Assembly: GCA_031286615.1 (NCBI GenBank)
Contig: JAITUA010000016.1
Location: 1 to 64,000 of the forward strand
Origin: Chryseobacterium sp.
GTDB lineage: Bacteria; Bacteroidota; Bacteroidia; Flavobacteriales; Weeksellaceae
Direction of reading: 5' to 3'
DNA length: 64,000 nucleotides
Both the position numbers and the translations under genes were made by a program. Positions within the stretch are counted from its first letter, which is position 1. Every line of letters begins with the position of its first letter. This document shows, one piece after another, positions 1 to 64,000 of this stretch. The notes under the pieces were generated by a model. That model had not been told where the DNA came from and made no database searches. It saw nothing but the letters and a program-made list of their open reading frames with translations.

Positions 1-34
1 GTCCACAGATAGAACAAAATAAATGCGCTAGCAG
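1..34 (+). repeat. 60-bp palindromic element, copy 1 (partial)
   Basis: These bases equal positions 3225-3258 exactly, including the terminal CTAGCAG. The 5' part of the element lies outside the window. Confidence 0.8.
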
Positions 35-39
35 CGGTT

Positions 40-1161
40 TTGCTTTATTTTATAAACAGTTATATTTATCAGTACAAAGATCATTTAGGAAATGTGAGAA
101 TAGCTTTTGCAAAGGATAATGCCGGTGTAGTTCAGTCAATGGATACCAATAACTATTATCCGTTTGGGTTAAACCATATTGGAGGATCTTCTTACTCAAA
201 CTTTGGAAGTTATTACAACTATAAGTTTGGAGGAAAGGAATTGCAGGAAACTGGATGGAATGATTTTGGAGCAAGGATGTATATGAGTGACCTTGGTAGA
301 TGGGGTGTGATAGATCCGCTCGCGGAGAAAACAAGGAGATTTAATCCTTATAATTATGCCTTAGATAATCCTATTCGTTTTATTGACCCAGATGGTAGGT
401 CAGAATCTGATTGGTTTAAAAATTCTATAGGCCAAATGGAGTTTAGAGATGATATAAAAAGCCAGCAGGATTTAACAGATGCAGGAATAACAGGAAAATA
501 TGTAGGAGAAACAGCAAAAGAAGGGGATTTGAGCTATGATGCAGATGGATGGATTTATGACGATTCTGCAGCTGGTAAAGGTAAAGAAGTTGCTAATGGT
601 AGAGTTACTGATGTTGGAGAGGTTAAAATTACAAAAACCAACTGGTGGCATAGCCCCTGGGCAAGATTTCTGGTTCCTGATCGATTTGGTGTTACCACTA
701 GTACATCTGCAGGAGGTGGTTTAGAAGTTGGGGCTAGCACGGGACTTGAGGTAATTACAAGAGGAAAAGATGCTGGAATTTATTTTGATCCAGGGAATAC
801 GTTTAGTACAGGAGTTTTGGTTGGAGCTAGTGGAGAAGTAGATTATAATTTCTTTACTAGTCAATTCTCTGGGAAAGTTTCTGATATGGATTTAAACTCT
901 GTAGTTGGGACTGAAGCATATGTTAAGGCTTCCGTATTAGAAGGTATTGGTATTAACGGGGGTGTTGCTGTCAGTTTTGATCCTAAAGCTCCATTGAGTG
1001 GAAATAGATGGATTACTACCTTTGGAGGAGTTTCTGTAGGAGGAAGTGCTACAGTAATTTCTGGTGGTGCTGGTGTCACTGTATCAAATACAAGAATTGG
1101 AATTGGTTTTGATGGTAAATCCCGTGTTGCAGATTATTCAGGAGCAATGAGAGTAAAATAA
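40..1161 (+). CDS. 5'-truncated RHS core with toxin-like C-terminal tip
   Basis: RHS/YD-repeat polymorphic toxins are large surface or secreted proteins whose conserved core ends in a DPxG boundary followed by a variable effector tip. Residues 8-120 show the core: YQYKDHLGNVR near 11-20, NYYPFGL at 38-44, GARMYMSDLGRWGVIDPLAE at 77-96, and FIDPDGR ending at 120. Residues 121-373 form a Gly/Ser-rich tip with no toxin motif that I recognise. The frame opens after a TAG at 10-12 and the only candidate start is a TTG at 40, so this is the 3' part of a gene cut at the 60-bp palindromic repeat, not a complete RHS gene. It could be expressed only as a fragment, or serve as a tip donor. The first 135 bases recur at 3225-3359. 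A membrane protein gene follows after 10 nt and may encode immunity. Confidence 0.8.
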   Translation: MLYFINSYIYQYKDHLGNVRIAFAKDNAGVVQSMDTNNYYPFGLNHIGGSSYSNFGSYYNYKFGGKELQETGWNDFGARMYMSDLGRWGVIDPLAEKTRRFNPYNYALDNPIRFIDPDGRSESDWFKNSIGQMEFRDDIKSQQDLTDAGITGKYVGETAKEGDLSYDADGWIYDDSAAGKGKEVANGRVTDVGEVKITKTNWWHSPWARFLVPDRFGVTTSTSAGGGLEVGASTGLEVITRGKDAGIYFDPGNTFSTGVLVGASGEVDYNFFTSQFSGKVSDMDLNSVVGTEAYVKASVLEGIGINGGVAVSFDPKAPLSGNRWITTFGGVSVGGSATVISGGAGVTVSNTRIGIGFDGKSRVADYSGAMRVK

Positions 1162-1171
1162 ATTAATAAAT

Positions 1172-1525
1172 ATGGAATTATCTAAGCGCAATATTTTGCT
1201 TTTTTTTACACTATTATTAGTTATCATTATAGTTTTTTTTGTTAGTAAATATAATCAAACAAACAAAGCATATTCTAGTAAACTAAACGGGAAAGTTGAA
1301 TCTTTGAGGCATGTGGGACGAGGTGAAGCTTATCTACAAGTGAAATTTGAAGGAGAAAGAGAATTTAATTCATTATGTATTGTATATGTAGGTAATGAAA
1401 ATCAGGATGATCTAAAAATAAATGATTCAATTTATAAGGCGAAAAACTCTTTGAATTATCAGGTTTATCGACAAGATAGCTCTGGAAATTATATTTTTTA
1501 TAAAACATTAAAAAATGAACCATAA
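1172..1525 (+). CDS. small single-pass membrane protein, putative RHS immunity
   Basis: 117 residues: one hydrophobic segment at about 8-25, then a soluble, probably periplasmic domain. No catalytic motif is visible. It starts 10 nt after the stop of the RHS tip gene, the usual place for an immunity gene in polymorphic toxin loci. Its C-terminal pattern (INDSIYK...Y.VYRQDS, about residues 82-103) resembles VGDTIVK...F.IHKKDS in the lipoprotein at 2257-2586. The two therefore look like diverged members of one family, each placed behind an RHS tip. The immunity role is inferred from position only. A hairpin follows the stop. Confidence 0.6.
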   Translation: MELSKRNILLFFTLLLVIIIVFFVSKYNQTNKAYSSKLNGKVESLRHVGRGEAYLQVKFEGEREFNSLCIVYVGNENQDDLKINDSIYKAKNSLNYQVYRQDSSGNYIFYKTLKNEP

Positions 1526-1531
1526 CAAAAA

Positions 1532-1555
1532 ACTGCCACTCATTTGAGAGGCAGT
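1532..1555. terminator. hairpin between convergent genes
   Basis: ACTGCC and GGCAGT flank an inner CTC/GAG stem. The hairpin lies between the convergent stop codons at 1525 and 1563 and fits a shared terminator. Confidence 0.55.
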
Positions 1556-1562
1556 ATTGTAA

Positions 1563-1967
1563 CTAATTAGGACTTACATAATATCCTACTATTTTAATAG
1601 AATTGTTTTCTTTATGTAGTGTGAATTTTTCTTGGGTATTCTTGATGTCTCGGTTTACATTGTAAATTAATATATATTCATTTCTGGAATGAGTTCCTTT
1701 TATGATACTTGCCTGCTCATATATTAAAGAATCATTTTTAATATTTCCAAATTGCGAAAAAGAAGTATCAAACATTTCATTTACTTGTTCTTGTGTAGCA
1801 ATTTTGAAAAGCTCATTACCGCACAAATTAAAAATTTTTTCTCTATCATTTTCTTTTAAAAGAGAATAAAATTGTTGTGTTGTTTTTTCAGCTTCTTTTA
1901 AAGAAGATTCTTTAAAACTACAATTTATTAAAAGTAAGCTTAATAGTAATACAATATATTTTTTCAT
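1563..1967 (-). CDS. small lipoprotein, unknown function
   Basis: 134 residues with a lipoprotein signal peptide (lipobox LLINC, Cys16). After it comes a helix-rich segment (EAEKTTQQFYSLLKENDREK) and then strands, an arrangement like small SnoaL/DUF4878-type lipoproteins, though I cannot assign a family. It is convergent with the putative immunity gene upstream. A 5'-truncated paralogue lies at 2612-2869; the two share the pattern IKNDSL...KGT.S...L.Y.V.RD...TQE.F...KEN..IKI. The repeated presence of this reverse-strand gene next to RHS tips suggests that it belongs to the cassette. Its role is unknown. Confidence 0.65.
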   Translation of the reverse strand: MKKYIVLLLSLLLINCSFKESSLKEAEKTTQQFYSLLKENDREKIFNLCGNELFKIATQEQVNEMFDTSFSQFGNIKNDSLIYEQASIIKGTHSRNEYILIYNVNRDIKNTQEKFTLHKENNSIKIVGYYVSPN

Positions 1968-1968
1968 A

Positions 1969-2001
1969 GATATATTTAGGATATATTTAGGATATATTTA
2001 A
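1969..2001. repeat. 11-bp tandem repeat, three copies
   Basis: GATATATTTAG is repeated twice exactly and a third time with a final A, just upstream of the lipoprotein start at 1967 on the minus strand. Confidence 0.8.
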
Positions 2002-2033
2002 TTATTAAATTTATAACAAATTTAATAATTAAA
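1997..2033. other. perfect 16-bp AT-only hairpin
   Basis: TTTAATTATTAAATTT (1997-2012) is followed by a 5-nt loop and its exact complement (2018-2033). It sits between the minus-strand lipoprotein and the next tip remnant and marks a cassette junction. It has no GC, so a terminator role is uncertain. Confidence 0.6.
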
Positions 2034-2055
2034 AAGTATCAGATAAGTCTGGTTC

Positions 2056-2247
2056 TTGGCAGTGGTTGGTGGTGAATATAGCAAAAGTTCTTCAGATGGG
2101 AAAGAGTCTCCTTATGGGACAAAGACCAGAAGCGTCAATTTAGAATTAGGATACGGTGTAGGAAGATCTAGAACGCAGACTATAAGTATAAGTAACTGGA
2201 TAAAGGCTCATCCTCAGTATTTTAAAATTGGACATTCAAGTAATTAA
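2056..2247 (+). pseudogene. orphan C-terminal end of a secreted or RHS tip
   Basis: A 63-residue reading frame with only a TTG start (stop codon at 2044-2046), rich in Gly/Ser and ending SISNWIKAHPQYFKIGHSSN. It has no signal peptide and no core, so it is most likely the 3' remnant of a longer gene. A lipoprotein gene follows after 9 nt, repeating the tip-immunity spacing seen at 1161/1172. I infer an orphan RHS tip; the sequence itself has no diagnostic motif. Confidence 0.45.
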
Positions 2248-2256
2248 TAAATAGTT

Positions 2257-2586
2257 ATGAAATCTTTAATACTTCTCAGCTTATTTCTTTTTATACTTTC
2301 TTGTGGAAAAGTTAATTGTGTTGAATATACCAAAATGCTCTCCAAAGAAGAATGTATAATAGCGGTTGAAACTCCTCCTACATCTTCAGTTTGGTTCGAG
2401 GTGAAAGGTTATGATCCTGTTACTCAAAAATCTAAAATATGTAAAACCAATAACAGGTGGTGGAATTTATATTGGAATGAAATAGAAGTTGGAGATACAA
2501 TAGTAAAAAAGAAAGGGAAATTAACCTTTAATATTCATAAAAAAGATAGTATTATTACTCACTTTTGGAAATGTTATGAAGAATAA
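2257..2586 (+). CDS. small lipoprotein, putative immunity to orphan tip
   Basis: 109 residues: signal peptide with lipobox FILSC (Cys16), then a mature domain with several Cys and Trp residues. The C-terminal pattern VGDTIVK...HKKDS is similar to that of the membrane protein at 1172-1525. It lies 9 nt behind a tip remnant. By position it would be an immunity lipoprotein in the periplasm; there is no direct evidence. The stop codon lies inside a perfect 18-bp hairpin shared with the convergent gene. Confidence 0.6.
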   Translation: MKSLILLSLFLFILSCGKVNCVEYTKMLSKEECIIAVETPPTSSVWFEVKGYDPVTQKSKICKTNNRWWNLYWNEIEVGDTIVKKKGKLTFNIHKKDSIITHFWKCYEE

Positions 2587-2621
2587 ATAAAAGCGGAAGT
2601 ATTTTCCGCTTTTATTTATTC
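2581..2621. terminator. bidirectional terminator overlapping both stops
   Basis: A perfect 18-bp stem (2581-2598 with 2604-2621) around a 5-nt loop, with GCGGAA/TTCCGC at its centre and A/T runs on both outer sides. It contains the stop codons of both convergent genes. Confidence 0.85.
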
Positions 2622-2869
2622 TGTAAAATATCAAAATTTATCTTATATTTTTCTATCTTGATAGTATCATTTTCTTTTTGCATAATAAATGTTTCTTGAG
2701 TATGAGAGAAATCTCTATCTACTTCATAGGTTAGTAAATAATTAGATTTTGAATTTGTTCCTTTAACTACAAGTGTCTGCCATGTAGAGAGACTATCATT
2801 TTTTATTTTTCCGTTTTCATTTTCTATTTTATCAAGTACCAAATTAAACTTTTCTTTACTTGTTGTTTT
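2612..2869 (-). pseudogene. 5'-truncated paralogue of the 1563-1967 lipoprotein
   Basis: The reading frame is open from a stop at 2870-2872 and has only a TTG start. It matches the second half of the lipoprotein at 1563-1967 (GKIKNDSL...VVKGTNSKSNYLLTYEVDRD compared with GNIKNDSL...IIKGTHSRNEYILIYNVNRD). Signal peptide and lipobox are missing. The alignment can be followed back to TSKEKFN, beyond the TTG, which shows that this is a cut gene and not a short native one. The break point is at about 2870. Confidence 0.75.
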
Positions 2870-2873
2870 TTAA

Positions 2874-3167
2874 CAATCTCCTGTTAAGGCTGGTAATTAC
2901 ACAATTGGCTATGCTACAAAAATGTATTGGCCAATAATATCCTATAAACGAATTAGATTTAATTACACTGTAAATGGAAAAAAATATGAAACTACAAACA
3001 TTTATGCCAAAGATCCTGAAGTAAAAATACCTGCAAGGTATTTGGTGCAATTTTCTTTAGAAGATAATTCATTTTCTAACATTTATCCAAATATTCCTAT
3101 TCCTGATAGTATTCAAAAATCTCCTTCAGGTGGTTGGAAAACATTTCCTGAATGGGCAAAAAAATAA
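2874..3167 (+). pseudogene. 3' fragment of a small secreted-type protein gene
   Basis: An open frame right after the break at 2870 (stop at 2871-2873). The first ATG is at 2922, but the coding pattern reads through from 2874 (SPVKAGNYTIGYATK). The C-terminal part (IPARYLVQFSLEDNS...PIPDSIQKSP..GW) resembles a common family of short Bacteroidota hypothetical proteins that start with a membrane segment, which is absent here. It is therefore probably a 5'-deleted gene joined to the truncated paralogue on the other strand. Function unknown. Confidence 0.5.
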
Positions 3168-3198
3168 TTAGTAATAAGATGGAAATTATAAATTTCCC

Positions 3199-3258
3199 CT
3201 GCTGGCGCGAGCGTCTTCGCTCGTGTCCACAGATAGAACAAAATAAATGCGCTAGCAG
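3199..3258 (+). repeat. 60-bp palindromic element, copy 2
   Basis: Ends are CTGCTGG and CTAGCAG (inverted, 6 of 7). Inside is a hairpin CGAGCG-TCTT-CGCTCG. It lies directly before the second RHS core fragment. The part from 3225 onward is identical to the first bases of this window, so copy 1 is cut by the window start. Copy 3 is at 4009-4068 in the same orientation with the same length. It is REP/MITE-like in form. Confidence 0.85.
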
Positions 3259-3359
3259 CGGTTTTGCTTTATTTTATAAACAGTTATATTTATCAGTACA
3301 AAGATCATTTAGGAAATGTGAGAATAGCTTTTGCGAAGGATAATGCCGGTGTAGTCCAG
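3225..3359 (+). repeat. 135-bp direct repeat of 1-135
   Basis: Same sequence as 1-135 with two differences (111/3335 and 132/3356). It covers the end of the palindromic element, a 26-nt spacer and the RHS core up to the codons for NAGVVQ. After this the two copies diverge completely, which marks the cassette boundary. Confidence 0.9.
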
Positions 3360-3559
3360 CCCAATGCAAATGAAGGTCAATCTCATGGAGCAAAAATGAA
3401 AAAGGGAGAAGGAGTTGGCAGGATGATTAATTTTAATGCAGAAGGCTCGAAAAAAGGTGAAAAAACAGAACATAGTAATATATAAATCACCAACAACAAC
3501 TTATTTTAGATATTTTTAATAAACAGATAGGAGCAACTGCTACTGAGAAAAAAAAGTAA
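3264..3559 (+). pseudogene. RHS core stub with frameshifted orphan tip
   Basis: The frame starts at a TTG like copy 1, encodes YIYQYKDHLGNVRIAF, and then a new tip (NANEGQSHGAKMKKGEG...) that stops at 3485. A second frame, beginning exactly at the break, continues as NHQQQLILDIFNKQ and ends with a TAA at 3557-3559, only 4 nt before the next gene. The junction contains AATATATAA; loss of one TA would join the two frames. So this is probably a tip inactivated by TA slippage. The tip is not recognised. The rest of the RHS core (the DPxG part) is missing here. Confidence 0.6.
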
Positions 3560-3563
3560 ACTA

Positions 3564-3992
3564 ATGAAAAAAAAAGTATTTAGAATATCGGGAATTGTTT
3601 TACTTATTGTATTTGTTTTATTTGCTTATAAGGCAATAAGTATTTTGGTATGGGCTCATAATGCCAATAAAAATTTTTATAATCTTACTTTAAAAGCTCA
3701 ATTAGTAGATGAAAATGGTAAAGAAATAAAAACGCAAGGGAATGTGTTTCTTACTAAGTATGTCTGTTCTGATGATTATGATTTAGATCCAATAGCTGAC
3801 CAACAGATAGATATCATTACAATCAATAGAGAAGGTAAGGTAAATGATACTTTTTTACCATTGCAAGGTATAGTTGTAGATAGTATAAATGTATCCGGTT
3901 ACAAGTTGATAGATGTAAAAAAAGAAAGAGATTATTACGCAACCAAAGATTATGATACTGTCCAAATGAAATTTGTTTTAACAAAACAATAA
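3564..3992 (+). CDS. membrane-anchored small protein, putative immunity
   Basis: 142 residues: an N-terminal transmembrane anchor (about 7-27), then an extracytoplasmic domain of about 110 residues (KAQLVDENGKEI...DTVQMKFVLT) that looks like a beta-sandwich or carboxypeptidase-regulatory-like fold. No known motif. It follows the repaired end of the preceding tip by 4 nt and lies between repeat copies 2 and 3, which bracket an 810-bp unit. The immunity role is inferred from context. Confidence 0.6.
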   Translation: MKKKVFRISGIVLLIVFVLFAYKAISILVWAHNANKNFYNLTLKAQLVDENGKEIKTQGNVFLTKYVCSDDYDLDPIADQQIDIITINREGKVNDTFLPLQGIVVDSINVSGYKLIDVKKERDYYATKDYDTVQMKFVLTKQ

Positions 3993-4008
3993 AACTATTT
4001 GTATCCCC

Positions 4009-4068
4009 CTGCTGGTGCGAGCGTCCTCGCTCGTATCCACAGGTATAATAAAATCAATGTACTAGCAG
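4009..4068 (+). repeat. 60-bp palindromic element, copy 3
   Basis: Same ends (CTGCTGG/CTAGCAG), same length and same inner stem CGAGCG-TCCT-CGCTCG as copy 2. One outer pair changes from C-G to T-A on both sides, which is compensatory. The sequence after CTAGCAG is unrelated to the other copies. Confidence 0.85.
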
Positions 4069-4228
4069 ATTATAGAGCGTTTACGCAATTTATGACGAAT
4101 TTTTGCAAGGTATTATTACTAACTTTAGTGAAATAAAAGTAATTTGCTTGAAAATATAGAGTTTGTTGACAAACAATAGATTATTGAACGAATGGAGTCT
4201 GAAATAAAAAAATAATCGCGTTAAAATA
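4069..4228. other. non-coding end of the RHS island
   Basis: AT-rich, with no open frame that resembles a gene. It contains a TTGACA-like string, but no convincing promoter pair. I see nothing further in it. Confidence 0.4.
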
Positions 4229-4260
4229 AAAACAGCAGAAGATTCCTCCTGCTGTTTTTT
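4229..4260 (-). terminator. terminator of the first M28 peptidase gene
   Basis: AACAGCAG and CTGCTGTT form the stem. On the minus strand it is followed by A/T-rich sequence, and on the plus strand by TTTTTT. Confidence 0.7.
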
Positions 4261-4278
4261 ATTCTGATCTGAAGATAA

Positions 4279-5448
4279 TTATCTTTCAATCATGATATTC
4301 TTCACAAGAGTTTCTTCACCTATTTTCAAAACTCCGACATACACTCCGTTTTGAAGGCTGGAAACATTAATCTTATTTTCATTATTTACTTTTAGCATTG
4401 ATCTTCCCATAGCATTACTGAGTTCAAAACTGAAGTTTGTTTCTTTGGAATCCGGGATTTCAATGTTGAGAACATTGCTGGCAGGATTAGGGTAGATTTT
4501 TGCTGTTTCTAAAGCGTTTTTAGAAGCAGGTTTGCTTAAGGTAGTGGAAGCTGTTGCAAAATGCTGTAAAGCTCCCACAGTAGCTTTTCCAATATTATAA
4601 ACATAGGCAGGGTCCATATTGGTGAAAGTATCCTTGGAGCTGTGAGGATAACTGCTTCTGATTCTTTCAAAAAAGCCTGTAATCACTTCGCCTTTCTGTT
4701 CAAAAGGAATATAATCTGTGTCTTCAGCCGGATCTACAGCGGTTTGAAGAGGAGAGTAGAGTGCTGTACAGTTTCTAAGCTGCTGAGTTACTGCTGCAGA
4801 AGCTGCATTATTGTTGGAAAGGCCTCCCTGATCTTCATCACAGTATACCGTATTATTGTTGTTTCCTTTTACTCCGCCTACCTGATCAAGATTAAAGACC
4901 AGCTTTATATCTAATTTTCGTACACCTCCCTGATATACAACATTATTTACATAGTGGCTGCTTCCCTTTAATCCCTGTTCTTCACCGGAAAAATGGATAA
5001 ATTTGATGGAATAGTCAGTCGGTACATTTCTCAGAATCCTTGCCGCTTCAAGAATAATAGAAGTTCCGCTTCCATTATCATTCACTCCAGGGCCATAAAT
5101 GGTGTCGAAATGCCCGCAGATAATAACATATTTGTTGGGATAAAGTGTTCCTGTTTTCGTTATGATTAGGTTTTTAGAACTGGTACTTCCAAAAGTAAAC
5201 GGACTTTCTACAATCTGGCTGGACGTATAACCATAAGAAAGATACTTGTTTTTGATCCAGTTCAATGTATTGGTGTTAGCCACCGAACCCGTAGTTTTTA
5301 CTCCTAAATTACTGAATTCCTGAAGATTTGTGGTAATGTTGGCCTGGGTAACCATATCCGCTCTGTCTTTATAAGCCTGGATAAAACTTTGAGCCCCGAT
5401 ACTCTGCATAATAAATGCTGAGCACAAAAGTGTTGTGATTTTTTTCAT
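4279..5448 (-). CDS. secreted M28 zinc aminopeptidase, T9SS sorted (copy 1)
   Basis: 389 residues: signal peptide (1-19, ending GAQ), M28 catalytic domain (about 30-300) and a C-terminal T9SS type A sorting domain starting near KIYPNPASN (317). The expected zinc ligands and catalytic residues are visible: His113 (CGHFD), Asp124 (GVNDNGSG), Glu156/Glu157 (SGEEQG), Asp188 (NLDQVGG) and His269 (YPHSSKD). M28 enzymes release N-terminal amino acids from peptides using two zinc ions. Here it would act outside the cell or on its surface after T9SS export. It is the first of three tandem paralogues on this strand, with high similarity throughout, so a nutritional protease array is likely. Confidence 0.92.
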   Translation of the reverse strand: MKKITTLLCSAFIMQSIGAQSFIQAYKDRADMVTQANITTNLQEFSNLGVKTTGSVANTNTLNWIKNKYLSYGYTSSQIVESPFTFGSTSSKNLIITKTGTLYPNKYVIICGHFDTIYGPGVNDNGSGTSIILEAARILRNVPTDYSIKFIHFSGEEQGLKGSSHYVNNVVYQGGVRKLDIKLVFNLDQVGGVKGNNNNTVYCDEDQGGLSNNNAASAAVTQQLRNCTALYSPLQTAVDPAEDTDYIPFEQKGEVITGFFERIRSSYPHSSKDTFTNMDPAYVYNIGKATVGALQHFATASTTLSKPASKNALETAKIYPNPASNVLNIEIPDSKETNFSFELSNAMGRSMLKVNNENKINVSSLQNGVYVGVLKIGEETLVKNIMIER

Positions 5449-5611
5449 ATAAATAATATTATTTTGGTAATACTAATGTAGTGAATAAATCACAATGAAG
5501 TGTTTAATGTTTTAAAATAAAATGAAATTTTTATTATGTTATCAATAGATTTCGCATTGAAAAGTATGAGTGTGTTGCAAATGCTTTAATCTGTGTGATT
5601 TCTGAAAAGTA

Positions 5612-5639
5612 AAAACCTTTAAATAGCTTCAAAGGTTTT
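5612..5639 (-). terminator. terminator of the second M28 peptidase gene
   Basis: AAAACCTTT and AAAGGTTTT form a 9-bp stem just downstream of the stop at 5665 on the minus strand. Confidence 0.6.
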
Positions 5640-5664
5640 ATAATTTAATGATATGTAATGTGAA

Positions 5665-6840
5665 TTATCTTTCAATCATCACTTTTCTTACTACAGTCTG
5701 ATCTCCGGCTTTTAATATTCCAAGATAAGCGCCATTTTCCAATCCCGAAGCATTGATTTTTGTTTCATTGGTTCTCTTGAAAATAGATCTTCCCTGGAAA
5801 TCGGTCACTTCAAAAGTGAAATTCTTAATTCCGGAATCAGGAAGTTCAATATTAATGATATCCTTTACCGGATTTGGATAAATTTTTACAGTTTCCAATG
5901 TATTTTTTACCACAGCTTCATGCGTTCCCAATGTACCTGTAGCAACAGCAAAATGCTGAAGTGCCCCCACAGATGCTTTTCCTATATTGTAAATGTACAC
6001 TGGATCCGTATTGGCAAAAGTATCATTAACCGTATGTGGGTATGTACTTCTGATTCTTTCAAAAAATCCTGTAATCACTTCACCTTTTTCCTCAAAAGGC
6101 ATATAATCTGTATCTTCAGCCGGATCTACAGCAGTCAGAAGAGGAGAATAAAGCGCTGTGCAGTTTCTTAATTCCTGAGTCACAACAGCAGAAGCGGCAT
6201 TATTGGAGGTAAGCCCTCCGAGATCCTGATCACAATAAACTGTATTGTTGTTATTTCCCATCACACCGCCCACCTGATCCAGGTTAAAGACGAGTTTGAT
6301 ATCCAAAACACGGTTACTCCCCTGATATGCTATCGTATTGGCATAATGAGTGCTTCCCAGAAGTCCTTGCTCTTCTCCGGAAAAATGTATGAATTTTATA
6401 GAATATTCCGTTGGTACATCTTTCAGGATTCTGGCTGCTTCAAGAATAATAGAAGTTCCGCTTCCGTTATCATTGACTCCCGAGCCGGTAATACTGTCGA
6501 AATGCCCGCAGATAATAACAAATTTATTAGGATACACAGTTCCTGTTTTCGTAATCACCAGGTTTTTAGAATTATAACTTCCTGCGGTAAAAGGATCTTC
6601 TGCCATCTGGCTGGCAGTATACCCATAGGAAATATATTTGGTTTTAAGCCATTCAAGAGCGTTATTGTTTGCTGCTGTGCCCGTTTTTTTTACTCCTAAA
6701 TTGGCAAACTCCTGAAGGTAAGTGGTAATATTAGTCTGGGTTACCATATTCGCCCTGTCCTGATAAGCCTGAATGAAATTTTGAGCTCCAAGACTTTGCA
6801 TGGCGATGGAAGCCAGTAAAAAAGTAGCGATTTTCTTCAT
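5665..6840 (-). CDS. secreted M28 zinc aminopeptidase, T9SS sorted (copy 2)
   Basis: 391 residues when started at the ATG ending at 6840, which gives a clean signal peptide (MKKIATFLLASIAMQSLGAQ); a longer frame with 13 more residues would spoil it. The domain order is as in copy 1: M28 domain with CGHFD, GVNDNGSG, SGEEQG, NLDQVGG and YPHTVND, then a T9SS tail (KIYPNPVKD...VMIER). Copy 2 is closer to copy 1 than copy 3 is, for example in the shared AVDPAEDTDY substrate-side loop. This suggests that copies 1 and 2 are the most recent duplication. It has its own terminator and probably its own promoter. Confidence 0.92.
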   Translation of the reverse strand: MKKIATFLLASIAMQSLGAQNFIQAYQDRANMVTQTNITTYLQEFANLGVKKTGTAANNNALEWLKTKYISYGYTASQMAEDPFTAGSYNSKNLVITKTGTVYPNKFVIICGHFDSITGSGVNDNGSGTSIILEAARILKDVPTEYSIKFIHFSGEEQGLLGSTHYANTIAYQGSNRVLDIKLVFNLDQVGGVMGNNNNTVYCDQDLGGLTSNNAASAVVTQELRNCTALYSPLLTAVDPAEDTDYMPFEEKGEVITGFFERIRSTYPHTVNDTFANTDPVYIYNIGKASVGALQHFAVATGTLGTHEAVVKNTLETVKIYPNPVKDIINIELPDSGIKNFTFEVTDFQGRSIFKRTNETKINASGLENGAYLGILKAGDQTVVRKVMIER

Positions 6841-6902
6841 TTTATGATTGTAATAATGAAGTACAGATAAATCTAACATTCATCTGTATCTTAAGTCTGA
6901 CA

Positions 6903-8084
6903 TTATTTATTAATGATTATTTTCTTTGTTGTATTTCCTTTATCGGTTTTGATAGTAACCATATAAACTCCGTTTGTAAGACCGGATGTGTTTATTTTTT
7001 TCTCGTTTTCAGCATTTAAGACCCTATTTCCTGCCATGTCATTAATCTCAACTTTGAATTGTGTGACTTCTTGCTGAAATTCCACTGTTATAAGATCTTT
7101 TGCAGGATTGGGATAAATTCTGATTTCTTCTGCTGGCTTCTGTGCTGTGGTCTCATGAGTGCTTAAAAGATTACTTGATGTTGTGGCAACGGCAAAATGC
7201 TGTAATGCTCCCACAGCTGCTTTTCCTACATTGAAAACATATACAGGATCAATATTAGCATAGGTGTCACTTACAGTGTGCTCATTATTACTTTTGATAT
7301 ACTCATAAAACCCTGTAATCGTATATCCTTTAGCTTCAAAAGGCATATAATCTGAGCTGTAAGCATAAGAAAGATTCGTTTGCAGAGGAGAGTAGAAGGT
7401 TGTACATGTCATCAGCTCCTGAGTCATAGTATTAGATGCTGTGTTATTGGATGACATTCCTCCTGTATCTCTTTCACAAGTGATGGTATTGTTATTATTT
7501 CCTATAAGACCCCCAACCTGGTCGATATTTAGAACCAGTTTTATATCCAGAACTTTTGTGCTTCCCTGGTATGCTACATTGTTTACATAATGATCACTTC
7601 CCACCAGACCTTGTTCTTCTCCGGAAAAATGAATAAACTTGATAGAATACTCCGTTGGAATATCTTTCAGAATTCTTGCCGCCTCAAGGATAATAGAAGT
7701 TCCACTGCCATTGTCACTTACTCCAGGTCCTACGATCGTGTCGTAATGCCCGCAGATAATAACATATTTGTTAGGATATAAAGTTCCGGTTTTGGTAATG
7801 ATCAGATTTTTTGATGTATTGCCCCCATAGGTGAAAGCATCTTCAGAGAAATCATTGGCTGTATATCCATAAGACAGGTATTTGTTTTTAAGCCATTCCA
7901 GCGTATTATTATTAGCTGTTGTCCCTGTTTTTTTTATTCCAAAGCCTGCAAATTCCTGAAGGTTTGTATTGATATTGGCTTGCGTGACCATATCAGCCCG
8001 GTTTTTATAAGCCTGAATAAAACTCTGTGCACCAATATTTTGCAGTGCAATGGAAGTCAGCAAAAAAACTGCAGCTTTTTTCAT
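6903..8084 (-). CDS. secreted M28 zinc aminopeptidase, T9SS sorted (copy 3)
   Basis: 393 residues: signal peptide, M28 domain with all metal ligands (CGHYD, GVSDNGSG, SGEEQG, NIDQVGG, NEHTVSD), and a T9SS tail (RIYPNPAKDL...KIIINK). The loop that reads AVDPAEDTDY in copies 1 and 2 is replaced by NLSYAYSSDY, so substrate choice may differ. Only 62 nt separate its stop from the start of copy 2, so it may be co-transcribed with it. Confidence 0.92.
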   Translation of the reverse strand: MKKAAVFLLTSIALQNIGAQSFIQAYKNRADMVTQANINTNLQEFAGFGIKKTGTTANNNTLEWLKNKYLSYGYTANDFSEDAFTYGGNTSKNLIITKTGTLYPNKYVIICGHYDTIVGPGVSDNGSGTSIILEAARILKDIPTEYSIKFIHFSGEEQGLVGSDHYVNNVAYQGSTKVLDIKLVLNIDQVGGLIGNNNNTITCERDTGGMSSNNTASNTMTQELMTCTTFYSPLQTNLSYAYSSDYMPFEAKGYTITGFYEYIKSNNEHTVSDTYANIDPVYVFNVGKAAVGALQHFAVATTSSNLLSTHETTAQKPAEEIRIYPNPAKDLITVEFQQEVTQFKVEINDMAGNRVLNAENEKKINTSGLTNGVYMVTIKTDKGNTTKKIIINK

Positions 8085-8410
8085 TTTGATATTTTATTTA
8101 GAGATTGTAAATGTAGCAATAAATCATTATTTATTGTCAATTATTCAATCTATTTTGATGTAATTGTTTGTTTTTTTAATAATAATATGACTTTTTATAT
8201 AATTTGTTGTTATGGTAGGTTGTTGTCCATTCAATAAGTTGGTTTTTATGTATATTTTTCTATTATTTTTAATTTTTTATGTTGAAAATTAAGTATTATG
8301 CTTTGTGGTTTGATAAATCGTATTAATGATATATCAAATGCCTCTGAAATCTGAAGGAGCTGAAACTGAATTTCAACTTGAAAACACACAAGATTGAAAA
8401 GTACAAAGCA
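8085..8410. other. AT-rich intergenic region
   Basis: Very AT-rich, without a plausible gene. The part next to 8084 should hold the promoter of the third peptidase gene: all three paralogues share a GATTTAT...TAC(A/T)TT-like string upstream of the start. Nothing else was recognised. Confidence 0.4.
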
Positions 8411-8435
8411 AAAAAATCCCGGGAAAAACCCGGGA
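8411..8435 (-). terminator. terminator of rpmI-rplT
   Basis: TCCCGGG and CCCGGGA form a 7-bp GC stem around a 5-nt loop. On the minus strand it is followed by a T run. It lies 30 nt beyond the rplT stop. Confidence 0.9.
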
Positions 8436-8464
8436 CTTATATTGATAACAAAATCTATTCTACA

Positions 8465-8809
8465 TTATTTTACTTGATCTACAACAGCTTTGAAAGCTTC
8501 AGGGTGATTCATTGCTAAATCTGCTAAAACTTTTCTGTTAAGTTCGATGTTGTTCTTTTTAAGAGCTCCCATAAATTGAGAGTAAGACATTCCGTGCTCT
8601 CTGGTTCCCGCGTTGATACGAGTGATCCAAAGTGCTCTGAAGTTTCTCTTTTTCTCTTTTCTACCACGGTAAGCATATTGCATTGCTTTTTCTACCGCGT
8701 TTTTAGCTACAGTCCAAACGTTCTTTCTTCTACCGAAAAAACCTTTAGCTTGCTTAAAAATTTTCTTTCTGCGAGCTCTTGAAGCTACGGCATTTACTGA
8801 TCTTGGCAT
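8465..8809 (-). CDS. rplT: 50S ribosomal protein L20
   Basis: 114 residues, the usual length for L20. Typical features: [19 protein letters not shown] at the start, [24 protein letters not shown], and [16 protein letters not shown] near the end. It binds 23S rRNA early in large-subunit assembly and in many bacteria represses its own operon. It lies 118 nt downstream of rpmI. The usual upstream partners infC and thrS lie about 11 kb away at 20-22.6 kb on the same strand. Confidence 0.98.
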
Positions 8810-8927
8810 AATTTAAATTGTTTTTTTGAAAAGGGCGGCAACTGATGTTACTCTTATTTGCACCGTTTCAGGGTTAAAATGTTGAATTTGTTTGAATTCT
8901 TATAAACCGAATATAGATTTATAAAAA

Positions 8928-9125
8928 CTACTTAATTGCTAATTGACGTTGTACGCTTTTCTCGTCCACTTTAGCTACGTAAGAAGTAGTAGTAAGATTT
9001 CTCTTCTGCTTAGTTTCTTTCTTAGTTAAGATGTGGCTTTTGTAAGCGTTTTTTCTTTTGATCTTACCAGATCCGGTAAGAGCAAAACGTTTCTTAGCAC
9101 CTGATTTCGTTTTTAATTTTGGCAT
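8928..9125 (-). CDS. rpmI: 50S ribosomal protein L35
   Basis: 65 residues, the normal length, highly basic, starting [24 protein letters not shown] and containing the family's [12 protein letters not shown] stretch. It is a component of the large ribosomal subunit. It is now the first gene of its transcript, because infC is separated from it by a block of unrelated genes. A good -7 box lies upstream at 9201-9208. Confidence 0.98.
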
Positions 9126-9430
9126 TGTTCTGCTTTTTTATTGTTTTTGTTATCAATATCTGTTTTGGTTACTCCTAAAGACATTAGGAATAATAGTGTG
9201 CAAAATTACGAAAAAAAAGTGAAATGTGAAAGTAATTTTTAATCTGGACAAATAGGGCGGTCTTTTCTATAACCTCTTACTATCAGTTATTCTGATAGGT
9301 TACGACTTTAAAAAGAACAAAAGATCTCTGTTAATGGATTATTTTACTTAAAATATAGCTGATAATCGGGATTGCAGTGTTTGTTTATTCTTTCTAATAT
9401 TGATGAATACGATGAATAAAATTTCGATGT
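9126..9430. other. intergenic region at the operon break
   Basis: It holds the rpmI leader and promoter on the minus strand and, on the other side, the upstream region of the WG-repeat lipoprotein gene. It is the right-hand border of the block that separates rpmI from infC. No gene is seen. Confidence 0.5.
9201..9208 (-). promoter_or_regulatory. -7 box for rpmI-rplT
   Basis: On the minus strand this reads TAATTTTG, matching the Bacteroidota -7 consensus TAnnTTTG. It is about 75 nt upstream of the rpmI start. A matching -33 element is not clear. Confidence 0.55.
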
Positions 9431-10915
9431 ATGAAAACAATAGTATGCAGTATCCTTTTTATGCTGACTTCGGTTATGGCATGTACTCAGGAAACAAAAG
9501 ATAATTTCCCGTTGGTTCCATCAAAAACAAAAAGTATCAGTAGCGTTCCGTTTTTAACGAAGCAGAATGACTTTATTTATGTAGATAAGATAAGTTTAAA
9601 ACCTGTCAGCAAACAAAAGTTCAGAAACGCATCCCTATTTACTCCTACAGGTTTTGCGGTCGTTGAAAATGAAAAAAATGAATATGGTGTCATTGATGAA
9701 AGGGGAAAGATCGTTTTAGATTTTTCAGCCAGCGCAATAGGTTTAAATGTTGTCGACGGACTTACATTTTATAAAAAAAATATTGAATACGAAAAGAAAA
9801 TGCCTGTCTGGAAATGGGATTGGAATATCATGGGAAGCGGTATTAAGAAAGAACAGACCTACCATAAAATTGAGATTGGCGTTGTAGAAAGCCAACAAAT
9901 CTTACTCAATGAAGACATTCCTTACCTGGAAGAAAATTATTATCTGAATTTTGTTTCTGTAGATGAAAAACACCTCTTTTGGAATGGAAACATTTACGAA
10001 ATCAAAAAAGGTCATTTAAATAAAATTGAAAATGGAATTACTGAATTACTGGAAAATAAACGTTTTATCAAAGGTTCCAATACGAGTTTTTCAATATATG
10101 GATTGGGGCAAAAAAAGGCACTTCACAAAGAATTAAAAGGTACAGAAACACTTTCCATCCGGTTTGGAAAGGAAACGATAATGCTGAAAGAGGTTAATAA
10201 AGAACGGTATGATCCGGAAGTTCCCAAGCTTTTAGCAGACAGCAAAACCCAGGATATTTATCCTTTTCCACAGTATGAAAAGGTCTTTCCGAAAGAAATT
10301 ACAAAAGCCACCGCCTCGCAGATTGATTTCATAAAGAAAACATCTTTAGTGTATTCTATTACCAATTCGCCTTATTTTCTGCTGGGTGTTTTTAATTATG
10401 ATCATGATATCTGGGCCTACGATTGGCTTTATATTGATACTAAAGGAAACGTCACAGATTCTATTGGTACCTATAATTTTAAAGTGCTGGATCAGGTAGG
10501 AAATGTGGTCTGGCCGGACAGAAAAATGATTTTGCCCAGCCAGTTCGTTGATAAAAACTGGAAATTCGGGAAAATAAATTCTTATCACAGTATGAACGAT
10601 TTATATCTTATTCCCATTGAAGATGAAAAACAGCTGAGAACAAAAGGATTGTGGAACAGGAGCAAAAATATCTGGGAAATCAAGCCTGAATACAATGATA
10701 TTTCTGTTTTGGACACTGATGAACATATCTATGCGCTTCAAAAAGAAAAAGACGGCTTATATATGCTTTATGATAACAAGAATAAAAGGAATATTGGATC
10801 AAAAATGTATAATTCCATTAATTCTGACGGTCTGGTAAGTATTAAACGCAGTTCCGGAGAAAGTACGTATTACTATATTGATATTTACTCCGGGAAAGAA
10901 TACAAAGAACAATAA
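9431..10915 (+). CDS. WG-repeat-like lipoprotein
   Basis: 494 residues with a lipoprotein signal (lipobox SVMAC, Cys18). The mature part has short repeats of the WG type (NEYGVIDERGKIVLDF near 78-93, later KDGLYMLYDNKNKR), which fold as beta-strand units; most repeats are degenerate. No enzymatic motif. It is the first gene of the block inserted between infC and rpmI and is followed by a small membrane protein. Likely anchored to the outer or inner membrane; function unknown. Confidence 0.75.
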   Translation: MKTIVCSILFMLTSVMACTQETKDNFPLVPSKTKSISSVPFLTKQNDFIYVDKISLKPVSKQKFRNASLFTPTGFAVVENEKNEYGVIDERGKIVLDFSASAIGLNVVDGLTFYKKNIEYEKKMPVWKWDWNIMGSGIKKEQTYHKIEIGVVESQQILLNEDIPYLEENYYLNFVSVDEKHLFWNGNIYEIKKGHLNKIENGITELLENKRFIKGSNTSFSIYGLGQKKALHKELKGTETLSIRFGKETIMLKEVNKERYDPEVPKLLADSKTQDIYPFPQYEKVFPKEITKATASQIDFIKKTSLVYSITNSPYFLLGVFNYDHDIWAYDWLYIDTKGNVTDSIGTYNFKVLDQVGNVVWPDRKMILPSQFVDKNWKFGKINSYHSMNDLYLIPIEDEKQLRTKGLWNRSKNIWEIKPEYNDISVLDTDEHIYALQKEKDGLYMLYDNKNKRNIGSKMYNSINSDGLVSIKRSSGESTYYYIDIYSGKEYKEQ

Positions 10916-10952
10916 TTTAATCTTCTGAGACTCATTCTAAACTAATTATACT

Positions 10953-11195
10953 ATGCTTTCATCTGCAGATTTACACCTGGAAAGAATGTTATTTTTTGCT
11001 GTTTTGATTCTATTTTTCGGAACAGGATTTTTATGTACACTCATCATTTTTATTATAAATTCTATACTAAAGAAAAATAAAACAGGACGTTATTATATTT
11101 TCGGATTTCTTATTTCAGGACTTATTGGAGTAGTTTTAACCGCATTCTATTGTTATATGATACTATTTGAACAGGCTGAAGTCTATATGCCTTAA
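10953..11195 (+). CDS. small two-helix membrane protein
   Basis: 80 residues with two predicted membrane helices (about 12-38 and 48-72) joined by a short basic loop (KKNKTGR). No family recognised. It is 37 nt downstream of the WG-repeat lipoprotein gene and may be co-transcribed with it. Confidence 0.6.
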   Translation: MLSSADLHLERMLFFAVLILFFGTGFLCTLIIFIINSILKKNKTGRYYIFGFLISGLIGVVLTAFYCYMILFEQAEVYMP

Positions 11196-11428
11196 AAAAT
11201 ATGATGGAATAGATTCTAAAAAAGAAACAAGCTAAAAAACCACTGTTATCAGGGATATTTTCATGCAGCCCCTTTTGTTACCTTTAATCCGGGAAAATAT
11301 TAAAATAATCCGATGAAAAGCCTCGTGATTTTAAAGTCATTTTCGCATTTACTTATATAAATATTTTTATAACTTTTATAGCTTTCTTTTTCACACCCAA
11401 TTAAAAGATAAATTCTTATTTCGAACAA

Positions 11429-11929
11429 ATGCTAAAAAAAACTATGGGTAAAAACACTAGCCAAATAAAATTGAGTGAAGAAGAAGCTGTAAAAGTAATA
11501 TTGCTGAGTATCATTTTGGTACTATTCACCAGCTGTAAGAATCCTGAGAGAAAAAAAACGAACTTTCCGAATAAATTAAAAAATACCTACTGGATTATTG
11601 ATAGTGGCGGACTTATTGCTCCGGATGGAAATACAACTTATGAACTGTCAAAGAGAGTAGATTCTGCATTAATTCTTAATTTTCATGCTGTAAACTTTGT
11701 GGATGAAGAAAAATTTGAAAGTTTTGACAGCTGGGAATGTGGAAATGACTGCTTTACAGAAATATATGGCAGATATTATTTTGTGCAGGCCAATCAAATA
11801 GAAATGGAAGTTGACAGTATTCATAAATCAGGAACCTGCGAGGCTCCTGCAAAGATCTTCAAGCCAGCAAAAGTGATGACTTTTGATATGGTAGAAAAGG
11901 GAATGCAGTTGCAATTCATAAGGGTTTAG
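11429..11929 (+). CDS. probable lipoprotein, unknown function
   Basis: 166 residues; a hydrophobic stretch ending LFTSC at about residue 36 looks like a lipobox. The N-terminal 20 residues before it are polar, so the true start may be a non-ATG codon further in. The mature domain has a Cys pair (ECGNDC) and a C-terminal strand pattern (MTFDMVEKGMQLQFIRV). No family recognised. It lies in the block between infC and rpmI. Confidence 0.55.
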   Translation: MLKKTMGKNTSQIKLSEEEAVKVILLSIILVLFTSCKNPERKKTNFPNKLKNTYWIIDSGGLIAPDGNTTYELSKRVDSALILNFHAVNFVDEEKFESFDSWECGNDCFTEIYGRYYFVQANQIEMEVDSIHKSGTCEAPAKIFKPAKVMTFDMVEKGMQLQFIRV

Positions 11930-11931
11930 AA

Positions 11932-12009
11932 ATGAAAAACTTAGTAAAATTTCCCATGGAATATGAAGGCGTATTTTATGATGATACTGAAAATCATAAA
12001 TCATTGTAA
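11932..12009 (+). other. 25-codon reading frame, possible gene remnant
   Basis: An ATG-started frame directly after the preceding stop encodes 25 residues (MKNLVKFPMEYEGVFYDDTE...). It is too short to recognise. It could be the 5' stub of a lost gene or noise. Confidence 0.2.
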
Positions 12010-12051
12010 ACGGGAATGTATAATACTTTCCAACGGAATAAAATGTAATGA

Positions 12052-14520
12052 ATGGCACACCGGATTTATTTATATAATTACGATCAAAAATCGGATCAGA
12101 CATTCGATACCTATCTAGGGGAGTGGAACTATGAAATTCCATTATTGCTGTATCCTTTGCTGGCGGAAGACATCAAAGTGGAGGGCGTTGAGTTTTTCTC
12201 AGATAAAAACCAGGGAATTGTTCAGTTGCGTTACTTTTTCAATCTGCTGGCAGATACTTATCAGTTGCATTACAAGAAAGCTTACTACGAGCCTGTTAAT
12301 AAAATGTTTGAGTTCCTGGAATCTTTGCCTTATGACTCTTTTGTATTGAATGCAACGGATGTTTTCAATATGAACGAAGAAAAGCATAAGGTACAGGCAA
12401 AGGAATGGCTGGTGGAAATTCAACAGAAAAGCAAGCTCTATAAAAAGGCTGTAAAAACTCAGAATCTTTCGTTGCTGGATTCCCTTTTCTCGCAGACAGG
12501 ATATTCCTCATTTCTCGAAATTTTACAAACAGACTGGATTGATTACGGATTGGGATATTTTGAGGAACTTGCTTATAAAAAGGCTGCATCCTCCATATTT
12601 GAAGAAGATGGAAAATTCGGTCTGAAGGATACAAAAGGGGGGATTTTAGCCCCAGCCATTTATGATGATATTTTTGAAGCAGACTATAATTACAGTATAT
12701 CTGTGATTCAAAAAGATAGTTTGTTCGGTTATCTGCAAAGTGACGGAAAAGAATGGATTTCCCCAGTGTATGAAGAAGCTTTTGATGTATTCGATTTTGC
12801 GCAGGAACCTTTAGGCGAAGTAAAAGTGAATGGAAAATCAGGGATTTTAAAAATCTATTCAAATACCTGGATGGTTCCTCCCGATTATGATGCCATTGAA
12901 AGAATAGCCTATGGATTCTTAGGTGTAGAAAAAAACGGGAAGTTTGGAGTTTACAATGATGAAAATGGACTGATTATTCCTGCTGAAAGCGAAAGCCCTT
13001 ATGAATACGATTATTTTCCTGAGCTGTTTTTTACCAAACAAAAAGGAACCGGCAAGCGCAGATATTATACGAAAGAAGGGAACTATCTGGGTGATTTTTT
13101 AGAAGGAAGTATCATAAAAACAAGTACCTGTTTCTGGATCAAACCAAACAAATTTGATAAAAAAGGAAAATTAATAGATGAAAAAGGAAATCTTATCATT
13201 GACGAAGCAGATCAGCTGATTTTAATCGATAATTTTGAAACGCTGGCTGTTCGTAAAGATAAAAACTGGAAGATTTATCACACTTTAAAACATCAGTTTC
13301 TGCTAGAAAATGAAGCTATTATTAAGGTAAAGGCACAATCAAATGCCGGACATAAAAACAATGTCTTTATCCTGGAAACCAAAACAGGATCAGGACTTTT
13401 TGATGCAGATAATGAAAGTTGGTTAATCGTTCCTCAATCGGAAATTAAGCAAATTCATTACTTGGAAAATGGTTTTTTATCTATTCAAAAAAATGAAGGT
13501 TATCAGTTGTTTGATTTTGAGAATGGTTTGTCAACGCTTTTGTACGATTATATTTCCAATCCTTTGAATTACAGAACGGAAGAAGGTCTGTTATTTCTAT
13601 ATCAGGGTGAAAGTATGTTTAGAATGAATGAAGATAAAATCATTCATCGGGTAGAGGCTTCCGAATATGGAGCCATTTATCTGGATCGGTATTCATTCCG
13701 GGGAAAAGATTTGGAATACTTTACTTCCTTTTATAACCGTTGGAAAAGTCAGGCAGGTAAAAATGCCGAACAATCCATGGAAGTCGGAACCATTAAAAAA
13801 ATGGCTTTTGACGCAAAAGAAAATCAAAATTATCATGAAGCCCTTCGTTTATTTGAATTATCTGCTCAAAAAGGTGACACAGACAGCCTGGTAGAAATAG
13901 GAATACTGTATACCGATCCTGAAATAGAATCATTGTTTGATCCACAAAAAGGAATTAGATATTACGAAAAAGCAGCACAGCAAAATCATCCTGTAGCCTG
14001 GAATAATATCGGAGCTTTGTATCACAACGGAATAGGGTATTCTTTTAACATCAAAAAAGCAATTCAGGCGTATGGAAAAGGCGCTGAACTTGGTGACGGG
14101 TTGGCGCTTGCCAATCTGGGTGATCTGTATTATTTTGGAGAACATGTGCTTCAGGATTATGATAAAGCCTTGGATTTTTATCAGAAAGCTGAGAAAAAAT
14201 ACTATTATAATTACGATAAAATTTCAGAAATCTATTACCAGTTAAGAGATTATAAAAATCTTTTGGTGTATTTAAAGAAAGATTATGATCAGTCATATTC
14301 AGGGATTTATTATGGTATTATCTACGAACTCGGTATGGGCGTAAAAATAGATTTGAAGAAAGCCATTAAGTATTTTGAACAAGCCAATGCTTATAGTGCC
14401 TATGAATACGCAACTCAACGTTTAGTATATTACTATGGTGAAGATCCGAGCTTTAAAAATGAAAAGAAATTTCAGAAATGGAGATCTTTCGCTGAAAAGC
14501 ATGGTTTCAAAATAGATTAG
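12052..14520 (+). CDS. large WG-repeat and Sel1-repeat protein
   Basis: 822 residues without a signal peptide, so probably cytoplasmic. The N-terminal 140 residues are unassigned. About 170-560 carries WG-type repeats (DGKFGLKDTKGGILAP, KNGKFGVYNDENGLIIP). The C-terminal third (about 580-800) has Sel1/TPR-like repeats (AFDAKENQNYHEALRLFELSAQ, GIRYYEKAAQQNHPVAWNNIG, AIQAYGKGAELGDGLALANLG, ALDFYQKAE). Both repeat types are protein-interaction scaffolds. It sits just before a TPR histidine kinase and its regulator. The function is not known; a scaffold or sensing partner is only a guess. Confidence 0.8.
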   Translation: MAHRIYLYNYDQKSDQTFDTYLGEWNYEIPLLLYPLLAEDIKVEGVEFFSDKNQGIVQLRYFFNLLADTYQLHYKKAYYEPVNKMFEFLESLPYDSFVLNATDVFNMNEEKHKVQAKEWLVEIQQKSKLYKKAVKTQNLSLLDSLFSQTGYSSFLEILQTDWIDYGLGYFEELAYKKAASSIFEEDGKFGLKDTKGGILAPAIYDDIFEADYNYSISVIQKDSLFGYLQSDGKEWISPVYEEAFDVFDFAQEPLGEVKVNGKSGILKIYSNTWMVPPDYDAIERIAYGFLGVEKNGKFGVYNDENGLIIPAESESPYEYDYFPELFFTKQKGTGKRRYYTKEGNYLGDFLEGSIIKTSTCFWIKPNKFDKKGKLIDEKGNLIIDEADQLILIDNFETLAVRKDKNWKIYHTLKHQFLLENEAIIKVKAQSNAGHKNNVFILETKTGSGLFDADNESWLIVPQSEIKQIHYLENGFLSIQKNEGYQLFDFENGLSTLLYDYISNPLNYRTEEGLLFLYQGESMFRMNEDKIIHRVEASEYGAIYLDRYSFRGKDLEYFTSFYNRWKSQAGKNAEQSMEVGTIKKMAFDAKENQNYHEALRLFELSAQKGDTDSLVEIGILYTDPEIESLFDPQKGIRYYEKAAQQNHPVAWNNIGALYHNGIGYSFNIKKAIQAYGKGAELGDGLALANLGDLYYFGEHVLQDYDKALDFYQKAEKKYYYNYDKISEIYYQLRDYKNLLVYLKKDYDQSYSGIYYGIIYELGMGVKIDLKKAIKYFEQANAYSAYEYATQRLVYYYGEDPSFKNEKKFQKWRSFAEKHGFKID

Positions 14521-14581
14521 CAGGGATTTGCCTATATTTACGTTCTTTAGTACAATACAATTTAATAAAGATAAGGGTTTG

Positions 14582-16789
14582 ATGCACAGGTTGTTATTTA
14601 TATTTACTTTACTTATTTGTCCGTTTTTTGTTCAGGCGCAGGATGTTTTAAGCAAATTAGAAAGAGAATACAGTCATGCATCAAACAATACGGCAGAACA
14701 GCTCAATCTGGCTCCCAAATATGCGACTGCCTTATTTTTTCATAACCTTAAACCTAAATCTTATCAGATTTTAGAAGCCAATATTTCCATTGCTGCAAGA
14801 CAGACAGACGGAAAGTATGCCACAATTTTATACGCAGTGCAAGCCATGAATTATCGACTGGATAACAAAACTGCGGAGTCTTCAAAAAGTCTTGACATGG
14901 CAAAGGCATATAGCTTAAAAACGAATAGTAATGAAGCTAAAGGTTATTTTAATTACGCAAAGGGCTGGATTCTCACCCGTAATAATAAAACAACAGATGC
15001 CGTTGCTGCTTATCTGAAAGCAATCGACTATTACGAAAAATCACCAACAACTTCTACACTGTACGGGAGATTTGGCAATGTAGCAAAAGAATTGTCCACT
15101 ATTTACTCCAATCTCAATGAATACCAGCTGGAAGAGAAATACAGTAAACAGTTTCTGTTGCTGGCATCCAGGCAAAATGATCCTAATCTTATCTTCGATG
15201 CCTATATGCGAATAGGGTATGTGTATGAACAAAAGTACATTCAAAATCCATCAAATACGGAGCTGAGAGATAAAACAGAGCAGTATTATCTGCAGGCTAT
15301 TACTACGTTCAATAAAAATAAAGACAGGATGCTTAACAGGAGCAGTCTTTCTTATGCGGCCATTAATTTAGCTAATTTATATACAGAATTTGACAGTGAT
15401 AAGGCGATGGAGTATGCTCAGATCGCCAATAAAGTAAGTCTGGAAACCGGCGATGCTATTCATATTGCTTCTTCGTTCGGGATTCTGGCAGAACTGGCGC
15501 TGCAGAATAAGAGTTATGATTTAGCCAAATCTTATTTTCTAAAAGCCTCTATGGAAATTGGAAAAAGCCCGGTGAGAGATCATAATATTGAACTGTCTAT
15601 TCTAGAGTCTTTATCCAGAATCAGCGAAGAGCAGGGAAACTACAAAGAAGCACTGACTTATTATAAAAGCTATGTTGATAAATACAAAAGTGTTTACGAT
15701 CAGGAAAAACTGGATATTACCAAAAGATTAGAATCACAGTTTGATAAAGAACGTCAGGAGCAGAAATACATAAAGCTCCAGCTGGAAAGTGATAAAAAAG
15801 CACAGGAAATTAAGCTGATTAACATTTTGCGTGCACAGCGTGAACAGGTTTATAACAACTTAAAACTGGTAGAAGAAAACCAGCGTGAGCGACTGAAATT
15901 TTCAGAACTTGAATCAGAGAAAAAAGAACAGCAGCTTCGTTTGGCAAAACTGGAAACCCAGCAGAAAAATAACGATATCAACAACTTTAAAAAGCTGTTG
16001 GCATTCAAGGAAAAGATCAATACATACTATATCTTTTTTATTATCTTTTTCATTGTTTTGATTCTCTTATTGCTTTATGCCTATAAACAGCGTGCAAAGT
16101 CTATTAAACGAAGAGACGAGCTGCATGCCTTAGCCATGGAACAAGAGAAACAAAATTCAAAAATCTCTACACTTACCGCCTTGCTTGAAGGCCAGGAGCA
16201 GGAGCGTGGCCGCCTTGCCCGTGATCTGCATGACGGATTGGGAGGTTTGCTTTCCGGAACGAAACATCAGTTGTCTTATTTAAACCCTCATCAGTCAGAA
16301 AATATAGAAGAAGGAATTTCAAAATCGATTGAGCAAATTGATGGAGCGGTAGAAGAGCTAAGAAGGGTAGCGCATAATTTAATGCCTGATTTATTAACGA
16401 AATATGGTTTGGAAGTAGCCATTCAGGAGTTTGCTTCCCGTATATCCAATAATGCATTAGAGATCCATACCGAATTTATCAATTACAGCAATTCAATATC
16501 AAAGGAAAAGCAGTTGGTTATCTACAGAATCATTCAGGAATTGGTGAATAACGCGATAAAACATGCCGATACTTCAGAGATTATTGTTCAGGTGAGTGAA
16601 GAAGAAAATCTTTTAAACCTTACAGTAGAAGATAATGGTAAAGGCTTTGATCATACAAACCTGGACATTAGAAAAACTGCAGGTTTTCACAATATAGAAT
16701 TAAGAGTCCAATTTTTAAAAGGGACGATGAATATCACCTCCGAACTGAATATTGGTACCAGTATAGAACTTCAAATTCCTATTCATTAA
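14582..16789 (+). CDS. TPR sensor histidine kinase (HisKA_3 type)
   Basis: 735 residues from the ATG at 14582, which gives a signal peptide ending QAQ; an earlier TTG would destroy it. The order is: signal peptide, periplasmic TPR region (about 20-370), coiled coil (about 370-475), one transmembrane helix (about 482-502), a dimerisation/phosphoacceptor helix with RLARDLHDGLGG (His550), then an HATPase_c domain with the N box (QELVNNAIKHA) and G box (VEDNGKGFD). This is the NarL-partner class of kinases. The response regulator gene follows after 2 nt, so the two form a two-component system. The ligand is unknown. Confidence 0.93.
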   Translation: MHRLLFIFTLLICPFFVQAQDVLSKLEREYSHASNNTAEQLNLAPKYATALFFHNLKPKSYQILEANISIAARQTDGKYATILYAVQAMNYRLDNKTAESSKSLDMAKAYSLKTNSNEAKGYFNYAKGWILTRNNKTTDAVAAYLKAIDYYEKSPTTSTLYGRFGNVAKELSTIYSNLNEYQLEEKYSKQFLLLASRQNDPNLIFDAYMRIGYVYEQKYIQNPSNTELRDKTEQYYLQAITTFNKNKDRMLNRSSLSYAAINLANLYTEFDSDKAMEYAQIANKVSLETGDAIHIASSFGILAELALQNKSYDLAKSYFLKASMEIGKSPVRDHNIELSILESLSRISEEQGNYKEALTYYKSYVDKYKSVYDQEKLDITKRLESQFDKERQEQKYIKLQLESDKKAQEIKLINILRAQREQVYNNLKLVEENQRERLKFSELESEKKEQQLRLAKLETQQKNNDINNFKKLLAFKEKINTYYIFFIIFFIVLILLLLYAYKQRAKSIKRRDELHALAMEQEKQNSKISTLTALLEGQEQERGRLARDLHDGLGGLLSGTKHQLSYLNPHQSENIEEGISKSIEQIDGAVEELRRVAHNLMPDLLTKYGLEVAIQEFASRISNNALEIHTEFINYSNSISKEKQLVIYRIIQELVNNAIKHADTSEIIVQVSEEENLLNLTVEDNGKGFDHTNLDIRKTAGFHNIELRVQFLKGTMNITSELNIGTSIELQIPIH

Positions 16790-16791
16790 GC

Positions 16792-17421
16792 ATGATAAAA
16801 GTAGCCATAACAGATGATCACCCACTTCTTTTAGAAGGACTGAAAAATATTTTAGGAAACAGCGATACGATAGATGTTGTAGACTGTTTCAAAAACGTTT
16901 CAGAAATGAATGCAGGTCTGGCAAAACAAACAGTTGATATATTACTGCTGGACATCAATCTGGTAGATGTCAACAGCATCGAGCTGATAAAACCTTTAAA
17001 GAAAAAGTACAGCAACCTTCAGATTATCATTCTCAGCGTTCACAATGAGCTGCCTGTTATTAACAGTACTCTGGCTGAAGGCGCGTTGGGATATATTCAG
17101 AAAAATGCCTCAGTTTCCGAAATCCTTGAAGGAATTACAGCTGTAAATGCCGGTAACCGATTTTTATGTTCACAAACCAGATCTGTTCTGGAGAAAAAAT
17201 CCGCAGATGGATTAAACCATGTCCCGAAACTGACACGAAGAGAAAAGGAAATTTTAGCCGAAGCAGCAAAAGGACTTACCACCAATCAAATGGCAGAAAA
17301 GCTCTTTATTAGCCCGCACACGGTAGAAAGCCACAGAAAAAATCTTATTGAAAAATTTCAAACCTCTAATCTTAGTTCCGCCATTAAGCTGGCTATAGAA
17401 TACGGTTTGGTGATCGAATAA
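16792..17421 (+). CDS. LuxR/NarL-family response regulator
   Basis: 209 residues: receiver domain (1-120) with the acidic pair Asp8/Asp9, phosphoacceptor Asp54 (ILLLDIN) and a conserved Lys near 104, then a GerE/LuxR helix-turn-helix (LTRREKEILAEAAKGLTTNQMAEKLFISPHTVESHRKNL). It is activated by phosphotransfer from the adjacent kinase and binds DNA as a dimer. Targets are unknown; the genes of the same block are candidates. A terminator follows. Confidence 0.95.
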   Translation: MIKVAITDDHPLLLEGLKNILGNSDTIDVVDCFKNVSEMNAGLAKQTVDILLLDINLVDVNSIELIKPLKKKYSNLQIIILSVHNELPVINSTLAEGALGYIQKNASVSEILEGITAVNAGNRFLCSQTRSVLEKKSADGLNHVPKLTRREKEILAEAAKGLTTNQMAEKLFISPHTVESHRKNLIEKFQTSNLSSAIKLAIEYGLVIE

Positions 17422-17435
17422 CATATTTATTCAAC

Positions 17436-17472
17436 AAAAAGGCCTGCTTACATCGTAAAATCAGACCTTTTT
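17436..17472. terminator. terminator between convergent genes
   Basis: AAAAAGGCCTG and CAGACCTTTTTTT form a stem with one mismatch between the stops at 17421 and 17503. Confidence 0.65.
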
Positions 17473-17502
17473 TTATATAATCAAATAATCGGGTGTGTTC
17501 TC

Positions 17503-18069
17503 TTAATCTTTGAATTTCAACGCAGCCTGAAACAGGTTTTTCTTTCCTATTAAATCATATTCATCATTATATTCAGGCTGATACATCAGTATGAAAACGC
17601 TGCCGTCAAAATCCTTTAAATTGATGGGCTGATCTACCATAATATCATAAAACCTTGTAATAGTACGGGTAGCTGTCCATTGTTTGGCATTGCCTTTTGG
17701 ATTTTTATCAAATCTGTGATCCTTCGCGTCTGTATAGTACCAATATGAAGGCGCAGAATCCATCAGAAACATCTCTTTATCCTTGTTATACAACTCTTCC
17801 GCCATACCTGTATTCTGAAACCATGGCACTTCCTTATTCAAAACACCCAGAGCTCCTGCATAGATATCTTTATTCGTAGTAGCACCTACTAAAAATCCTT
17901 CCAGATTGGTAGACGTAATCTCAAATTGGAAAGTAGATTTTTTCAGTTCATAAACATCATTCACAGGCTCAATCACTTTTCCGTCCTGTTTAATAACTAC
18001 TTTCAGCGATTGCGCAAAAGTCATAAAACTTAATAAACAAAAAAGGAAGGTCAAACTTAATTTTTTCAT
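17503..18069 (-). CDS. secreted protein, unknown function
   Basis: 188 residues with a signal peptide (MKKLSLTFLFCLLSFMTFAQ). The mature protein begins SLKVVIKQDGKVIEP and is rich in aromatic residues (PSYWYYTDAKDHRF). No motif recognised. It is convergent with the two-component system and lies in the block between infC and rpmI. Periplasmic or secreted location is inferred from the signal peptide. Confidence 0.65.
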   Translation of the reverse strand: MKKLSLTFLFCLLSFMTFAQSLKVVIKQDGKVIEPVNDVYELKKSTFQFEITSTNLEGFLVGATTNKDIYAGALGVLNKEVPWFQNTGMAEELYNKDKEMFLMDSAPSYWYYTDAKDHRFDKNPKGNAKQWTATRTITRFYDIMVDQPINLKDFDGSVFILMYQPEYNDEYDLIGKKNLFQAALKFKD

Positions 18070-18152
18070 TGTATCTCTTTAAATTTTACAGCAAAGATAT
18101 TGGACTTTATCCCCATAAACACTGGCTGATTTCAGGGGTTTTTTAATTCATC

Positions 18153-19226
18153 CTAAAACAGATCAGCCTTCAACTGGATTTTTATATAAGCCGTTTTCTG
18201 CTTTTTACCATTAACCGAAGCAGAATTGAGCGGATAGACTTCTGCATAAAAAGTATCATTATCTGTCCAGAATGCCTTTTTATCATCAGCTATTTTGAAG
18301 TTGGTAAAATTCACGTATAAAAGGTTGTCCTGTTTTTTGGTTTGTGGAAAATATTTAGCGATAATAAAATTACTCCCGACATCATTATTAGAGGAAACAG
18401 AGGTAACCCAGCTCTTAGTTGGAAGAATTTGTGGATAACCATCAGTACTTAACTCAAACATCACTGCATTTTTTGTATTATAAAAAGAATAGTAAGAATC
18501 TGCGACTTCATCAGAATTTTCTTTGAAAACCTCCAGGTTCATGAAAGGTGATCTTCCCACGTATTCATTGGCAAGAGGGCCCGTTTCTGTGGATATACTT
18601 TCATGTTGGGTAATAACCTCTTTTCTTCCATTTTCAATGTATATCCAGTTATCATCTTCTAGTTTCATATTCGGATTTTTTACCAATGTTTCATTGATTC
18701 TATTTTTTGAACTGGTTTTAAACTCCTGTTCTGAAATCTCAGTAATAGTCCCAAATTTTTTAAAAGATTTATTCTTAAAATCATCAGATTGTTTAAATGT
18801 ACTGCTTCTGATCTCATAAAGATCCACACCTTTTAAAGTCAATTCAAATGCAGGAGTGAATTCTGATTTCAGGACAAACGCTTCAATACTGTTCGAAATA
18901 TTGTTATTAATGCTGTAATGAATAGAATAGAAGTCTTCAAACTCTTCAAATCCATAGTAATTATCAAGTTTATTATAAGCCATTTTCAAATGAGCTGCAT
19001 CTTTACTCGGGGTTACAAAAAACTGTATAGAGTCCAGCTTGGTAAATAATTGAAACGGTACCTCCTGAACGTTATCCACACCTTTTATTTTTTTGAAATC
19101 GGATAATGTTATTGTTTTTTGCTTAACTTCAGTTTCTGGTTTGTTGGTCTCTGATGTTTTATTTTGTTGATTGCATCCTGCAAGAACCACCATTGACGAT
19201 ATAAAGATTTGATTGATGACTTTCAT
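18153..19226 (-). CDS. lipoprotein, unknown function
   Basis: 357 residues with lipobox VVLAGC (Cys18), then a Lys/Glu/Thr-rich linker (KTSETNKPETEVKQK) and a long beta-rich domain. No family recognised. It follows the same orientation as the secreted protein at 17503-18069. Confidence 0.65.
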   Translation of the reverse strand: MKVINQIFISSMVVLAGCNQQNKTSETNKPETEVKQKTITLSDFKKIKGVDNVQEVPFQLFTKLDSIQFFVTPSKDAAHLKMAYNKLDNYYGFEEFEDFYSIHYSINNNISNSIEAFVLKSEFTPAFELTLKGVDLYEIRSSTFKQSDDFKNKSFKKFGTITEISEQEFKTSSKNRINETLVKNPNMKLEDDNWIYIENGRKEVITQHESISTETGPLANEYVGRSPFMNLEVFKENSDEVADSYYSFYNTKNAVMFELSTDGYPQILPTKSWVTSVSSNNDVGSNFIIAKYFPQTKKQDNLLYVNFTNFKIADDKKAFWTDNDTFYAEVYPLNSASVNGKKQKTAYIKIQLKADLF

Positions 19227-19386
19227 TTATTATATTTTTTGGCAAATGTATCGGTATTAGGACCAGCAGCCAACAAAACGCCTGAATATCGGGAATAAAT
19301 GGCTGAAAACAGGGATATATGAAGTGGCAGAATTTGGACAATTTTACAAAACGATAAACCCAATATTGTAATTTACTTTTATAAAC

Positions 19387-19950
19387 ATGAAAAACTTAAT
19401 AATCAGCCTTTCAGTGGTAACTGCTTTATTAGCATCCTGTTCACCCGCTACAGACAAAAAAGTGGAAAAAAATACTTCTCCGGATCCCAAAAAAGAAGTT
19501 GCAACCTCTACACAGGAGCCAGTGAAGATTGATCCGGCAACATTAGAAATACCAGGTGATTTTTCAACATTAGTTCCTATTGATTTATTGAATAATAAAA
19601 GTACCAATGTACATGATAAATATGGTATAGAGTTCTCCGGGAATTGTTATTCATGCGATCTGACAAGCCTGTCTATAACAAAGAAGCAAATCAGATGGAC
19701 AAATGTCTGTGATGAAAAAGATACTTTTGAAATTGATGATTTTTCATACTCTAACGAAGGAAACAAAACTATTTTTAAAACACCGGAAAGAACCTATATT
19801 TTAACCCAAATAGATAAAGCACCCGTTTACGAACTCGTGATAGAAGGCAAAAAACTGGAGCTAAAAAACAAAAGGATATCCAGATACTTAACCACCAAAA
19901 AAGCTTTACCTCTTTTCACAGAGCATGATTGTGGAGATTTTGAGGGATAG
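19387..19950 (+). CDS. small lipoprotein, unknown function
   Basis: 187 residues with lipobox LLASC (Cys18), a low-complexity linker (ATDKKVEKNTSPDPKKEVAT) and a mature domain with two Cys close together (GNCYSCDLTSLSI) and another Cys in VCDEKD, plus one in the EHDCGD end. The Cys pattern suggests a disulphide-stabilised periplasmic domain. It is the last gene of the inserted block before infC and is convergent with it. Confidence 0.65.
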   Translation: MKNLIISLSVVTALLASCSPATDKKVEKNTSPDPKKEVATSTQEPVKIDPATLEIPGDFSTLVPIDLLNNKSTNVHDKYGIEFSGNCYSCDLTSLSITKKQIRWTNVCDEKDTFEIDDFSYSNEGNKTIFKTPERTYILTQIDKAPVYELVIEGKKLELKNKRISRYLTTKKALPLFTEHDCGDFEG

Positions 19951-19994
19951 ACAGTAGAGTAGTACGGAACATCTATTCTTAAAATTAATGCATA

Positions 19995-20024
19995 AAAAAA
20001 CCTCAAATTGCTTTGAGGTTTTTT
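19995..20024. terminator. bidirectional terminator at infC end
   Basis: A perfect 13-bp stem (AAAAAACCTCAAA with TTTGAGGTTTTTT) around a TTGC loop, between the stops at 19950 and 20044. It ends the thrS-infC transcript before the foreign block. Confidence 0.9.
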
Positions 20025-20043
20025 ATATTAAATAATGACTTAA

Positions 20044-20604
20044 TTATTTTGCTGGTTTTTTAGGACTCATCATCATAATCATCCTTTTTCCTTCAAGTTT
20101 AGGAAGCTGGTCTACTTTTCCTACGTGCTCTAGTTCCTGAGCAAGTTTTAAAAGCAAAATTTCTCCCTGGTCCTTAAAGATAATCGAACGTCCTTTAAAA
20201 AATACGTAGGTCTTTAATTTAGAACCTTCTTCAAGGAATTTTTCAGCATGCTTCTTTTTGAATTCGTAATCATGGTCGTCAGTCTGAGGTCCGAAACGGA
20301 TCTCTTTTACTACCACTTTTACTTGCTTAGCCTTAAGTTCCTTTTGTTTTTTCTTTTGCTCGTATAAGAATTTCTTGTATTCTAATACTCTTGCAATAAA
20401 AGGTTCTGCTTTATCAGAAATTACTACTAAATCCAATTCCTGATCTGCAGCAATCTGTCTTGCTTTGTCAATTGGATAAATTCCTGGCTCTACGTTATCG
20501 CCCACCAAACGAAGCTCTCTCACACGAATTTTATCGTTGATCAAGTGTAAGTCCTCTTGTACCGGACGTCTTTGTGGGCCCCTGTTGTTAAATCTTTGTG
20601 CTAT
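20044..20604 (-). CDS. infC: translation initiation factor IF-3, probable ATA start
   Basis: IF-3 binds the 30S subunit and controls start codon selection. The core is typical: [63 protein letters not shown], and a C-terminal domain ending [14 protein letters not shown]. The first ATG/GTG/TTG-type codon is a TTG at 20544, inside the conserved HLINDK stretch. Reading further upstream in frame gives 20 more residues ([19 protein letters not shown] after the start) that match flavobacterial IF-3 N-termini. The only start-like codon before the stop at 20617-20619 is ATA at 20602-20604. A near-cognate start would fit the known autoregulation of IF-3, as E. coli infC uses AUU. Length with this start is 186 residues. 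Confidence 0.93.
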
Positions 20605-20659
20605 TGTATTATAATTTTATTGGTTAATTACTTAATTAAATTGATTCAAATATTTAAAA

Positions 20660-20702
20660 ATTGAAAGATTCTGTTATTGTATTAACTTTTGAATCCTTCA
20701 AT
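20660..20702 (-). terminator. hairpin between thrS and infC
   Basis: On the minus strand ATTGAAGGATTC and GAATCTTTCAAT (11 of 12 complementary) flank a 19-nt loop and are followed by TTTTTAAAT. It could be a terminator or attenuator that sets the thrS:infC ratio. Confidence 0.5.
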
Positions 20703-20717
20703 CTTTTAATTTTAAAT

Positions 20718-22637
20718 TTATATGGCTGCTTCTTTTTTAAAGTAAGCAACGAAATCTTCCATTTTCATGACTCCAAGATCTCCTTCTCCACGTCTTCTTA
20801 CAGAAATTGTGCCTTCATTTTCTTCATTTTCTCCTACAACAAGCATGAAAGGAATCTTATTCAATTCAGCATCACGGATCTTTTTACCTGTCTTCTCGTT
20901 TCTATCATCAATCTGACCGCTAATATCGTGATTTTCCAAAAATTGTGAAACTTTTTTTGAATAATCTACATATTTTTCACTGATCGGTAGAATAATGAAT
21001 TGATCCGGGCTCAGCCATAATGGGAAATCACCTGCAGTGTTTTCCAACAAAATAGCAATGAAACGCTCCATAGAACCAAATGGTGCTCTGTGGATCATTA
21101 CCGGTCTGTGTTTTTCATTATCATTTCCGATATAGTGAAGGTCAAATCTTTCAGGAAGGTTATAATCCACCTGGATTGTTCCCAGCTGCCATTTTCTTCC
21201 TAAAGCATCTTTCACCATGAAGTCAAGTTTAGGACCATAGAATGCCGCTTCACCGTATTCCACAACTGTTTTTAATCCTTTCTTCTGAGCTGCGTTAATG
21301 ATGGCGCTTTCTGCTTTCTCCCAGTTTTCATCAGAACCGATATACTTTTGTTTGTTTTCAGGATCTCTCAAAGAAACCTGAGTTACAAAATCTTCAAACC
21401 CTAAAGATTTGAATACATAAAGGGTAAGGTCAATTACCTTTTCAAATTCTTCAGAAAGCTGATCCGGAGTACAGAAAAGGTGAGCATCATCCTGAGTAAA
21501 TCCACGAACTCTTGTCAATCCATGAAGCTCTCCACTTTGCTCATATCTGTATACAGTACCGAATTCTGCATATCTTTTTGGTAAATCTCTGTAGCTCCAT
21601 TGTGAAGTTTTGTAAATTTCACAGTGGTGAGGACAGTTCATTGGCTTCAGCAAAAATTCTTCCCCTTCATTCGGAGTTTTAATCGGCTGGAAGCTGTCTT
21701 CTCCATATTTATCCCAGTGTCCTGAAGTTACATACAATTCTTTTGCCCCGATGTGTGGAGACATTACAAATTCATAACCTCCTTTTTTCTGAGCATCAGA
21801 AAGGAAATTTTCAAGCTTTCTTCTTAAAGCAGTTCCTTTTGGTAACCAAAGCGGTAACCCGGCACCTACTTTTTCAGAGAATGCAAAAATTCCAAGTTCT
21901 TTACCTAATTTTCTGTGATCTCTTCTTTTAGCTTCTTCTAATCTTTCAAGATATTCAGTAAGATCTTTCTGTTTAGGGAAAGAAATACCATATACTCTTG
22001 TCAATTGAGGATTCTTTTCATTTCCTCTCCAATAAGCTCCTGCTGCATTTAAAATTTTAACCGCTTTTACAATTCCTGTATTTGGAATGTGACCACCACG
22101 ACATAAATCTGTGAAGTTATCGTGTGTTACAAAAGTGATTTCTCCATCATTAAGATTAGAGATCAGTTCCACTTTGTATGGGTTGTCTGCATATGTTTTT
22201 AAAGCATCTTCTTTAGAAACCGGATAAAGAGAGAAAGTAGAACCTTTCTTCGCATTTTCTAAGATCTTTTTCTCAATCTTCTCAAAATCTTTTTCAGATA
22301 AGCTTTCATCCCCGAAATCCACATCATAATAGAATCCGCTTTCAATTGCAGGACCAATCGTCAACTTAGCATTTGGATAAAAGTCAAGGATAGCCTGCGC
22401 CAAAAGGTGGGCAGAAGAGTGCCAGAAAGCCTTCTTTCCAAGATCATCATTCCAGGTCAAAAGCTGTACCGTAGAATCCGTGGTTATAGGTGTGGTCGTT
22501 TCTACTTGTTTGTCATTAACAATTGCGGAAATGGTGTTTCTAGCCAATCCCTCGCTTATAGATTTTGCCACATCTAGAGGAGTCACTGCTCCCTCGAATT
22601 CTTTGACACTATTGTCTGGAAGTGTAATTTTTATCAT
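20718..22637 (-). CDS. thrS: threonine-tRNA ligase
   Basis: 639 residues, the full length. The order is TGS domain (1-60), SAD editing domain with [10 protein letters not shown] (about 73-82), class II catalytic core with the zinc-site motif [10 protein letters not shown] and motif 2 ([20 protein letters not shown]), motif 3 ([17 protein letters not shown]) and the anticodon-binding domain. It charges tRNA-Thr. It is the first gene of the thrS-infC pair, with a -7 box 25 nt upstream. Confidence 0.98.
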
Positions 22638-22661
22638 TGTTTACTAAGAAATTTTAAGAGG

Positions 22662-22669
22662 CAAAAATA
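22662..22669 (-). promoter_or_regulatory. -7 box for thrS-infC
   Basis: Reads TATTTTTG on the minus strand (TAnnTTTG), about 25 nt before the thrS start. Confidence 0.6.
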
Positions 22670-22879
22670 CGGAATTTTTAGATAAAATACTATATTAGCA
22701 TATATTTAGAATGAGAATTAATATTAAAAAAAGAAAAAACAGACATGTTTTTGTCCCATTGAATTCCAGATTCAGTTTATCACAGAAAAATACTTCAGAA
22801 TTTCCGGTTTTGTATTTCTTTGCTATTAAGCCTCATTTTCTTTTTGAAACTCTTTAAAAACAAACAAATTACATTCAAT

Positions 22880-23854
22880 ATGAATACTATAAATGTTGAT
22901 TTGCACTGCGATTTATTATGTTATTTACTGGAGCCGGGCTCATTAATTGATGACAAAGAGCTTGGCTGCTCACTTCCTTATTTAAAAGAAGGAAATGTAA
23001 AGCTTCAGGTGATGGCCATATACTCAGCGACAGATAAAAATAGTACTGTTTATGGAGCAAAACAGAGCGAAATATTTTCAGAATTCCTGCAAAATGAAAA
23101 TTTTTTCTTATTCGATGGTGAAAACTATAAGAATTCTGAGAACAAAGACAAGGTAGGAGTCATTGCCTCTATCGAAAATGCATCGGGCTTTTGTGATGAA
23201 GATGAAACCCTGGATTCTGGTTTTAAAAAATTGGAAGCTATCATTGAAAAAACACAGCGAATTCTTTATCTGGGAATAACCCATCATAGTGAAAACCGCT
23301 TTGGAGGTGGGAACTATTCTGATGTAGGACTGAAAGATGACGGAAAAGTTCTGCTAGATTATATTTCAGAAAAAAATATCGCTATTGATCTTGCTCATAC
23401 CAGTGATCAGCTTGCCTATGGAATTCTTAATTATATTGATCAGAGAAACTATAAGATTCCTATTTTGGCAAGTCATTCTAACTATAGATCTGTACATAAC
23501 AAAAAGAGAAACCTTCCTGATGAACTGGCAAAAGAAGTTATTAAAAGAAAAGGTTTAATAGGACTGAATTTTATCCGCAATTGTATTGATGAGAAAAATC
23601 CCGAGGTATTATATGAACATATTCAGTATGGTCTTGATCTGGGAGCAGAGGATGCTATTGCGTATGGTGCAGATTTTTTCTTTTGCAAAAATCATCCTGA
23701 TAAATCCCGTCATCCTTTTTTCTTTAAAGGCTATGATGATGCATCGGCTTTTAATGCAATCAATAAAGAAATTGAGGAACGGTTTTCATCTGAGTTAGTA
23801 GAAAAGATCAGTCACAGAAATGCATTGGAGTTCATAGAGAATATGTATAAATAG
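22880..23854 (+). CDS. membrane dipeptidase (peptidase M19)
   Basis: 324 residues from the ATG at 22880; an upstream in-frame start adds 20 hydrophobic residues, but the family begins at NVDLHCD. Metal-site motifs of the renal-dipeptidase family are present: DLHCD (HxD), IENASGF (Glu), GITHHSENRFGGG, DLAHTSD and ILASHSN, then RNLPDELAKEV. Members hydrolyse dipeptides with two zinc ions. The lack of a signal peptide points to a cytoplasmic enzyme. It is monocistronic here. Confidence 0.88.
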   Translation: MNTINVDLHCDLLCYLLEPGSLIDDKELGCSLPYLKEGNVKLQVMAIYSATDKNSTVYGAKQSEIFSEFLQNENFFLFDGENYKNSENKDKVGVIASIENASGFCDEDETLDSGFKKLEAIIEKTQRILYLGITHHSENRFGGGNYSDVGLKDDGKVLLDYISEKNIAIDLAHTSDQLAYGILNYIDQRNYKIPILASHSNYRSVHNKKRNLPDELAKEVIKRKGLIGLNFIRNCIDEKNPEVLYEHIQYGLDLGAEDAIAYGADFFFCKNHPDKSRHPFFFKGYDDASAFNAINKEIEERFSSELVEKISHRNALEFIENMYK

Positions 23855-23886
23855 AATCATTCTTGTCTGATTAAATCAAAGCATAA

Positions 23887-24044
23887 TTAACAGGTCGCTC
23901 CTCTGGAGCTTTACTTTTACGGGACTTATTTTTTTTCTATTAACAGTAGATCCCGATGGGATCAAATCCAGCTCCAATGGGAGCTAACTATTAATAGAAC
24001 GTATTTTGTTTTAAAATTATAGCTCCGGAGGAGCGATCTGTTAA
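23887..24044. repeat. palindromic MITE-like element
   Basis: 24-bp inverted ends (23887-23910 and 24021-24044, 22 of 24 complementary, core CGCTCCTC/GAGGAGCG). Inside are two smaller palindromes, GATCCCGATGGGATC and AGCTCCAATGGGAGCT. It lies between convergent genes. From general knowledge, this type of GC-rich palindrome in an AT-rich background is dispersed in many Chryseobacterium genomes. Confidence 0.75.
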
Positions 24045-24153
24045 TACCTAAATCTGTGAAATTATATTAAAGAGAAAATAGATTTTAATGTTTTATTTTA
24101 CATGAGGTAAAGTGTGGTAAAATTATGTAAAGCATACGTTTATATTGTTTTAT

Positions 24154-25698
24154 TTAATGTTTTCTTTTATACTTTACTTTCTGCTTAATAATTTCGATCA
24201 CATCTACATTCTGAACTTTAGATTTGATCCATCCATGGATATCAATATAGAATAATGAACGTCTGTAATATTCATTTTTAGAATAGACTTCCAGTTTTTT
24301 ATCAAAATTTTCAAACGCTTTCTGCCTTTGATCCAATACCTGATTATTAAGATTTTTAAAGAACTGAATACTTTCGAAGTGGAATTCTTCCGGCTTTTTC
24401 ATTTTTTTAGCAAACTTTAAAGTCGAAGCAATAAATTCATCATAATCTTCATCATTTCCTGATTCATATTTTGCCATTAAGATCAGAATTCTGGTATGAA
24501 ACAGCAGATCTTCCTGTACATTTCCTTTGGATTCTATGACCCTCATTGAATATTCAATAGATTTGCCAAACATTTTACTGCCGAAGAACATAGCGGCCAT
24601 TTTCAGATAGAGAATCATAAAATGGTGCTCATCTATTCTTTCTCTGAGTTTTTCCATTTTTAATTCCACTTCAGGAATAAGCTTTGTTCCTGTGAAAAAT
24701 TCCCCTTTCACAAAATGAATATTCATCAGTGTATTGTAATGGGTAAGAAAAATAAGAGACTGAAGATTTTCATTCTGAATAAAATTCTCAGCATGTACCA
24801 TTTTATTAAAATTCGCGAAATGCTCTTCCAGAATATCAATGTTTCCATACAAAAACAGGATTTTCAGCAAATAAGTATTTCCTTTGATGTACCAAACCGG
24901 ATGGCTGTAGATCATTTCAGGCTTTTTATGAAACAGATCCACCCACTGATAAGCATATTTCAAGGTGTATTTGTAGTCCTGTAAAAGCTGGTTTTTCCAG
25001 ACATGGGCTTTATAATACCAGAGTTTTTCTGTGAAGTTTAGTTTCTCTGGGTTTATATTTTTAATCTGGGCATTAAAAACATCCATCACTTCCTGTCGGT
25101 CTGTATCATTTTTTACATAGCCGTGAGTAAGCATTTCACTGTATAATTTCAGAGAAAGATTAGACAGTTTTGTGGTATAACGGTTCTGTTTGCTTATTTC
25201 CTGAGATTGTTTGATAAGTTCTTCGGCGCGGCCTTCAATACTTCGGGTAATGAATTGTGATTCAATTACTTTTTCAAGGTCTATAATTTCTGAAGCGATA
25301 CTTTTTTCATCCAGTTCTAATGCAGACTGCTTGGTTTTGTCCAATATCTTCAGAGCCTGCTTGTAAAGTCCTTTCTGATACAGAATATTAGCAAAATCCA
25401 ACTGTTCACGAAGCTGAATTCTGTAGTTCTGATGACTCGGGTTCATACGGAGGCTTACAAGAATCTGCTTGTAAAGATGGGCTTTAAGGTTGGAAAGCTG
25501 CTGTTTGGTTGAGATCTTTTTCTCAATAATCACACTTTCATCATATTCCTTCATCTTATCCATTTCAGAAAAAAGCAGTAGAAATTTGGCATCTACATTA
25601 ATTCCGAGACGGTTCACATATAATTTAAACTGTCGTTTTTCAGAGGTGGTCAATGACTTTACCAATACAAACAAAAAATCTTTCTGCAATTCTGCCAT
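24154..25698 (-). CDS. helical-repeat protein, unknown function
   Basis: 514 residues with no signal peptide. Almost entirely alpha-helical, with TPR-like pairs (for example ILYQKGLYKQALKILDKTKQ near 110-129 and MFFGSKMFGKSIEYSMRVIES). No catalytic motif. It begins MAELQKDFLFVLVKSLTTSEKRQFKLYV, a start typical of a Bacteroidota-specific cytoplasmic family. Divergent from leuA. Function unknown. Confidence 0.75.
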   Translation of the reverse strand: MAELQKDFLFVLVKSLTTSEKRQFKLYVNRLGINVDAKFLLLFSEMDKMKEYDESVIIEKKISTKQQLSNLKAHLYKQILVSLRMNPSHQNYRIQLREQLDFANILYQKGLYKQALKILDKTKQSALELDEKSIASEIIDLEKVIESQFITRSIEGRAEELIKQSQEISKQNRYTTKLSNLSLKLYSEMLTHGYVKNDTDRQEVMDVFNAQIKNINPEKLNFTEKLWYYKAHVWKNQLLQDYKYTLKYAYQWVDLFHKKPEMIYSHPVWYIKGNTYLLKILFLYGNIDILEEHFANFNKMVHAENFIQNENLQSLIFLTHYNTLMNIHFVKGEFFTGTKLIPEVELKMEKLRERIDEHHFMILYLKMAAMFFGSKMFGKSIEYSMRVIESKGNVQEDLLFHTRILILMAKYESGNDEDYDEFIASTLKFAKKMKKPEEFHFESIQFFKNLNNQVLDQRQKAFENFDKKLEVYSKNEYYRRSLFYIDIHGWIKSKVQNVDVIEIIKQKVKYKRKH

Positions 25699-25810
25699 TG
25701 TAAATTTTTATAAATTAAAATACTGATTAATAAATGAATACGATTGTTTTTTCAACGGTTGAGTATTGTAATTTTCAGAAAAATTGAAAATGAAAAAATA
25801 TTGCAACCCG

Positions 25811-25818
25811 TAGTTTTG
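25811..25818 (+). promoter_or_regulatory. -7 box for the leu operon
   Basis: TAGTTTTG matches TAnnTTTG and lies 28 nt before the leuA ATG. A TTG at 25784-25786 is a possible but slightly distant -33 element. No leader peptide rich in Leu codons is seen. Confidence 0.45.
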
Positions 25819-25846
25819 AATCAAAATTAAGTAAAAATCTTCACTT

Positions 25847-27010
25847 ATGAATTCCGAAAAAATTGAAATTTTTGATACAACACTAAGAGATGGGGAGCAG
25901 GTTCCGGGATGTAAACTGAACACGGAACAAAAACTGATTATTGCTGAAAGGCTTGACGAGCTAGGGATTGATATCATTGAAGCGGGATTCCCAATTTCCA
26001 GTCCGGGAGATTTTGAATCTGTTTCAGAAATTTCAAAACTGGTAAGAAAGGCTAAAGTATGTGGGCTGACAAGAGCGAATAAAAAAGATATTGATGTAGC
26101 CGCAGAAGCACTGAAGTTTGCAAAGAGACCAAGAATACACACCGGAATCGGAACTTCCGATTCTCACATTAAATATAAATTCAACTCAACAAGAGAAGAT
26201 ATTATTGAAAGAGCAGCTGAAGCGGTAAAATATGCCAAAACGTATGTAGAAGATGTAGAATTTTATGCTGAAGATGCGGGACGAACGGATAATGAATATC
26301 TGGCAAGAGTTTGTGAAGCTGTGATTAAAGCCGGAGCAACTGTTCTTAATATTCCTGATACCACAGGATATTGCTTACCGGAAGAGTACGGTCAGAAAAT
26401 AAAATATCTGAGAGAGAATGTCAAAGGAATTGAAAAAGCGGTGCTTTCATGTCATTGTCATAATGATCTGGGACTGGCTACAGCCAACTCTATTGCCGGA
26501 GTTATTAATGGAGCGCGCCAGATTGAATGTACCATTAACGGGCTTGGAGAAAGAGCTGGTAATACGGCTTTGGAGGAAGTCGTTATGATTTTAAAACAGC
26601 ATAAAGACTTAAACCTTCATACCGATGTCAATTCAAGAATGTTGAATGAAATGAGCACCATGGTATCTGATCTGATGGGAATGTCTGTGCAACCCAATAA
26701 AGCCATTGTAGGAGCCAATGCTTTTGCTCACAGCTCAGGAATTCATCAGGATGGGGTGATCAAAAACAGAGAAACTTATGAAATCATTGATCCCGCAGAA
26801 GTAGGCGTTAATGCTTCTTCAATCATTCTTACCGCCAGAAGCGGACGTTCAGCATTGGCTTATCGTTTCAAGCATATTGGTTATGAAGTTACCAAAAATG
26901 AGCTTGATTATTTATATCAGGAATTTTTGAAAATCGCTGACCTTAAAAAGGAAATAGGAAACGATGATCTGAGCATGATGATGGATTCTTTCAATAGAAA
27001 AATAGGATAG
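25847..27010 (+). CDS. leuA: 2-isopropylmalate synthase, short form
   Basis: Condenses acetyl-CoA with 2-oxoisovalerate, the first step of leucine synthesis. 387 residues: TIM-barrel HMGL-like domain with [30 protein letters not shown] and [16 protein letters not shown], and the SGIHQDGV loop. The C-terminal LeuA_dimer allosteric domain of the roughly 500-residue form is absent. Short forms are common in Bacteroidota. Without that domain, classic leucine feedback through it is not possible. First gene of leuA-leuC-leuD-leuB, which supports LeuA over citramalate or homocitrate synthase. Confidence 0.92.
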
Positions 27011-27039
27011 GTTTGATTTTAAATCAACATAAAGTAAAA

Positions 27040-28428
27040 ATGGACAACAGTAAAAAAACACTTTTTGATAAAGTATGGGACGCTCATGTTATAGAAACCA
27101 TTCCTGACGGACCTCAGATTATTTATATAGACAAACATCTTATCCATGAGGTAACCAGTCCTCAGGCTTTTGCAGAACTTGAATCCAGAAATCTGGAAAT
27201 ATTCAGGCCGGAACAGATTGTAGCCACTGCAGATCACAATGTGCCTACGTTGCAGCAGGAACAGCCTATCAGAGATGAACTTTCAAGAAATCAGGTAGAG
27301 CAGCTTACGGAAAACTGTAAGAAAAACAATATTGAACTGTTCGGATTGGGGCACCAATATCAGGGAATTGTTCATATCATCGCTCCGGAATTAGGAATTA
27401 CCCAGCCAGGAATGAGTATTGTTTGTGGTGACAGCCATACCTCTACGCACGGTGCATTTGGATCTATTGCTTTTGGAATCGGAACAAGCCAGGTTGCGCA
27501 GGTATTTGCGAGCCAATGTCTGTTATTGAACAAACCAAAATCAATGAGGATTACAGTCAATGGTAAATTGAATGAAAATGTTCAGCCTAAAGATGTGATT
27601 CTTTATATCATTTCAAAAATAGGAACTGATGGCGGAACAGGATATTTCTGTGAATATGCAGGCAATGTATTTGAAGAAATGTCTATGGAAGGAAGAATGA
27701 CAGTCTGCAATATGAGCATTGAAATGGGCGCCAGAGGAGGAATGATTGCTCCCGATGAAACGACTTTTGATTATGTTCAGGGAAGAAAATTTGCTCCGGA
27801 AGGAGAAGATTGGGAAGAAAAAGTAGAGTATTGGAAGACTTTGAAAACGGATGAAGGAGCTGTTTTTGATAAAGAACTAAGTTTTGATGCATCAGATATT
27901 TATCCGATGATTACTTATGGAACAAACCCTGGAATGGGTATTTCAATCCGTGAAGTAATTCCGGCTCCGCAGAACGAATCGGAAGAGAAAGCATTACAAT
28001 ATATGGGACTGGAAGCCGGGCAGGCAGTTAACAGCATCAAGGTTAATTATGTTTTCATAGGAAGCTGTACCAATGCAAGAATTGAAGATTTCCGTTCTGC
28101 AGCTCAGTATATTAAAGGAAAAAGCAAATCGGAAGCTGTAAAAGCTCTGATTGTTCCCGGATCTCAACAGGTGGTTAAACAGATTTATGAGGAAGGTCTG
28201 GATAAAATATTCAATGATGCAGGATTTCAGATCCGTCAGCCGGGATGCTCAGCGTGTCTGGCGATGAATGACGATAAAATTCCTGAAGGCGAATATTGTG
28301 TTTCCACTTCCAACAGAAACTTTGAAGGCAGACAGGGACAAGGTTCAAGAACGATTCTTGCCAGCCCGCTTACCGCAGCAAAAGCAGCAATAGAAGGTAA
28401 AATTTCAGCCCTTGAAAGTTTAAACTAA
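27040..28428 (+). CDS. leuC: 3-isopropylmalate dehydratase large subunit
   Basis: 462 residues from the ATG at 27040; an upstream TTG adds nine unsupported residues. Aconitase-family motifs: [27 protein letters not shown] (Fe-S Cys) and [11 protein letters not shown] (two Fe-S Cys). With LeuD it isomerises 2- to 3-isopropylmalate using a [4Fe-4S] cluster. It starts 29 nt after leuA. A 183-bp palindromic element lies between this gene and leuD. Confidence 0.97.
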
Positions 28429-28449
28429 AAGTAATTTTAAATTTATTTT

Positions 28450-28632
28450 AACCACAAAAGGCACAAAAGGTTGTGTCGTTTGTAAGAAGAAGTTATCATT
28501 TGCTTACATAAAAAGAGCACTTAAGCTTTATGAAAATTTTGATTTTCATTCTTTTGTGAACTTCTTATATGGATTCTTTTATCCATCCTTAAGTAAACTG
28601 AGGTGGAAAAAACTTTTGTGACTTTTGTGGTT
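28450..28632. repeat. palindromic MITE-like element between leuC and leuD
   Basis: Inverted ends AACCACAAAAGGCACAAAAG (28450-28469) and its complement at 28613-28632 (19 of 20). The interior has no gene. It fills nearly all of the 226-nt leuC-leuD gap, while other junctions in the operon are 29 nt or overlapping. Confidence 0.8.
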
Positions 28633-28654
28633 CAAGTCTAACAATGTAGAATAC

Positions 28655-29263
28655 ATGCAAAAATTAGTTGTTTTAAAATCCCGTGCAGTTCCATTGCCGG
28701 CAGAAAATATAGATACAGACCAGATTATTCCGGCAAGATTCCTGAAAAGTATAGACAGAAAAGGTTTCGGAGAAAATCTGTTCAGAGACTGGAGATTCAA
28801 TATTCATACAGGAGAACCTAATCCTGATTTTGTTTTAAACAATCCTAAATTCAGTGGTGAAATTCTTGTTGCAGGAAATAATTTCGGTTGTGGCAGCAGC
28901 CGTGAACACGCAGCCTGGTCATTGACAGATTATGGATTTAAAGTGATTATTTCCAGTTATTTCGCTGATATTTTCAAAGGAAATGCTTTAAATAACGGAC
29001 TTCTTCCGGTAAAAGTTTCTGAAGAGTTTTTAAAAGAAATTTTAGAAGGAATTAATGAAAATCCATATAATGAGATTGCTATTGATGTTGAATTGCAGTC
29101 AGTAAGCTTTAAAGATACAACAGAAACTTTTGAGATTGATTCTTATAAAAAAATATGTCTGTTGAACGGCTATGATGATATTGATTTCTTAATCAGCAGA
29201 AAACAGACGATCACAAATTTTGAATTAAAAACACAAAAATCAAATGAGCAACAATTATTTTAA
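28655..29263 (+). CDS. leuD: 3-isopropylmalate dehydratase small subunit
   Basis: 202 residues from the ATG at 28655, giving [31 protein letters not shown], the normal N-terminus; an earlier frame start overlaps the palindromic element. The swivel-domain motif [16 protein letters not shown] is present. It pairs with LeuC. Its end overlaps leuB by 20 nt, so translation is probably coupled. Confidence 0.97.
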
Positions 29264-30368
29264 AATCGCGGTTCTTCCCGGAGATGGGATTGGTCCGGAG
29301 ATCATCAGTGAAAGCATTAAAATATTAGATGTTATTGCTGAAGCTTTTCAATGTAAATTCCAATTTGATTACGGATTGATTGGGGCAGAAGCTATTTTCA
29401 AGACAGGAAATCCTTTACCTGATGAGACGTTGAAAATCTGTAAAGAATCTGATGCCGTACTTTTCGGAGCCATTGGTGATCCGGTTTTTGATAATAATCC
29501 CGAAGCGAAAGTAAGACCGGAACAGGGGTTGTTGAAACTCCGTAAAGAATTGGGATTGTTTGCCAATATCCGTCCTTTGAAAACATATCCGTCACTGATT
29601 GATAAAAGTCCGCTTAAAAGAGAGATTATTGAAGGGGCTGATATTCAGATTTTCAGAGAATTGGTAAGTGGAATCTATTTCGGAGAAAAATTTACAGATC
29701 CGGAAGGAGAGTATGCTTATGATATCTGCAAATACAGTCGTGAAGATATTATTCCGATTGCACATATGGCGTTCCAGGAAGCTCAGAAAAGGAATAAAAA
29801 GCTTACTCTTATTGATAAGGCGAACGTCCTGGATACTTCAAGACTGTGGAGAAAAACATGCCAGGAAATTGCTCCGGAATATCCGGATGTGCAGCTTGAT
29901 TATATGTTTGTAGACAATGCGGCCATGCAGCTGATTCTTAATCCTAAACATTTTGATGTTATTTTGACTGAAAATATGTTTGGTGATATTATTTCAGATG
30001 AAGCCAGTGTAATTGGTGGTTCTATCGGGCTGCTTCCATCTGCTTCGGTAGGAGAGAAGAATGCTTTATTTGAGCCGATCCATGGATCATACCCACAGGC
30101 CAAAGGAAAAGGAATAGCGAATCCTGTTGCTTCAATCTTAAGTGTCGCCATGATGCTGGATCATCTTAATTTGCATGCTGCTGCTGAGAAATTGAGACAG
30201 TCTGTAGAACATGCTATTGAGAATAAATATGTTACTGTTGATCTTAATACCAAACAATATTACTCAACAAGTGAAGTGGGAAGCTTTATTGCAGACCATA
30301 TCAGATATTCCGGGAAATCGTATTATAATTTTGAAAATATAAAGATCGGAAAATCAACCATTGTATAG
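29244..30368 (+). CDS. leuB: 3-isopropylmalate dehydrogenase
   Basis: 374 residues: [10 protein letters not shown] at the start, the substrate-loop Arg residues ([22 protein letters not shown]), the metal-site motif [22 protein letters not shown] and the NAD-site [10 protein letters not shown]. It oxidises and decarboxylates 3-isopropylmalate to 2-oxoisocaproate. Last gene of the operon, followed by a terminator. Confidence 0.97.
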
Positions 30369-30400
30369 AAAACAATAAGTTCATTTAGATAGTTAGAAAG

Positions 30401-30432
30401 AAAAGTTCCGCTTCGTATGAGACGGAACTTTT
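30401..30432 (+). terminator. terminator of the leu operon
   Basis: AAAAGTTCCG and CGGAACTTTT form a perfect 10-bp stem with a 12-nt loop, 33 nt after the leuB stop. Confidence 0.85.
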
Positions 30433-30466
30433 CATTTTTTAAGATAAAGAAGCTTTAGCGGCTCTT

Positions 30467-30652
30467 TTATTTTTTTGTATTATCCGTTTTTCCGGATTTG
30501 TTCTTTGAAGATTTCTGAATATCTTCTTTATCAATATCAGGCGGATTAGACTTTTTCGATGCAGCAGGAATGTTCTGGAAATCCTGATTTTGCTGTTTAG
30601 TTTCTGCATTATTGGCAGATTCTTTCTTTTTGGTGTTTACTTTTGTATCCAT
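30467..30652 (-). CDS. small charged low-complexity protein
   Basis: 61 residues rich in Lys, Asn, Ser and Asp (NTKKKESANNAETKQQNQD), with no hydrophobic segment. It is probably disordered. Such short proteins are often seen in Chryseobacterium, but I know no function. It has an ATG start. Confidence 0.5.
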   Translation of the reverse strand: MDTKVNTKKKESANNAETKQQNQDFQNIPAASKKSNPPDIDKEDIQKSSKNKSGKTDNTKK

Positions 30653-30723
30653 GACTTAAATTTTTAATTTCAAGAATATGGATAGTATCATTCAAAGTGT
30701 TTGCCAAACGGAAATATTTTATC

Positions 30724-31329
30724 TTAAAGTCCTAAAATACCAATTTTTCCGGTTTTATCCTCAATGGTGTAATTCAGAGCTTTCGCCAAAACAAAAACAT
30801 TATTCAGGTTTTCCATCAGCTGTTTACGGCCCTCATTTCTCAACTGATTCTGATCAATTGATTTTTCTGCCGTTTCCTTAGCTTTTGCGGTAACATTCTT
30901 AATATCTTTTTCCGAAATTCTGTTAATGAAAGAATCATCTAAAGATTGAATCTCAACACTTGGGGTAATTCTGATTTCAGCGTCAGGAAGTTCTGTAATA
31001 ACCAGTTTTTTGTTGATAGAATCTACTTCGATCTTCATTTTATTAAGGTCATAAGAAACCTGAGCATTGGTCTTTGTATAAGTAATAATGCTGTTACTGG
31101 AAACTTCTTTCCCGAATACTTCATAGCCCATTTTGGTTTTCTGCATGCTGGAAGTGTTCTGTTCCATCACCACCATTTTATTCATCTTGGAAATCTGATT
31201 GGTCAGGATATAATAATCCGACTGCTCAGTTTTAGTTCCAAGGTTCAGACAGGACTTCAGACCAAAAAACAGAAGCACCATAGCGCCGGCACCGGCTGCA
31301 AAGGACAGTATTGTTCTATAATTTCTCAA
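30724..31329 (-). CDS. DUF4230 membrane-anchored protein
   Basis: 201 residues: N-terminal transmembrane anchor (about 8-26), then a beta-rich region (EQSDYYILTNQISKMNKMVVMEQN...) and a C-terminal helix (KAKETAEKSIDQNQLRNEGRKQLMENLNNVF) as in DUF4230 proteins. Function unknown. Last gene of a tight three-gene unit (spacings of 2-3 nt) with the thioredoxin-like protein and the pyrophosphohydrolase. Confidence 0.75.
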   Translation of the reverse strand: MRNYRTILSFAAGAGAMVLLFFGLKSCLNLGTKTEQSDYYILTNQISKMNKMVVMEQNTSSMQKTKMGYEVFGKEVSSNSIITYTKTNAQVSYDLNKMKIEVDSINKKLVITELPDAEIRITPSVEIQSLDDSFINRISEKDIKNVTAKAKETAEKSIDQNQLRNEGRKQLMENLNNVFVLAKALNYTIEDKTGKIGILGL

Positions 31330-31332
31330 AAT

Positions 31333-31896
31333 CTATTTAAAAATTTCTTTAATAACAGAGGAATCGTTCTTTTTAAGGATTTCAACTAAATCTCTTTCAA
31401 TATAGCCTGTAGTAGGCATTTCTACGATTCTTCCAATCTCCTTTCCATATCTTTTAAGGATAATGGTAGGGACTTTCTGAAGATTATAAAGACTTTCATC
31501 CCCGGTAGGAGATTCTTTCTTACGGTTTACGGCAATAATGGTTAATTTATTTTCCGGATAATTTACGGCTTCCAATATTTTCATCAGTCTTGGAAAATCT
31601 CTGTGGCTGTCTTCACACCATGTTCCCATGAAAACAATCATGTCATAGGTCCCGATTTTCTCTTTTTTTAATTCACTGACTGCTTTTTGGTCAAGGGCAT
31701 ATTCATCATGTTCCTTTACATACCAATCTGCATAAGGAGCTTTTAAAAATTGCTCTTTCAATTGGTTTCCTAAAAGCATTTTGCCGTCTTTCTGAGTTTC
31801 AACTTCACGGTTTACCACTACTTTTTGAGCGCTAAGCTGTTGTGCAGCTAAAAACAAACTTGAAAAGGCAACAATATTGGTAATAAATTTTTTCAT
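31333..31896 (-). CDS. secreted thioredoxin-like protein with one active-site Cys
   Basis: 187 residues with a signal peptide (ending LSAQ, about 24) and a thioredoxin-like domain. The active-site position reads GTWCEDSHRDFP: Cys94 is present but the second Cys of CxxC is replaced by Ser. The cis-Pro motif KVPTIIL is present. A monothiol site argues against a classical disulphide reductase; peroxide or thiol handling in the periplasm is possible. It lies 2 nt after the pyrophosphohydrolase gene and 3 nt before the DUF4230 gene. Confidence 0.8.
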   Translation of the reverse strand: MKKFITNIVAFSSLFLAAQQLSAQKVVVNREVETQKDGKMLLGNQLKEQFLKAPYADWYVKEHDEYALDQKAVSELKKEKIGTYDMIVFMGTWCEDSHRDFPRLMKILEAVNYPENKLTIIAVNRKKESPTGDESLYNLQKVPTIILKRYGKEIGRIVEMPTTGYIERDLVEILKKNDSSVIKEIFK

Positions 31897-31898
31897 AA

Positions 31899-32366
31899 TT
31901 ATTTCTCGATAATTGATTTTAAATCAGCAGGAGAGTAGTATTTGTTTTTTAATACTTTATGATCGGCCTGTCTGTAAACATTAAATTTTTCTCCGGACTT
32001 TTCATAAAAAGATTCTACTTCCTTCTCTTTGTAGAATTCAACTGTTTCTTTTGCCTGCTCTTCATTATCACAAGCCTTCGACATATTAGAACGCTGAACT
32101 TCGTTGAATAGCTCTACAAATTTGCTGCCAAGTCCGAATTCCAGCACAGCACCACTCAAAACATACTGAAGATCACATAATGCATCTGCAATTTCTACAA
32201 TATTATTATCTGCAATCGCCTGCTTCAGTTCATTTAATTCTTCCTGTAAAAGTTCTACTCTTAGATTGCATCTTTCCGGAGAAGGAATTTGCGGGGTATC
32301 TAAAATAGGGGCTTTGAAAGTAGTATGGAATTCTGCTACTTGGTTCAGACTATCAATTTTATCCAT
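31899..32366 (-). CDS. MazG-like nucleotide pyrophosphohydrolase
   Basis: 155 residues from the ATG at 32364-32366. The helical pattern LRVELLQEELNELKQAI...EIADALCDLQYVL gives the ExxE...ExxD metal site of the MazG/PRA-PH superfamily. It would hydrolyse non-canonical NTPs or a related nucleotide. A longer frame starting at a GTG near 32423 would run across a good promoter (-7 box at 32385-32392), so I reject it. First gene of its operon. Confidence 0.82.
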   Translation of the reverse strand: MDKIDSLNQVAEFHTTFKAPILDTPQIPSPERCNLRVELLQEELNELKQAIADNNIVEIADALCDLQYVLSGAVLEFGLGSKFVELFNEVQRSNMSKACDNEEQAKETVEFYKEKEVESFYEKSGEKFNVYRQADHKVLKNKYYSPADLKSIIEK

Positions 32367-32384
32367 GAATTTTTTTATTTCCCA

Positions 32385-32392
32385 CAAAGATA
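32385..32392 (-). promoter_or_regulatory. -7 box of the pyrophosphohydrolase operon
   Basis: Reads TATCTTTG on the minus strand, 18 nt before the chosen start, and thus decides that start. Confidence 0.65.
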
Positions 32393-32491
32393 GAAAAGGA
32401 TTTTTAAAATGGGAAATGTCCACGGGGAAATTGTATGAATAAAGAGGTAGGGAAGGTTATAGCTTTTAATTAGGAAAGGTATAATCTATAA

Positions 32492-32531
32492 AAAACAAAA
32501 ACCACAATGTGAAAATTGTGGTTTTTGTTTT
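32492..32531. terminator. terminator after the four-Cys gene
   Basis: AAAACAAAAACCACAAT pairs perfectly with ATTGTGGTTTTTGTTTT (17 bp, 6-nt loop), 22 nt beyond the stop at 32554 of the minus-strand pair. Confidence 0.85.
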
Positions 32532-32553
32532 GAAATCTGCTGATTATAATCAA

Positions 32554-32973
32554 TTATTTTAATTCTTCATATTTCCAGATGCCTGAGATACTCAATATCG
32601 TCAATCCCGGCTGTTTTTCACCATAGCTAAATACACCAATGTATTTGGAATGGCAGGATACGCAATCAGTACCAAAGTATAAAGTAGGCTGATCATTGAC
32701 TGTCAGTTCTCCGAAATGAAGCATTCTTTGGGAAGTTTCATTAACAATTCCATGTTTTAACAATTCGCTTTTGGATAGTACTTTGTCTTCATTGTACAAC
32801 TTGAAGATTGGAAATCCTGATTCGTAGGGCTTTATCTCAATTGTATTTTCATGACCACAATTACAGCAGGTAAAAGTGGTAATGGCCGAGGGAAGAGCTT
32901 CATCATTAGTGAATGTGTTTTTTGTAACAGAAGCTTTTTTAATAATGCTTATTTTATTTGAAATTGAATACAT
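32554..32973 (-). CDS. four-Cys zinc-ribbon-like protein, possible immunity
   Basis: 139 residues, no signal peptide. Two Cys pairs (CCNCGHE near 36-40 and CVSCHS near 104-107) could bind one zinc. The rest is strand-rich (LTILSISGIWKYEELK at the end). No known family recognised. It starts 10 nt after the TNT-like lipoprotein gene on the same strand and the two share one terminator, so it may be the cognate cytoplasmic antitoxin. That is a positional inference only. Confidence 0.6.
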   Translation of the reverse strand: MYSISNKISIIKKASVTKNTFTNDEALPSAITTFTCCNCGHENTIEIKPYESGFPIFKLYNEDKVLSKSELLKHGIVNETSQRMLHFGELTVNDQPTLYFGTDCVSCHSKYIGVFSYGEKQPGLTILSISGIWKYEELK

Positions 32974-32983
32974 CAGAATATAT

Positions 32984-33697
32984 TTATGGCTGAATAACTG
33001 TGCCTACTAAGTTAGGATATTTTCCGCTTGGGCTTTTCTTAATAGTCACTTTTATGTATCCTTCTTCTGCCAGTTTATTCCATGTTTTCTGATAACCTGT
33101 GTTGATATCAACCGGAATTTTCCACATGGTTTGCTTTCCTTTTCCAGCCTGGCTAAACCAAGGAATAACATCTGCTGTCTGGGTTTTAAACTGCATTGAA
33201 TTGTTCAGAACATCAATTTCATAATAAAAATCGTATTTGTCTTCAGCCTGGTTTAATGCTCTTTGGGTAAATGTATAGGTATATCCGTTGATGATAGGAC
33301 TTGTAAAACTTCCACCCAAAGTAGGAACACCTGTTCCGTTGTAACTGCCTACAGCTCCGCTATATCTGTCGAATTTCTGCCCAATCTGTAAAGCAACATC
33401 ATCAACGATATTGTAGCCTCCGTTGGCAGGCGGCCATCCGCCATTTAAATTATTTGCCTTAAAAAGTGATTCCAGTTCACTCCATTTTCCTCGTTTGTAA
33501 AGGTCGTATGCCTGGTTTCTGAGGGATTGACTTACGCTGTTGTTCGTATCATAAGTTACCGCCAGCTCATCGGCATTTTTGTAGAATACAGTGGTGACAT
33601 CAGGATTGGTGTCCGGTTCATCATCTCTGTCGGAATTACAGGCAACCGAGAACGAAGTAATGGCTAAAAAAAATACATACTTAAATAAATGTTTCAT
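32984..33697 (-). CDS. lipoprotein with TNT-like (NAD glycohydrolase) domain
   Basis: 237 residues with lipobox FSVAC (Cys20), a short Asp/Asn linker, helices (about 55-82) and then a domain resembling TNT toxins: NGGWPPANGGY (85-95), IGQKFDRYSG (105-114), GGSFTSP (128-134), FTQRALN (143-149) and YEIDVLN (159-165), then WFSQAGKGKQ. TNT domains, known from Mycobacterium tuberculosis CpnT, hydrolyse NAD. The Gln in the QRAL motif (Gln145) would match the catalytic Gln by eye. I am fairly but not fully sure of the family. A surface-anchored toxin is plausible, with the next gene as immunity. Confidence 0.68.
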   Translation of the reverse strand: MKHLFKYVFFLAITSFSVACNSDRDDEPDTNPDVTTVFYKNADELAVTYDTNNSVSQSLRNQAYDLYKRGKWSELESLFKANNLNGGWPPANGGYNIVDDVALQIGQKFDRYSGAVGSYNGTGVPTLGGSFTSPIINGYTYTFTQRALNQAEDKYDFYYEIDVLNNSMQFKTQTADVIPWFSQAGKGKQTMWKIPVDINTGYQKTWNKLAEEGYIKVTIKKSPSGKYPNLVGTVIQP

Positions 33698-34151
33698 ATA
33701 AAAAATTTTAAATTATTTTAAAATTATGAGGTATTAAAGGGGTTACCTTTTCTGAAACATTATTTCATTTACAGGAATCTTAAGTAGAAATATGAGATGA
33801 ATATTATTAATTCCTTCAGTCAGTGAAAGAAAATTACATGATCGGAATAGCTTTAATAATACACTTTCTGGCAATAAATTGTAGGAAATATCAATTCATT
33901 CCAAAGGAGAGTCAAAAGAAGCAACTGTGTCAGACATCAAAAAAAGGTCTGGAGCTCCCTTAAATACAATCTGGGTAAACGGCACAACAAAATATTGTTA
34001 TGCGATAAATTTAAATCAAAAAACTCAAATATTAATGATTTTAATTAAAATAAAATTTTATTATGAAAGTAATCACAAGTATAAATGATTATCATGATTT
34101 TTTTTATCGATGTTTGTCTTGATAGTATTTGTAATTTCTAAAATACAGATA
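33698..34151. other. intergenic region, no recognised gene
   Basis: About 450 bp, AT-rich. A 41-codon ATG frame at 33838-33963 and a following frame (GAPLNTIWVNGTTKYCYAINLN) are visible, but neither resembles a complete gene. A decayed small gene is possible. The upstream region of the TNT-like gene is included. Confidence 0.35.
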
Positions 34152-34173
34152 GGCAGCCCGTTTCCAGACTGCC
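34152..34173 (-). terminator. hairpin after the FN3/GEVED gene
   Basis: GGCAG and CTGCC pair, 26 nt beyond the stop at 34199. The T run is weak. Confidence 0.45.
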
Positions 34174-34198
34174 CTCACTAAAATTTAAAATAGAATCA

Positions 34199-35320
34199 TT
34201 ATTGCTTAATGAATTTTTTAGCTTTATCTCCAAGCTGTATCATGTAAGTTCCTTTTAATAATGAGCTTACATTTACAGTGCCTCTGTCTAATTTCCCTGA
34301 AAGAAGTATTTTTCCTGTCATATCAAAGATGATATATTCTTCTGATGTAACATTTGAAATATTAAGAATGTCTTTTACAGGGTTTGGATATAATTTAATA
34401 TCTTGCGGATTTTGGTCTTTTACATCTGGGGTGAGTGCCATTTTTGCTGTTGAGCCTGAAGTAATATTAACCAGATAATCTGCCGCCTGTCCTCCAGGGT
34501 TTGTTCCGCAGACATTAGTATTGCTGATTTTATTTACGATCACTCTCATTCTTGTAAATCCTGATGGTGCATTGGTAGGAACTGTTATGTATTCTACCAT
34601 ATCCTGTAAAGAATCATTACTGATCTGGCTGCTAACCACTTTTTCTCCACTTTCAAAGATATTATTTTGATTATAGTCTATATAGGCAGTGAAATAAATA
34701 TCATAACCTGTATATGATTCGCTGAAGCGGAAATACGAAGACAGTGGGTAGCTCATTCCTTTTGTTAATTTTGCGGATATGGAAGTAAAGTCCTTAAACC
34801 CTCCTGTGAAGTCAGTATAATTGAGTATTTTTCCGCCTAATTCCAAATTGCCTAATCTTACATCATTTGGATTACTTGAACCTATAGAACAATAGTTTCC
34901 GAACTCACCAGGAGTAGTAAAGGTTATCGTATTGCTTACTGCAGAAAGGTTTCCGGCTGCATCTTTTGCTTTAACAGTGATCTTGTAGGATTTGAAAGGA
35001 GTCAGATTCTTTATGGTATAAGTGCTGGAAGTAGTAGGGCCAACTGAAACTCCATCTTTGTAAACTACATAGCCGGTAACTCCTACATTATCTGTGGAGC
35101 CTCCCAAAGAAATTTGAATAGTGCTGGAGGAGGTTCTTAGAAGGTTAATCGTGGGAGGGGTGGGAGCAGTGGTATCTGAAATTTCTAAAATTTTGTCCGT
35201 TTTGTTTTTTATCATTTCAGAAGGTGTTCCTGTTGTTGTTTCTTCACAAAAGCCATTTGCCATTGCGGATGAAATGCCTCCTATAAGAAGCATTCCAATT
35301 AAGAATAATTGTTTTTTCAT
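34199..35320 (-). CDS. T9SS-sorted FN3/GEVED protein lacking a protease domain
   Basis: 373 residues: signal peptide, a short piece of the propeptide start, an FN3 domain (about 50-137), a GEVED-like domain (about 140-290, with YIDYNQNNIFESGEK) and a T9SS type A tail (KLYPNPVKD). The N-terminus and the whole region after FN3 resemble the 990-residue metalloprotease encoded next to it, and the sorting tail is almost identical. About 600 residues containing the HExxH domain are missing. It therefore looks like a product of internal deletion after duplication: a secreted non-catalytic binding protein. Confidence 0.85.
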   Translation of the reverse strand: MKKQLFLIGMLLIGGISSAMANGFCEETTTGTPSEMIKNKTDKILEISDTTAPTPPTINLLRTSSSTIQISLGGSTDNVGVTGYVVYKDGVSVGPTTSSTYTIKNLTPFKSYKITVKAKDAAGNLSAVSNTITFTTPGEFGNYCSIGSSNPNDVRLGNLELGGKILNYTDFTGGFKDFTSISAKLTKGMSYPLSSYFRFSESYTGYDIYFTAYIDYNQNNIFESGEKVVSSQISNDSLQDMVEYITVPTNAPSGFTRMRVIVNKISNTNVCGTNPGGQAADYLVNITSGSTAKMALTPDVKDQNPQDIKLYPNPVKDILNISNVTSEEYIIFDMTGKILLSGKLDRGTVNVSSLLKGTYMIQLGDKAKKFIKQ

Positions 35321-35376
35321 TATAATAATGTATTTATATTAACATCGTTTTAACTTTTACTTTAAGAAGCTTGAGG

Positions 35377-35406
35377 TAAAGGCGGCCCCATTCCAGTCCG
35401 CCTTTA
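35377..35406 (-). terminator. terminator of the middle metalloprotease gene
   Basis: TAAAGGCGG and CCGCCTTTA form a 9-bp stem, 20 nt beyond the stop at 35426. Confidence 0.75.
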
Positions 35407-35425
35407 CTGCTTAAAAATTTAATTA

Positions 35426-38398
35426 TTATTGCTTAATGAACTTTTTAGCTTTATCACCTATCTGTATCATATAAATTCCTTTTAATAATGAGCTTACATT
35501 TACAGTACCTCTTTCTAATTTTCCTGAAAGAAGTATTTTTCCTGTCATATCAAAGATGATATATTCTTCTGATGTAACATTTGTAACGTTCAGAATGTCT
35601 TTTACGGGGTTTGGATATAATTTAATATCTTCCAGGCTCTGGTCTTTTACATCTGTAGTGAGCACCATTTTTCCTGTTGGGGATGAAGTGATATTAACTG
35701 TATAATCCACTGCTTGTCCTCCATCGTTAATTCCACATGACTGACCATAAATATTATCAACCCTTACGATTCTCATTCTTGTAGCTCCTGATAACGCATC
35801 GCTAGGAATTTCAATATTTCCTTGTACGGTAGTGGCATCGGTACCACGTCTTTTATAACCCCATACAAACTCATTACTTCCGAAAACTCCGTCCTGATTA
35901 AAATCAATATAAGCATTGAAATAATCGAGAGCATAGTAATCAGCTGGTGTTTGTGTATTAATTGTTATAGAAATTGGATAAGTGGCTCCTTTGGTTACAT
36001 TGGTGGAAAGAGAAGTAAAGTCTTTATACCCACCCCAGAATGTAGCCGAATTGTTAATAGTTCCAAATTTCACATTAGTAAATCTTACCTCATCTGAAAA
36101 TGTTGAATTCACATCACAATAAGGTTCTACCATTGTTGCAGGAGTTGTTACTGCTGCGGTATTACTTGTAACAGATAGGTTTCCTGCCGCATCTTTTGAC
36201 TTAACGGTGAAGCTGTAAGTAGTGGAAGGGGTTAAGTTATTTACTGTATAAGAAGTGGAAGTTGTAGATCCAAGATAAGTTCCTCCTCTATAAACTACAT
36301 AGCTGGTAACTCCTACATTATCTGTAGCGCCGCTCCAAGAAAGTTTTGTAGAGGTAGGTTTAGTTCCGGAAGCCGTAAGTACCGGAGCTTTTGGTGCTGT
36401 TACATCTGAAGAACCGGAAACATTTACTGTAATATTGGCATTGTTCACATCAAAAAAGATATGATTGGTCCCTTTTACCATTAATCTTCCTTTGATGGTT
36501 GAAACATTCGGAATGGTAACAGCCTGAGAACCGTCATTAGGCGTTGCTGCCAATAAAGTAGTCCATGTATTTCCGTTATCGCCTGACCAAAGAATATCTA
36601 CGTTAGCTGTATTTATACCATTTGCCGTAGTTCCTGCTACATCCCAGGTCACTGTTTGTGAAGATCCTCCGGCTAAAGTTAAAGCTGAATTCTGTGCAGT
36701 TGGAATAACGTTTTGTGAAGTAATACTGAATGGTCCTGCTGTTCCGTTTACCGTAATCACGGCATCGTCCGAATTATTTCCTGATCCTCCCGCTCTGTTA
36801 TCTCTTACTGTAAATCTGAATTTTAATTTTCTTGCTACAGAAGGTAATGCTTCAGCTGTAACCTGGGTGCCTTCCGTAGTGGTAGCCCCTGAAAGAATAG
36901 ATGCCATTCTGGGAAAGTATCTTGTTGGGGATGTGCTAGGAATCCATGATCTGAAAGTAGGTCCTGCAGCTTTGGTAGCACTTGCCATTGAATAGGGCCC
37001 CGTAAGACTGGAAGGGGTATTATCCATTTCTTCCCAACTGTAAGTGAGCGCATCTCCGTTCGCATCAGTGGCTTGTCCTGTAAGCATAAATGGTGTTCCT
37101 TTTGGAATGGTATAGTCAGCTCCTGCTTTGGCTGTAGGAATAGAATTTCCAGTAGGTGTATTTACAGAACATGTTTTAGCCTTAATATTATTGGTAACCT
37201 GCTGGATACTTATCGCATGGAAGAAAGGATCACGTGATGATTGAATGTTTAATTGATCTGCTGTTCCTGCATAACTCATAATGGTTGATCCTGCTCCTGG
37301 TTCCATTTGAACATTTGTGTTTTCATCTGCGTATGTAAATGTGTGATTTGCACCAAACTGATGTCCCATTTCGTGAGCTACCCTAAGATCAAAAATATCT
37401 CCGGAAGGTGCTGTTCCCACAGCGGATGTGAAAGCGCTTCCTTTTTCCCCGTCAACTCCTATACAGCCAATGCATCCTGCATTTCCTCCACGGCCTGATC
37501 CTGCAAATAAATGGCCAATATCATAATTAGCTTCTCCAATAACTGAGCTGATAGTCTGCTGAATCTGTCCTGCCCATGAATCTGAAATAATTGCTGAAGA
37601 ATAGGGATCTGTAAGATAGTTGGTATAGAGTATGGCGTCATTATTGGCAACCAAAACCATTCTTGCAGAGAAATCTCTTTCAAATATGGCATTTACACGG
37701 GTCATGGTATTGTTGATAGCAGCTAAAGCATTGGCTTTTGTTCCCCCAAAATAACCGGCATATTCCCCTGTACATGAGACTGCAAGTCTATAAGTTCTTA
37801 AAACGGCATCATCTGCATTAGGTCTTGCTGTGATATTCGTTAGATTAAGTTTGCTTTTTTGGGCAGAATCTATTACCCCGCACTCGAAGGTATTAAGACC
37901 ATTTTTTCTGTCTGTTGCTTTGTAAATAATATAAGAAGATAAATCTTGAGTATAGGGCTCAATAAATACTGCAGAGTTATTATCATTAACCTCCATAGAG
38001 GAAAGCCCCAGTGAAGATATACTGAAATAAACAGTAGAATTGGCATCATTGGTATTTTCTCCTACGTAGGATTTGATATCAGGGTATTTTGCCGCAAGTG
38101 CAGGGTCAAAATTCGAGTTTTCTCTTACTCTGAAATTTTTCATTATTCCTTCTTCATTAGGTAAAGAAATAATAACAGCTGATTGTTTACCATTACTTTG
38201 TTTTTGACGAGCTCCTGATAAGGCATTTTTAAGACCGTCAATATCCAGTTTAAAAACTCTCGGATTGCTGATTTCTTTTTTGTTTTCGAGAATTTCTGAA
38301 GGAGGCTTTTGTGTGTTTTCAGTCCACAAATGATCTGTCTGGGCAAATGAAATACTTCCTGTGAGAAGCATTCCAATCATAAATAATTGTTTTTTCAT
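35426..38398 (-). CDS. secreted reprolysin-like metalloprotease, T9SS sorted
   Basis: 990 residues: signal peptide (ending FAQ, about 20), propeptide (20-200), zinc metalloprotease domain with HEMGHQFGANH (His342, Glu343, His346, His352) and the upstream disulphide region CIGCIGVDG, a beta-sandwich region, FN3 (about 665-750), GEVED (about 760-900) and a T9SS type A tail. It is an extracellular endopeptidase. Middle of a tandem set of three; the downstream member lacks the catalytic part and the upstream member is a full paralogue. Terminator at 35377. Confidence 0.93.
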   Translation of the reverse strand: MKKQLFMIGMLLTGSISFAQTDHLWTENTQKPPSEILENKKEISNPRVFKLDIDGLKNALSGARQKQSNGKQSAVIISLPNEEGIMKNFRVRENSNFDPALAAKYPDIKSYVGENTNDANSTVYFSISSLGLSSMEVNDNNSAVFIEPYTQDLSSYIIYKATDRKNGLNTFECGVIDSAQKSKLNLTNITARPNADDAVLRTYRLAVSCTGEYAGYFGGTKANALAAINNTMTRVNAIFERDFSARMVLVANNDAILYTNYLTDPYSSAIISDSWAGQIQQTISSVIGEANYDIGHLFAGSGRGGNAGCIGCIGVDGEKGSAFTSAVGTAPSGDIFDLRVAHEMGHQFGANHTFTYADENTNVQMEPGAGSTIMSYAGTADQLNIQSSRDPFFHAISIQQVTNNIKAKTCSVNTPTGNSIPTAKAGADYTIPKGTPFMLTGQATDANGDALTYSWEEMDNTPSSLTGPYSMASATKAAGPTFRSWIPSTSPTRYFPRMASILSGATTTEGTQVTAEALPSVARKLKFRFTVRDNRAGGSGNNSDDAVITVNGTAGPFSITSQNVIPTAQNSALTLAGGSSQTVTWDVAGTTANGINTANVDILWSGDNGNTWTTLLAATPNDGSQAVTIPNVSTIKGRLMVKGTNHIFFDVNNANITVNVSGSSDVTAPKAPVLTASGTKPTSTKLSWSGATDNVGVTSYVVYRGGTYLGSTTSTSYTVNNLTPSTTYSFTVKSKDAAGNLSVTSNTAAVTTPATMVEPYCDVNSTFSDEVRFTNVKFGTINNSATFWGGYKDFTSLSTNVTKGATYPISITINTQTPADYYALDYFNAYIDFNQDGVFGSNEFVWGYKRRGTDATTVQGNIEIPSDALSGATRMRIVRVDNIYGQSCGINDGGQAVDYTVNITSSPTGKMVLTTDVKDQSLEDIKLYPNPVKDILNVTNVTSEEYIIFDMTGKILLSGKLERGTVNVSSLLKGIYMIQIGDKAKKFIKQ

Positions 38399-38720
38399 TG
38401 TAATATATATTTAATGAATACTGATTTAGAATTTATTTAATCCCTACCTGTATATATATTGATCCACGAAAATCTATTAATCCTCTGAAAACAGTTAATG
38501 GAAATGTATTAGAATTTATTGAAGGCTTCAGTCTGAAGTCAGCATAAGGTATATTTTCATCATTTGTAAGTCTAAATTATAGATTCTTGTGTTTTTTTAG
38601 ATAAAACAATGCCGAAATCGTACTCTTGCTTCAGAATGATTAGCTATGTTTCGATCTGTGTGCAAATCTAGAGTGGTATTTTTAATTCCACAATGTGTAT
38701 TGCCCATAATTGTGAAAAAT
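38399..38720. other. intergenic region, no gene seen
   Basis: About 320 bp, AT-rich. It includes the upstream region of the middle metalloprotease gene. I see no reading frame or repeat of note. Confidence 0.4.
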
Positions 38721-38750
38721 AAAAGCCGCCCTTTTACGGGGCGGCTTTTT
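38721..38750 (-). terminator. terminator of the upstream metalloprotease gene
   Basis: AAAAGCCGCCC and GGGCGGCTTTTT form a strong stem with a 7-nt loop, 19 nt beyond the stop at 38769. Confidence 0.92.
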
Positions 38751-38768
38751 CATTTTAATTTAGAAAAA

Positions 38769-41699
38769 TTAATTTTTAATAAACCTTTTAGATGATTCTC
38801 CAATTTGAATCATATAGGCACCTTTGATAAGGTTGCTTACATTTACAGAGCCTCTCTGAAGTTTTCCTGAATCAATTAGTTTTCCACCCATATCGAAGAT
38901 TTTATAGTCTTCTGAAGTTGTATTGGAAATATAAAGGATATCTCTAACAGGGTTTGGATAAAGCTTAATATCTGTGATCAAATCTTTTGTATTCTGAAGA
39001 TCTCCTTTTCCTGAAGAAACGATATTAAGAGTATAATCCTCAACCTGGCCATAAGTGAAAGCTTCGCATGATGAAGTAGGGATTGAACTGTATTTCATCA
39101 TTACTCTCATTCTTGTAGATCCTACGGTTGCTGTAGCCGGAATTGTGATAGATCCGGTAACAGGGCTTGTTGTAGATCCGGCTTTTGTCCATGCTAATTC
39201 TCCGCTATCTGTAAAGTCTCCATCACCGTTATAATCAATATAAACAGCATATGCTTCGCTATATTTTGTAGACGTCCATACCGGGGTAACAGAAATTGTA
39301 TAAGCGCTTCCTCTTGTTACATTGGTAGAAACTGAAGTGAAGTTTTCATAACCCGCTGTTCCTGTAGAAGTATTATTAATAGATCCGAATTTTACGTTTC
39401 CAATTCTTTCATCAGCAGTGTTAGATGCTGAAGAAGAGCAATATGAAACGGTTCCTCCTGCAAGAGTGGTAACACTTACGGTATTGCTGGAAACAGAAGC
39501 ATTTCCTGCAGCATCTTTTGCTTTAACAGAGAAAGAATAGGTTGTTGATGGAGTAAGTCCTGTTACAGTATAGGTAGTGGTAGCTGTAGAACCAATTAAT
39601 GAAGCTCCTTGATATACATCATATCCGGTAACACCTACATTATCAGTAGCGCCAGACCATGAAAGGTTGGTTGTTGTAGCAGTAGTTCCTGAAGCTGCAA
39701 GGGTAGGAGCTGTAGGAGCAACGGTGTCAGGAGTTCCGGAACCTGCATTTACAGAGATGTTGGCATTGTTTACATCAAAGAAAATGTGATTAGATCCTTT
39801 TACCATAATTCTTCCTGTAGTTGTAGTAGAATTAGGGATCGTTACTGCCTGTGAACCATCATTTGGAGTTCCTGCCAATAGAGTAGTCCATGTATTTCCA
39901 CTGTCTGTTGACCAAAGGATATCTACATTGGCTGCATTTACACCATTAGCCGTAGTTCCTGCTACATTCCAGGTAACCGTTTGAGAGCTTCCTCCGGCGT
40001 AGGTTGTTGCTGAATTTTGTGAAGTAATATTAAATGGTCCTGCAGTTCCGTTAACGGTGATTACAGCATCATCAGAATTATTTCCTGAACCTCCTGCTTT
40101 GTTATCACGAACCGTAAATCTGAAATTCAACGTTCTTGCTACTGAAGAAAGAGCTTCTACAGTGATTTCAGAACCTGCTGTAGTGGTTGCGCCTGTTAAT
40201 ACAGAAGCCATTCTTGGGAAGTATCTTACAGGAGCAGTGGTAGGAGCCCATGATCTGAAGTTCGGTCCTGAAGCTTTTGTTGCGCTGGCAGCTGAACTTG
40301 CTCCTGTTTGAGAAGAAGAAGCATTATCCATCTGTTCCCAGATATAGGTTAAAGAATCTCCGTCAGCATCCGTTCCTGTACCTGTCAGTACAAATGGAGT
40401 TCCTTTTGGAATGGTATAATCTAAGCCTGCACTTGCTGTAGGAATTGAATTTCCTGTATTGGTATTGACAGAACAAGTTTTAGCTTTAATATTATTGGTG
40501 ATCTGCTGAATGCTTATCGCATGGAAAAATGCATCAGAATGCGGTTGAATATCCTGACTGGTAATTCCCGCGTACCCCATGATGGTTGATCCTGATCCCG
40601 GTTCCATATTAGCACCAGTACCTTCATTATTCATAGAGAATGTATGATTTCCTCCGAACTGGTGTCCCATTTCGTGAGCCACGTAGTCAATATCAAAATT
40701 ATCTCCTGAAGGAATAGCATCTGCCGGGGAAGTGTATCCGCTTCCTTTTGATCCGTTTGTACAGATACAGCCGATACAACCTGCATTTCCTCCACCTCCT
40801 GAAGCACCGAACAAGTGTCCGATATCATAGTTAGCTTCACCAATTACAGAAGTTAAAGTACTTTGTAACTGTGAATTCCAGCTGTTCATTCCGGAAGCTG
40901 CAGAATAAGGGTCTGTGGAAGCATTGGTGTAGATTACAGCGTCATTGTTGGCGATCAGAACCATTCTCGCTGCGAAGTCTTTTTCAAAAACTCCGTTTAC
41001 ACGGGTCATTGTAGTGTTCATTGCAGCTAAAGCCTGAGCTTTTGTACCTCCAAAATAAGTAGTGTATTCTCCGGTACAGGATAGAGCCAGTCTGAAGGTT
41101 CTTAGTTTGGCATCATCCGCATTAGGCCTTGCCGCAAGAGCAGAGTTGGAAACACCTTTCTGTGCAGCATCTACTACTGTACATTCAAACTTGTTGAGAT
41201 CATCTTTTTTGTCAGACTTTCTGTATACTACATAAGAAGAAAGATCTTTGGTGTAAGGCTCAATGAAAACAGCCGATTTATCACCATAAATTTCCATGGA
41301 AGACAGCCCTAGTGGAGAAACACTGAAATAGACTGTAGAATTTGGATCATCCAGACCTTGTCCAACATAGGATTTAATATCCGGATATTTTGCTGCCAGT
41401 TCAGGGGCAAAATTGGAATTCTCCCTCACTTTAAAATTTTCCATTCTGCCTTCAGAATTTGGAAAAGAGATGATGAGTTCTGATTTTTCGCCTGCAGCCA
41501 GTCTTTTGGGAGCTTTTGCTAAAGCATTTTTCAATCCTTCTATGTTTAGGTTGTAAACCTTAGGATTGCTGATACCGGTTTTGTTTTCAAAAACCTCTGA
41601 TGAAGTTTTTCTGGAACCTTCAGACCAAAGACGGTCAGTCTGTGCGAAAGAAATACCCGAGATAAGGAGCATTCCAATCAGTGTTAATTGTTTTTTCAT
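38769..41699 (-). CDS. secreted reprolysin-like metalloprotease, T9SS sorted (paralogue)
   Basis: 976 residues with the same order as its neighbour: signal peptide, propeptide, metalloprotease with HEMGHQFGGNH (His342 again), CIGCICTNG Cys pairs, beta-sandwich, FN3, GEVED and a T9SS tail (KLYPNPVRDILYISN). Its sorting tail differs more from the other two than they do from each other, so it is the older duplicate or was not included in recent gene conversion. Confidence 0.93.
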   Translation of the reverse strand: MKKQLTLIGMLLISGISFAQTDRLWSEGSRKTSSEVFENKTGISNPKVYNLNIEGLKNALAKAPKRLAAGEKSELIISFPNSEGRMENFKVRENSNFAPELAAKYPDIKSYVGQGLDDPNSTVYFSVSPLGLSSMEIYGDKSAVFIEPYTKDLSSYVVYRKSDKKDDLNKFECTVVDAAQKGVSNSALAARPNADDAKLRTFRLALSCTGEYTTYFGGTKAQALAAMNTTMTRVNGVFEKDFAARMVLIANNDAVIYTNASTDPYSAASGMNSWNSQLQSTLTSVIGEANYDIGHLFGASGGGGNAGCIGCICTNGSKGSGYTSPADAIPSGDNFDIDYVAHEMGHQFGGNHTFSMNNEGTGANMEPGSGSTIMGYAGITSQDIQPHSDAFFHAISIQQITNNIKAKTCSVNTNTGNSIPTASAGLDYTIPKGTPFVLTGTGTDADGDSLTYIWEQMDNASSSQTGASSAASATKASGPNFRSWAPTTAPVRYFPRMASVLTGATTTAGSEITVEALSSVARTLNFRFTVRDNKAGGSGNNSDDAVITVNGTAGPFNITSQNSATTYAGGSSQTVTWNVAGTTANGVNAANVDILWSTDSGNTWTTLLAGTPNDGSQAVTIPNSTTTTGRIMVKGSNHIFFDVNNANISVNAGSGTPDTVAPTAPTLAASGTTATTTNLSWSGATDNVGVTGYDVYQGASLIGSTATTTYTVTGLTPSTTYSFSVKAKDAAGNASVSSNTVSVTTLAGGTVSYCSSSASNTADERIGNVKFGSINNTSTGTAGYENFTSVSTNVTRGSAYTISVTPVWTSTKYSEAYAVYIDYNGDGDFTDSGELAWTKAGSTTSPVTGSITIPATATVGSTRMRVMMKYSSIPTSSCEAFTYGQVEDYTLNIVSSGKGDLQNTKDLITDIKLYPNPVRDILYISNTTSEDYKIFDMGGKLIDSGKLQRGSVNVSNLIKGAYMIQIGESSKRFIKN

Positions 41700-42023
41700 A
41701 TTAAATATTAAATTTGATTGTGGAATATCAAAGCTAATGAAAAATATATTATCAAAAACAAAATTTTTTAAGAGAAATTTAGAACACTGACTTAAAATAC
41801 TATGCGATACATTGAATATAATTGAAAAAGCTTATTAATAAAAGAAAAGTAAAAACGATGAAATGAATTTTAATTTTTAAAAAAAATGAAATAAGTGTAT
41901 TTTTTTATTAATTTATTAAAATGAGACAATAAAATTTATTAATTATTTAATTATGTGTGAATAATATTATTGAGTTGAATATTAATAAATATTACTACAC
42001 GCTCTACGTTTTGTGTATAAAAA
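41700..42023. other. intergenic region, no gene seen
   Basis: Extremely AT-rich, about 320 bp, between the metalloprotease start and the DinB-like gene terminator. Nothing recognised. Confidence 0.4.
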
Positions 42024-42049
42024 AAGCTGTTTCATTTTTGAAACAGCTT
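42024..42049 (-). terminator. terminator of the DinB-like gene
   Basis: AAGCTGTTTC and GAAACAGCTT form a perfect 10-bp stem, 23 nt beyond the stop at 42072. Confidence 0.85.
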
Positions 42050-42071
42050 AGTATATTTATATAATCCTTAA

Positions 42072-42569
42072 TTACATTTTATCATCAGCAGTAGGGCCGT
42101 AAAGTCCAGGGACTTTGTTCCCGGTTGATCTTAGATAAACAACCAGCTCGCCTCTGTGATGGTACAAATGATTATAAAGAAAGCCTCTTACCACCTGGAT
42201 TCTTGGAGACGGCGGGAAAAGTACATTTCCGTTCATTTCCATTTTCCACTCATTAAAATAAGTGTTTTCATCCGAGTTTTCCAGAACTTTCTGTGCTTTG
42301 GCAACATTTTCTTCAAATTTTGCAAGGATATTTTCCGCTTTGGAAATGTCTCCTTTGTCATACTTGTACGCACCCATATCAAAAGTATCCTCATTGAAAG
42401 TGGATTCGTACCAATTGTATACTTCAGCAATATGAGAGGCCAGCTGACCGGTTGTCCAGTTTTTTTCGGACGGTTTCCAGTCTAGTGCGCTGTCAGGAAT
42501 TGCCTGTAAAATTTTTCTGGTGTTTTCAGCTTCGTGCAGAAATTCACCTAAAAGTGCCTGTTTAATCAT
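42072..42569 (-). CDS. DinB-family protein
   Basis: 165 residues, four-helix-bundle DinB/YfiT-like pattern: DWKPSEKNWTTGQLASHIAEVY gives the first metal His, and FLYNHLYHHRGELVVYLR near the C-terminus gives the other two. Members are often thiol-dependent S-transferases or of unknown role. It is 21 nt downstream of an acyl-CoA dehydrogenase gene and may be co-transcribed with it. Confidence 0.82.
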   Translation of the reverse strand: MIKQALLGEFLHEAENTRKILQAIPDSALDWKPSEKNWTTGQLASHIAEVYNWYESTFNEDTFDMGAYKYDKGDISKAENILAKFEENVAKAQKVLENSDENTYFNEWKMEMNGNVLFPPSPRIQVVRGFLYNHLYHHRGELVVYLRSTGNKVPGLYGPTADDKM

Positions 42570-42590
42570 TTGTATTGGGATTTAAAAGAT

Positions 42591-43730
42591 TTACTTTGTG
42601 ATATCTCTTCCGATAACCAGTCTCTGGATCTCAGAAGTACCTTCACCAATTGTACAAAGCTTAGAGTCTCTATAGAACTTTTCAGCCGGGAAGTCTTTTG
42701 TATAACCATATCCTCCGAAGATCTGAACAGCATTATTAGAAATTCTCACACAAGCTTCAGAAGCATATAGTTTAGCCATGGCTCCTTCTTTTGTCATTTT
42801 CTGTTTTGCATTCTTCAAAGTAGAAGCTCTCTGAATAAGAAGTTCAGCAGCATCAATTTCTGTAGCCATATCTGCCAGCATAAAGTTGATCGCCTGGAAA
42901 TCTGCAATAGGTTTTCCGAACTGATGCCTTTCTTTTGCATATTTCAAAGCAGCTTTGTAAGCTCCTCTTGCAGTACCTAAACTTAGAGCAGCGATAGAAA
43001 TTCTACCACCATCCAATACTTTCATAGCCTGCTTGAAACCTTCACCTACTTCACCTAAACGGTGAGAATCCGGTACACGTACATTATCAAAGATTAGTTC
43101 TGCAGTTTCGGAAGCACGCATTCCTAATTTATTTTCTTTTTTTCCGGAAGTGAATCCAGGCATTCCTTTTTCTAAAACAAAAGCTGTAGAGTTGTTCTTA
43201 GCACCTATTTCTCCTGTTCTTGTCATTACTACGGCAATATCTCCTGAAATAGCATGAGTAATAAAGTTTTTAGCTCCGTTGATGATCCATTCGTCACCAT
43301 CTTTTACAGCAGTAGTAGACATTCCTCCAGAATCTGAACCTGTATTGTGTTCTGTAAGACCCCAAGCTCCGATTACTTTTCCGGAAGCAAGCTGAGGAAG
43401 CCATTTGTGTCTTTGCTCTTCATTTCCAAATTCATAAATATGATTGGTACAAAGTGAGTTGTGTGCTGCTACAGAAAGACCGATAGATGGGTCAACCTGA
43501 GAAATTTCATCCAGAATAGTAACATACTCATGATAGCCTAAACCGGAACCTCCATATTGTTCAGGAACAACAATTCCCATAAAGCCCATCTCACCTAACT
43601 GGTGGAATAAGTCTTTTGGAAAAGTCTGGCTTTCATCCCACTCCATAATGTTCGGTCTGATGTTCTTTTCTGCAAATTCTCTAGCTGTCTCTGCTATCAT
43701 TTTGATGTTGTCAATAGTCTCTGTATTCAT
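42591..43730 (-). CDS. acyl-CoA dehydrogenase
   Basis: 379 residues from the ATG ending at 43730; the longer frame starts upstream of a good promoter and adds a non-family tail. Full-length ACAD: WGLTEHNTGSDSGGM (FAD/substrate region), GERHQFGKP-like stretch (KERHQFGKPIADFQ), QIFGGYGYTKDFPAEKFYRDSKLCTIGEGTSEIQ with the catalytic Glu in the GEGTSE region, as in short-chain ACADs. It introduces the alpha-beta double bond in acyl-CoA with FAD. Substrate chain length cannot be read off. Confidence 0.94.
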   Translation of the reverse strand: MNTETIDNIKMIAETAREFAEKNIRPNIMEWDESQTFPKDLFHQLGEMGFMGIVVPEQYGGSGLGYHEYVTILDEISQVDPSIGLSVAAHNSLCTNHIYEFGNEEQRHKWLPQLASGKVIGAWGLTEHNTGSDSGGMSTTAVKDGDEWIINGAKNFITHAISGDIAVVMTRTGEIGAKNNSTAFVLEKGMPGFTSGKKENKLGMRASETAELIFDNVRVPDSHRLGEVGEGFKQAMKVLDGGRISIAALSLGTARGAYKAALKYAKERHQFGKPIADFQAINFMLADMATEIDAAELLIQRASTLKNAKQKMTKEGAMAKLYASEACVRISNNAVQIFGGYGYTKDFPAEKFYRDSKLCTIGEGTSEIQRLVIGRDITK

Positions 43731-43748
43731 ATAATAATAGTTAGTGCC

Positions 43749-43756
43749 CAAAGATA
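43749..43756 (-). promoter_or_regulatory. -7 box of the acyl-CoA dehydrogenase gene
   Basis: Reads TATCTTTG on the minus strand, 18 nt before the chosen start. Confidence 0.6.
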
Positions 43757-43920
43757 ACCAAATTGATGGAATGCTAAAATAAATTATTTCATTCATAATA
43801 TTTAAGCGGTAATGCGTTTAATTTTCAATTTTTTATGTTTTCAGAATTAATGTTTTCTTAATGAAATGTTCATTCTTTTCCGTTTTTTATTTCACTATTT
43901 TAGTTCCCCAATTTTTAAGC

Positions 43921-45834
43921 ATGAAAAAAATTTTACTTCCTATCATTTTAATTTCATCATATATTTCTGCGCAGGCACCTGCCGGATATTATGACGGAAC
44001 AGCCGGATTGACGGGATACGCTCTGAAATCGAAACTCCACGATATTATTTCGGATAAAATGATTAACTGGCATTATGATGATCTGAAAGTGCTCTATAAT
44101 CAGACTGATCTCGATAAATATTATGATCATGATGCTTCCAATACCCAATATTTGCTGGATATCTATTCCGAAATTCCTTCGGGACCGGATGCTTATGAGT
44201 ATACCATAGATCAGTTAATAGGCACAGCAGGTGCTGAAGGGCTGGGATACAACAGAGAGCATATGATGCCTCAAAGTACATTCAGTACAAGCTCATCCGT
44301 CAGCGACTATCCAATGTATTCAGATCTTAACTTTATTATTCCGGCTGATGCAAGGATTAATCAGCTAAGAAATAATTATCCTTATGGAATAGGAAATAAT
44401 ACGAATCATTATATTTTCAGCAATACTTCAAGGATGTCCAATGCGGCAATTCCAAATTATCCTTATACCGGAAGAGTGTATGAGCCTATTAATGAGTTTA
44501 AAGGGGATATTGCAAGGACTTTACTGTATTTTGCGGTAAGATATGAAGGGAAACTAGGTTCGTTCAATACGGCATATAGTGCCTCGGCAAACATAACGCC
44601 GGCTACGGATCAGTGTCCGCTTGATGGAACGGAAGAAAGAGCGGTTGATCTTCCATACGTTGCCATGCTGAAGCAATGGAGTGCCGCAGATCCTGTTTCG
44701 CAAAGAGAAATCGACAGAAATAATGCCATCTACACCATACAGAAAAACAGAAATCCATTTATTGACCATCCCGAATGGATTGATATGATCTGGTCTGAAA
44801 CTCCTGATAATATTGCACCGGCAGCTCCCGGATCCCTGGTTTCAACGCAGCAGAATGCTTATTTTGTGAATCTGAACTGGACAGCTTCTACTGATACCGA
44901 TGTTTTAGGATACAGGATTTATATGAACGGTTCGGCAACACCTGTAGCTGTTACAAAAGGAACTTCTATAAGTATAGACCACCTGAGCCCGTCAACAACG
45001 TATACTTTTACAGTGAAAGCTTTTGATAAAGCTTATTTGGAATCTCCGTTCAGCAATATGGTTACAACTTCAACAATTGCTTCAGATTCATATGCTCAGG
45101 ATCTTATGATTACAAAGTATATATCAGGAACCAATACAGATTTCGTTAAGAATAATGCCCTGGAAATCGTTAATAAAACCGGACATGAAGTCAATTTAAA
45201 TAATTACAGGATCAATATCCAGTTTAAAAACAATTCGTCAGGAGCTATCTATAGCGGCGATACCTATGAACTGGAGGGCAAAGTAGGAAACAATGAAACT
45301 TTTGTTATTTTGAATCCAAAAGCAACTTTATCATGTTATACCAATGATCAGGCAAGATTTGTAACGGCTTCAGATCCTATGTTGTTTGCAGGGCAGAATT
45401 ATGTAGAGCTTGCTTATAATAAAACGGTTACGATAGATGCTATTGGCGTGAAATATACTACCAATAATAACGGGAATGTATCTTTATACAGAAAAAGTAC
45501 GATTAGTCAGCCCTCAAGCAGCTTTAATATTAGCCAATGGGATTCTTATCCGGCCAATTATTGTCAGGATCTTGGTGGTACATTGTCAACATCTGAATTG
45601 ATTGCTTCTGCCAATGAATTTAAAATATACCCGAATCCGGTTTATGATGATCTGTATGTAAGCGGAGCAACGGAACTAGTAAAAACAGCCCGGATTATAG
45701 ATCTTTCCGGGAAAGTGATTTACACTGAAAAAGATCCGTTTAGAAATAAGAAAAATATTTCAGTGCAGGGAATTCCGGCAGGAGTCTATTTCTTGCAGCT
45801 TGATGAAAAGGCATATCAGTTTATTAAAAAATAG
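43921..45834 (+). CDS. secreted endonuclease I with FN3 and T9SS tail
   Basis: 637 residues from the ATG at 43921, which gives a signal peptide ending SAQ; an earlier in-frame ATG adds 20 residues. Endonuclease I domain (about 22-290) with the active-site motif NREHMMPQS and SDLNFIIPADARIN. Then FN3 (about 300-385), a lamin-tail-like domain (about 395-545, ALEIVNKTGHEVNLNNYRI) and a T9SS tail (KIYPNPVYDDLYVSG). It degrades extracellular DNA, for phosphate or nucleoside supply or biofilm control. Confidence 0.92.
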   Translation: MKKILLPIILISSYISAQAPAGYYDGTAGLTGYALKSKLHDIISDKMINWHYDDLKVLYNQTDLDKYYDHDASNTQYLLDIYSEIPSGPDAYEYTIDQLIGTAGAEGLGYNREHMMPQSTFSTSSSVSDYPMYSDLNFIIPADARINQLRNNYPYGIGNNTNHYIFSNTSRMSNAAIPNYPYTGRVYEPINEFKGDIARTLLYFAVRYEGKLGSFNTAYSASANITPATDQCPLDGTEERAVDLPYVAMLKQWSAADPVSQREIDRNNAIYTIQKNRNPFIDHPEWIDMIWSETPDNIAPAAPGSLVSTQQNAYFVNLNWTASTDTDVLGYRIYMNGSATPVAVTKGTSISIDHLSPSTTYTFTVKAFDKAYLESPFSNMVTTSTIASDSYAQDLMITKYISGTNTDFVKNNALEIVNKTGHEVNLNNYRINIQFKNNSSGAIYSGDTYELEGKVGNNETFVILNPKATLSCYTNDQARFVTASDPMLFAGQNYVELAYNKTVTIDAIGVKYTTNNNGNVSLYRKSTISQPSSSFNISQWDSYPANYCQDLGGTLSTSELIASANEFKIYPNPVYDDLYVSGATELVKTARIIDLSGKVIYTEKDPFRNKKNISVQGIPAGVYFLQLDEKAYQFIKK

Positions 45835-46195
45835 TGATCTTAAGGCTTAATGATGATTATTTTAATGATAAATTCAAATCTCACAGGCTTTTACAACCAG
45901 TGAGGTTTATTTTTCAGAGTATTGATGGGATTACTTCATTTACTGGTATGAGTATTTAGCCCTGATAGAAGCGGTTACCCCACAGCATGAAGGGATCCTT
46001 TGGCTGTGCTCAGGATGACAGCTAAGGAGCGAGGAGTATAAGCGGATAGCAGGAAGTAGCTTCTTGCTTAAAAAAAAGTGAAAAATGTAGAGTTAAAGTA
46101 AATGTAATGAGAAAAATTTTATCAGTTTTTTACATTTTTGTAAATTTATGTTTTTATTAAATGTCTAAAAACCTTATGGTTACTGTATAATCGAT
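45835..46195. other. intergenic region with a dispersed-repeat fragment
   Basis: About 360 bp without a gene. Around 45978-46022 the string GAAGGGATCCTTTGGCTGTG and the following CTCAGGATGACAG resemble a widespread dispersed repeat of Bacteroidota. The rest is AT-rich and unassigned. It leads into the satD operator region. Confidence 0.45.
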
Positions 46196-46223
46196 ATAAG
46201 CAGATTCACTAATAATCAATATC

Positions 46224-46243
46224 TATAAGTGTTTCTGCTTATA
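46224..46243. promoter_or_regulatory. distal operator half of the satD promoter
   Basis: TATAAG, 8-nt spacer, CTTATA. Same architecture as the site at 46253-46272; the centres are 29 bp apart. Confidence 0.7.
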
Positions 46244-46252
46244 TTTTTTATT

Positions 46253-46272
46253 TATAAGTAATTATGCTTATA
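46253..46272. promoter_or_regulatory. proximal operator overlapping the satD -7 box
   Basis: TATAAG, 8-nt spacer, CTTATA. The right arm overlaps the -7 box at 46269-46276, so a bound protein would block the promoter. Confidence 0.7.
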
Positions 46273-46276
46273 TTTG
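46269..46276 (+). promoter_or_regulatory. -7 box of satD
   Basis: TATATTTG matches TAnnTTTG. The ATG follows only 4 nt later, so the transcript is probably leaderless or nearly so. Confidence 0.6.
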
Positions 46277-46280
46277 CAGT

Positions 46281-46886
46281 ATGATAGCGGTCATTACCGG
46301 TGATATTATAAATTCACAGCATGCGGACACTGAAGTTTGGATTACCAGACTTAAAAATCTTCTCGAAAGATGGGGAAGCGCTCCTGGCACATGGGAAATC
46401 TACAGGGGAGATGAGTTCCAGTTCAAATGCAATATTGATGACGTTTTCTGGCGGTTTCTAGCCATAAAATCTCTTATTAAAAGTCTTGAAAATTTAGATG
46501 TAAGGATAGCCATAGGTATTGGTGAAGAAAGTTTCTCTTCTGAGAAAATCACAGAATCCAATGGTACGGCCTATGTACATTCCGGAAGACTGCTTAATGA
46601 CCTTAAAAATGACGGGCATACTGTTGCCATCAAAACATCCAGCGACCCGGTAGACAGAGATCTTAATATCCTGTTGAAATGGTCTTCCAAAGATTTTGAC
46701 AACTGGACAATGGCTACAGCAGAGATCATTCATGAAATGATCATGAATCAGGATATTACCCAGGAAGATCTTGCTAAAAGATTTGCTATTTCACAGTCAT
46801 CTGTAAGTCAGAGGCTGAAGCGAGCCAACTATGAGCTCATCGTGGAAACCAATCAGTATTTCAGAAAGAAAATCTCAGAACTATAG
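46281..46886 (+). CDS. SatD-family protein with C-terminal HTH
   Basis: 201 residues. The N-terminus (MIAVITGDIINSQ) and the middle (YRGDEFQFKC, IAIGIGEE, SNGTAYVHSGRLLNDLK) match the SatD family. It ends in a helix-turn-helix (ITQEDLAKRFAISQSSVSQRLKRANY) resembling sigma-70 region 4. Such proteins are probably DNA-binding regulators with a nucleotide-cyclase-like fold, but the function is not established. The gene is preceded by two TATAAG-N8-CTTATA sites, so autoregulation is likely. A DUF3307 gene follows after 2 nt. Confidence 0.85.
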   Translation: MIAVITGDIINSQHADTEVWITRLKNLLERWGSAPGTWEIYRGDEFQFKCNIDDVFWRFLAIKSLIKSLENLDVRIAIGIGEESFSSEKITESNGTAYVHSGRLLNDLKNDGHTVAIKTSSDPVDRDLNILLKWSSKDFDNWTMATAEIIHEMIMNQDITQEDLAKRFAISQSSVSQRLKRANYELIVETNQYFRKKISEL

Positions 46887-46888
46887 GC

Positions 46889-47584
46889 ATGATCTTTATC
46901 AAACTCATATTGGCACATCTACTCGGAGATTTTATACTTCAGCCAAATTCATGGGTTGCAGATAAGGAGAACTATAAACTAAAAAGTAAGTTTTTATACC
47001 TTCATGTTCTGATTCACACTGCATTAAGTCTTATTTTCCTTTGGGATCTGAAACTTTGGTGGGTAGCAGCTTTAGTAGGGATCACTCATTTCATTATAGA
47101 TGCTGCGAAACTTACATTTCAAAATGTAAAGACTAAAAAAAGATGGTTTTTCATTGATCAGCTGCTGCATGTTCTGGTAATTGCCGGAGTTTCTCTGTAT
47201 TTTCAGGAATTCAGCTTTGAATTTTTACAGAATCAGGAATTTTTAAAACTCATTATGGCAGCGCTGTTTTTAACAACACCGGCATCCATTTTTATCAGAA
47301 TCTTATTGTCATCATGGACACCCGCTCCGGATGGCCCCAATACTATTCAAACCGAATCTTTATCAAGTGCCGGAAAATATATCGGAATTTTAGAACGTCT
47401 GCTGGTCTTCACTTTTATCATGGTGAATCATTGGGAAGGCGTAGGTTTCATGGTAGCTGCCAAATCTGTTTTCAGGTTCAGCGACCTTGCACAGGCAAAA
47501 CAGAGAAAACTTACAGAATATGTATTAATTGGTACACTGCTGAGTTTTGGACTGGCTGTCTTAACAGGAATAATTATAAAATAA
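46889..47584 (+). CDS. DUF3307 integral membrane protein
   Basis: 231 residues with about six membrane helices. The family signature is at the start (KLILAHLLGDFILQP.....K) with HxxxD-like charged residues in membrane segments (LHVLIHTAL, THFIIDAAK, FFIDQLLHVLVI). The function of the family is unknown. It is translationally close to the satD-like gene, and the two families commonly occur together, which suggests a regulated membrane function. Confidence 0.88.
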   Translation: MIFIKLILAHLLGDFILQPNSWVADKENYKLKSKFLYLHVLIHTALSLIFLWDLKLWWVAALVGITHFIIDAAKLTFQNVKTKKRWFFIDQLLHVLVIAGVSLYFQEFSFEFLQNQEFLKLIMAALFLTTPASIFIRILLSSWTPAPDGPNTIQTESLSSAGKYIGILERLLVFTFIMVNHWEGVGFMVAAKSVFRFSDLAQAKQRKLTEYVLIGTLLSFGLAVLTGIIIK

Positions 47585-47620
47585 ATCAATAAATCTAACT
47601 ACAATTTAGAAAGTAAAATT

Positions 47621-48343
47621 ATGAGTCAAAAGAAAGAAATGTTGTACGAGGGGAAAGCAAAACAAGTATTTGCAACCGATAATCCTGATGAAGTAGTAGT
47701 ACGTTTCAAAGACGATGCTACAGCATTTAACGCTCAAAAGAAAGGTCAGGTTGATCTTAAAGGGGAAATGAACAACGCTATCACAACCCTTATTTTTGAA
47801 TACTTAAATGAAAAAGGAATCAAAACTCATTTCATCAAACAATTGGACGGAAGAGAGCAGTTGGTAAGAAAAGTATCTATCATTCCTTTGGAAATGGTGG
47901 TAAGAAACTACTCTGCAGGAAGCATGGCACAAAGATTAGGAGTTGAAGAAGGAATCAAATCTCCGGTAACCATCTTCGATATCTGCTACAAAAAAGACGA
48001 ATTGGGAGATCCGCTTATCAATGATCACCACGCTGTTTTCTTAGGAGCTGCTACTTACGAAGAACTTGACGAAATGTATGAGCTAACTTCAGATATCAAT
48101 GAGATCCTTATTGACCTGTTTGATAAAATCAACATCATCCTTGTAGATTTCAAAATCGAATTAGGTAAAACTTCAGACGGTGAAATTATCCTTGCTGATG
48201 AGATCTCTCCGGATACTTGCAGACTTTGGGACAAAGATACTATGAAGAAGCTAGACAAAGACAGATTCAGAAGAGACTTAGGAGAAGTTACTGAGGCTTA
48301 TGTAGAAATCTACAACCGTCTTAAAAATCTTTTACAGAAATAA
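47621..48343 (+). CDS. purC: phosphoribosylaminoimidazole-succinocarboxamide synthase
   Basis: 240 residues, the usual length. Motifs: [27 protein letters not shown], the 5'-phosphate region and [32 protein letters not shown] near the C-terminus. It joins CAIR with aspartate using ATP in purine synthesis. purF follows after a 141-nt gap filled by a palindromic repeat. Confidence 0.97.
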
Positions 48344-48355
48344 AACTTCAGATAC

Positions 48356-48452
48356 CAGATTTCAGATATCAGATGTTGGTACTGAAAATACTTTGTTAGT
48401 TAAAACAAAATTAAAATTTGAAGTTAGCTTTTAGTCTGAGATCTGAAATCTG
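48356..48452. repeat. palindromic element between purC and purF
   Basis: CAGATTTCAGATATCAGA (48356-48373) and TCTGAGATCTGAAATCTG (48435-48452) are inverted copies (17 of 18). It fills the purC-purF gap. Confidence 0.75.
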
Positions 48453-48484
48453 ACTTCTAAGATCTACAATTAGAAAAAATAGAA

Positions 48485-49984
48485 ATGAAAAGTTTAGACA
48501 TTCATAAAAGTGAATATTTAAAACAGTTTGAAAACCAGACTTACGGAAGAAATCTTTTCAGAACTAAAGAAGAGGAAAGACTGGATGCTCCCAATGAAGA
48601 GTGTGGGATTTTCGGATTGTATTCGGATAATGATCTGGATACTTTCTCTCTTTCACAGTTCGGGCTTTTTGCGCTACAGCACAGAGGTCAGGAAGCTTGT
48701 GGTATTTCCGTTTTAAAAGATGGAAGAATCACCAATATGAAAGATGAAGGACTGGTTTTAGATGTTTATAAAGAAATTCAGGAACCTGAAACTTTTATGG
48801 GAAATTCTGCAATTGGACATACCCGTTATACCACTGCAGGAGATAAAAAGAAATATAATTTCCAGCCATTTTTCGCGAAAAACGAATATGACCAGATTAT
48901 ACTTTCTATAGCACACAACGGTAACCTTACCAATGCGAAAGAATTAAAAGAGGAATTAGAAGCTGAAGGCGTAGTTTTCAGAGCTACATCCGATTCTGAG
49001 GTGATCCTGAGACTGATCCAGAAAAACCTTGATTTAGGTCTTCGCGGAGCTATTAAAGCAACAATGGAAAAGATCGAAGGAGCTTATTCCGTGGTGGGAA
49101 TGACAAGAAATAAATTCTTTGCATTCAGAGACTTCAACGGAATCCGTCCATTGGTTTTGGGAGCTATCGACGAAAGATCTTATGTAGTAGCTTCAGAATC
49201 TGTGGCATTGGACGCTGTAGGAGCTCAATATGTACGTGATATCCTTCCTGGTGAGATCATTTATACCAATGAAAACGAACCTGGAAAACTTCATTCTTAT
49301 ATGATGGATGAGGCGAAAGGAAAACAGAGAATCTGTTCTTTTGAATATATTTACTTTGCAAGACCTGACTCTACCTTAGAAAACATCAATGTATACGAAA
49401 TCAGAGAAAAATCCGGGGAGAAGATCTGGGAACAGGCTCCTGTAGAGGCTGATCTTGTAATTGGAGTTCCGGATTCCGGAGTTCCTGCTGCCATTGGTTT
49501 CTCTAAAGCTTCAGGAATTCCTTTCCGTCCCGTTTTGATTAAAAACAGATATATCGGAAGAAGTTTCATTGTTCCTACACAGGAAATGAGAGAAAGGGTA
49601 GTGAACCTTAAACTGAACCCGATCATCTCTGAAATGAAGGATAAGAAAGTAGTGATCATTGATGACTCTATCGTTCGTGGAACAACATCCAAGAGATTGG
49701 TTAAAATTCTAAAAGATGCAGGTGTAAAGGAAATCCACTTCAGAAGTGTTTCTCCGCCAATCATTGCACCATGCTATTTAGGAATTGATACTCCGTCTAA
49801 AGATGATCTGATCTCGGCAAATATGACGACAGAAGAGCTTAAAAATTACTTAGGAGTAGATTCTTTAGAGTTTTTAAGCATAGATAACCTGAAAGAAATT
49901 TTAGGATCTGCAAATCACTGTTTCGGATGCTTTACAGAAGAATATCCTGTAGGAAAAGGAGAAGAGGTAGATTTATTCAATTAA
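48485..49984 (+). CDS. purF: amidophosphoribosyltransferase
   Basis: 499 residues. The Ntn glutaminase domain begins at ECGIFGLY, with the catalytic Cys at residue 40, so a 39-residue propeptide must be removed to free it. Further motifs: QHRGQEACGIS, GHTRYTTAG, the PRPP-site VVIIDDSIVRGTTS and a Cys pattern typical of the Fe-S type of PurF (SFEYIYFARPDS, NHCFGCFTEEYP). It makes phosphoribosylamine from PRPP and glutamine, the first committed step of purine synthesis. A terminator follows. Confidence 0.97.
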   Translation: MKSLDIHKSEYLKQFENQTYGRNLFRTKEEERLDAPNEECGIFGLYSDNDLDTFSLSQFGLFALQHRGQEACGISVLKDGRITNMKDEGLVLDVYKEIQEPETFMGNSAIGHTRYTTAGDKKKYNFQPFFAKNEYDQIILSIAHNGNLTNAKELKEELEAEGVVFRATSDSEVILRLIQKNLDLGLRGAIKATMEKIEGAYSVVGMTRNKFFAFRDFNGIRPLVLGAIDERSYVVASESVALDAVGAQYVRDILPGEIIYTNENEPGKLHSYMMDEAKGKQRICSFEYIYFARPDSTLENINVYEIREKSGEKIWEQAPVEADLVIGVPDSGVPAAIGFSKASGIPFRPVLIKNRYIGRSFIVPTQEMRERVVNLKLNPIISEMKDKKVVIIDDSIVRGTTSKRLVKILKDAGVKEIHFRSVSPPIIAPCYLGIDTPSKDDLISANMTTEELKNYLGVDSLEFLSIDNLKEILGSANHCFGCFTEEYPVGKGEEVDLFN

Positions 49985-50004
49985 TCTCTTTATTGAAATT
50001 ATAA

Positions 50005-50036
50005 AAAAAGAGCCGGGCTATAGTCTGGCTCTTTTT
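50005..50036 (+). terminator. terminator of purF
   Basis: AAAAAGAGCC and GGCTCTTTTT form a 10-bp stem, 21 nt after the stop. Confidence 0.9.
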
Positions 50037-50095
50037 GCTTTATAAATGTAGCAGAAGCTTAATATTCCTGTATTATACAATATATAATAGAGTTT

Positions 50096-50103
50096 TAATT
50101 TTG
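50096..50103 (+). promoter_or_regulatory. -7 box of the glycerophosphodiesterase gene
   Basis: TAATTTTG (TAnnTTTG), 20 nt before the ATG at 50124. Confidence 0.6.
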
Positions 50104-50123
50104 TCTGATTAAAACTTCAGGAT

Positions 50124-51071
50124 ATGAAAAACACATTTTTCACGGGTATTTTTCTGGTATTTGCCCAGTTTTACACTTCACAATCTTTCGATAAACAGGC
50201 ACATCGTGGAGGAAAATCTCTTTACCCGGAAAATACGATCCCGGCAATGAAGAATGCATTAAAAATGAATATAACGACCCTGGAAATGGATCTGGCCATC
50301 ACAAAAGACAAAAAGGTGATTCTTTCCCATGATGCCTTCCTTTCGCCGGAATTAGTTACCAAGCCGGATGGAACCTACATTCCAAAAGACTCAGGTTTTT
50401 ATTATAAGATTTATGAAATGCCTTATGCAAAAATTAAGACATTTGATGTAGGTTTAAAGAAACTGGGCAATTATCCTGATCAAAAGAAAATGAAGGTTCA
50501 GAAACCTCTATTTTCAGACGTTATAGATGCATGCGAAACTTATGCCCGTGAGCTGAAAAGACCATTGCCTTTTTATAATATAGAAACTAAAACCCGTCCA
50601 TTTTCTGATAATATATTTCATCCGGAGCCCAAAGAATTTGTAGATCTGATGATGAAGATTATTGTTGAGAAAAAGATTCAGGACAGAGTGATTATCCAGT
50701 CTTTTGATCCCAGAACATTAGAAATCCTTCATAAAGAATATCCTAAAATTATGACCGCTTTTCTGGTAGAAAAAGTAGATGATAAAAAACGAGCTCAGCA
50801 GCAGGCTTATTTTAAAAACATTCCTGTAGAGAAATTCAAAATGTATCCCGATCATTTGAGCGGAGTGGCAGGAGATATGAAATTTCTGAGTTTTACCCCT
50901 ACTATTTACAGCCCGGAACATAATCTTGTGACCCCACAATTAGTACAGGAATGCCACTCATTGGGAATGAAAGTAATCCCATGGACTGTGAATATCAAAG
51001 AAAGATTGAAGGAATTAAAAGATATGGGAATAGACGGAGTAATCAGTGATGATCCCAGAATATTTGAATAA
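50124..51071 (+). CDS. secreted glycerophosphodiester phosphodiesterase
   Basis: 315 residues with a signal peptide (ending TSQS, about 20). GDPD motifs: AHRGG with the catalytic His, LYPENTIPAM, LEMDLAITKDKKVILSHD with metal-binding Glu/Asp and the second His, YNIETKTRP, VIIQSFD and the C-terminal VIPWTVN...GIDGVISDDP. It cleaves glycerophosphodiesters to glycerol-3-phosphate and an alcohol in the periplasm or outside the cell. Monocistronic with promoter and terminator. Confidence 0.93.
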   Translation: MKNTFFTGIFLVFAQFYTSQSFDKQAHRGGKSLYPENTIPAMKNALKMNITTLEMDLAITKDKKVILSHDAFLSPELVTKPDGTYIPKDSGFYYKIYEMPYAKIKTFDVGLKKLGNYPDQKKMKVQKPLFSDVIDACETYARELKRPLPFYNIETKTRPFSDNIFHPEPKEFVDLMMKIIVEKKIQDRVIIQSFDPRTLEILHKEYPKIMTAFLVEKVDDKKRAQQQAYFKNIPVEKFKMYPDHLSGVAGDMKFLSFTPTIYSPEHNLVTPQLVQECHSLGMKVIPWTVNIKERLKELKDMGIDGVISDDPRIFE

Positions 51072-51086
51072 ATCTTTATAAATATA

Positions 51087-51117
51087 AATAGCCGAAAGAA
51101 AAATCTTCCGGCTATTT
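51087..51117. terminator. terminator between convergent genes
   Basis: AATAGCCG and CGGCTATT pair between the stops at 51071 and 51165. Confidence 0.7.
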
Positions 51118-51164
51118 TATGCGTGCAGGTTAATGCACTTCGGTTAAAAAATTGGTTCTTTTGA

Positions 51165-51872
51165 TTAGAATTTATAGTTCAGGCCTAACTGAAATACTCT
51201 GTTGTTGTTTTCAGCTGCAGGTCTGCTCTTATCAATTTTAGTTAAGCTGTTTACATATCTTGCACTTACACCGATGTTGGAAGTGATATCATACCCTAAA
51301 CCAAGACCCAATCCGAAATTGAATTTGTTGATCATGTCTTTGTCGATATCCTGAGAGTTTGAGCTTGCCGTAGTTGTAGTAACACCTCCTGTAGTACTTG
51401 CAACACTAGATTCCGATTTGTTTTTTCCATTAAGGAAATAACTGAATTCAGGTCCTGCTTCAATATAAAACTTGTCAACAGGTCTCATTTGAACCATTAA
51501 TGGAACTGAAATGTAGTTCATTTGTACTCTGCTCTGTACTTTTGTCTTTACATTCGTAACGCCATTGTCAGTTTCTGTAGAATACATTACATCTTTAGCC
51601 CCCATTTGGTTGAATAAAACCTCTGGTTGGAAACTGAATTGTTTTGAAATTGGAATATTAACGAATGCTCCTGCATGGAAACCTAGTTGCTGGGTATTGA
51701 TCCCAAACTTCTGCTGACTGAAATAAGAAGAGTTTCCTCCTGCTTTAATCCCGAATCTAACCGGTTGAACATCTTTTTTTAGTGGTGATGCATTTACTGT
51801 TTTTGTTTCTGTCTCCTGAGCAAAAGCTAACGTACCAGCAGTTAATGCTAATCCTAAAAATAACTTCTTCAT
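51165..51872 (-). CDS. outer-membrane beta-barrel protein (porin-family), copy 1
   Basis: 235 residues from the ATG ending at 51872, which gives MKKLFLGLALTAGTLAFAQ. The longer frame (130 extra residues) runs through the promoter region and is rejected. Alternating-residue strands, the pattern VRFGIKAGGN, FSFQPEVLFNQMGAK, YIEAGPEFSYFL, FGLGLGLGYDIT and a C-terminal aromatic (LNYKF) mark a PorT/OmpW-like 8-stranded barrel (Omp_b-brl family). First of five tandem paralogues. Ligand unknown. Confidence 0.9.
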   Translation of the reverse strand: MKKLFLGLALTAGTLAFAQETETKTVNASPLKKDVQPVRFGIKAGGNSSYFSQQKFGINTQQLGFHAGAFVNIPISKQFSFQPEVLFNQMGAKDVMYSTETDNGVTNVKTKVQSRVQMNYISVPLMVQMRPVDKFYIEAGPEFSYFLNGKNKSESSVASTTGGVTTTTASSNSQDIDKDMINKFNFGLGLGLGYDITSNIGVSARYVNSLTKIDKSRPAAENNNRVFQLGLNYKF

Positions 51873-51938
51873 AATTTTATTTTTTAATTTTACTATTTGT
51901 GTGTCGGATGATTTCTCAATCAGACTCCAATTATTTTG

Positions 51939-51954
51939 CAAATTGCTTGCCAAA
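51939..51954 (-). promoter_or_regulatory. beta-barrel leader motif, copy 1
   Basis: On the minus strand TTTGGCAAGCAATTTG. Found at a similar place before other members of the family (53278, 54018, 55744). Confidence 0.55.
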
Positions 51955-52174
51955 GTTGAAAAACGCCTATTTATAGGGGTTTTCTTGAAGATTTTTTTCA
52001 ACCATTTATCCCTTTTTGATGAATAAATACATTTTAAACGAACTTTTTTATGAAAAGAGTTGAAGATTTGAAAAAAAATACTGTAGATAATTAAAATGAT
52101 AAAAAATTTAAAAGCAGAAGGTGTTTTTATATAAAAAAAGGATATCCGGGTTGTTTTTAAGATCTGAAATAAAA

Positions 52175-52201
52175 ATACCGGACCATTCATAGACCCGGTA
52201 T
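52175..52201 (-). terminator. hairpin after the second beta-barrel gene
   Basis: ATACCGG and CCGGTAT pair, 24 nt beyond the stop at 52225. Confidence 0.55.
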
Positions 52202-52224
52202 CGTTTTGAAAATAATGAATATCC

Positions 52225-52923
52225 CTATTTAAACTTATAAGCAACTCCAATCTGAATTGCATTATTTCTTACTTTATCATCCTCGTTGTATTTGTAAACT
52301 TCAGTAATACCAGCAGTAAATCTTGCGGTTACCCCAAAGTTTTTAGTAAAGTAGTATCCGGCACCAATACCTAATCCCAGATTAAAACGGTTAAAAATGC
52401 TTGTTGAAATATTCCTTGAAATATGTTCCGTATGATCAATTGTAATTGAATTTCCGGTAGTTTCAATAGTGGTTAAATCTCCTTTTGTTTTTCCTCCCAG
52501 AAGGTATCCAAATTCAGGACCAGCTTCTACATAAAGCTGAGGAAGAATATTATATTGAACCATTACAGGAAGGGAAAGATAATTTAATGTTGTACTATAA
52601 TCATAGTGTTGTGTTCTTCTGTAATTCCCTGAATTTGTTCTGTAATTATAATCTGATTTTGATCCCAACTGGCTGAAAAGAAGTTCCGGCTGAATGCTGA
52701 ATTTCTCAGAAACCGGAATATTGGCGAACACTCCTGCATGAAAACCAACTTTCATTTTTTCATTGTTATCATATTCATAGCCGTCTCCTCTGGTAAGCGT
52801 AGATCCGTTCAGACCTGCTTTAACACCAAAAGTAACAGGAGAAGAAGTTTTTGACTGAGTTTTTTCCTGTGCATTCGCGAAAAGGCCGCCCGCAACTGCC
52901 AGTACTACAAAGAGTTTTTTCAT
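52225..52923 (-). CDS. outer-membrane beta-barrel protein (porin-family), copy 2
   Basis: 232 residues: signal peptide (MKKLFVVLAVAGGLFANAQ), then the family pattern VTFGVKAGLNGSTL, FSIQPELLFSQLGSK, YVEAGPEFGYLLGGK, FGVTARFTAG and a terminal IGVAYKFK. Same 8-stranded barrel type as the neighbours. The upstream leader has a weaker form of the shared motif (GGCAGATATTTTG). The stop overlaps the upstream reading frame of copy 1, which shows that the long version of copy 1 is not real. Confidence 0.9.
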   Translation of the reverse strand: MKKLFVVLAVAGGLFANAQEKTQSKTSSPVTFGVKAGLNGSTLTRGDGYEYDNNEKMKVGFHAGVFANIPVSEKFSIQPELLFSQLGSKSDYNYRTNSGNYRRTQHYDYSTTLNYLSLPVMVQYNILPQLYVEAGPEFGYLLGGKTKGDLTTIETTGNSITIDHTEHISRNISTSIFNRFNLGLGIGAGYYFTKNFGVTARFTAGITEVYKYNEDDKVRNNAIQIGVAYKFK

Positions 52924-53008
52924 GATTTAAAGTTTAATTTAATTTTTCTTCATTGCGACAAAATATCTGCCACAAAGGGGAGAAGTGATAAAAATCATGC
53001 AATAAGCG
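52924..53008. other. leader region of beta-barrel copy 2
   Basis: Contains the start-proximal leader and the GGCAGATATTTTG variant of the leader motif. No gene. Confidence 0.4.
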
Positions 53009-53044
53009 AAAAAGTCAGGCCTAAACTAATAAACCTGACTTTTT
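53009..53044 (-). terminator. strong terminator without an upstream gene
   Basis: AAAAAGTCAGG and CCTGACTTTTT form a perfect 11-bp stem with a 14-nt loop. It stands upstream of beta-barrel copy 2 and about 230 nt downstream of a leader motif, with no reading frame between. Confidence 0.8.
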
Positions 53045-53293
53045 CTATTGAAATCAAAATGTATCTAATTATTGAACAACATACATTTCTGTATCTTGTC
53101 TTGCATTCTATGCATTAACCAACCCGATGCTGTTCCCGTTAAAAGTTTATAATGGTAATAGTTAAGTTTAAAGGATTGAAGTTCAGTTGATTACCGCTGA
53201 GTCAATGCTTTTTTCGTTGTAAAAACGGAATCATACGTTGGGATTTCCGGAATAGAGTACAATCACTACTCAATACGCAAATTTCTTGCCAAA
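53045..53293 (-). ncRNA. promoter-to-terminator unit lacking a gene (sRNA or ghost locus)
   Basis: A copy of the beta-barrel leader motif (TTTGGCAAGAAATTTG, 53278-53293) is followed, on the minus strand, by about 230 nt with only 10-16 codon frames and then by the strong terminator at 53009-53044. Either a barrel gene was lost between its own promoter and terminator, or this makes a small RNA of about 240-270 nt. I cannot decide between them. Confidence 0.35.
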
Positions 53294-53311
53294 AATCATC
53301 TGCCAAATAAA

Positions 53312-53339
53312 AAAGCCGGATTAAATATAATCCGGCTTT
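53312..53339 (-). terminator. terminator of beta-barrel copy 3
   Basis: AAAGCCGGATTA and TAATCCGGCTTT form a perfect 12-bp stem with a 4-nt loop. Confidence 0.92.
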
Positions 53340-53380
53340 GTATTGATTAGAAATTTTGCTTTAAAAGCCAATCTTATTTC

Positions 53381-53965
53381 TTAGAATTTATAAGCTAAAC
53401 CAACCTGGAATACTCCGTTTCTAGAAGCATCACCTGGATTGTTTTTAGGTAGATCAGATAATCCTGCGGTATATCTTAGATTCACTCCGATATTTTGTGT
53501 GAAATAATATCCTGCTCCAAGACCAATACCAAAATCAAACGTTTTTAAATTGTCTTTAACATCTACAGATGCACTATTATTTTTTGCTTTAGCGCTGATA
53601 AGGAAACCGAATTGAGGACCAGCTTCCACATATAGATTAGGAATAAGATTATACTGTAGCATTACCGGTACAGCAATATAATCCATATTCAATTTTGCAC
53701 TACTGTTAGATTTAGCTTTACCTCCCAAGCCACTGTATAATACCTCCGGTTGTACAGAGAAATCCTGTGCTACTGGAATGTTTGCAAAAACACCTCCATA
53801 AAATCCAGCTTTTGAATTTAATTCGCTGTTAGAAATTGTAGAGATATTAAGACCTGCTTTTAATCCAAATCTAACTGGAGAAGATGAAGCAGTAGAACTT
53901 GAAGTCTTTTGAGCGAAAGTGAAAGTACCTGCTACTAGGGCAAGGCCTAAAAAAATCTTTTTCAT
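53381..53965 (-). CDS. outer-membrane beta-barrel protein (porin-family), copy 3
   Basis: 194 residues: signal peptide (MKKIFLGLALVAGTFTFAQ), a Ser/Thr linker, then VRFGLKAGLNISTI, FSVQPEVLYSGLGGK, YVEAGPQFGFLI, FGIGLGAGYYFTQNIGVNLRYTAGLSD and a terminal FQVGLAYKF. The shortest of the five, with shorter loops between strands. Closest to copy 4 in the strand sequences. Own leader motif and terminator. Confidence 0.92.
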   Translation of the reverse strand: MKKIFLGLALVAGTFTFAQKTSSSTASSSPVRFGLKAGLNISTISNSELNSKAGFYGGVFANIPVAQDFSVQPEVLYSGLGGKAKSNSSAKLNMDYIAVPVMLQYNLIPNLYVEAGPQFGFLISAKAKNNSASVDVKDNLKTFDFGIGLGAGYYFTQNIGVNLRYTAGLSDLPKNNPGDASRNGVFQVGLAYKF

Positions 53966-54017
53966 AAGTTTTATATTTTAATAGTTTTTAAGTTTTATTT
54001 AACATTTCATTAAGAAA

Positions 54018-54033
54018 CAAACTGCGTGCCAAA
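54018..54033 (-). promoter_or_regulatory. beta-barrel leader motif, copy 3
   Basis: On the minus strand TTTGGCACGCAGTTTG, preceded by TAAC so that TAACTTTG forms a -7 box (TAnnTTTG). Confidence 0.6.
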
Positions 54034-54099
54034 GTTAAAATATGTTTTTAATCTACTGTTCAGCATGATTTATAGAGAATAATTTTCATTTTGTATAAA

Positions 54100-54126
54100 A
54101 AAAGCCGGATTAAAATTAATCCGACT
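54100..54126 (-). terminator. terminator of beta-barrel copy 4
   Basis: GCCGGATTAA and TTAATCCGAC form an imperfect stem like the one at 53312, 42 nt beyond the stop at 54168. Confidence 0.7.
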
Positions 54127-54167
54127 CCACTTTAATTATAAAAACTTGACTAAAAGCTAATAGTGCT

Positions 54168-54791
54168 TTAGAATTTGTAATTTACTCCTACCTGGAATAC
54201 ACCGTTCTTTACAGATCCTGTTCTGTCATATCCATACAGATATCTGTGACTTTTATTTACAATATCAGATAATCCTGCAGTATATCTTACGTTCACACCG
54301 ATGTTTTTGGTAATATCATAACCTGCTCCCAATCCAATTCCAAAATCAAAACCTCTGGTTGCATTTTTAAGAAGTAAACTTCCTACACTGTCCTTTAATC
54401 TGGCATCCATTAAGAAGCTAAATTGAGGTCCGGCTTCTACATAAAGATTAGGAATTACTTTATATTGAAACATTACAGGTATGGAAATATATTCTACTTC
54501 AAGTTTTGCATTACTGTCTCCTTTCTGCTTAGCTCCCACATTACTGTACAATACTTCAGGCTGAACAGAGAAATCCTTAGCGACAGGAATATTCATAAAA
54601 ACACCACCATAAAATCCAGCTTTTGATTTCATATCCATATTGGAAAGATTGGAAACATTAAGTCCTGCTTTCAAACCGAATTTGATTTTAGAAGGTGAAG
54701 ATGTGGATGGAGGAGCAGCATCAGTTGAAGTGTTCTGAGCAAAAACAAAAGTACCTGCGATAAGTGCCAGGCCTAGAAAAATCTTTTTCAT
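54168..54791 (-). CDS. outer-membrane beta-barrel protein (porin-family), copy 4
   Basis: 207 residues: signal peptide (MKKIFLGLALIAGTFVFAQ), a Ser/Pro linker, then IKFGLKAGLNVSNL, FSVQPEVLYSNVGAK, YVEAGPQFSFLMDA, FGIGLGAGYDITKNIGVNVRYTAGLSD and a terminal FQVGVNYKF. Strongly similar to copy 3, with a longer penultimate loop (NKSHRYLYGYDRTG). The leader motif upstream is weak. Confidence 0.92.
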   Translation of the reverse strand: MKKIFLGLALIAGTFVFAQNTSTDAAPPSTSSPSKIKFGLKAGLNVSNLSNMDMKSKAGFYGGVFMNIPVAKDFSVQPEVLYSNVGAKQKGDSNAKLEVEYISIPVMFQYKVIPNLYVEAGPQFSFLMDARLKDSVGSLLLKNATRGFDFGIGLGAGYDITKNIGVNVRYTAGLSDIVNKSHRYLYGYDRTGSVKNGVFQVGVNYKF

Positions 54792-54953
54792 AGATTAGTT
54801 TTAAATTTAAGTTGTTTAACGCTCGGAAAGCAACAAACAATATGCCGTCAATCCCCTTCAATAAAGACTTTATCATATATTAACAGGTTGAATAATCAAT
54901 AGTTTGGGATATATTTTTAATGTTTTATCAAGGGATCAGTACTTTACCATAAA

Positions 54954-54987
54954 AAAAGACCAGATTAAAAAATTAATCTGATCTTTT
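54954..54987 (-). terminator. terminator of beta-barrel copy 5
   Basis: AAAAGACCAGATTAA and TTAATCTGATCTTTT form a stem with one mismatch, 36 nt beyond the stop at 55024. Confidence 0.75.
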
Positions 54988-55023
54988 CTATTGAATATAA
55001 AATTTGTTAGTGAATGTGTAAGC

Positions 55024-55659
55024 TTATTTGAATTTATAAGCTAAACCTACCTGGAATAGGTTATTTCTTGTAGCATCAGATCCACTAGGTCTGTTTTTCG
55101 CTACATCAGTTAAACCTGCAACATATCTTGCTGTAAGTCCAAGGTTCGGAGTAAAGTAATACCCGGCACCAAGACCAATACCAAAGTTAAAGGTATTTAA
55201 GTTGTCTTTGTAGTTATCTGTAGTATTAGATTGTCCGTTTGATTCATTTTTGAATTTGTTTTTAGCGCTTACCATGAAACCGAATTCTGGTCCTGCCTCA
55301 ACATATAAATCAGGAATTAAGTTATACTGGAACATTACCGGTACAGTAATATAATCTAACTTAGTAGAAGCGGAATATTTTGTTCCTGCTAAAGTATAAT
55401 CTGATTTATTACCATATTGTGAGTATTGAACCTCTGGCTGAACGCTGAATGAAGCTGCTAACGGAATGTTGGCAAATACACCTGCATTGAATCCTATTTT
55501 AGATTTCTGATCATCAAGACCACTGTCTTTTGAAAGTGAAGATACGTTCATTCCCCCTTTTACCCCAAATGTTACTGGATTAGAAGATGTGTTTCCTGTC
55601 TGTTGAGCGAATGCGAATGTTCCTGCAGTTAACGCTAATCCTAAAATTAACTTTTTCAT
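55024..55659 (-). CDS. outer-membrane beta-barrel protein (porin-family), copy 5
   Basis: 211 residues: signal peptide (MKKLILGLALTAGTFAFAQ), then VTFGVKGGMNVSSL, FSVQPEVQYSQYGNK, YVEAGPEFGFMVSAK, FGIGLGAGYYFTPNLGLTARYVAGLTD and a terminal FQVGLAYKFK. Clear leader with -7 box TATTTTTG and the shared motif. Each of the five copies appears to be a separate transcription unit. Confidence 0.92.
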   Translation of the reverse strand: MKKLILGLALTAGTFAFAQQTGNTSSNPVTFGVKGGMNVSSLSKDSGLDDQKSKIGFNAGVFANIPLAASFSVQPEVQYSQYGNKSDYTLAGTKYSASTKLDYITVPVMFQYNLIPDLYVEAGPEFGFMVSAKNKFKNESNGQSNTTDNYKDNLNTFNFGIGLGAGYYFTPNLGLTARYVAGLTDVAKNRPSGSDATRNNLFQVGLAYKFK

Positions 55660-55743
55660 AACTTTAATTTTTTTAATTTTACTCTTTCTTAATTTTAAAT
55701 TTTACTACTGTTCAGCATTTTCAGTTGAACGCAGAGTATCTTT

Positions 55744-55763
55744 CAAATTGCTTGCCAAAAATA
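55744..55763 (-). promoter_or_regulatory. promoter and leader motif of beta-barrel copy 5
   Basis: On the minus strand TATTTTTGGCAAGCAATTTG: a -7 box (TATTTTTG) fused to the shared GGCAAGCAATTTG string. Confidence 0.6.
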
Positions 55764-55787
55764 TTTTTTATGATTAAAATCAATAAA

Positions 55788-55813
55788 AAAATCACTTAGT
55801 GTTTAAGTGATTT
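55788..55813 (-). terminator. terminator of aroB
   Basis: AAATCACTTA and TAAGTGATTT form a stem about 120 nt beyond the aroB stop. Confidence 0.6.
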
Positions 55814-55936
55814 TTAAAATATGTGATTGAATTACAGTTTGTTGTGAACTTAAATAAACATTTGTTTAGAAGGGGTCTAAATTGACAATTTTGTCAAAAA
55901 CAACCTTTTAAAATGGGGTTTATTTTCCGAAAATAG

Positions 55937-56983
55937 TTAAGCATTATTCAATTTTCTATAAAAAGACAGAGATTCAAGGATGTTTTCCTGACTGCATTGA
56001 TGGTCATAAGTACAAGAACCGATTCCGGAAAGTAATGAAAAGTTGATTTTGCTGTCTGTATTCTTTTTATCATTCATTAATAATGCCGTGATATCTTCAT
56101 CTTTAAAATCACTGATATCAAGGTAAGGATAGTATCTCTGAACATTTTCAATGACCATATTTGCGTCTGTTTCAGAAATAAGATTCTCCAGATAAGCCAG
56201 ATGAGCTTCTGAAATCATTCCCATGGCAACTGCTTCTCCATGAAGAATAGGATTTCCCTGCTGTAAGCATAAACTTTCTACAGCATGGCCTATTGTATGC
56301 CCGAAGTTCAATGTTTTTCTGATATTCTGTTCGTGGAAATCTTTATCTACAACGTCCTGCTTGATATTCATAGAAGTCTGAATATGCGGAATCACTGTCT
56401 CAACCTCCAGTTTACGAACCTGAATCAGCTGATCCCAATGATTTTTATCAGCAATTAATCCATGTTTCAGCATTTCAGCAAATCCGCTTCTCAATTCTTT
56501 AAATGGTAATGTTTCTAAGAATTTTGGAAAAATAAAGATCTGCTCCGGGAAAGCGAAAGTTCCCACCATATTTTTATAATGCATCAGATCAATACCTGTT
56601 TTTCCTCCTATAGAAGCATCACACATAGATAAAAGGGTAGTAGGGATGTTGATGAACTGTATTCCTCTTTTGTAAGTAGATGCCACAAATCCGCCCATAT
56701 CAGTAATAACACCGCCACCAAGATTGATAACGAGTGCCTTTCTGTCCGCCTGCATTTCCGTAAGAATTTCCCAAAGCTGATTGGCAGTCTGGATATTTTT
56801 CATTTCTTCTCCGGCTTCAATCTCTAAAATTTCAAAGCCAAGGTCTGTTTCCATATTTCCTAACAGAATAGGAAGGCAGTATTCATGAGTATTTTCATCA
56901 ACAAGAATGAAAATTTTACTGAAAGATTTTTCATGAAGAAACTCGTTAAGCTGAGAAAAATTATCGTTTAATATTGTTATCAT
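55937..56983 (-). CDS. aroB: 3-dehydroquinate synthase
   Basis: 348 residues. NAD-binding GGGVITDMGGFVAST, IPTTLLSMCDASIGGKTGID, then metal ligands in FAEMLKHG (Glu), LNFGHTIGHAVE (His) and LHGEAVAMGM (His). It converts DAHP to 3-dehydroquinate in the shikimate pathway. Divergent from the pseudouridine synthase gene, with its own -7 box. Confidence 0.96.
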   Translation of the reverse strand: MITILNDNFSQLNEFLHEKSFSKIFILVDENTHEYCLPILLGNMETDLGFEILEIEAGEEMKNIQTANQLWEILTEMQADRKALVINLGGGVITDMGGFVASTYKRGIQFINIPTTLLSMCDASIGGKTGIDLMHYKNMVGTFAFPEQIFIFPKFLETLPFKELRSGFAEMLKHGLIADKNHWDQLIQVRKLEVETVIPHIQTSMNIKQDVVDKDFHEQNIRKTLNFGHTIGHAVESLCLQQGNPILHGEAVAMGMISEAHLAYLENLISETDANMVIENVQRYYPYLDISDFKDEDITALLMNDKKNTDSKINFSLLSGIGSCTYDHQCSQENILESLSFYRKLNNA

Positions 56984-57021
56984 CTTCTAATATTTGTAAA
57001 GTTAAAATATAAACTATAGTG

Positions 57022-57029
57022 CAAAGTTA
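57022..57029 (-). promoter_or_regulatory. -7 box of aroB
   Basis: Reads TAACTTTG on the minus strand, 39 nt before the aroB start. Confidence 0.6.
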
Positions 57030-57062
57030 TGATTCTTAATTTTTAACTCGTAACTAAATTAC

Positions 57063-57070
57063 TATCTTTG
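57063..57070 (+). promoter_or_regulatory. -7 box of the pseudouridine synthase gene
   Basis: TATCTTTG, 14 nt before the ATG at 57085. Confidence 0.65.
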
Positions 57071-57084
57071 CAGAAATTTTTAGA

Positions 57085-58263
57085 ATGAGCAGAGATAATA
57101 ATAATTCAGACAGATCAAAGAGACCAAGAATTTCAACCAAGAAAAGTTCTGATGATTCTCGTGCTTCCAGATCTGGAAATTCTTCAGGATCAAAACCTTT
57201 TAAAAAACCTTTTTCTAAAGACGGAGGCAGAACAGCTCCGGAACATAGAGGGACTAACTCAAAATTCGACAAAAAACCATTCAAGAGAAATACAGACAGT
57301 TTTGAAGGTTCTAACGAAGATATGGGTTCAAAATCTGAAAGAAAACCATACATCACGAATAAAAGTGAGAGTTTTGAGAAAAAATCTTTCGGAAAACCAA
57401 AAAGAGGAGGAAAAAGCTTTGATACAAGAGATAAATATGAAAGAGGTAGTCTGAAATATGGCAGAAGACCCTCTAATGGAGATGAAAGAGATGACAGAGC
57501 AAAATCTTTTGTACAAAAAAGAAGGTTAAACAAAATCGACAAAGATGTTCATAAAGACACTATCCGTCTAAATAAGTATATTGCCAATTCAGGAATCTGC
57601 AGTAGGAGAGAAGCTGATGATCTTATTACTCAGGGACTGGTAGAGGTAAACGGAAAAGTAGTTAATGAAATGGGCTATCAGGTACAGAAAACTGACAGAG
57701 TAGTTTTTGACGGACAAAACATTACTCCTGAAAAACCGGTTTATGTACTTTTGAATAAGCCAAAAGGTTACATTTCTACGACGAAAGATGACAAAGCGAG
57801 AAAAACAGTAATGGATCTTGTAGCTAATGCTTCTCCTTACAGAGTTTTCCCGGTTGGAAGATTAGACCGTTCTACAACGGGGGTTATTCTATTGACCAAT
57901 GACGGACACATGACTAAGAAATTGACGCATCCATCTTTTGATGCTAAAAAGATTTATCATGTCACTTTAGATAAAAAGCTTTCTGGTGAAGATCTACGTC
58001 TTATCGCAGAAGGAATCCGTTTAGATGAAGGAGTAGCAGTTGTTGACCAGATTTCGTACATCGAAGGAAAACCTAAAAATGAGATCGGAATCGAGATTCA
58101 TATTGGATGGAACCGTGTTATCAGAAGAATATTCCAAAGATTAGGATACGAAGTGGAAGCTTTGGACAGAGTAATGTTTGCAGGATTAACGAAGAAGAAT
58201 ATCAAGAGAGGGCACTGGAGAATCCTTACAGAACTGGAAGTGAATAACCTTAAAATGCTTTAA
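57085..58263 (+). CDS. rRNA pseudouridine synthase (RsuA/RluB family) with long basic N-terminus
   Basis: 392 residues. The first about 150 residues are Ser/Arg/Lys/Asp/Gly-rich and disordered. An S4 RNA-binding domain follows (IRLNKYIANSGICSRREADDLI, about 156-177), then the synthase domain with YVLLNKPKGYIST and the catalytic motif GRLDRSTTG (Asp261). It isomerises a uridine in rRNA, probably 23S as in RluB. The N-terminal extension is common in flavobacterial homologues and may aid rRNA binding. Strong terminator at 58361. Confidence 0.93.
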   Translation: MSRDNNNSDRSKRPRISTKKSSDDSRASRSGNSSGSKPFKKPFSKDGGRTAPEHRGTNSKFDKKPFKRNTDSFEGSNEDMGSKSERKPYITNKSESFEKKSFGKPKRGGKSFDTRDKYERGSLKYGRRPSNGDERDDRAKSFVQKRRLNKIDKDVHKDTIRLNKYIANSGICSRREADDLITQGLVEVNGKVVNEMGYQVQKTDRVVFDGQNITPEKPVYVLLNKPKGYISTTKDDKARKTVMDLVANASPYRVFPVGRLDRSTTGVILLTNDGHMTKKLTHPSFDAKKIYHVTLDKKLSGEDLRLIAEGIRLDEGVAVVDQISYIEGKPKNEIGIEIHIGWNRVIRRIFQRLGYEVEALDRVMFAGLTKKNIKRGHWRILTELEVNNLKML

Positions 58264-58270
58264 TATAATG

Positions 58271-58447
58271 ATGGATTATAAGTTATAAATGATGAATTAT
58301 AGATTCAGGTTTGTAACTTATTTCATTCTTTTAAAAAGTACATTTAAGTGTAAAAAATAAAAAAGCGCAGAAAGAAATTCTGCGCTTTTTTTATATCAGT
58401 TTATGAGTTTCAGTTTTACTATAATAATTAATAACTCATAATTTATA
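58271..58447. repeat. imperfect palindromic element around the terminator
   Basis: The arms near 58271-58296 and 58422-58447 (ATTATAA-TTAT...AATTAT type) are imperfect inverted copies, about 21 of 26. The terminator at 58361-58389 lies between them. It resembles dispersed AT-rich repeats but the case is weak. Confidence 0.4.
58361..58389 (+). terminator. terminator of the pseudouridine synthase gene
   Basis: AAAAGCGCAGAA and TTCTGCGCTTTT form a perfect 12-bp stem, with a run of T on each side. Confidence 0.95.
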
Positions 58448-58459
58448 ATTAATTGATTC

Positions 58460-59065
58460 TTATCCCAAAACGGTCACTCCTTTTTCAATCATCTCGTAGA
58501 TAGCATCTCTGGCGTTGTCTGGTTTTACGTTTACGGCACGTGTTCCATTGAAATGGAGACATGTTACATATCCGTTGGCTACAGCATCCTGAGCAGTGAA
58601 TTTAACGCAATAGTCTAGTGCCAATCCAACGATTTCTACCAATTGGATATCATGATATTTTAAGAAATCATCCAGTCCGGTTTTCATAAAATGGTTATTA
58701 TCCTGGAAACCGCTATAGCTGTCTATCTCAATATTTTTACCTTTTTGTACAATGTGAGTTACTTTGTCTCTGTTCAGATCTTTGTGGAATTCTGCTCCGA
58801 AAGTTCCCTGAACACAATGATCCGGCCACATAAACTGTGGAACACCATTTAAAATAATACTTTCTCCAACCTGTCTGCCATTGCTGCTTGCAAAACTTTT
58901 GTGGCCTGCAGGATGCCAGTCCTGTGTAAGAACCACCTGATCATATGCATTTTCCTCCATCAGAAGATTGATATACGGGATAATTTCGTTGGATCCAGGG
59001 ACTGCTAGTGCTCCGCCTTCACAAAAATCATTCTGTACATCGACTATTATTAACGCTTTTTTCAT
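58460..59065 (-). CDS. pncA: nicotinamidase
   Basis: 201 residues. Catalytic triad visible as Asp9 (VDVQNDF), a Lys in KGKNIEIDSYSGF (108 or 110) and Cys153 (LALDYCVKFTA). Metal site DWHPAGH (Asp49, His51, His55) and WPDHCVQGT. It deaminates nicotinamide to nicotinate for NAD salvage. The promoter region contains an inverted repeat that recurs before the bstA operon. Confidence 0.95.
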   Translation of the reverse strand: MKKALIIVDVQNDFCEGGALAVPGSNEIIPYINLLMEENAYDQVVLTQDWHPAGHKSFASSNGRQVGESIILNGVPQFMWPDHCVQGTFGAEFHKDLNRDKVTHIVQKGKNIEIDSYSGFQDNNHFMKTGLDDFLKYHDIQLVEIVGLALDYCVKFTAQDAVANGYVTCLHFNGTRAVNVKPDNARDAIYEMIEKGVTVLG

Positions 59066-59072
59066 ATTTTGA

Positions 59073-59150
59073 TTTCTCGAATTTTTGATAAATTTACAAA
59101 ACTAATCTTCAAAAAGTTGTCCAAACCCTAATTATCGGACAAATCGGCAA
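59073..59150. promoter_or_regulatory. duplicated regulatory block, pncA copy
   Basis: Homologous without gaps to 60564-60641. It contains TTTCT(C/T)GAATTTTTGATAA, then ATTTACA, and the inverted repeat TTGTCC (59117-59122), 14 nt, GGACAA (59137-59142), then AATCGGCAA. The pncA -33 element (TTTG on the minus strand, 59122-59125) lies inside the inverted repeat, with the -7 box TAGTTTTG at 59097-59104. Confidence 0.7.
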
Positions 59151-59283
59151 GAAAAATAACTGTCTTTACATAACAGTTCTTTTAGAAGGATGGAAGAGAG
59201 TATCATTGTTTTATACCTATCATTACTTCCTTCCTCCATCTTCAGGCTTCTGACCTTTTATCTGAAACTAAATCTCAATAGCT

Positions 59284-59291
59284 TATCTTTG
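59284..59291 (+). promoter_or_regulatory. -7 box of the helicase gene
   Basis: TATCTTTG, 18 nt before the ATG at 59310. Confidence 0.65.
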
Positions 59292-59309
59292 CAGTAAATA
59301 AGTATTTTT

Positions 59310-60452
59310 ATGTCATTTGAATCGTTAGGATTATCACACAATATTATTCGTTCTGTAAACAAACTGGGGTATTTAAAGCCATTTCCAATACAGGAGCAGG
59401 CAGTTCCTGTTATTCTGCAGGGGAAAGACCTGATGGGAATTGCACAGACAGGTTCCGGTAAAACGGCTTGTTTTGTCATGCCGATTTTAGAAAAATTACA
59501 GAATTCTGAAGTTAAAAAAGACCGTAATGTTCAGGTTTTAATATTGGTTCCTACCCGTGAATTGGCTATTCAGATCGATGAAGTTTTCAGAGCTTTCACA
59601 GAAAATCTTAAACGGGAAGTTCGTACAATGGCTGTTTATGGAGGTGTTTCTATTAATCCGCAGATGAAAGGGATGTTTGGGGTAGAAGTTCTTATTGCCA
59701 CTCCCGGACGTTTATTAGACTTAATTGATCATAATGCTTTGAGTATTTCAGGAATCCAGCATTTGGTGATTGATGAAGCGGATAAAATGTTTCAGCTTGG
59801 CTTTGGTGAAGAAATGAATAAGCTTTTCGCAATGATGCCTGTGGTGAAACAAACCACTTTATTTTCAGCGACTTTGAATGATAAGGTTTCTGAAATGAAA
59901 GAACGCCTGTCTATCAATCCCACTATTATCGAAATTAAAAAAGAAGAAGTTGAAATTGATAACATCGAACAGCTTGCATATCATGTTTCTCCTGAAAATA
60001 AAGGTCCATTTCTGCGTTATTTAATTAAAGAAAAAAAGGTGGAAAAAGCTTTGATCTTTGTTTCATCTACAAGGTCTGCCGATAATCTGGTGGAAAAACT
60101 TAAAAAAAATAAAATTAAAGCGGTGGCTATTCACAGTCAGAAATCGCAGGGTGCCCGAAGAAATAACCTGGAAGAGTTTAAAGTAAACGGAGCCCAGATT
60201 TTGGTAGCAACAGACCTGATTGGCCGTGGAATTCATATTGAGTCATTACCATGTGTGATCAATTACGAATTGCCGCGTTCTCCTTTAGATTATATTCACC
60301 GTATCGGTAGAACAGGGCGTGCTAATGAGAAAGGAACAGCAATCAGTATTCTGACGGATGATGAATTGCAGCATTTCAGAGTAATCCAGAAGAAAATGGG
60401 GAAAAAAGTAACCTTACAAAGAACAGAAGGTATTGATCTGCATGGGTATTAA
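59310..60452 (+). CDS. DEAD-box RNA helicase (RhlE-like)
   Basis: 380 residues: Q motif (FPIQEQAVPVI), motif I AQTGSGKT (Lys51), Ia PTRELAIQ, motif II DEAD (155-158), III SAT, then IV-VI with RGIHIESLPCVINYELP and HRIGRTGR. There is no long C-terminal tail, so it is a minimal RhlE-type helicase that unwinds RNA in ribosome assembly or cold response. Own promoter and terminator. Confidence 0.95.
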   Translation: MSFESLGLSHNIIRSVNKLGYLKPFPIQEQAVPVILQGKDLMGIAQTGSGKTACFVMPILEKLQNSEVKKDRNVQVLILVPTRELAIQIDEVFRAFTENLKREVRTMAVYGGVSINPQMKGMFGVEVLIATPGRLLDLIDHNALSISGIQHLVIDEADKMFQLGFGEEMNKLFAMMPVVKQTTLFSATLNDKVSEMKERLSINPTIIEIKKEEVEIDNIEQLAYHVSPENKGPFLRYLIKEKKVEKALIFVSSTRSADNLVEKLKKNKIKAVAIHSQKSQGARRNNLEEFKVNGAQILVATDLIGRGIHIESLPCVINYELPRSPLDYIHRIGRTGRANEKGTAISILTDDELQHFRVIQKKMGKKVTLQRTEGIDLHGY

Positions 60453-60470
60453 TCCTTCAATATAATTTAT

Positions 60471-60503
60471 AAAAAGGCTTCAGTTGATCAGTGAAGCCTT
60501 TTT
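60471..60503 (+). terminator. terminator of the helicase gene
   Basis: AAAAAGGCTTCA and TGAAGCCTTTTT form a perfect 12-bp stem with a 9-nt loop. Confidence 0.93.
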
Positions 60504-60563
60504 TGTGAACAATTGGTACCACAAAAATTGTTATCTCTACAATTAATGCTTTATTCACCTTAG

Positions 60564-60641
60564 TTTCTTGAATTTTTGATAAATTTACACACGCTGATAT
60601 TGATACATTGTCCTTTATATGATAACCGGACAAATCGGCAA
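60564..60641. promoter_or_regulatory. duplicated regulatory block, bstA operon copy
   Basis: Homologue of 59073-59150 at constant spacing. Inverted repeat TTGTCC (60608-60613), 14 nt, GGACAA (60628-60633), then AATCGGCAA. It ends 27 nt before the bstA start. The spacer sequence differs between the copies while the arms are kept, as expected of a protein-binding site. Confidence 0.7.
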
Positions 60642-60667
60642 CAATTACAAATTAAAAACCTTGAGCA

Positions 60668-61204
60668 ATGAGTGATTTAGAGAATAAAAAGTTTCCGATA
60701 GGCCCGTTTGAAACTCCAGAAAATATCTGCGATACCACATTGGATTCTTACATTAAAGTGATCAAAGACTTTCCCGGCAGGCTAAAAAATCTCATTGAAC
60801 ATTTTACGGACGATCAATTGGATACTCCTTACAGAGAAGGAGGCTGGACTGTAAGACAGCTTGTAAACCACCTTTCTGACAGTCATATGAATAGTTTTAT
60901 ACGTTTTAAGCTGGCTCTTACTGAAGATAATCCTACAATAAAACCTTATGATGAAGCCAAATGGGCTGAGCTTCAGGATAGTTTCCATATGCCTGTAAAA
61001 CCAGCTATGAGAATGCTGAAAGGAACACATCAAAGATGGGTTGTACTCCTTAAAAGCCTTACGAATAAACAATTTGAAAGAACTTTTCATCATCCTGAGC
61101 ATAATAGAGATTATAATCTGAGAGAAAGCCTTGCTTTATATGTCTGGCACTGTAATCATCATTTTGCCCATATTGAAAATCTGAAGAAAGAAAAAGGTTG
61201 GTAA
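60668..61204 (+). CDS. bstA: YfiT/BstA-type bacillithiol transferase
   Basis: 178 residues. Strong match to the YfiT type of the DinB superfamily: KFPIGPFETPENI at the start, REGGWTVRQLVNHLSDSHMNSFIRFKLALTEDNPTIKPYDE, and YVWHCNHHFAHI near the end. The three His ligands would be His68, His161 and His165. The family transfers bacillithiol to electrophiles or has a related metal-dependent role. First gene of a four-gene operon with overlapping ends that also encodes YtxJ, which supports a bacillithiol link. Confidence 0.88.
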   Translation: MSDLENKKFPIGPFETPENICDTTLDSYIKVIKDFPGRLKNLIEHFTDDQLDTPYREGGWTVRQLVNHLSDSHMNSFIRFKLALTEDNPTIKPYDEAKWAELQDSFHMPVKPAMRMLKGTHQRWVVLLKSLTNKQFERTFHHPEHNRDYNLRESLALYVWHCNHHFAHIENLKKEKGW

Positions 61205-61659
61205 GGAAGAGTCTTAATAATCCCATATATTATAAGGAAATTGTAACCCGAATTTCCATGTTATCTGAAAATTCCTCAGGAAAATGGGGGAAAATGAACG
61301 TATGTCAAATGCTAAAGCATTGTGATCTGGTTCTTCAGGTAGCTTTGAGGAAAGTGGAACTACCCCGTATTAATATCCTGTACAAGGCAATAGGAATATT
61401 CACGAAAGCAGAAATGTATGTTTTCAATAATGGAATTCCCAGAAACATGCCTACTTTTCAAAAACTAATCGTTAATTTTGAGTGTGATTTTGATGAATCA
61501 AAAGCCAATCTGCTGAAAACGCTGGAGGAATTTCGGGAAGCCTGTGAAAAAAGCAACCTGCCTGATCGTCACAGATTATTCGGAAATATGACTGAAAAAG
61601 ACTGGACATTTTTAGAATACAAACATCTTGATCACCATCTAAAACAATTTAATATATGA
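61198..61659 (+). CDS. DUF1569 protein
   Basis: 153 residues from a TTG at 61198, the only start that keeps the family's N-terminal helix (NNPIYYKEIVTRISMLSENSSGKWGKM); a later ATG at 61258 would cut it. The motif WGKMNVCQMLKHCDL and the C-terminal HLDHHLKQFN give His residues as in the DinB-like superfamily. It overlaps the stop of bstA by 7 nt, so translation is coupled. Function unknown; thiol-linked by context. Confidence 0.8.
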   Translation: MVRKSLNNPIYYKEIVTRISMLSENSSGKWGKMNVCQMLKHCDLVLQVALRKVELPRINILYKAIGIFTKAEMYVFNNGIPRNMPTFQKLIVNFECDFDESKANLLKTLEEFREACEKSNLPDRHRLFGNMTEKDWTFLEYKHLDHHLKQFNI

Positions 61660-62036
61660 GTTTTTTTGATAAAATATTCGGTGGAAAAAACGAAACCCCT
61701 GACCAAAAAACATTCTGGAAAAAGATAGAGTCTGAAGAAGACCTTACAAAAGCGATAGAAAACTCTTTTCAGAATAGGATTGCGATATTTAAACATTCAA
61801 CAAGCTGTTTTATCAGCAGAACTGTACTGAAGAACTTTGAAAAAGAAGTTGAAAATTCAGATCAGCCGGTCAATGTATATTACCTTGATTTATTGGCTCA
61901 CAGAGCTGTTTCCAATAAGATAGCCGCAGATTTTGAAATAAGACACGAAAGTCCGCAGCTGATTGTAATAGAGAACGGAAAACCTGTAAACAATGCTTCG
62001 CACCAGGATATTTCTTTAAGCCAGATTGTGTCATGA
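61656..62036 (+). CDS. ytxJ: bacillithiol system redox protein YtxJ
   Basis: 126 residues, thioredoxin-like. The motif FKHSTSCFISRTVLKNFE with Cys51 is the family signature (a monothiol active site), and HESPQLIVIENGKPVNNASHQDIS contains the cis-Pro. YtxJ is proposed to act as a bacilliredoxin-like protein removing bacillithiol from proteins. It starts 4 nt before the end of the DUF1569 gene and overlaps the next gene by 4 nt (ATGA). Confidence 0.9.
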   Translation: MSFFDKIFGGKNETPDQKTFWKKIESEEDLTKAIENSFQNRIAIFKHSTSCFISRTVLKNFEKEVENSDQPVNVYYLDLLAHRAVSNKIAADFEIRHESPQLIVIENGKPVNNASHQDISLSQIVS

Positions 62037-62629
62037 AGAATATAAATGATTATTTAGCCAAAGTTTTAAATGTTCCCCTTCAAAATGTGAACACCTGCAG
62101 CCTGCACTATGAAGTAAAGAAAATCCCTAAAAATCAGTTTCTTCTTCAGTACGGCGAAATTTGCCGGCATATATTCTTTGTAGAAAAAGGACTTTTGAAG
62201 ATGTATTCCATTGATAAAAACGGGAAAGAACATATTATACAGTTTGCCCCTGAAAGCTGGCTGATTTCCGACCGAAGCAGTCTTTACTTCAATGAAAAAT
62301 CCATTTATTATATAGAAGCGGTTGAAGATTCGGAAATTCTGTTTCTGCATCCGGATTTCTTTAATAAACTGGTTGAACAGTTTCCAAATAGTATTGAAAG
62401 AAGTGATTTCCTGCTTCAGAAACATATCAGAAGTCTTCAAAACAGAATCAACTCTTTGCTTGGTGAGACTGCAGAAGAAAGATATATGAAATTCATTAAA
62501 ATGTACCCGGATTTGCTTCTGAGAGTTCCACAATGGATGATTGCTTCCTACCTTGGAATTACTCCTGAGAGTCTTAGCCGTGTAAGAAAAGAACTGGCGA
62601 GAAAAAATTTCGTTCCGGATAACAAATAG
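62033..62629 (+). CDS. Crp/Fnr-family transcriptional regulator
   Basis: 198 residues: an N-terminal cyclic-nucleotide-binding-like domain (about 25-115, FVEKGLLKMYSIDKNGKEHIIQF) without the standard cAMP-contact residues, a dimerisation helix, and a C-terminal winged helix (VPQWMIASYLGITPESLSRVRKELA). No Fe-S Cys cluster is seen. Last gene of the bacillithiol-related operon, with ATGA overlap to ytxJ. It is the obvious candidate to bind the TTGTCC-N14-GGACAA sites, but this is not shown. Confidence 0.9.
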   Translation: MKNINDYLAKVLNVPLQNVNTCSLHYEVKKIPKNQFLLQYGEICRHIFFVEKGLLKMYSIDKNGKEHIIQFAPESWLISDRSSLYFNEKSIYYIEAVEDSEILFLHPDFFNKLVEQFPNSIERSDFLLQKHIRSLQNRINSLLGETAEERYMKFIKMYPDLLLRVPQWMIASYLGITPESLSRVRKELARKNFVPDNK

Positions 62630-62637
62630 AAAAGGCA

Positions 62638-62709
62638 GGAAGATGGGAGAGTGAAGCTTGAAGTTCTGGTGAACACAAAAGAACTTCCATCTTCCAGCCT
62701 CCATCTTCC
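62638..62709. repeat. palindromic element between convergent genes
   Basis: Left arm at 62638-62666 (starting GGAAGATGG) and right arm at 62681-62709 (ending CCATCTTCC) are imperfect inverted copies. It fills the gap between the Crp/Fnr gene and the MocR gene and may serve as a terminator. Confidence 0.6.
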
Positions 62710-64000
62710 TTACTTTAAGTAAATTTTTTTCGCAAGACTTCCGACCTGTCTGAGCTTTGTCTGCGTATCTTCTGACCAGGGAAGTCCTATGCAGAGTCTC
62801 ATACAGTTTTCAAACTGCTCCTGAAAGGTAAACATTCTTCCCGGAGCAATACTTATGTTTTGCTTGATAGCCAAATCATATAACTCAGTTGTCCGTATTT
62901 TCTTATCAAATTCTACCCATAAAGACAATCCTCCCTGTGGACGGCTGGTTTTGGTGCCTTCCGGGAAAGATTCTGCAATGGTCTGAACATAGTTCTGATA
63001 ATTATTTTGCAAGGTTCTACGCATCTGCTGAAGATGTTTTTCATATTTTCCTGATTTCAGGAAATTGGCTACAGCTTCGTTGACAATGGAAATAGAGGAA
63101 GTAGAATGCAGGAGCTTAAGTTTCATGATTTTGGTTTTATACTTTCCGGGAGCAATCCAGCCTACACGATATCCCGGAGCCAGAGTTTTTGAAATAGAGC
63201 TGCAATAAAGCACATTTCCGTCCTTATCAAAAGATTTACAGCATTTCGGACGGGTAGAGCCGAAGTACAAATCTCCATACACATCATCCTCAATCAGTGG
63301 AATGTTGTTTTCCGAAAGTATTTTTACAATTTCCTTTTTATTTTCGTCAGGCATGCAGCTTCCCAAAGGTGAGTTGAAGTTGGGAATAAGCAGACAGATA
63401 TCTATTTTGGGGATTACTTTTTTTAGAGCGTCAATTTCTATTCCGGTAGTAGGATGCGTGGGAAGTTCCAGCACTTTCAGGCCCAATCCGTTGGCCAGCT
63501 GTAGAATTCCCGGGTAACAAGGGCTTTCAATGGCAATTGTATCACCTGGTTTTCCTAGGGCCATTAAACAAAAAGATAAAGCATTCATTCCGCCATTCGT
63601 AGTAATCAGGTCGTTTTCGCTCAGATTTCCTCCCCATTGCAAAGAACGTATGGCAATCATTCTTCTTAACTTCAGATTTCCCTGAAGCTCCTCATATTCT
63701 GTACCGCCTTCTTTTAATTCCCTGATGGCATTTACGATTTCTTTTTTCAGTTTTGCCTGAGGCAGCAGGTCTCCGGACGGAATTCCGATAGAGAAAAAAG
63801 TAAGATCCTTTTTACCCATATTTTCATATACCTTACTGATCAGTTCATCCGGTTCATCATTATTAGCGATCAATGACGGACGGCTCACTTCCGGCAAAGG
63901 AAGTTTTGCGGATAATAACTGACTTACAAAATAGCCGGATTGCGGTTTAGATTCTACCAAAGACTGTGATTCCAGTTCCAGAAAAACACGTTTGGCTGTA
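62710..64000 (-). CDS. MocR/PdxR-type regulator with aminotransferase domain (partial)
   Basis: The frame is still open at the window end, so the 5' part with most of the GntR helix-turn-helix is missing. What remains starts with the end of the wing (AKRVFLELESQSLVESKPQSGYFV) and continues as a fold-type I PLP aminotransferase: TTNGGMNALSFCLMALGKPGD, IESPCYPG, NFNSPLGSCM, EDDVYGDLYF, and the PLP Lys in CSSISKTLAPGYRVGWI. MocR regulators use bound PLP or an amino acid as signal. The target is unknown. Confidence 0.88.
   Translation of the reverse strand, partial: TAKRVFLELESQSLVESKPQSGYFVSQLLSAKLPLPEVSRPSLIANNDEPDELISKVYENMGKKDLTFFSIGIPSGDLLPQAKLKKEIVNAIRELKEGGTEYEELQGNLKLRRMIAIRSLQWGGNLSENDLITTNGGMNALSFCLMALGKPGDTIAIESPCYPGILQLANGLGLKVLELPTHPTTGIEIDALKKVIPKIDICLLIPNFNSPLGSCMPDENKKEIVKILSENNIPLIEDDVYGDLYFGSTRPKCCKSFDKDGNVLYCSSISKTLAPGYRVGWIAPGKYKTKIMKLKLLHSTSSISIVNEAVANFLKSGKYEKHLQQMRRTLQNNYQNYVQTIAESFPEGTKTSRPQGGLSLWVEFDKKIRTTELYDLAIKQNISIAPGRMFTFQEQFENCMRLCIGLPWSEDTQTKLRQVGSLAKKIYLK

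Follow-up and report, generated by a model that had tools for sequence, protein, structure and literature searches.

Rows of spare toxin ends are already known from several bacterial systems. In the orphan CdiA-CT/CdiI and Rhs-CT/RhsI arrays gene fragments that bear new tips, together with immunity genes, come after a main gene, the CDI module that is shared extends exactly from one VENN motif to the next, and orphan tips are also borne by full-length genes elsewhere, as set out in the main text of Poole et al. 2011 (PMC3150448). In Salmonella LT2, homologous recombination between main and orphan Rhs genes over 522 bp (95% identity) has been described; it yields a fusion able to deploy the orphan's tip (Koskiniemi et al. 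2014, PMC3967940). For the MafB toxins of Neisseria, the full gene is followed by C-terminal cassettes and immunity genes, some cassettes lacking a start codon and being potentially silent (PMC4287609). Among repeats, REP elements carry a GTAG or CGTC tag at one hairpin end (PMC3733652), and in subclass 2.6 of the Bacteroidetes TnpA-REP (RAYT) proteins secondary structures flank the Y1 genes, with copies elsewhere in the genome (PMC6006769).

Here we describe a locus of Chryseobacterium sp. (assembly GCA_031286615.1) that resembles the CdiA-CT and Rhs-CT arrays in having a main gene and orphan fragments with tips and, here putative, immunity genes. It differs from the arrays of Poole et al. 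2011, whose main text does not contain the string 'palindrom', in that a shared hairpin-terminator ends several units and the joint between units is a conserved block found in 11 genomes. Compared with Salmonella LT2, for which the main text of the cited paper does not contain the word 'terminator', a shared right-hand block is added, ours being a non-experimental case. MafB is a different toxin family, and the hairpin cap is a feature of the present locus, none being described for MafB in the text consulted. Unlike the structures described for RAYT subclass 2.6, the clear copies found here all lie in RHS loci, in a genome where our search detected no Y1 gene. Among the titles and abstract starts of the open-licence literature searched, none dealt with a shared hairpin edge.

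An RHS island divided between two contigs

The window, i.e. the whole stretch analysed (64,000 nucleotides, contig JAITUA010000016.1, hereafter C1), is best explained as opening inside an RHS polymorphic-toxin locus, of which it has the 3' end. The end of another contig, C17, has an exact 101-bp overlap with the window start and carries a full-length RHS gene together with an immunity-like gene and the other part of repeat copy 1 (165810–165939); as C1 itself begins at base 1, only the last 34 bases of this copy fall in the window. The island is missing from all 20 relatives examined, in which its outer flanks lie at most 5.5 kb apart with no RHS between them (20/20) and in two of which they directly adjoin. 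Overlap and synteny together support the adjacency of C17 and C1. The full RHS gene that the first-pass annotation had predicted upstream of the window is thus present on C17, and the start of its core is nearly identical to that of orphan 1 (79/82 bases).

Table 1. Features of the RHS island at the start of the window.
Feature	Position	Strand	Remarks
Hairpin repeat copy 1, 3' part	1–34	+	100% over repeat bases 30–63; contig edge
Orphan core and tip ORF 1	40–1161	+	373 aa, TTG start
Orphan RHS core fragment 1	54–396	+	TIGR03696 Rhs_assc_core inside
Tip 1	about 397–1158	+	Homologues in G106, G136, G111
Putative immunity gene of tip 1	1172–1525	+	117 aa, hydrophobic N-terminus
Lipoprotein-like ORF	1563–1967	-	134 aa; right end of ~1.9-kb module common to G106, G136
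Possible tip remnant without core	2056–2247	+	
Putative orphan immunity gene	2257–2586	+	109-aa lipoprotein-like ORF
3' gene remnant	2895–3167	+	Homologous to immunity-like gene behind C17 main RHS gene, 211 of 273 bases
Hairpin repeat copy 2	3196–3258	+	REP-like hairpin about 3201–3228 and degenerate terminator
ORF of orphan core 2 and 41-aa tip remnant	3264–3485	+	
Orphan RHS core fragment 2, truncated	3278–3359	+	Alignment to fragment 1
Putative immunity gene	3564–3992	+	142 aa, hydrophobic N-terminus
Hairpin repeat copy 3, closing array	4006–4068	+	86% identity to copy 2
Right end of RHS island	4069–4221	.	Homology to 20 relatives resumes between 4221 and 4280

The two core fragments in the window, each of which comes after a copy of the repeat, are common over 135 bases (1–135 and 3225–3359, gapless, 133 identical, 98.5%), as first read from the sequence. 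They had further been credited with different tips, each followed within 4–10 nt by a small gene. The sequences do diverge after the shared core, but the second 'tip' is a 41-aa remnant; a gap this short is seen after tip 1 (10 nt, from the stop at 1161 to the gene at 1172) and after the coreless remnant (9 nt, 2247 to 2257), whereas 78 nt separate the stop of the second core fragment (3485) from the following gene (3564). TTG is the only start codon that opens either orphan ORF. Tip 1 is borne by a 1220-aa RHS ORF in G111 and by longer ORFs in G106 and G136, and in all three genomes it is kept as a pair with the 117-aa gene. Pfam gave no match at E≤1 for window ORF 1, and matches of the window tips and small genes were below threshold or absent. 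The TIGR03696 domain was found in the C17 full gene, in window orphan 1 and in two orphan ORFs of contig C19 (8348 and 11329), and not in C19 ORFs 9878 and 13398 or the short window ORF (3264–3482). C19 holds a full RHS gene with four orphan units, and a profile search placed repeats there at 8127, 13062 and 14594.

A hairpin-terminator repeat at the ends of units

The repeat, taken at first for a 60-bp palindrome, turned out to be a hairpin of ~27 nt followed by a second hairpin. The second has the form of a terminator in 16 of 22 joints (perfect-stem rule: a GC-containing stem, then a T-run), is degenerate in both C17/C1 joints, and shows changes on both sides at three pairs; an outer pairing, CTGCTGG/CTAGCAG, was seen in the C17/C1 copies only. 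By eye the foot of the hairpin consensus is GCTG, with CGTC near the apex only, and neither GTAG nor CGTC tags the hairpin end. We call the hairpin REP-like, and no more than that, because this genome has no cognate Y1_Tnp. As a known RNA element it was rejected, Rfam giving no match at the gathering threshold in the stretches L057, L051, L050 and L187. A second hairpin, AAAGTCTnnnACTTTGAG, was also tried as a genome marker and proved uninformative, since it gave one match here and the reversed control equally gave one. A 54-base repeat pattern allowing up to three mismatches matched the window once and did not match any of 100 shuffles. The third same-orientation copy that had been said to close an 810-bp unit is there: copies 2 and 3 are direct and 810 bp apart.

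At the RHS loci examined in this genome, all nine profile matches lie 0–91 nt past an ORF stop on the RHS strand, and therefore units end with the repeat and do not, as had been proposed, begin with it. All four genome matches of the exact hairpin pattern are at RHS loci, and on contig C3 the repeat also stands behind an orphan-free RHS operon. In the stretch examined, two of the genome's full RHS genes had no repeat. Across 60 genomes of the genus we found 14 strict hairpins; within the stretch examined, an RHS core precedes the hairpin on its own strand for 3/3 in this genome and 8/11 elsewhere. In L181 the hairpin sits away from RHS, with a peroxidase gene on one side and a gene for a Der-like GTPase on the other. 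Outside Chryseobacterium, 12 of 12 hairpin stretches had no RHS core in the tile, by a core profile that was built from this genome and that distant RHS may escape. Random spread of the repeat in this genome can be rejected, as the clear copies found are all in RHS loci; the enrichment at RHS fragments for which a genome search had been proposed is thus borne out, and within the genus, too, the repeat is concentrated at RHS loci.

An obligatory repeat at the start of every orphan is a different matter. The repeat lies within 300 bp upstream of 5/9 orphans in this genome and of 1/56 in relatives, the latter drawn from RHS-selected stretches; the other 55, and the remaining 4 of 9 here, lead us to reject this idea, and the repeat is dispensable for orphans. 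In the relatives, core fragments seem to start near profile positions 1–7 and 50–57, where local profile alignments may begin regardless.

A sharp edge of homology at the repeat

We collected 22 joints, defined as repeat-terminator-core blocks, from 11 genomes of the genus. Judged from their alignment, homology begins sharply at the repeat: per-base conservation climbs at its first bases, and the joints themselves are 0.85 identical within and 0.77 between genomes (label shuffles, p=0.0007), but the 100 bp to their left only 0.40 and 0.44. The C17 and C1 copies illustrate the edge, with 211/273 identities in the immunity-like gene, 11/28 in the spacer and 129/130 from the first repeat base onward. 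Homogenisation is not general, because the nearest joint is in the same genome for only 5 of the 22 (5/15 when only genomes with at least two joints are counted).

The core of orphan 1 appears to be of mixed affinity, mainly from its last 90 bases. It matches the resident core at 79/82, 77/85, 68/90 and 57/90 positions, and the G106 core, which bears the same tip, at 54/82, 54/82, 67/90 and 72/90. A control comparison of the resident with the G106 core (56/82, 53/82, 70/90, 56/90) weakens this evidence for a mosaic core. No exchange event was seen in our comparison, which covered species representatives.

Proposed exchange between two constant arms and its alternatives

We think it fairly probable that tip-immunity modules are exchanged by homologous recombination, the core serving as their constant left arm and the hairpin-terminator as their constant right arm. 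Behind the main gene on C17 stand displaced orphan units; each joins a core fragment to a tip and putative immunity gene(s), and several carry the REP-like hairpin and terminator as a cap. In arrays that carry the cap, two constant arms would thus surround a variable tip-immunity module, and joining of units tail to head would merge both arms into one repeat-terminator-core block. Homologous recombination between such blocks, presumably of the RecA type, could bring in new tips and add or remove orphans. The repeat is the left limit of the shared homology because the sequence before it is unique to each unit. The hairpin-terminator probably serves mainly to stop transcription after each unit. 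The first-pass proposal that the repeat, or recombination at it, is the boundary for tip exchange stands insofar as homology begins there in the 22 joints, but does not hold as a general rule (1/56 orphans in relatives, 5/9 here); cutting at the repeat is not needed, ordinary homologous recombination being enough.

The strongest competing explanation, though an unlikely one in our judgement, makes the repeat a mere terminator or a hitchhiker at 3' ends, tips being exchanged through core homology alone. The abundance of orphans without it in the RHS-selected relatives agrees with this, as do the terminator-like form of most second hairpins and the occurrence of the repeat behind RHS genes with no orphan core in the stretch examined (L052 and L184). 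It accounts poorly for the sharp left edge of homology at the joints, and for a repeat-core block preserved almost intact in C17 and C1 between diverged or unrelated flanks.

It is improbable that the repeat is a site, comparable to integron attC sites, where a single-strand transposase of the Y1 (RAYT/TnpA-REP-like) kind cuts out and inserts entire toxin-immunity cassettes. Such enzymes are at hand in the genus, Y1_Tnp being present in 153/173 genomes; 6 of the 21 hairpin stretches that lack an RHS core have a Y1 ORF 8–554 nt away from the strict hairpin, all six motif-flagged Y1 ORFs near a hairpin exceed the Pfam cut-off, and in L193 immunity-like units are set apart by ~210-bp inverted-REP elements. 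However, this genome (G000) has no Y1_Tnp at E≤0.001, and the repeat is missing from most orphans of the RHS-selected relatives. The related notion that the REP-like hairpin is a cassette boundary where a RAYT-type Y1 transposase acts or acted, mobilising toxin-immunity units singly, we regard as distinctly improbable; if true, it would mean a non-integron cassette system of Bacteroidota, with the units of L193 among its products. That one simple tandem duplication, which had been named as a refuting alternative, produced both window fragments is highly improbable: both joints do have a related immunity-like gene in front of them, and the repeat-core block they share is nearly identical, but tips and neighbouring downstream genes differ, which also rejects duplication of the whole unit, the immunity-like copies are far less alike than that block, and the orphan 1 core seems of mixed affinity.

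Exchange between two constant arms would fill a gap in the picture of how tips are swapped with the matching immunity gene retained, in which core homology accounts for the left side and not for the right. If a shared hairpin-terminator placed directly after the immunity gene acts as the common right arm, a tip could move along with its immunity gene, and this also where an RHS gene stands alone. The hairpin may in this way give units a common edge for swapping, and REP-like elements would then have a definite part in how toxins evolve.

The RHS array and its insertion site

The genome is distributed over 22 contigs. The window takes up the opening 64 kb of contig C1, and its base 1 is a contig edge. 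The two RHS core fragments that the first-pass annotation placed behind the same repeat share 133 of 135 bases, and the third repeat copy, described as closing the array, is present (86% identical). The full-length RHS gene expected upstream was located on contig C17, whose end overlaps the start of C1 exactly over 101 bp (see table). For flank comparison, we picked 20 relatives whose downstream peptidase-like genes were similar to those here. In all 20, the C17-side flank, which we take to close a histidine-type operon, keeps its order relative to the peptidase side on C1, and the two are at most 5.5 kb apart (abutting in two, 0.3–0.7 kb in ten and 2.0–5.4 kb in eight); by gene order, then, C17 and C1 belong together. 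The fetched stretch of this region had neither RHS core nor repeat in any of the 20, so the RHS island (~13 kb) was either acquired in the studied genome or lost in the others, and the site is variable. In genome G157 this gap contains an ORF-bearing insert of ~500 bp, and in 8 of the 20 relatives other DNA measuring 2–5.4 kb. Similar copies of the sorting-tail gene that precedes the RHS genes lie at two contig ends and are a likely cause of breaks in the assembly.

Features of the RHS array, its surroundings and related elements in other loci
Feature	Location	Strand	Size	Remarks
Gene with type IX sorting tail	C17, first in order		570 aa	
Gene	C17, second in order		1001 aa	
RHS gene	C17, third in order		1203 aa	DUF6443 and RHS-associated core
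Immunity-like gene	C17, fourth in order		136 aa	Repeat comes next
Lipoprotein-like ORF	window 1563-1967	minus	134 aa	Antisense to array; part of module common to genomes G106 and G136
Partial copy related to this ORF	window 2612-2842	minus		Antisense to array
Variable site	window 4221 / L050 6903			Between histidine-type operon and peptidase-like genes; holds RHS island in studied genome
Three tandem paralogues, presumably peptidase-like	window 4279-8084	minus	389-404 aa	
Similar sorting-tail gene copies	L051 1-1053; L053 11000-12043			At contig start/end
AAAGTCT..ACTTTGAG-type hairpins	L051 11240-11370, 14594-14720; loci L071, L116, L119, L121, L122, L185			
REP-like double elements	L193 (genome G085) ~670-877, 1465-1678, 2180-2391	plus	~210 bp	Between immunity-like ORFs

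The repeat and its kinship to REP elements

When 22 joints (repeat-terminator-core blocks, where one RHS unit ends and the next core fragment starts) were aligned and the folding was predicted, the repeat resolved into two hairpins, the first being GCTGGCGCGAGCG..CGCTCGTGTCC and the second, ~20 nt later, terminator-like and of the type AAACCACTG..CAGTGGTTT. RNAalifold predicted 18 pairs, four of them with both partners changed in one or more sequences (three of these in the second hairpin), with a small covariation term (-0.59 of -16.95 kcal/mol). Under a strict perfect-stem rule, 16 of the 22 joints had the terminator-like hairpin; the two C17/C1 joints lacked it. A different hairpin, AAAGTCT..ACTTTGAG or a variant, stands behind the last ORF in several of the gaps and is often accompanied by a terminator; a genome search with this type was uninformative as a marker.

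Among 84,980 species genomes (records very near the studied genome may be left out), the exact hairpin occurred in 34 stretches, all from genera that we take to be Bacteroidota. In thirteen, the tile (≤8 kb) also contained an RHS core in the hairpin's orientation (13/22 in Chryseobacterium and 0/12 elsewhere), using a core profile built from the studied genome that distant RHS may escape and leaving L086, whose one match is weak and on the opposite strand, uncounted. Six of the 21 stretches lacking a same-strand core carried an ORF with a Y1-type (RAYT transposase) motif 8–554 nt from the hairpin, all six being Y1_Tnp in Pfam, and an inverted hairpin partner was seen by eye in at least five of them. 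On this basis the repeat is REP-like. It was not classed as a canonical REP, since our search of the studied genome found no Y1_Tnp and the hairpin lacks the usual end tag. The bolder reading, cassettes moved at the repeat by a Y1 enzyme, seems very improbable, although such mobility in the past or in relatives would fit the presence of Y1_Tnp in 153 of 173 genus genomes; in the studied genome none was found. Elements of ~210 bp in L193 (REP-like hairpin, terminator, ~110-bp conserved spacer, inverted REP-like hairpin) are spaced 713–801 bp apart, with no core fragments between them.

In the studied genome the repeat is concentrated rather than scattered, as all four exact hairpin matches fall inside RHS loci, by our estimate roughly 1–2% of the genome. 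A search with the 63-base repeat gave ten hits, eight (E<0.05) in RHS loci and the other two spanning 14 and 17 bases at E>1; its sensitivity was limited, since C1:4006 and C19:8127, both recovered by local searches, escaped it. Two full RHS genes, at C3:535 kb and on C5, lacked the repeat within the stretches fetched. Sixty genus genomes, evenly sampled, yielded 14 strict hairpins in 8 genomes, with a same-strand RHS core upstream of 3/3 own copies and 8/11 others; of the remainder, two were near contig ends and one (L181) sat between genes for a peroxidase and a Der-like GTPase.

The repeat as the end of RHS units

The 22 joints (21 fetched stretches, 11 genomes; profile E≤0.001, a core beginning no more than 70 nt away and no later than profile position 12, identical and near-stretch-edge copies dropped) were chosen by similarity, which biases toward a conserved joint and not toward a sharp left edge. 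Over 100 bp, joints from different genomes were 0.77 identical (206 pairs) and those sharing a genome 0.85 (25 pairs); for the 100 bp to the left the values were 0.44 and 0.40. Ungapped majority-base frequency was 0.27–0.59 over the 40 bases left of the repeat and mostly above 0.8 from its sixth base to the loop. The within-genome excess (p=0.0007, genome-label shuffling) seems to come from genome G135 and the C17/C1 pair; only 5 of 22 joints had their closest counterpart in their own genome. Between C17 and C1, identity was 211/273 in the immunity-like gene, 11/28 in the spacer and 129/130 from the repeat's first base on.

All nine copies in the studied genome's fetched RHS loci start 0–91 nt past the stop of a preceding ORF (≥60 aa) on the RHS strand, and the C3 RHS operon, whose fetched stretch lacks an orphan core, likewise ends with the repeat; the repeat thus caps units, reversing the earlier view that units begin with it. 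In the 24 joints with a core no more than 70 nt downstream, that core starts 19–63 nt beyond the profile match. G135 has eight repeats in a row, seven followed by a core fragment; behind the eighth comes an ORF that lacks an RHS core.

Orphans and the proposed exchange

Orphan core 1 is 79/82 identical to the resident core at its start, and at its end 72/90 to the core of G106, which has the same tip, and 57/90 to the resident core. Resident and G106 cores compared over the same four stretches gave 56/82, 53/82, 70/90 and 56/90, so that it is chiefly the final 90 bases that carry the switch of affinity. The tip-1 module (C1 59-1967) is 81–82% similar in G106 and G136, and genome G111 carries tip 1 on a 1220-aa RHS ORF with the accompanying small gene directly behind it.

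Orphans (displaced core fragment, tip and putative immunity genes) were counted after excluding fragments ≤200 bp from the edge of a stretch and those preceded by ≥60 codons of open frame; in L125, a fragment of the second kind shows a weak match to the repeat 260 nt before it. The repeat lay ≤300 bp upstream of 5/9 orphans in the studied genome, 27/72 in joint-selected stretches and 1/56 in 20 RHS-selected stretches of relatives picked regardless of the repeat, so orphans also form without it. The proposal that the repeat is a boundary is supported in that homology starts at it in 22 joints; as this 1/56 shows, it is not the general boundary for tip exchange. Other arrays have different hairpins behind the last ORF. 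Among the species representatives compared, no exchange event was seen directly.

An economical model would be homologous exchange between constant blocks, the core forming the left arm and the hairpin-terminator, together with the core that follows it, the right arm. This is patterned on the recombination demonstrated for Salmonella Rhs (PMC3967940) and on CDI orphans, in which homology runs from module to module (PMC3150448). The right arm, the hairpin-terminator, would be the new part of this model.
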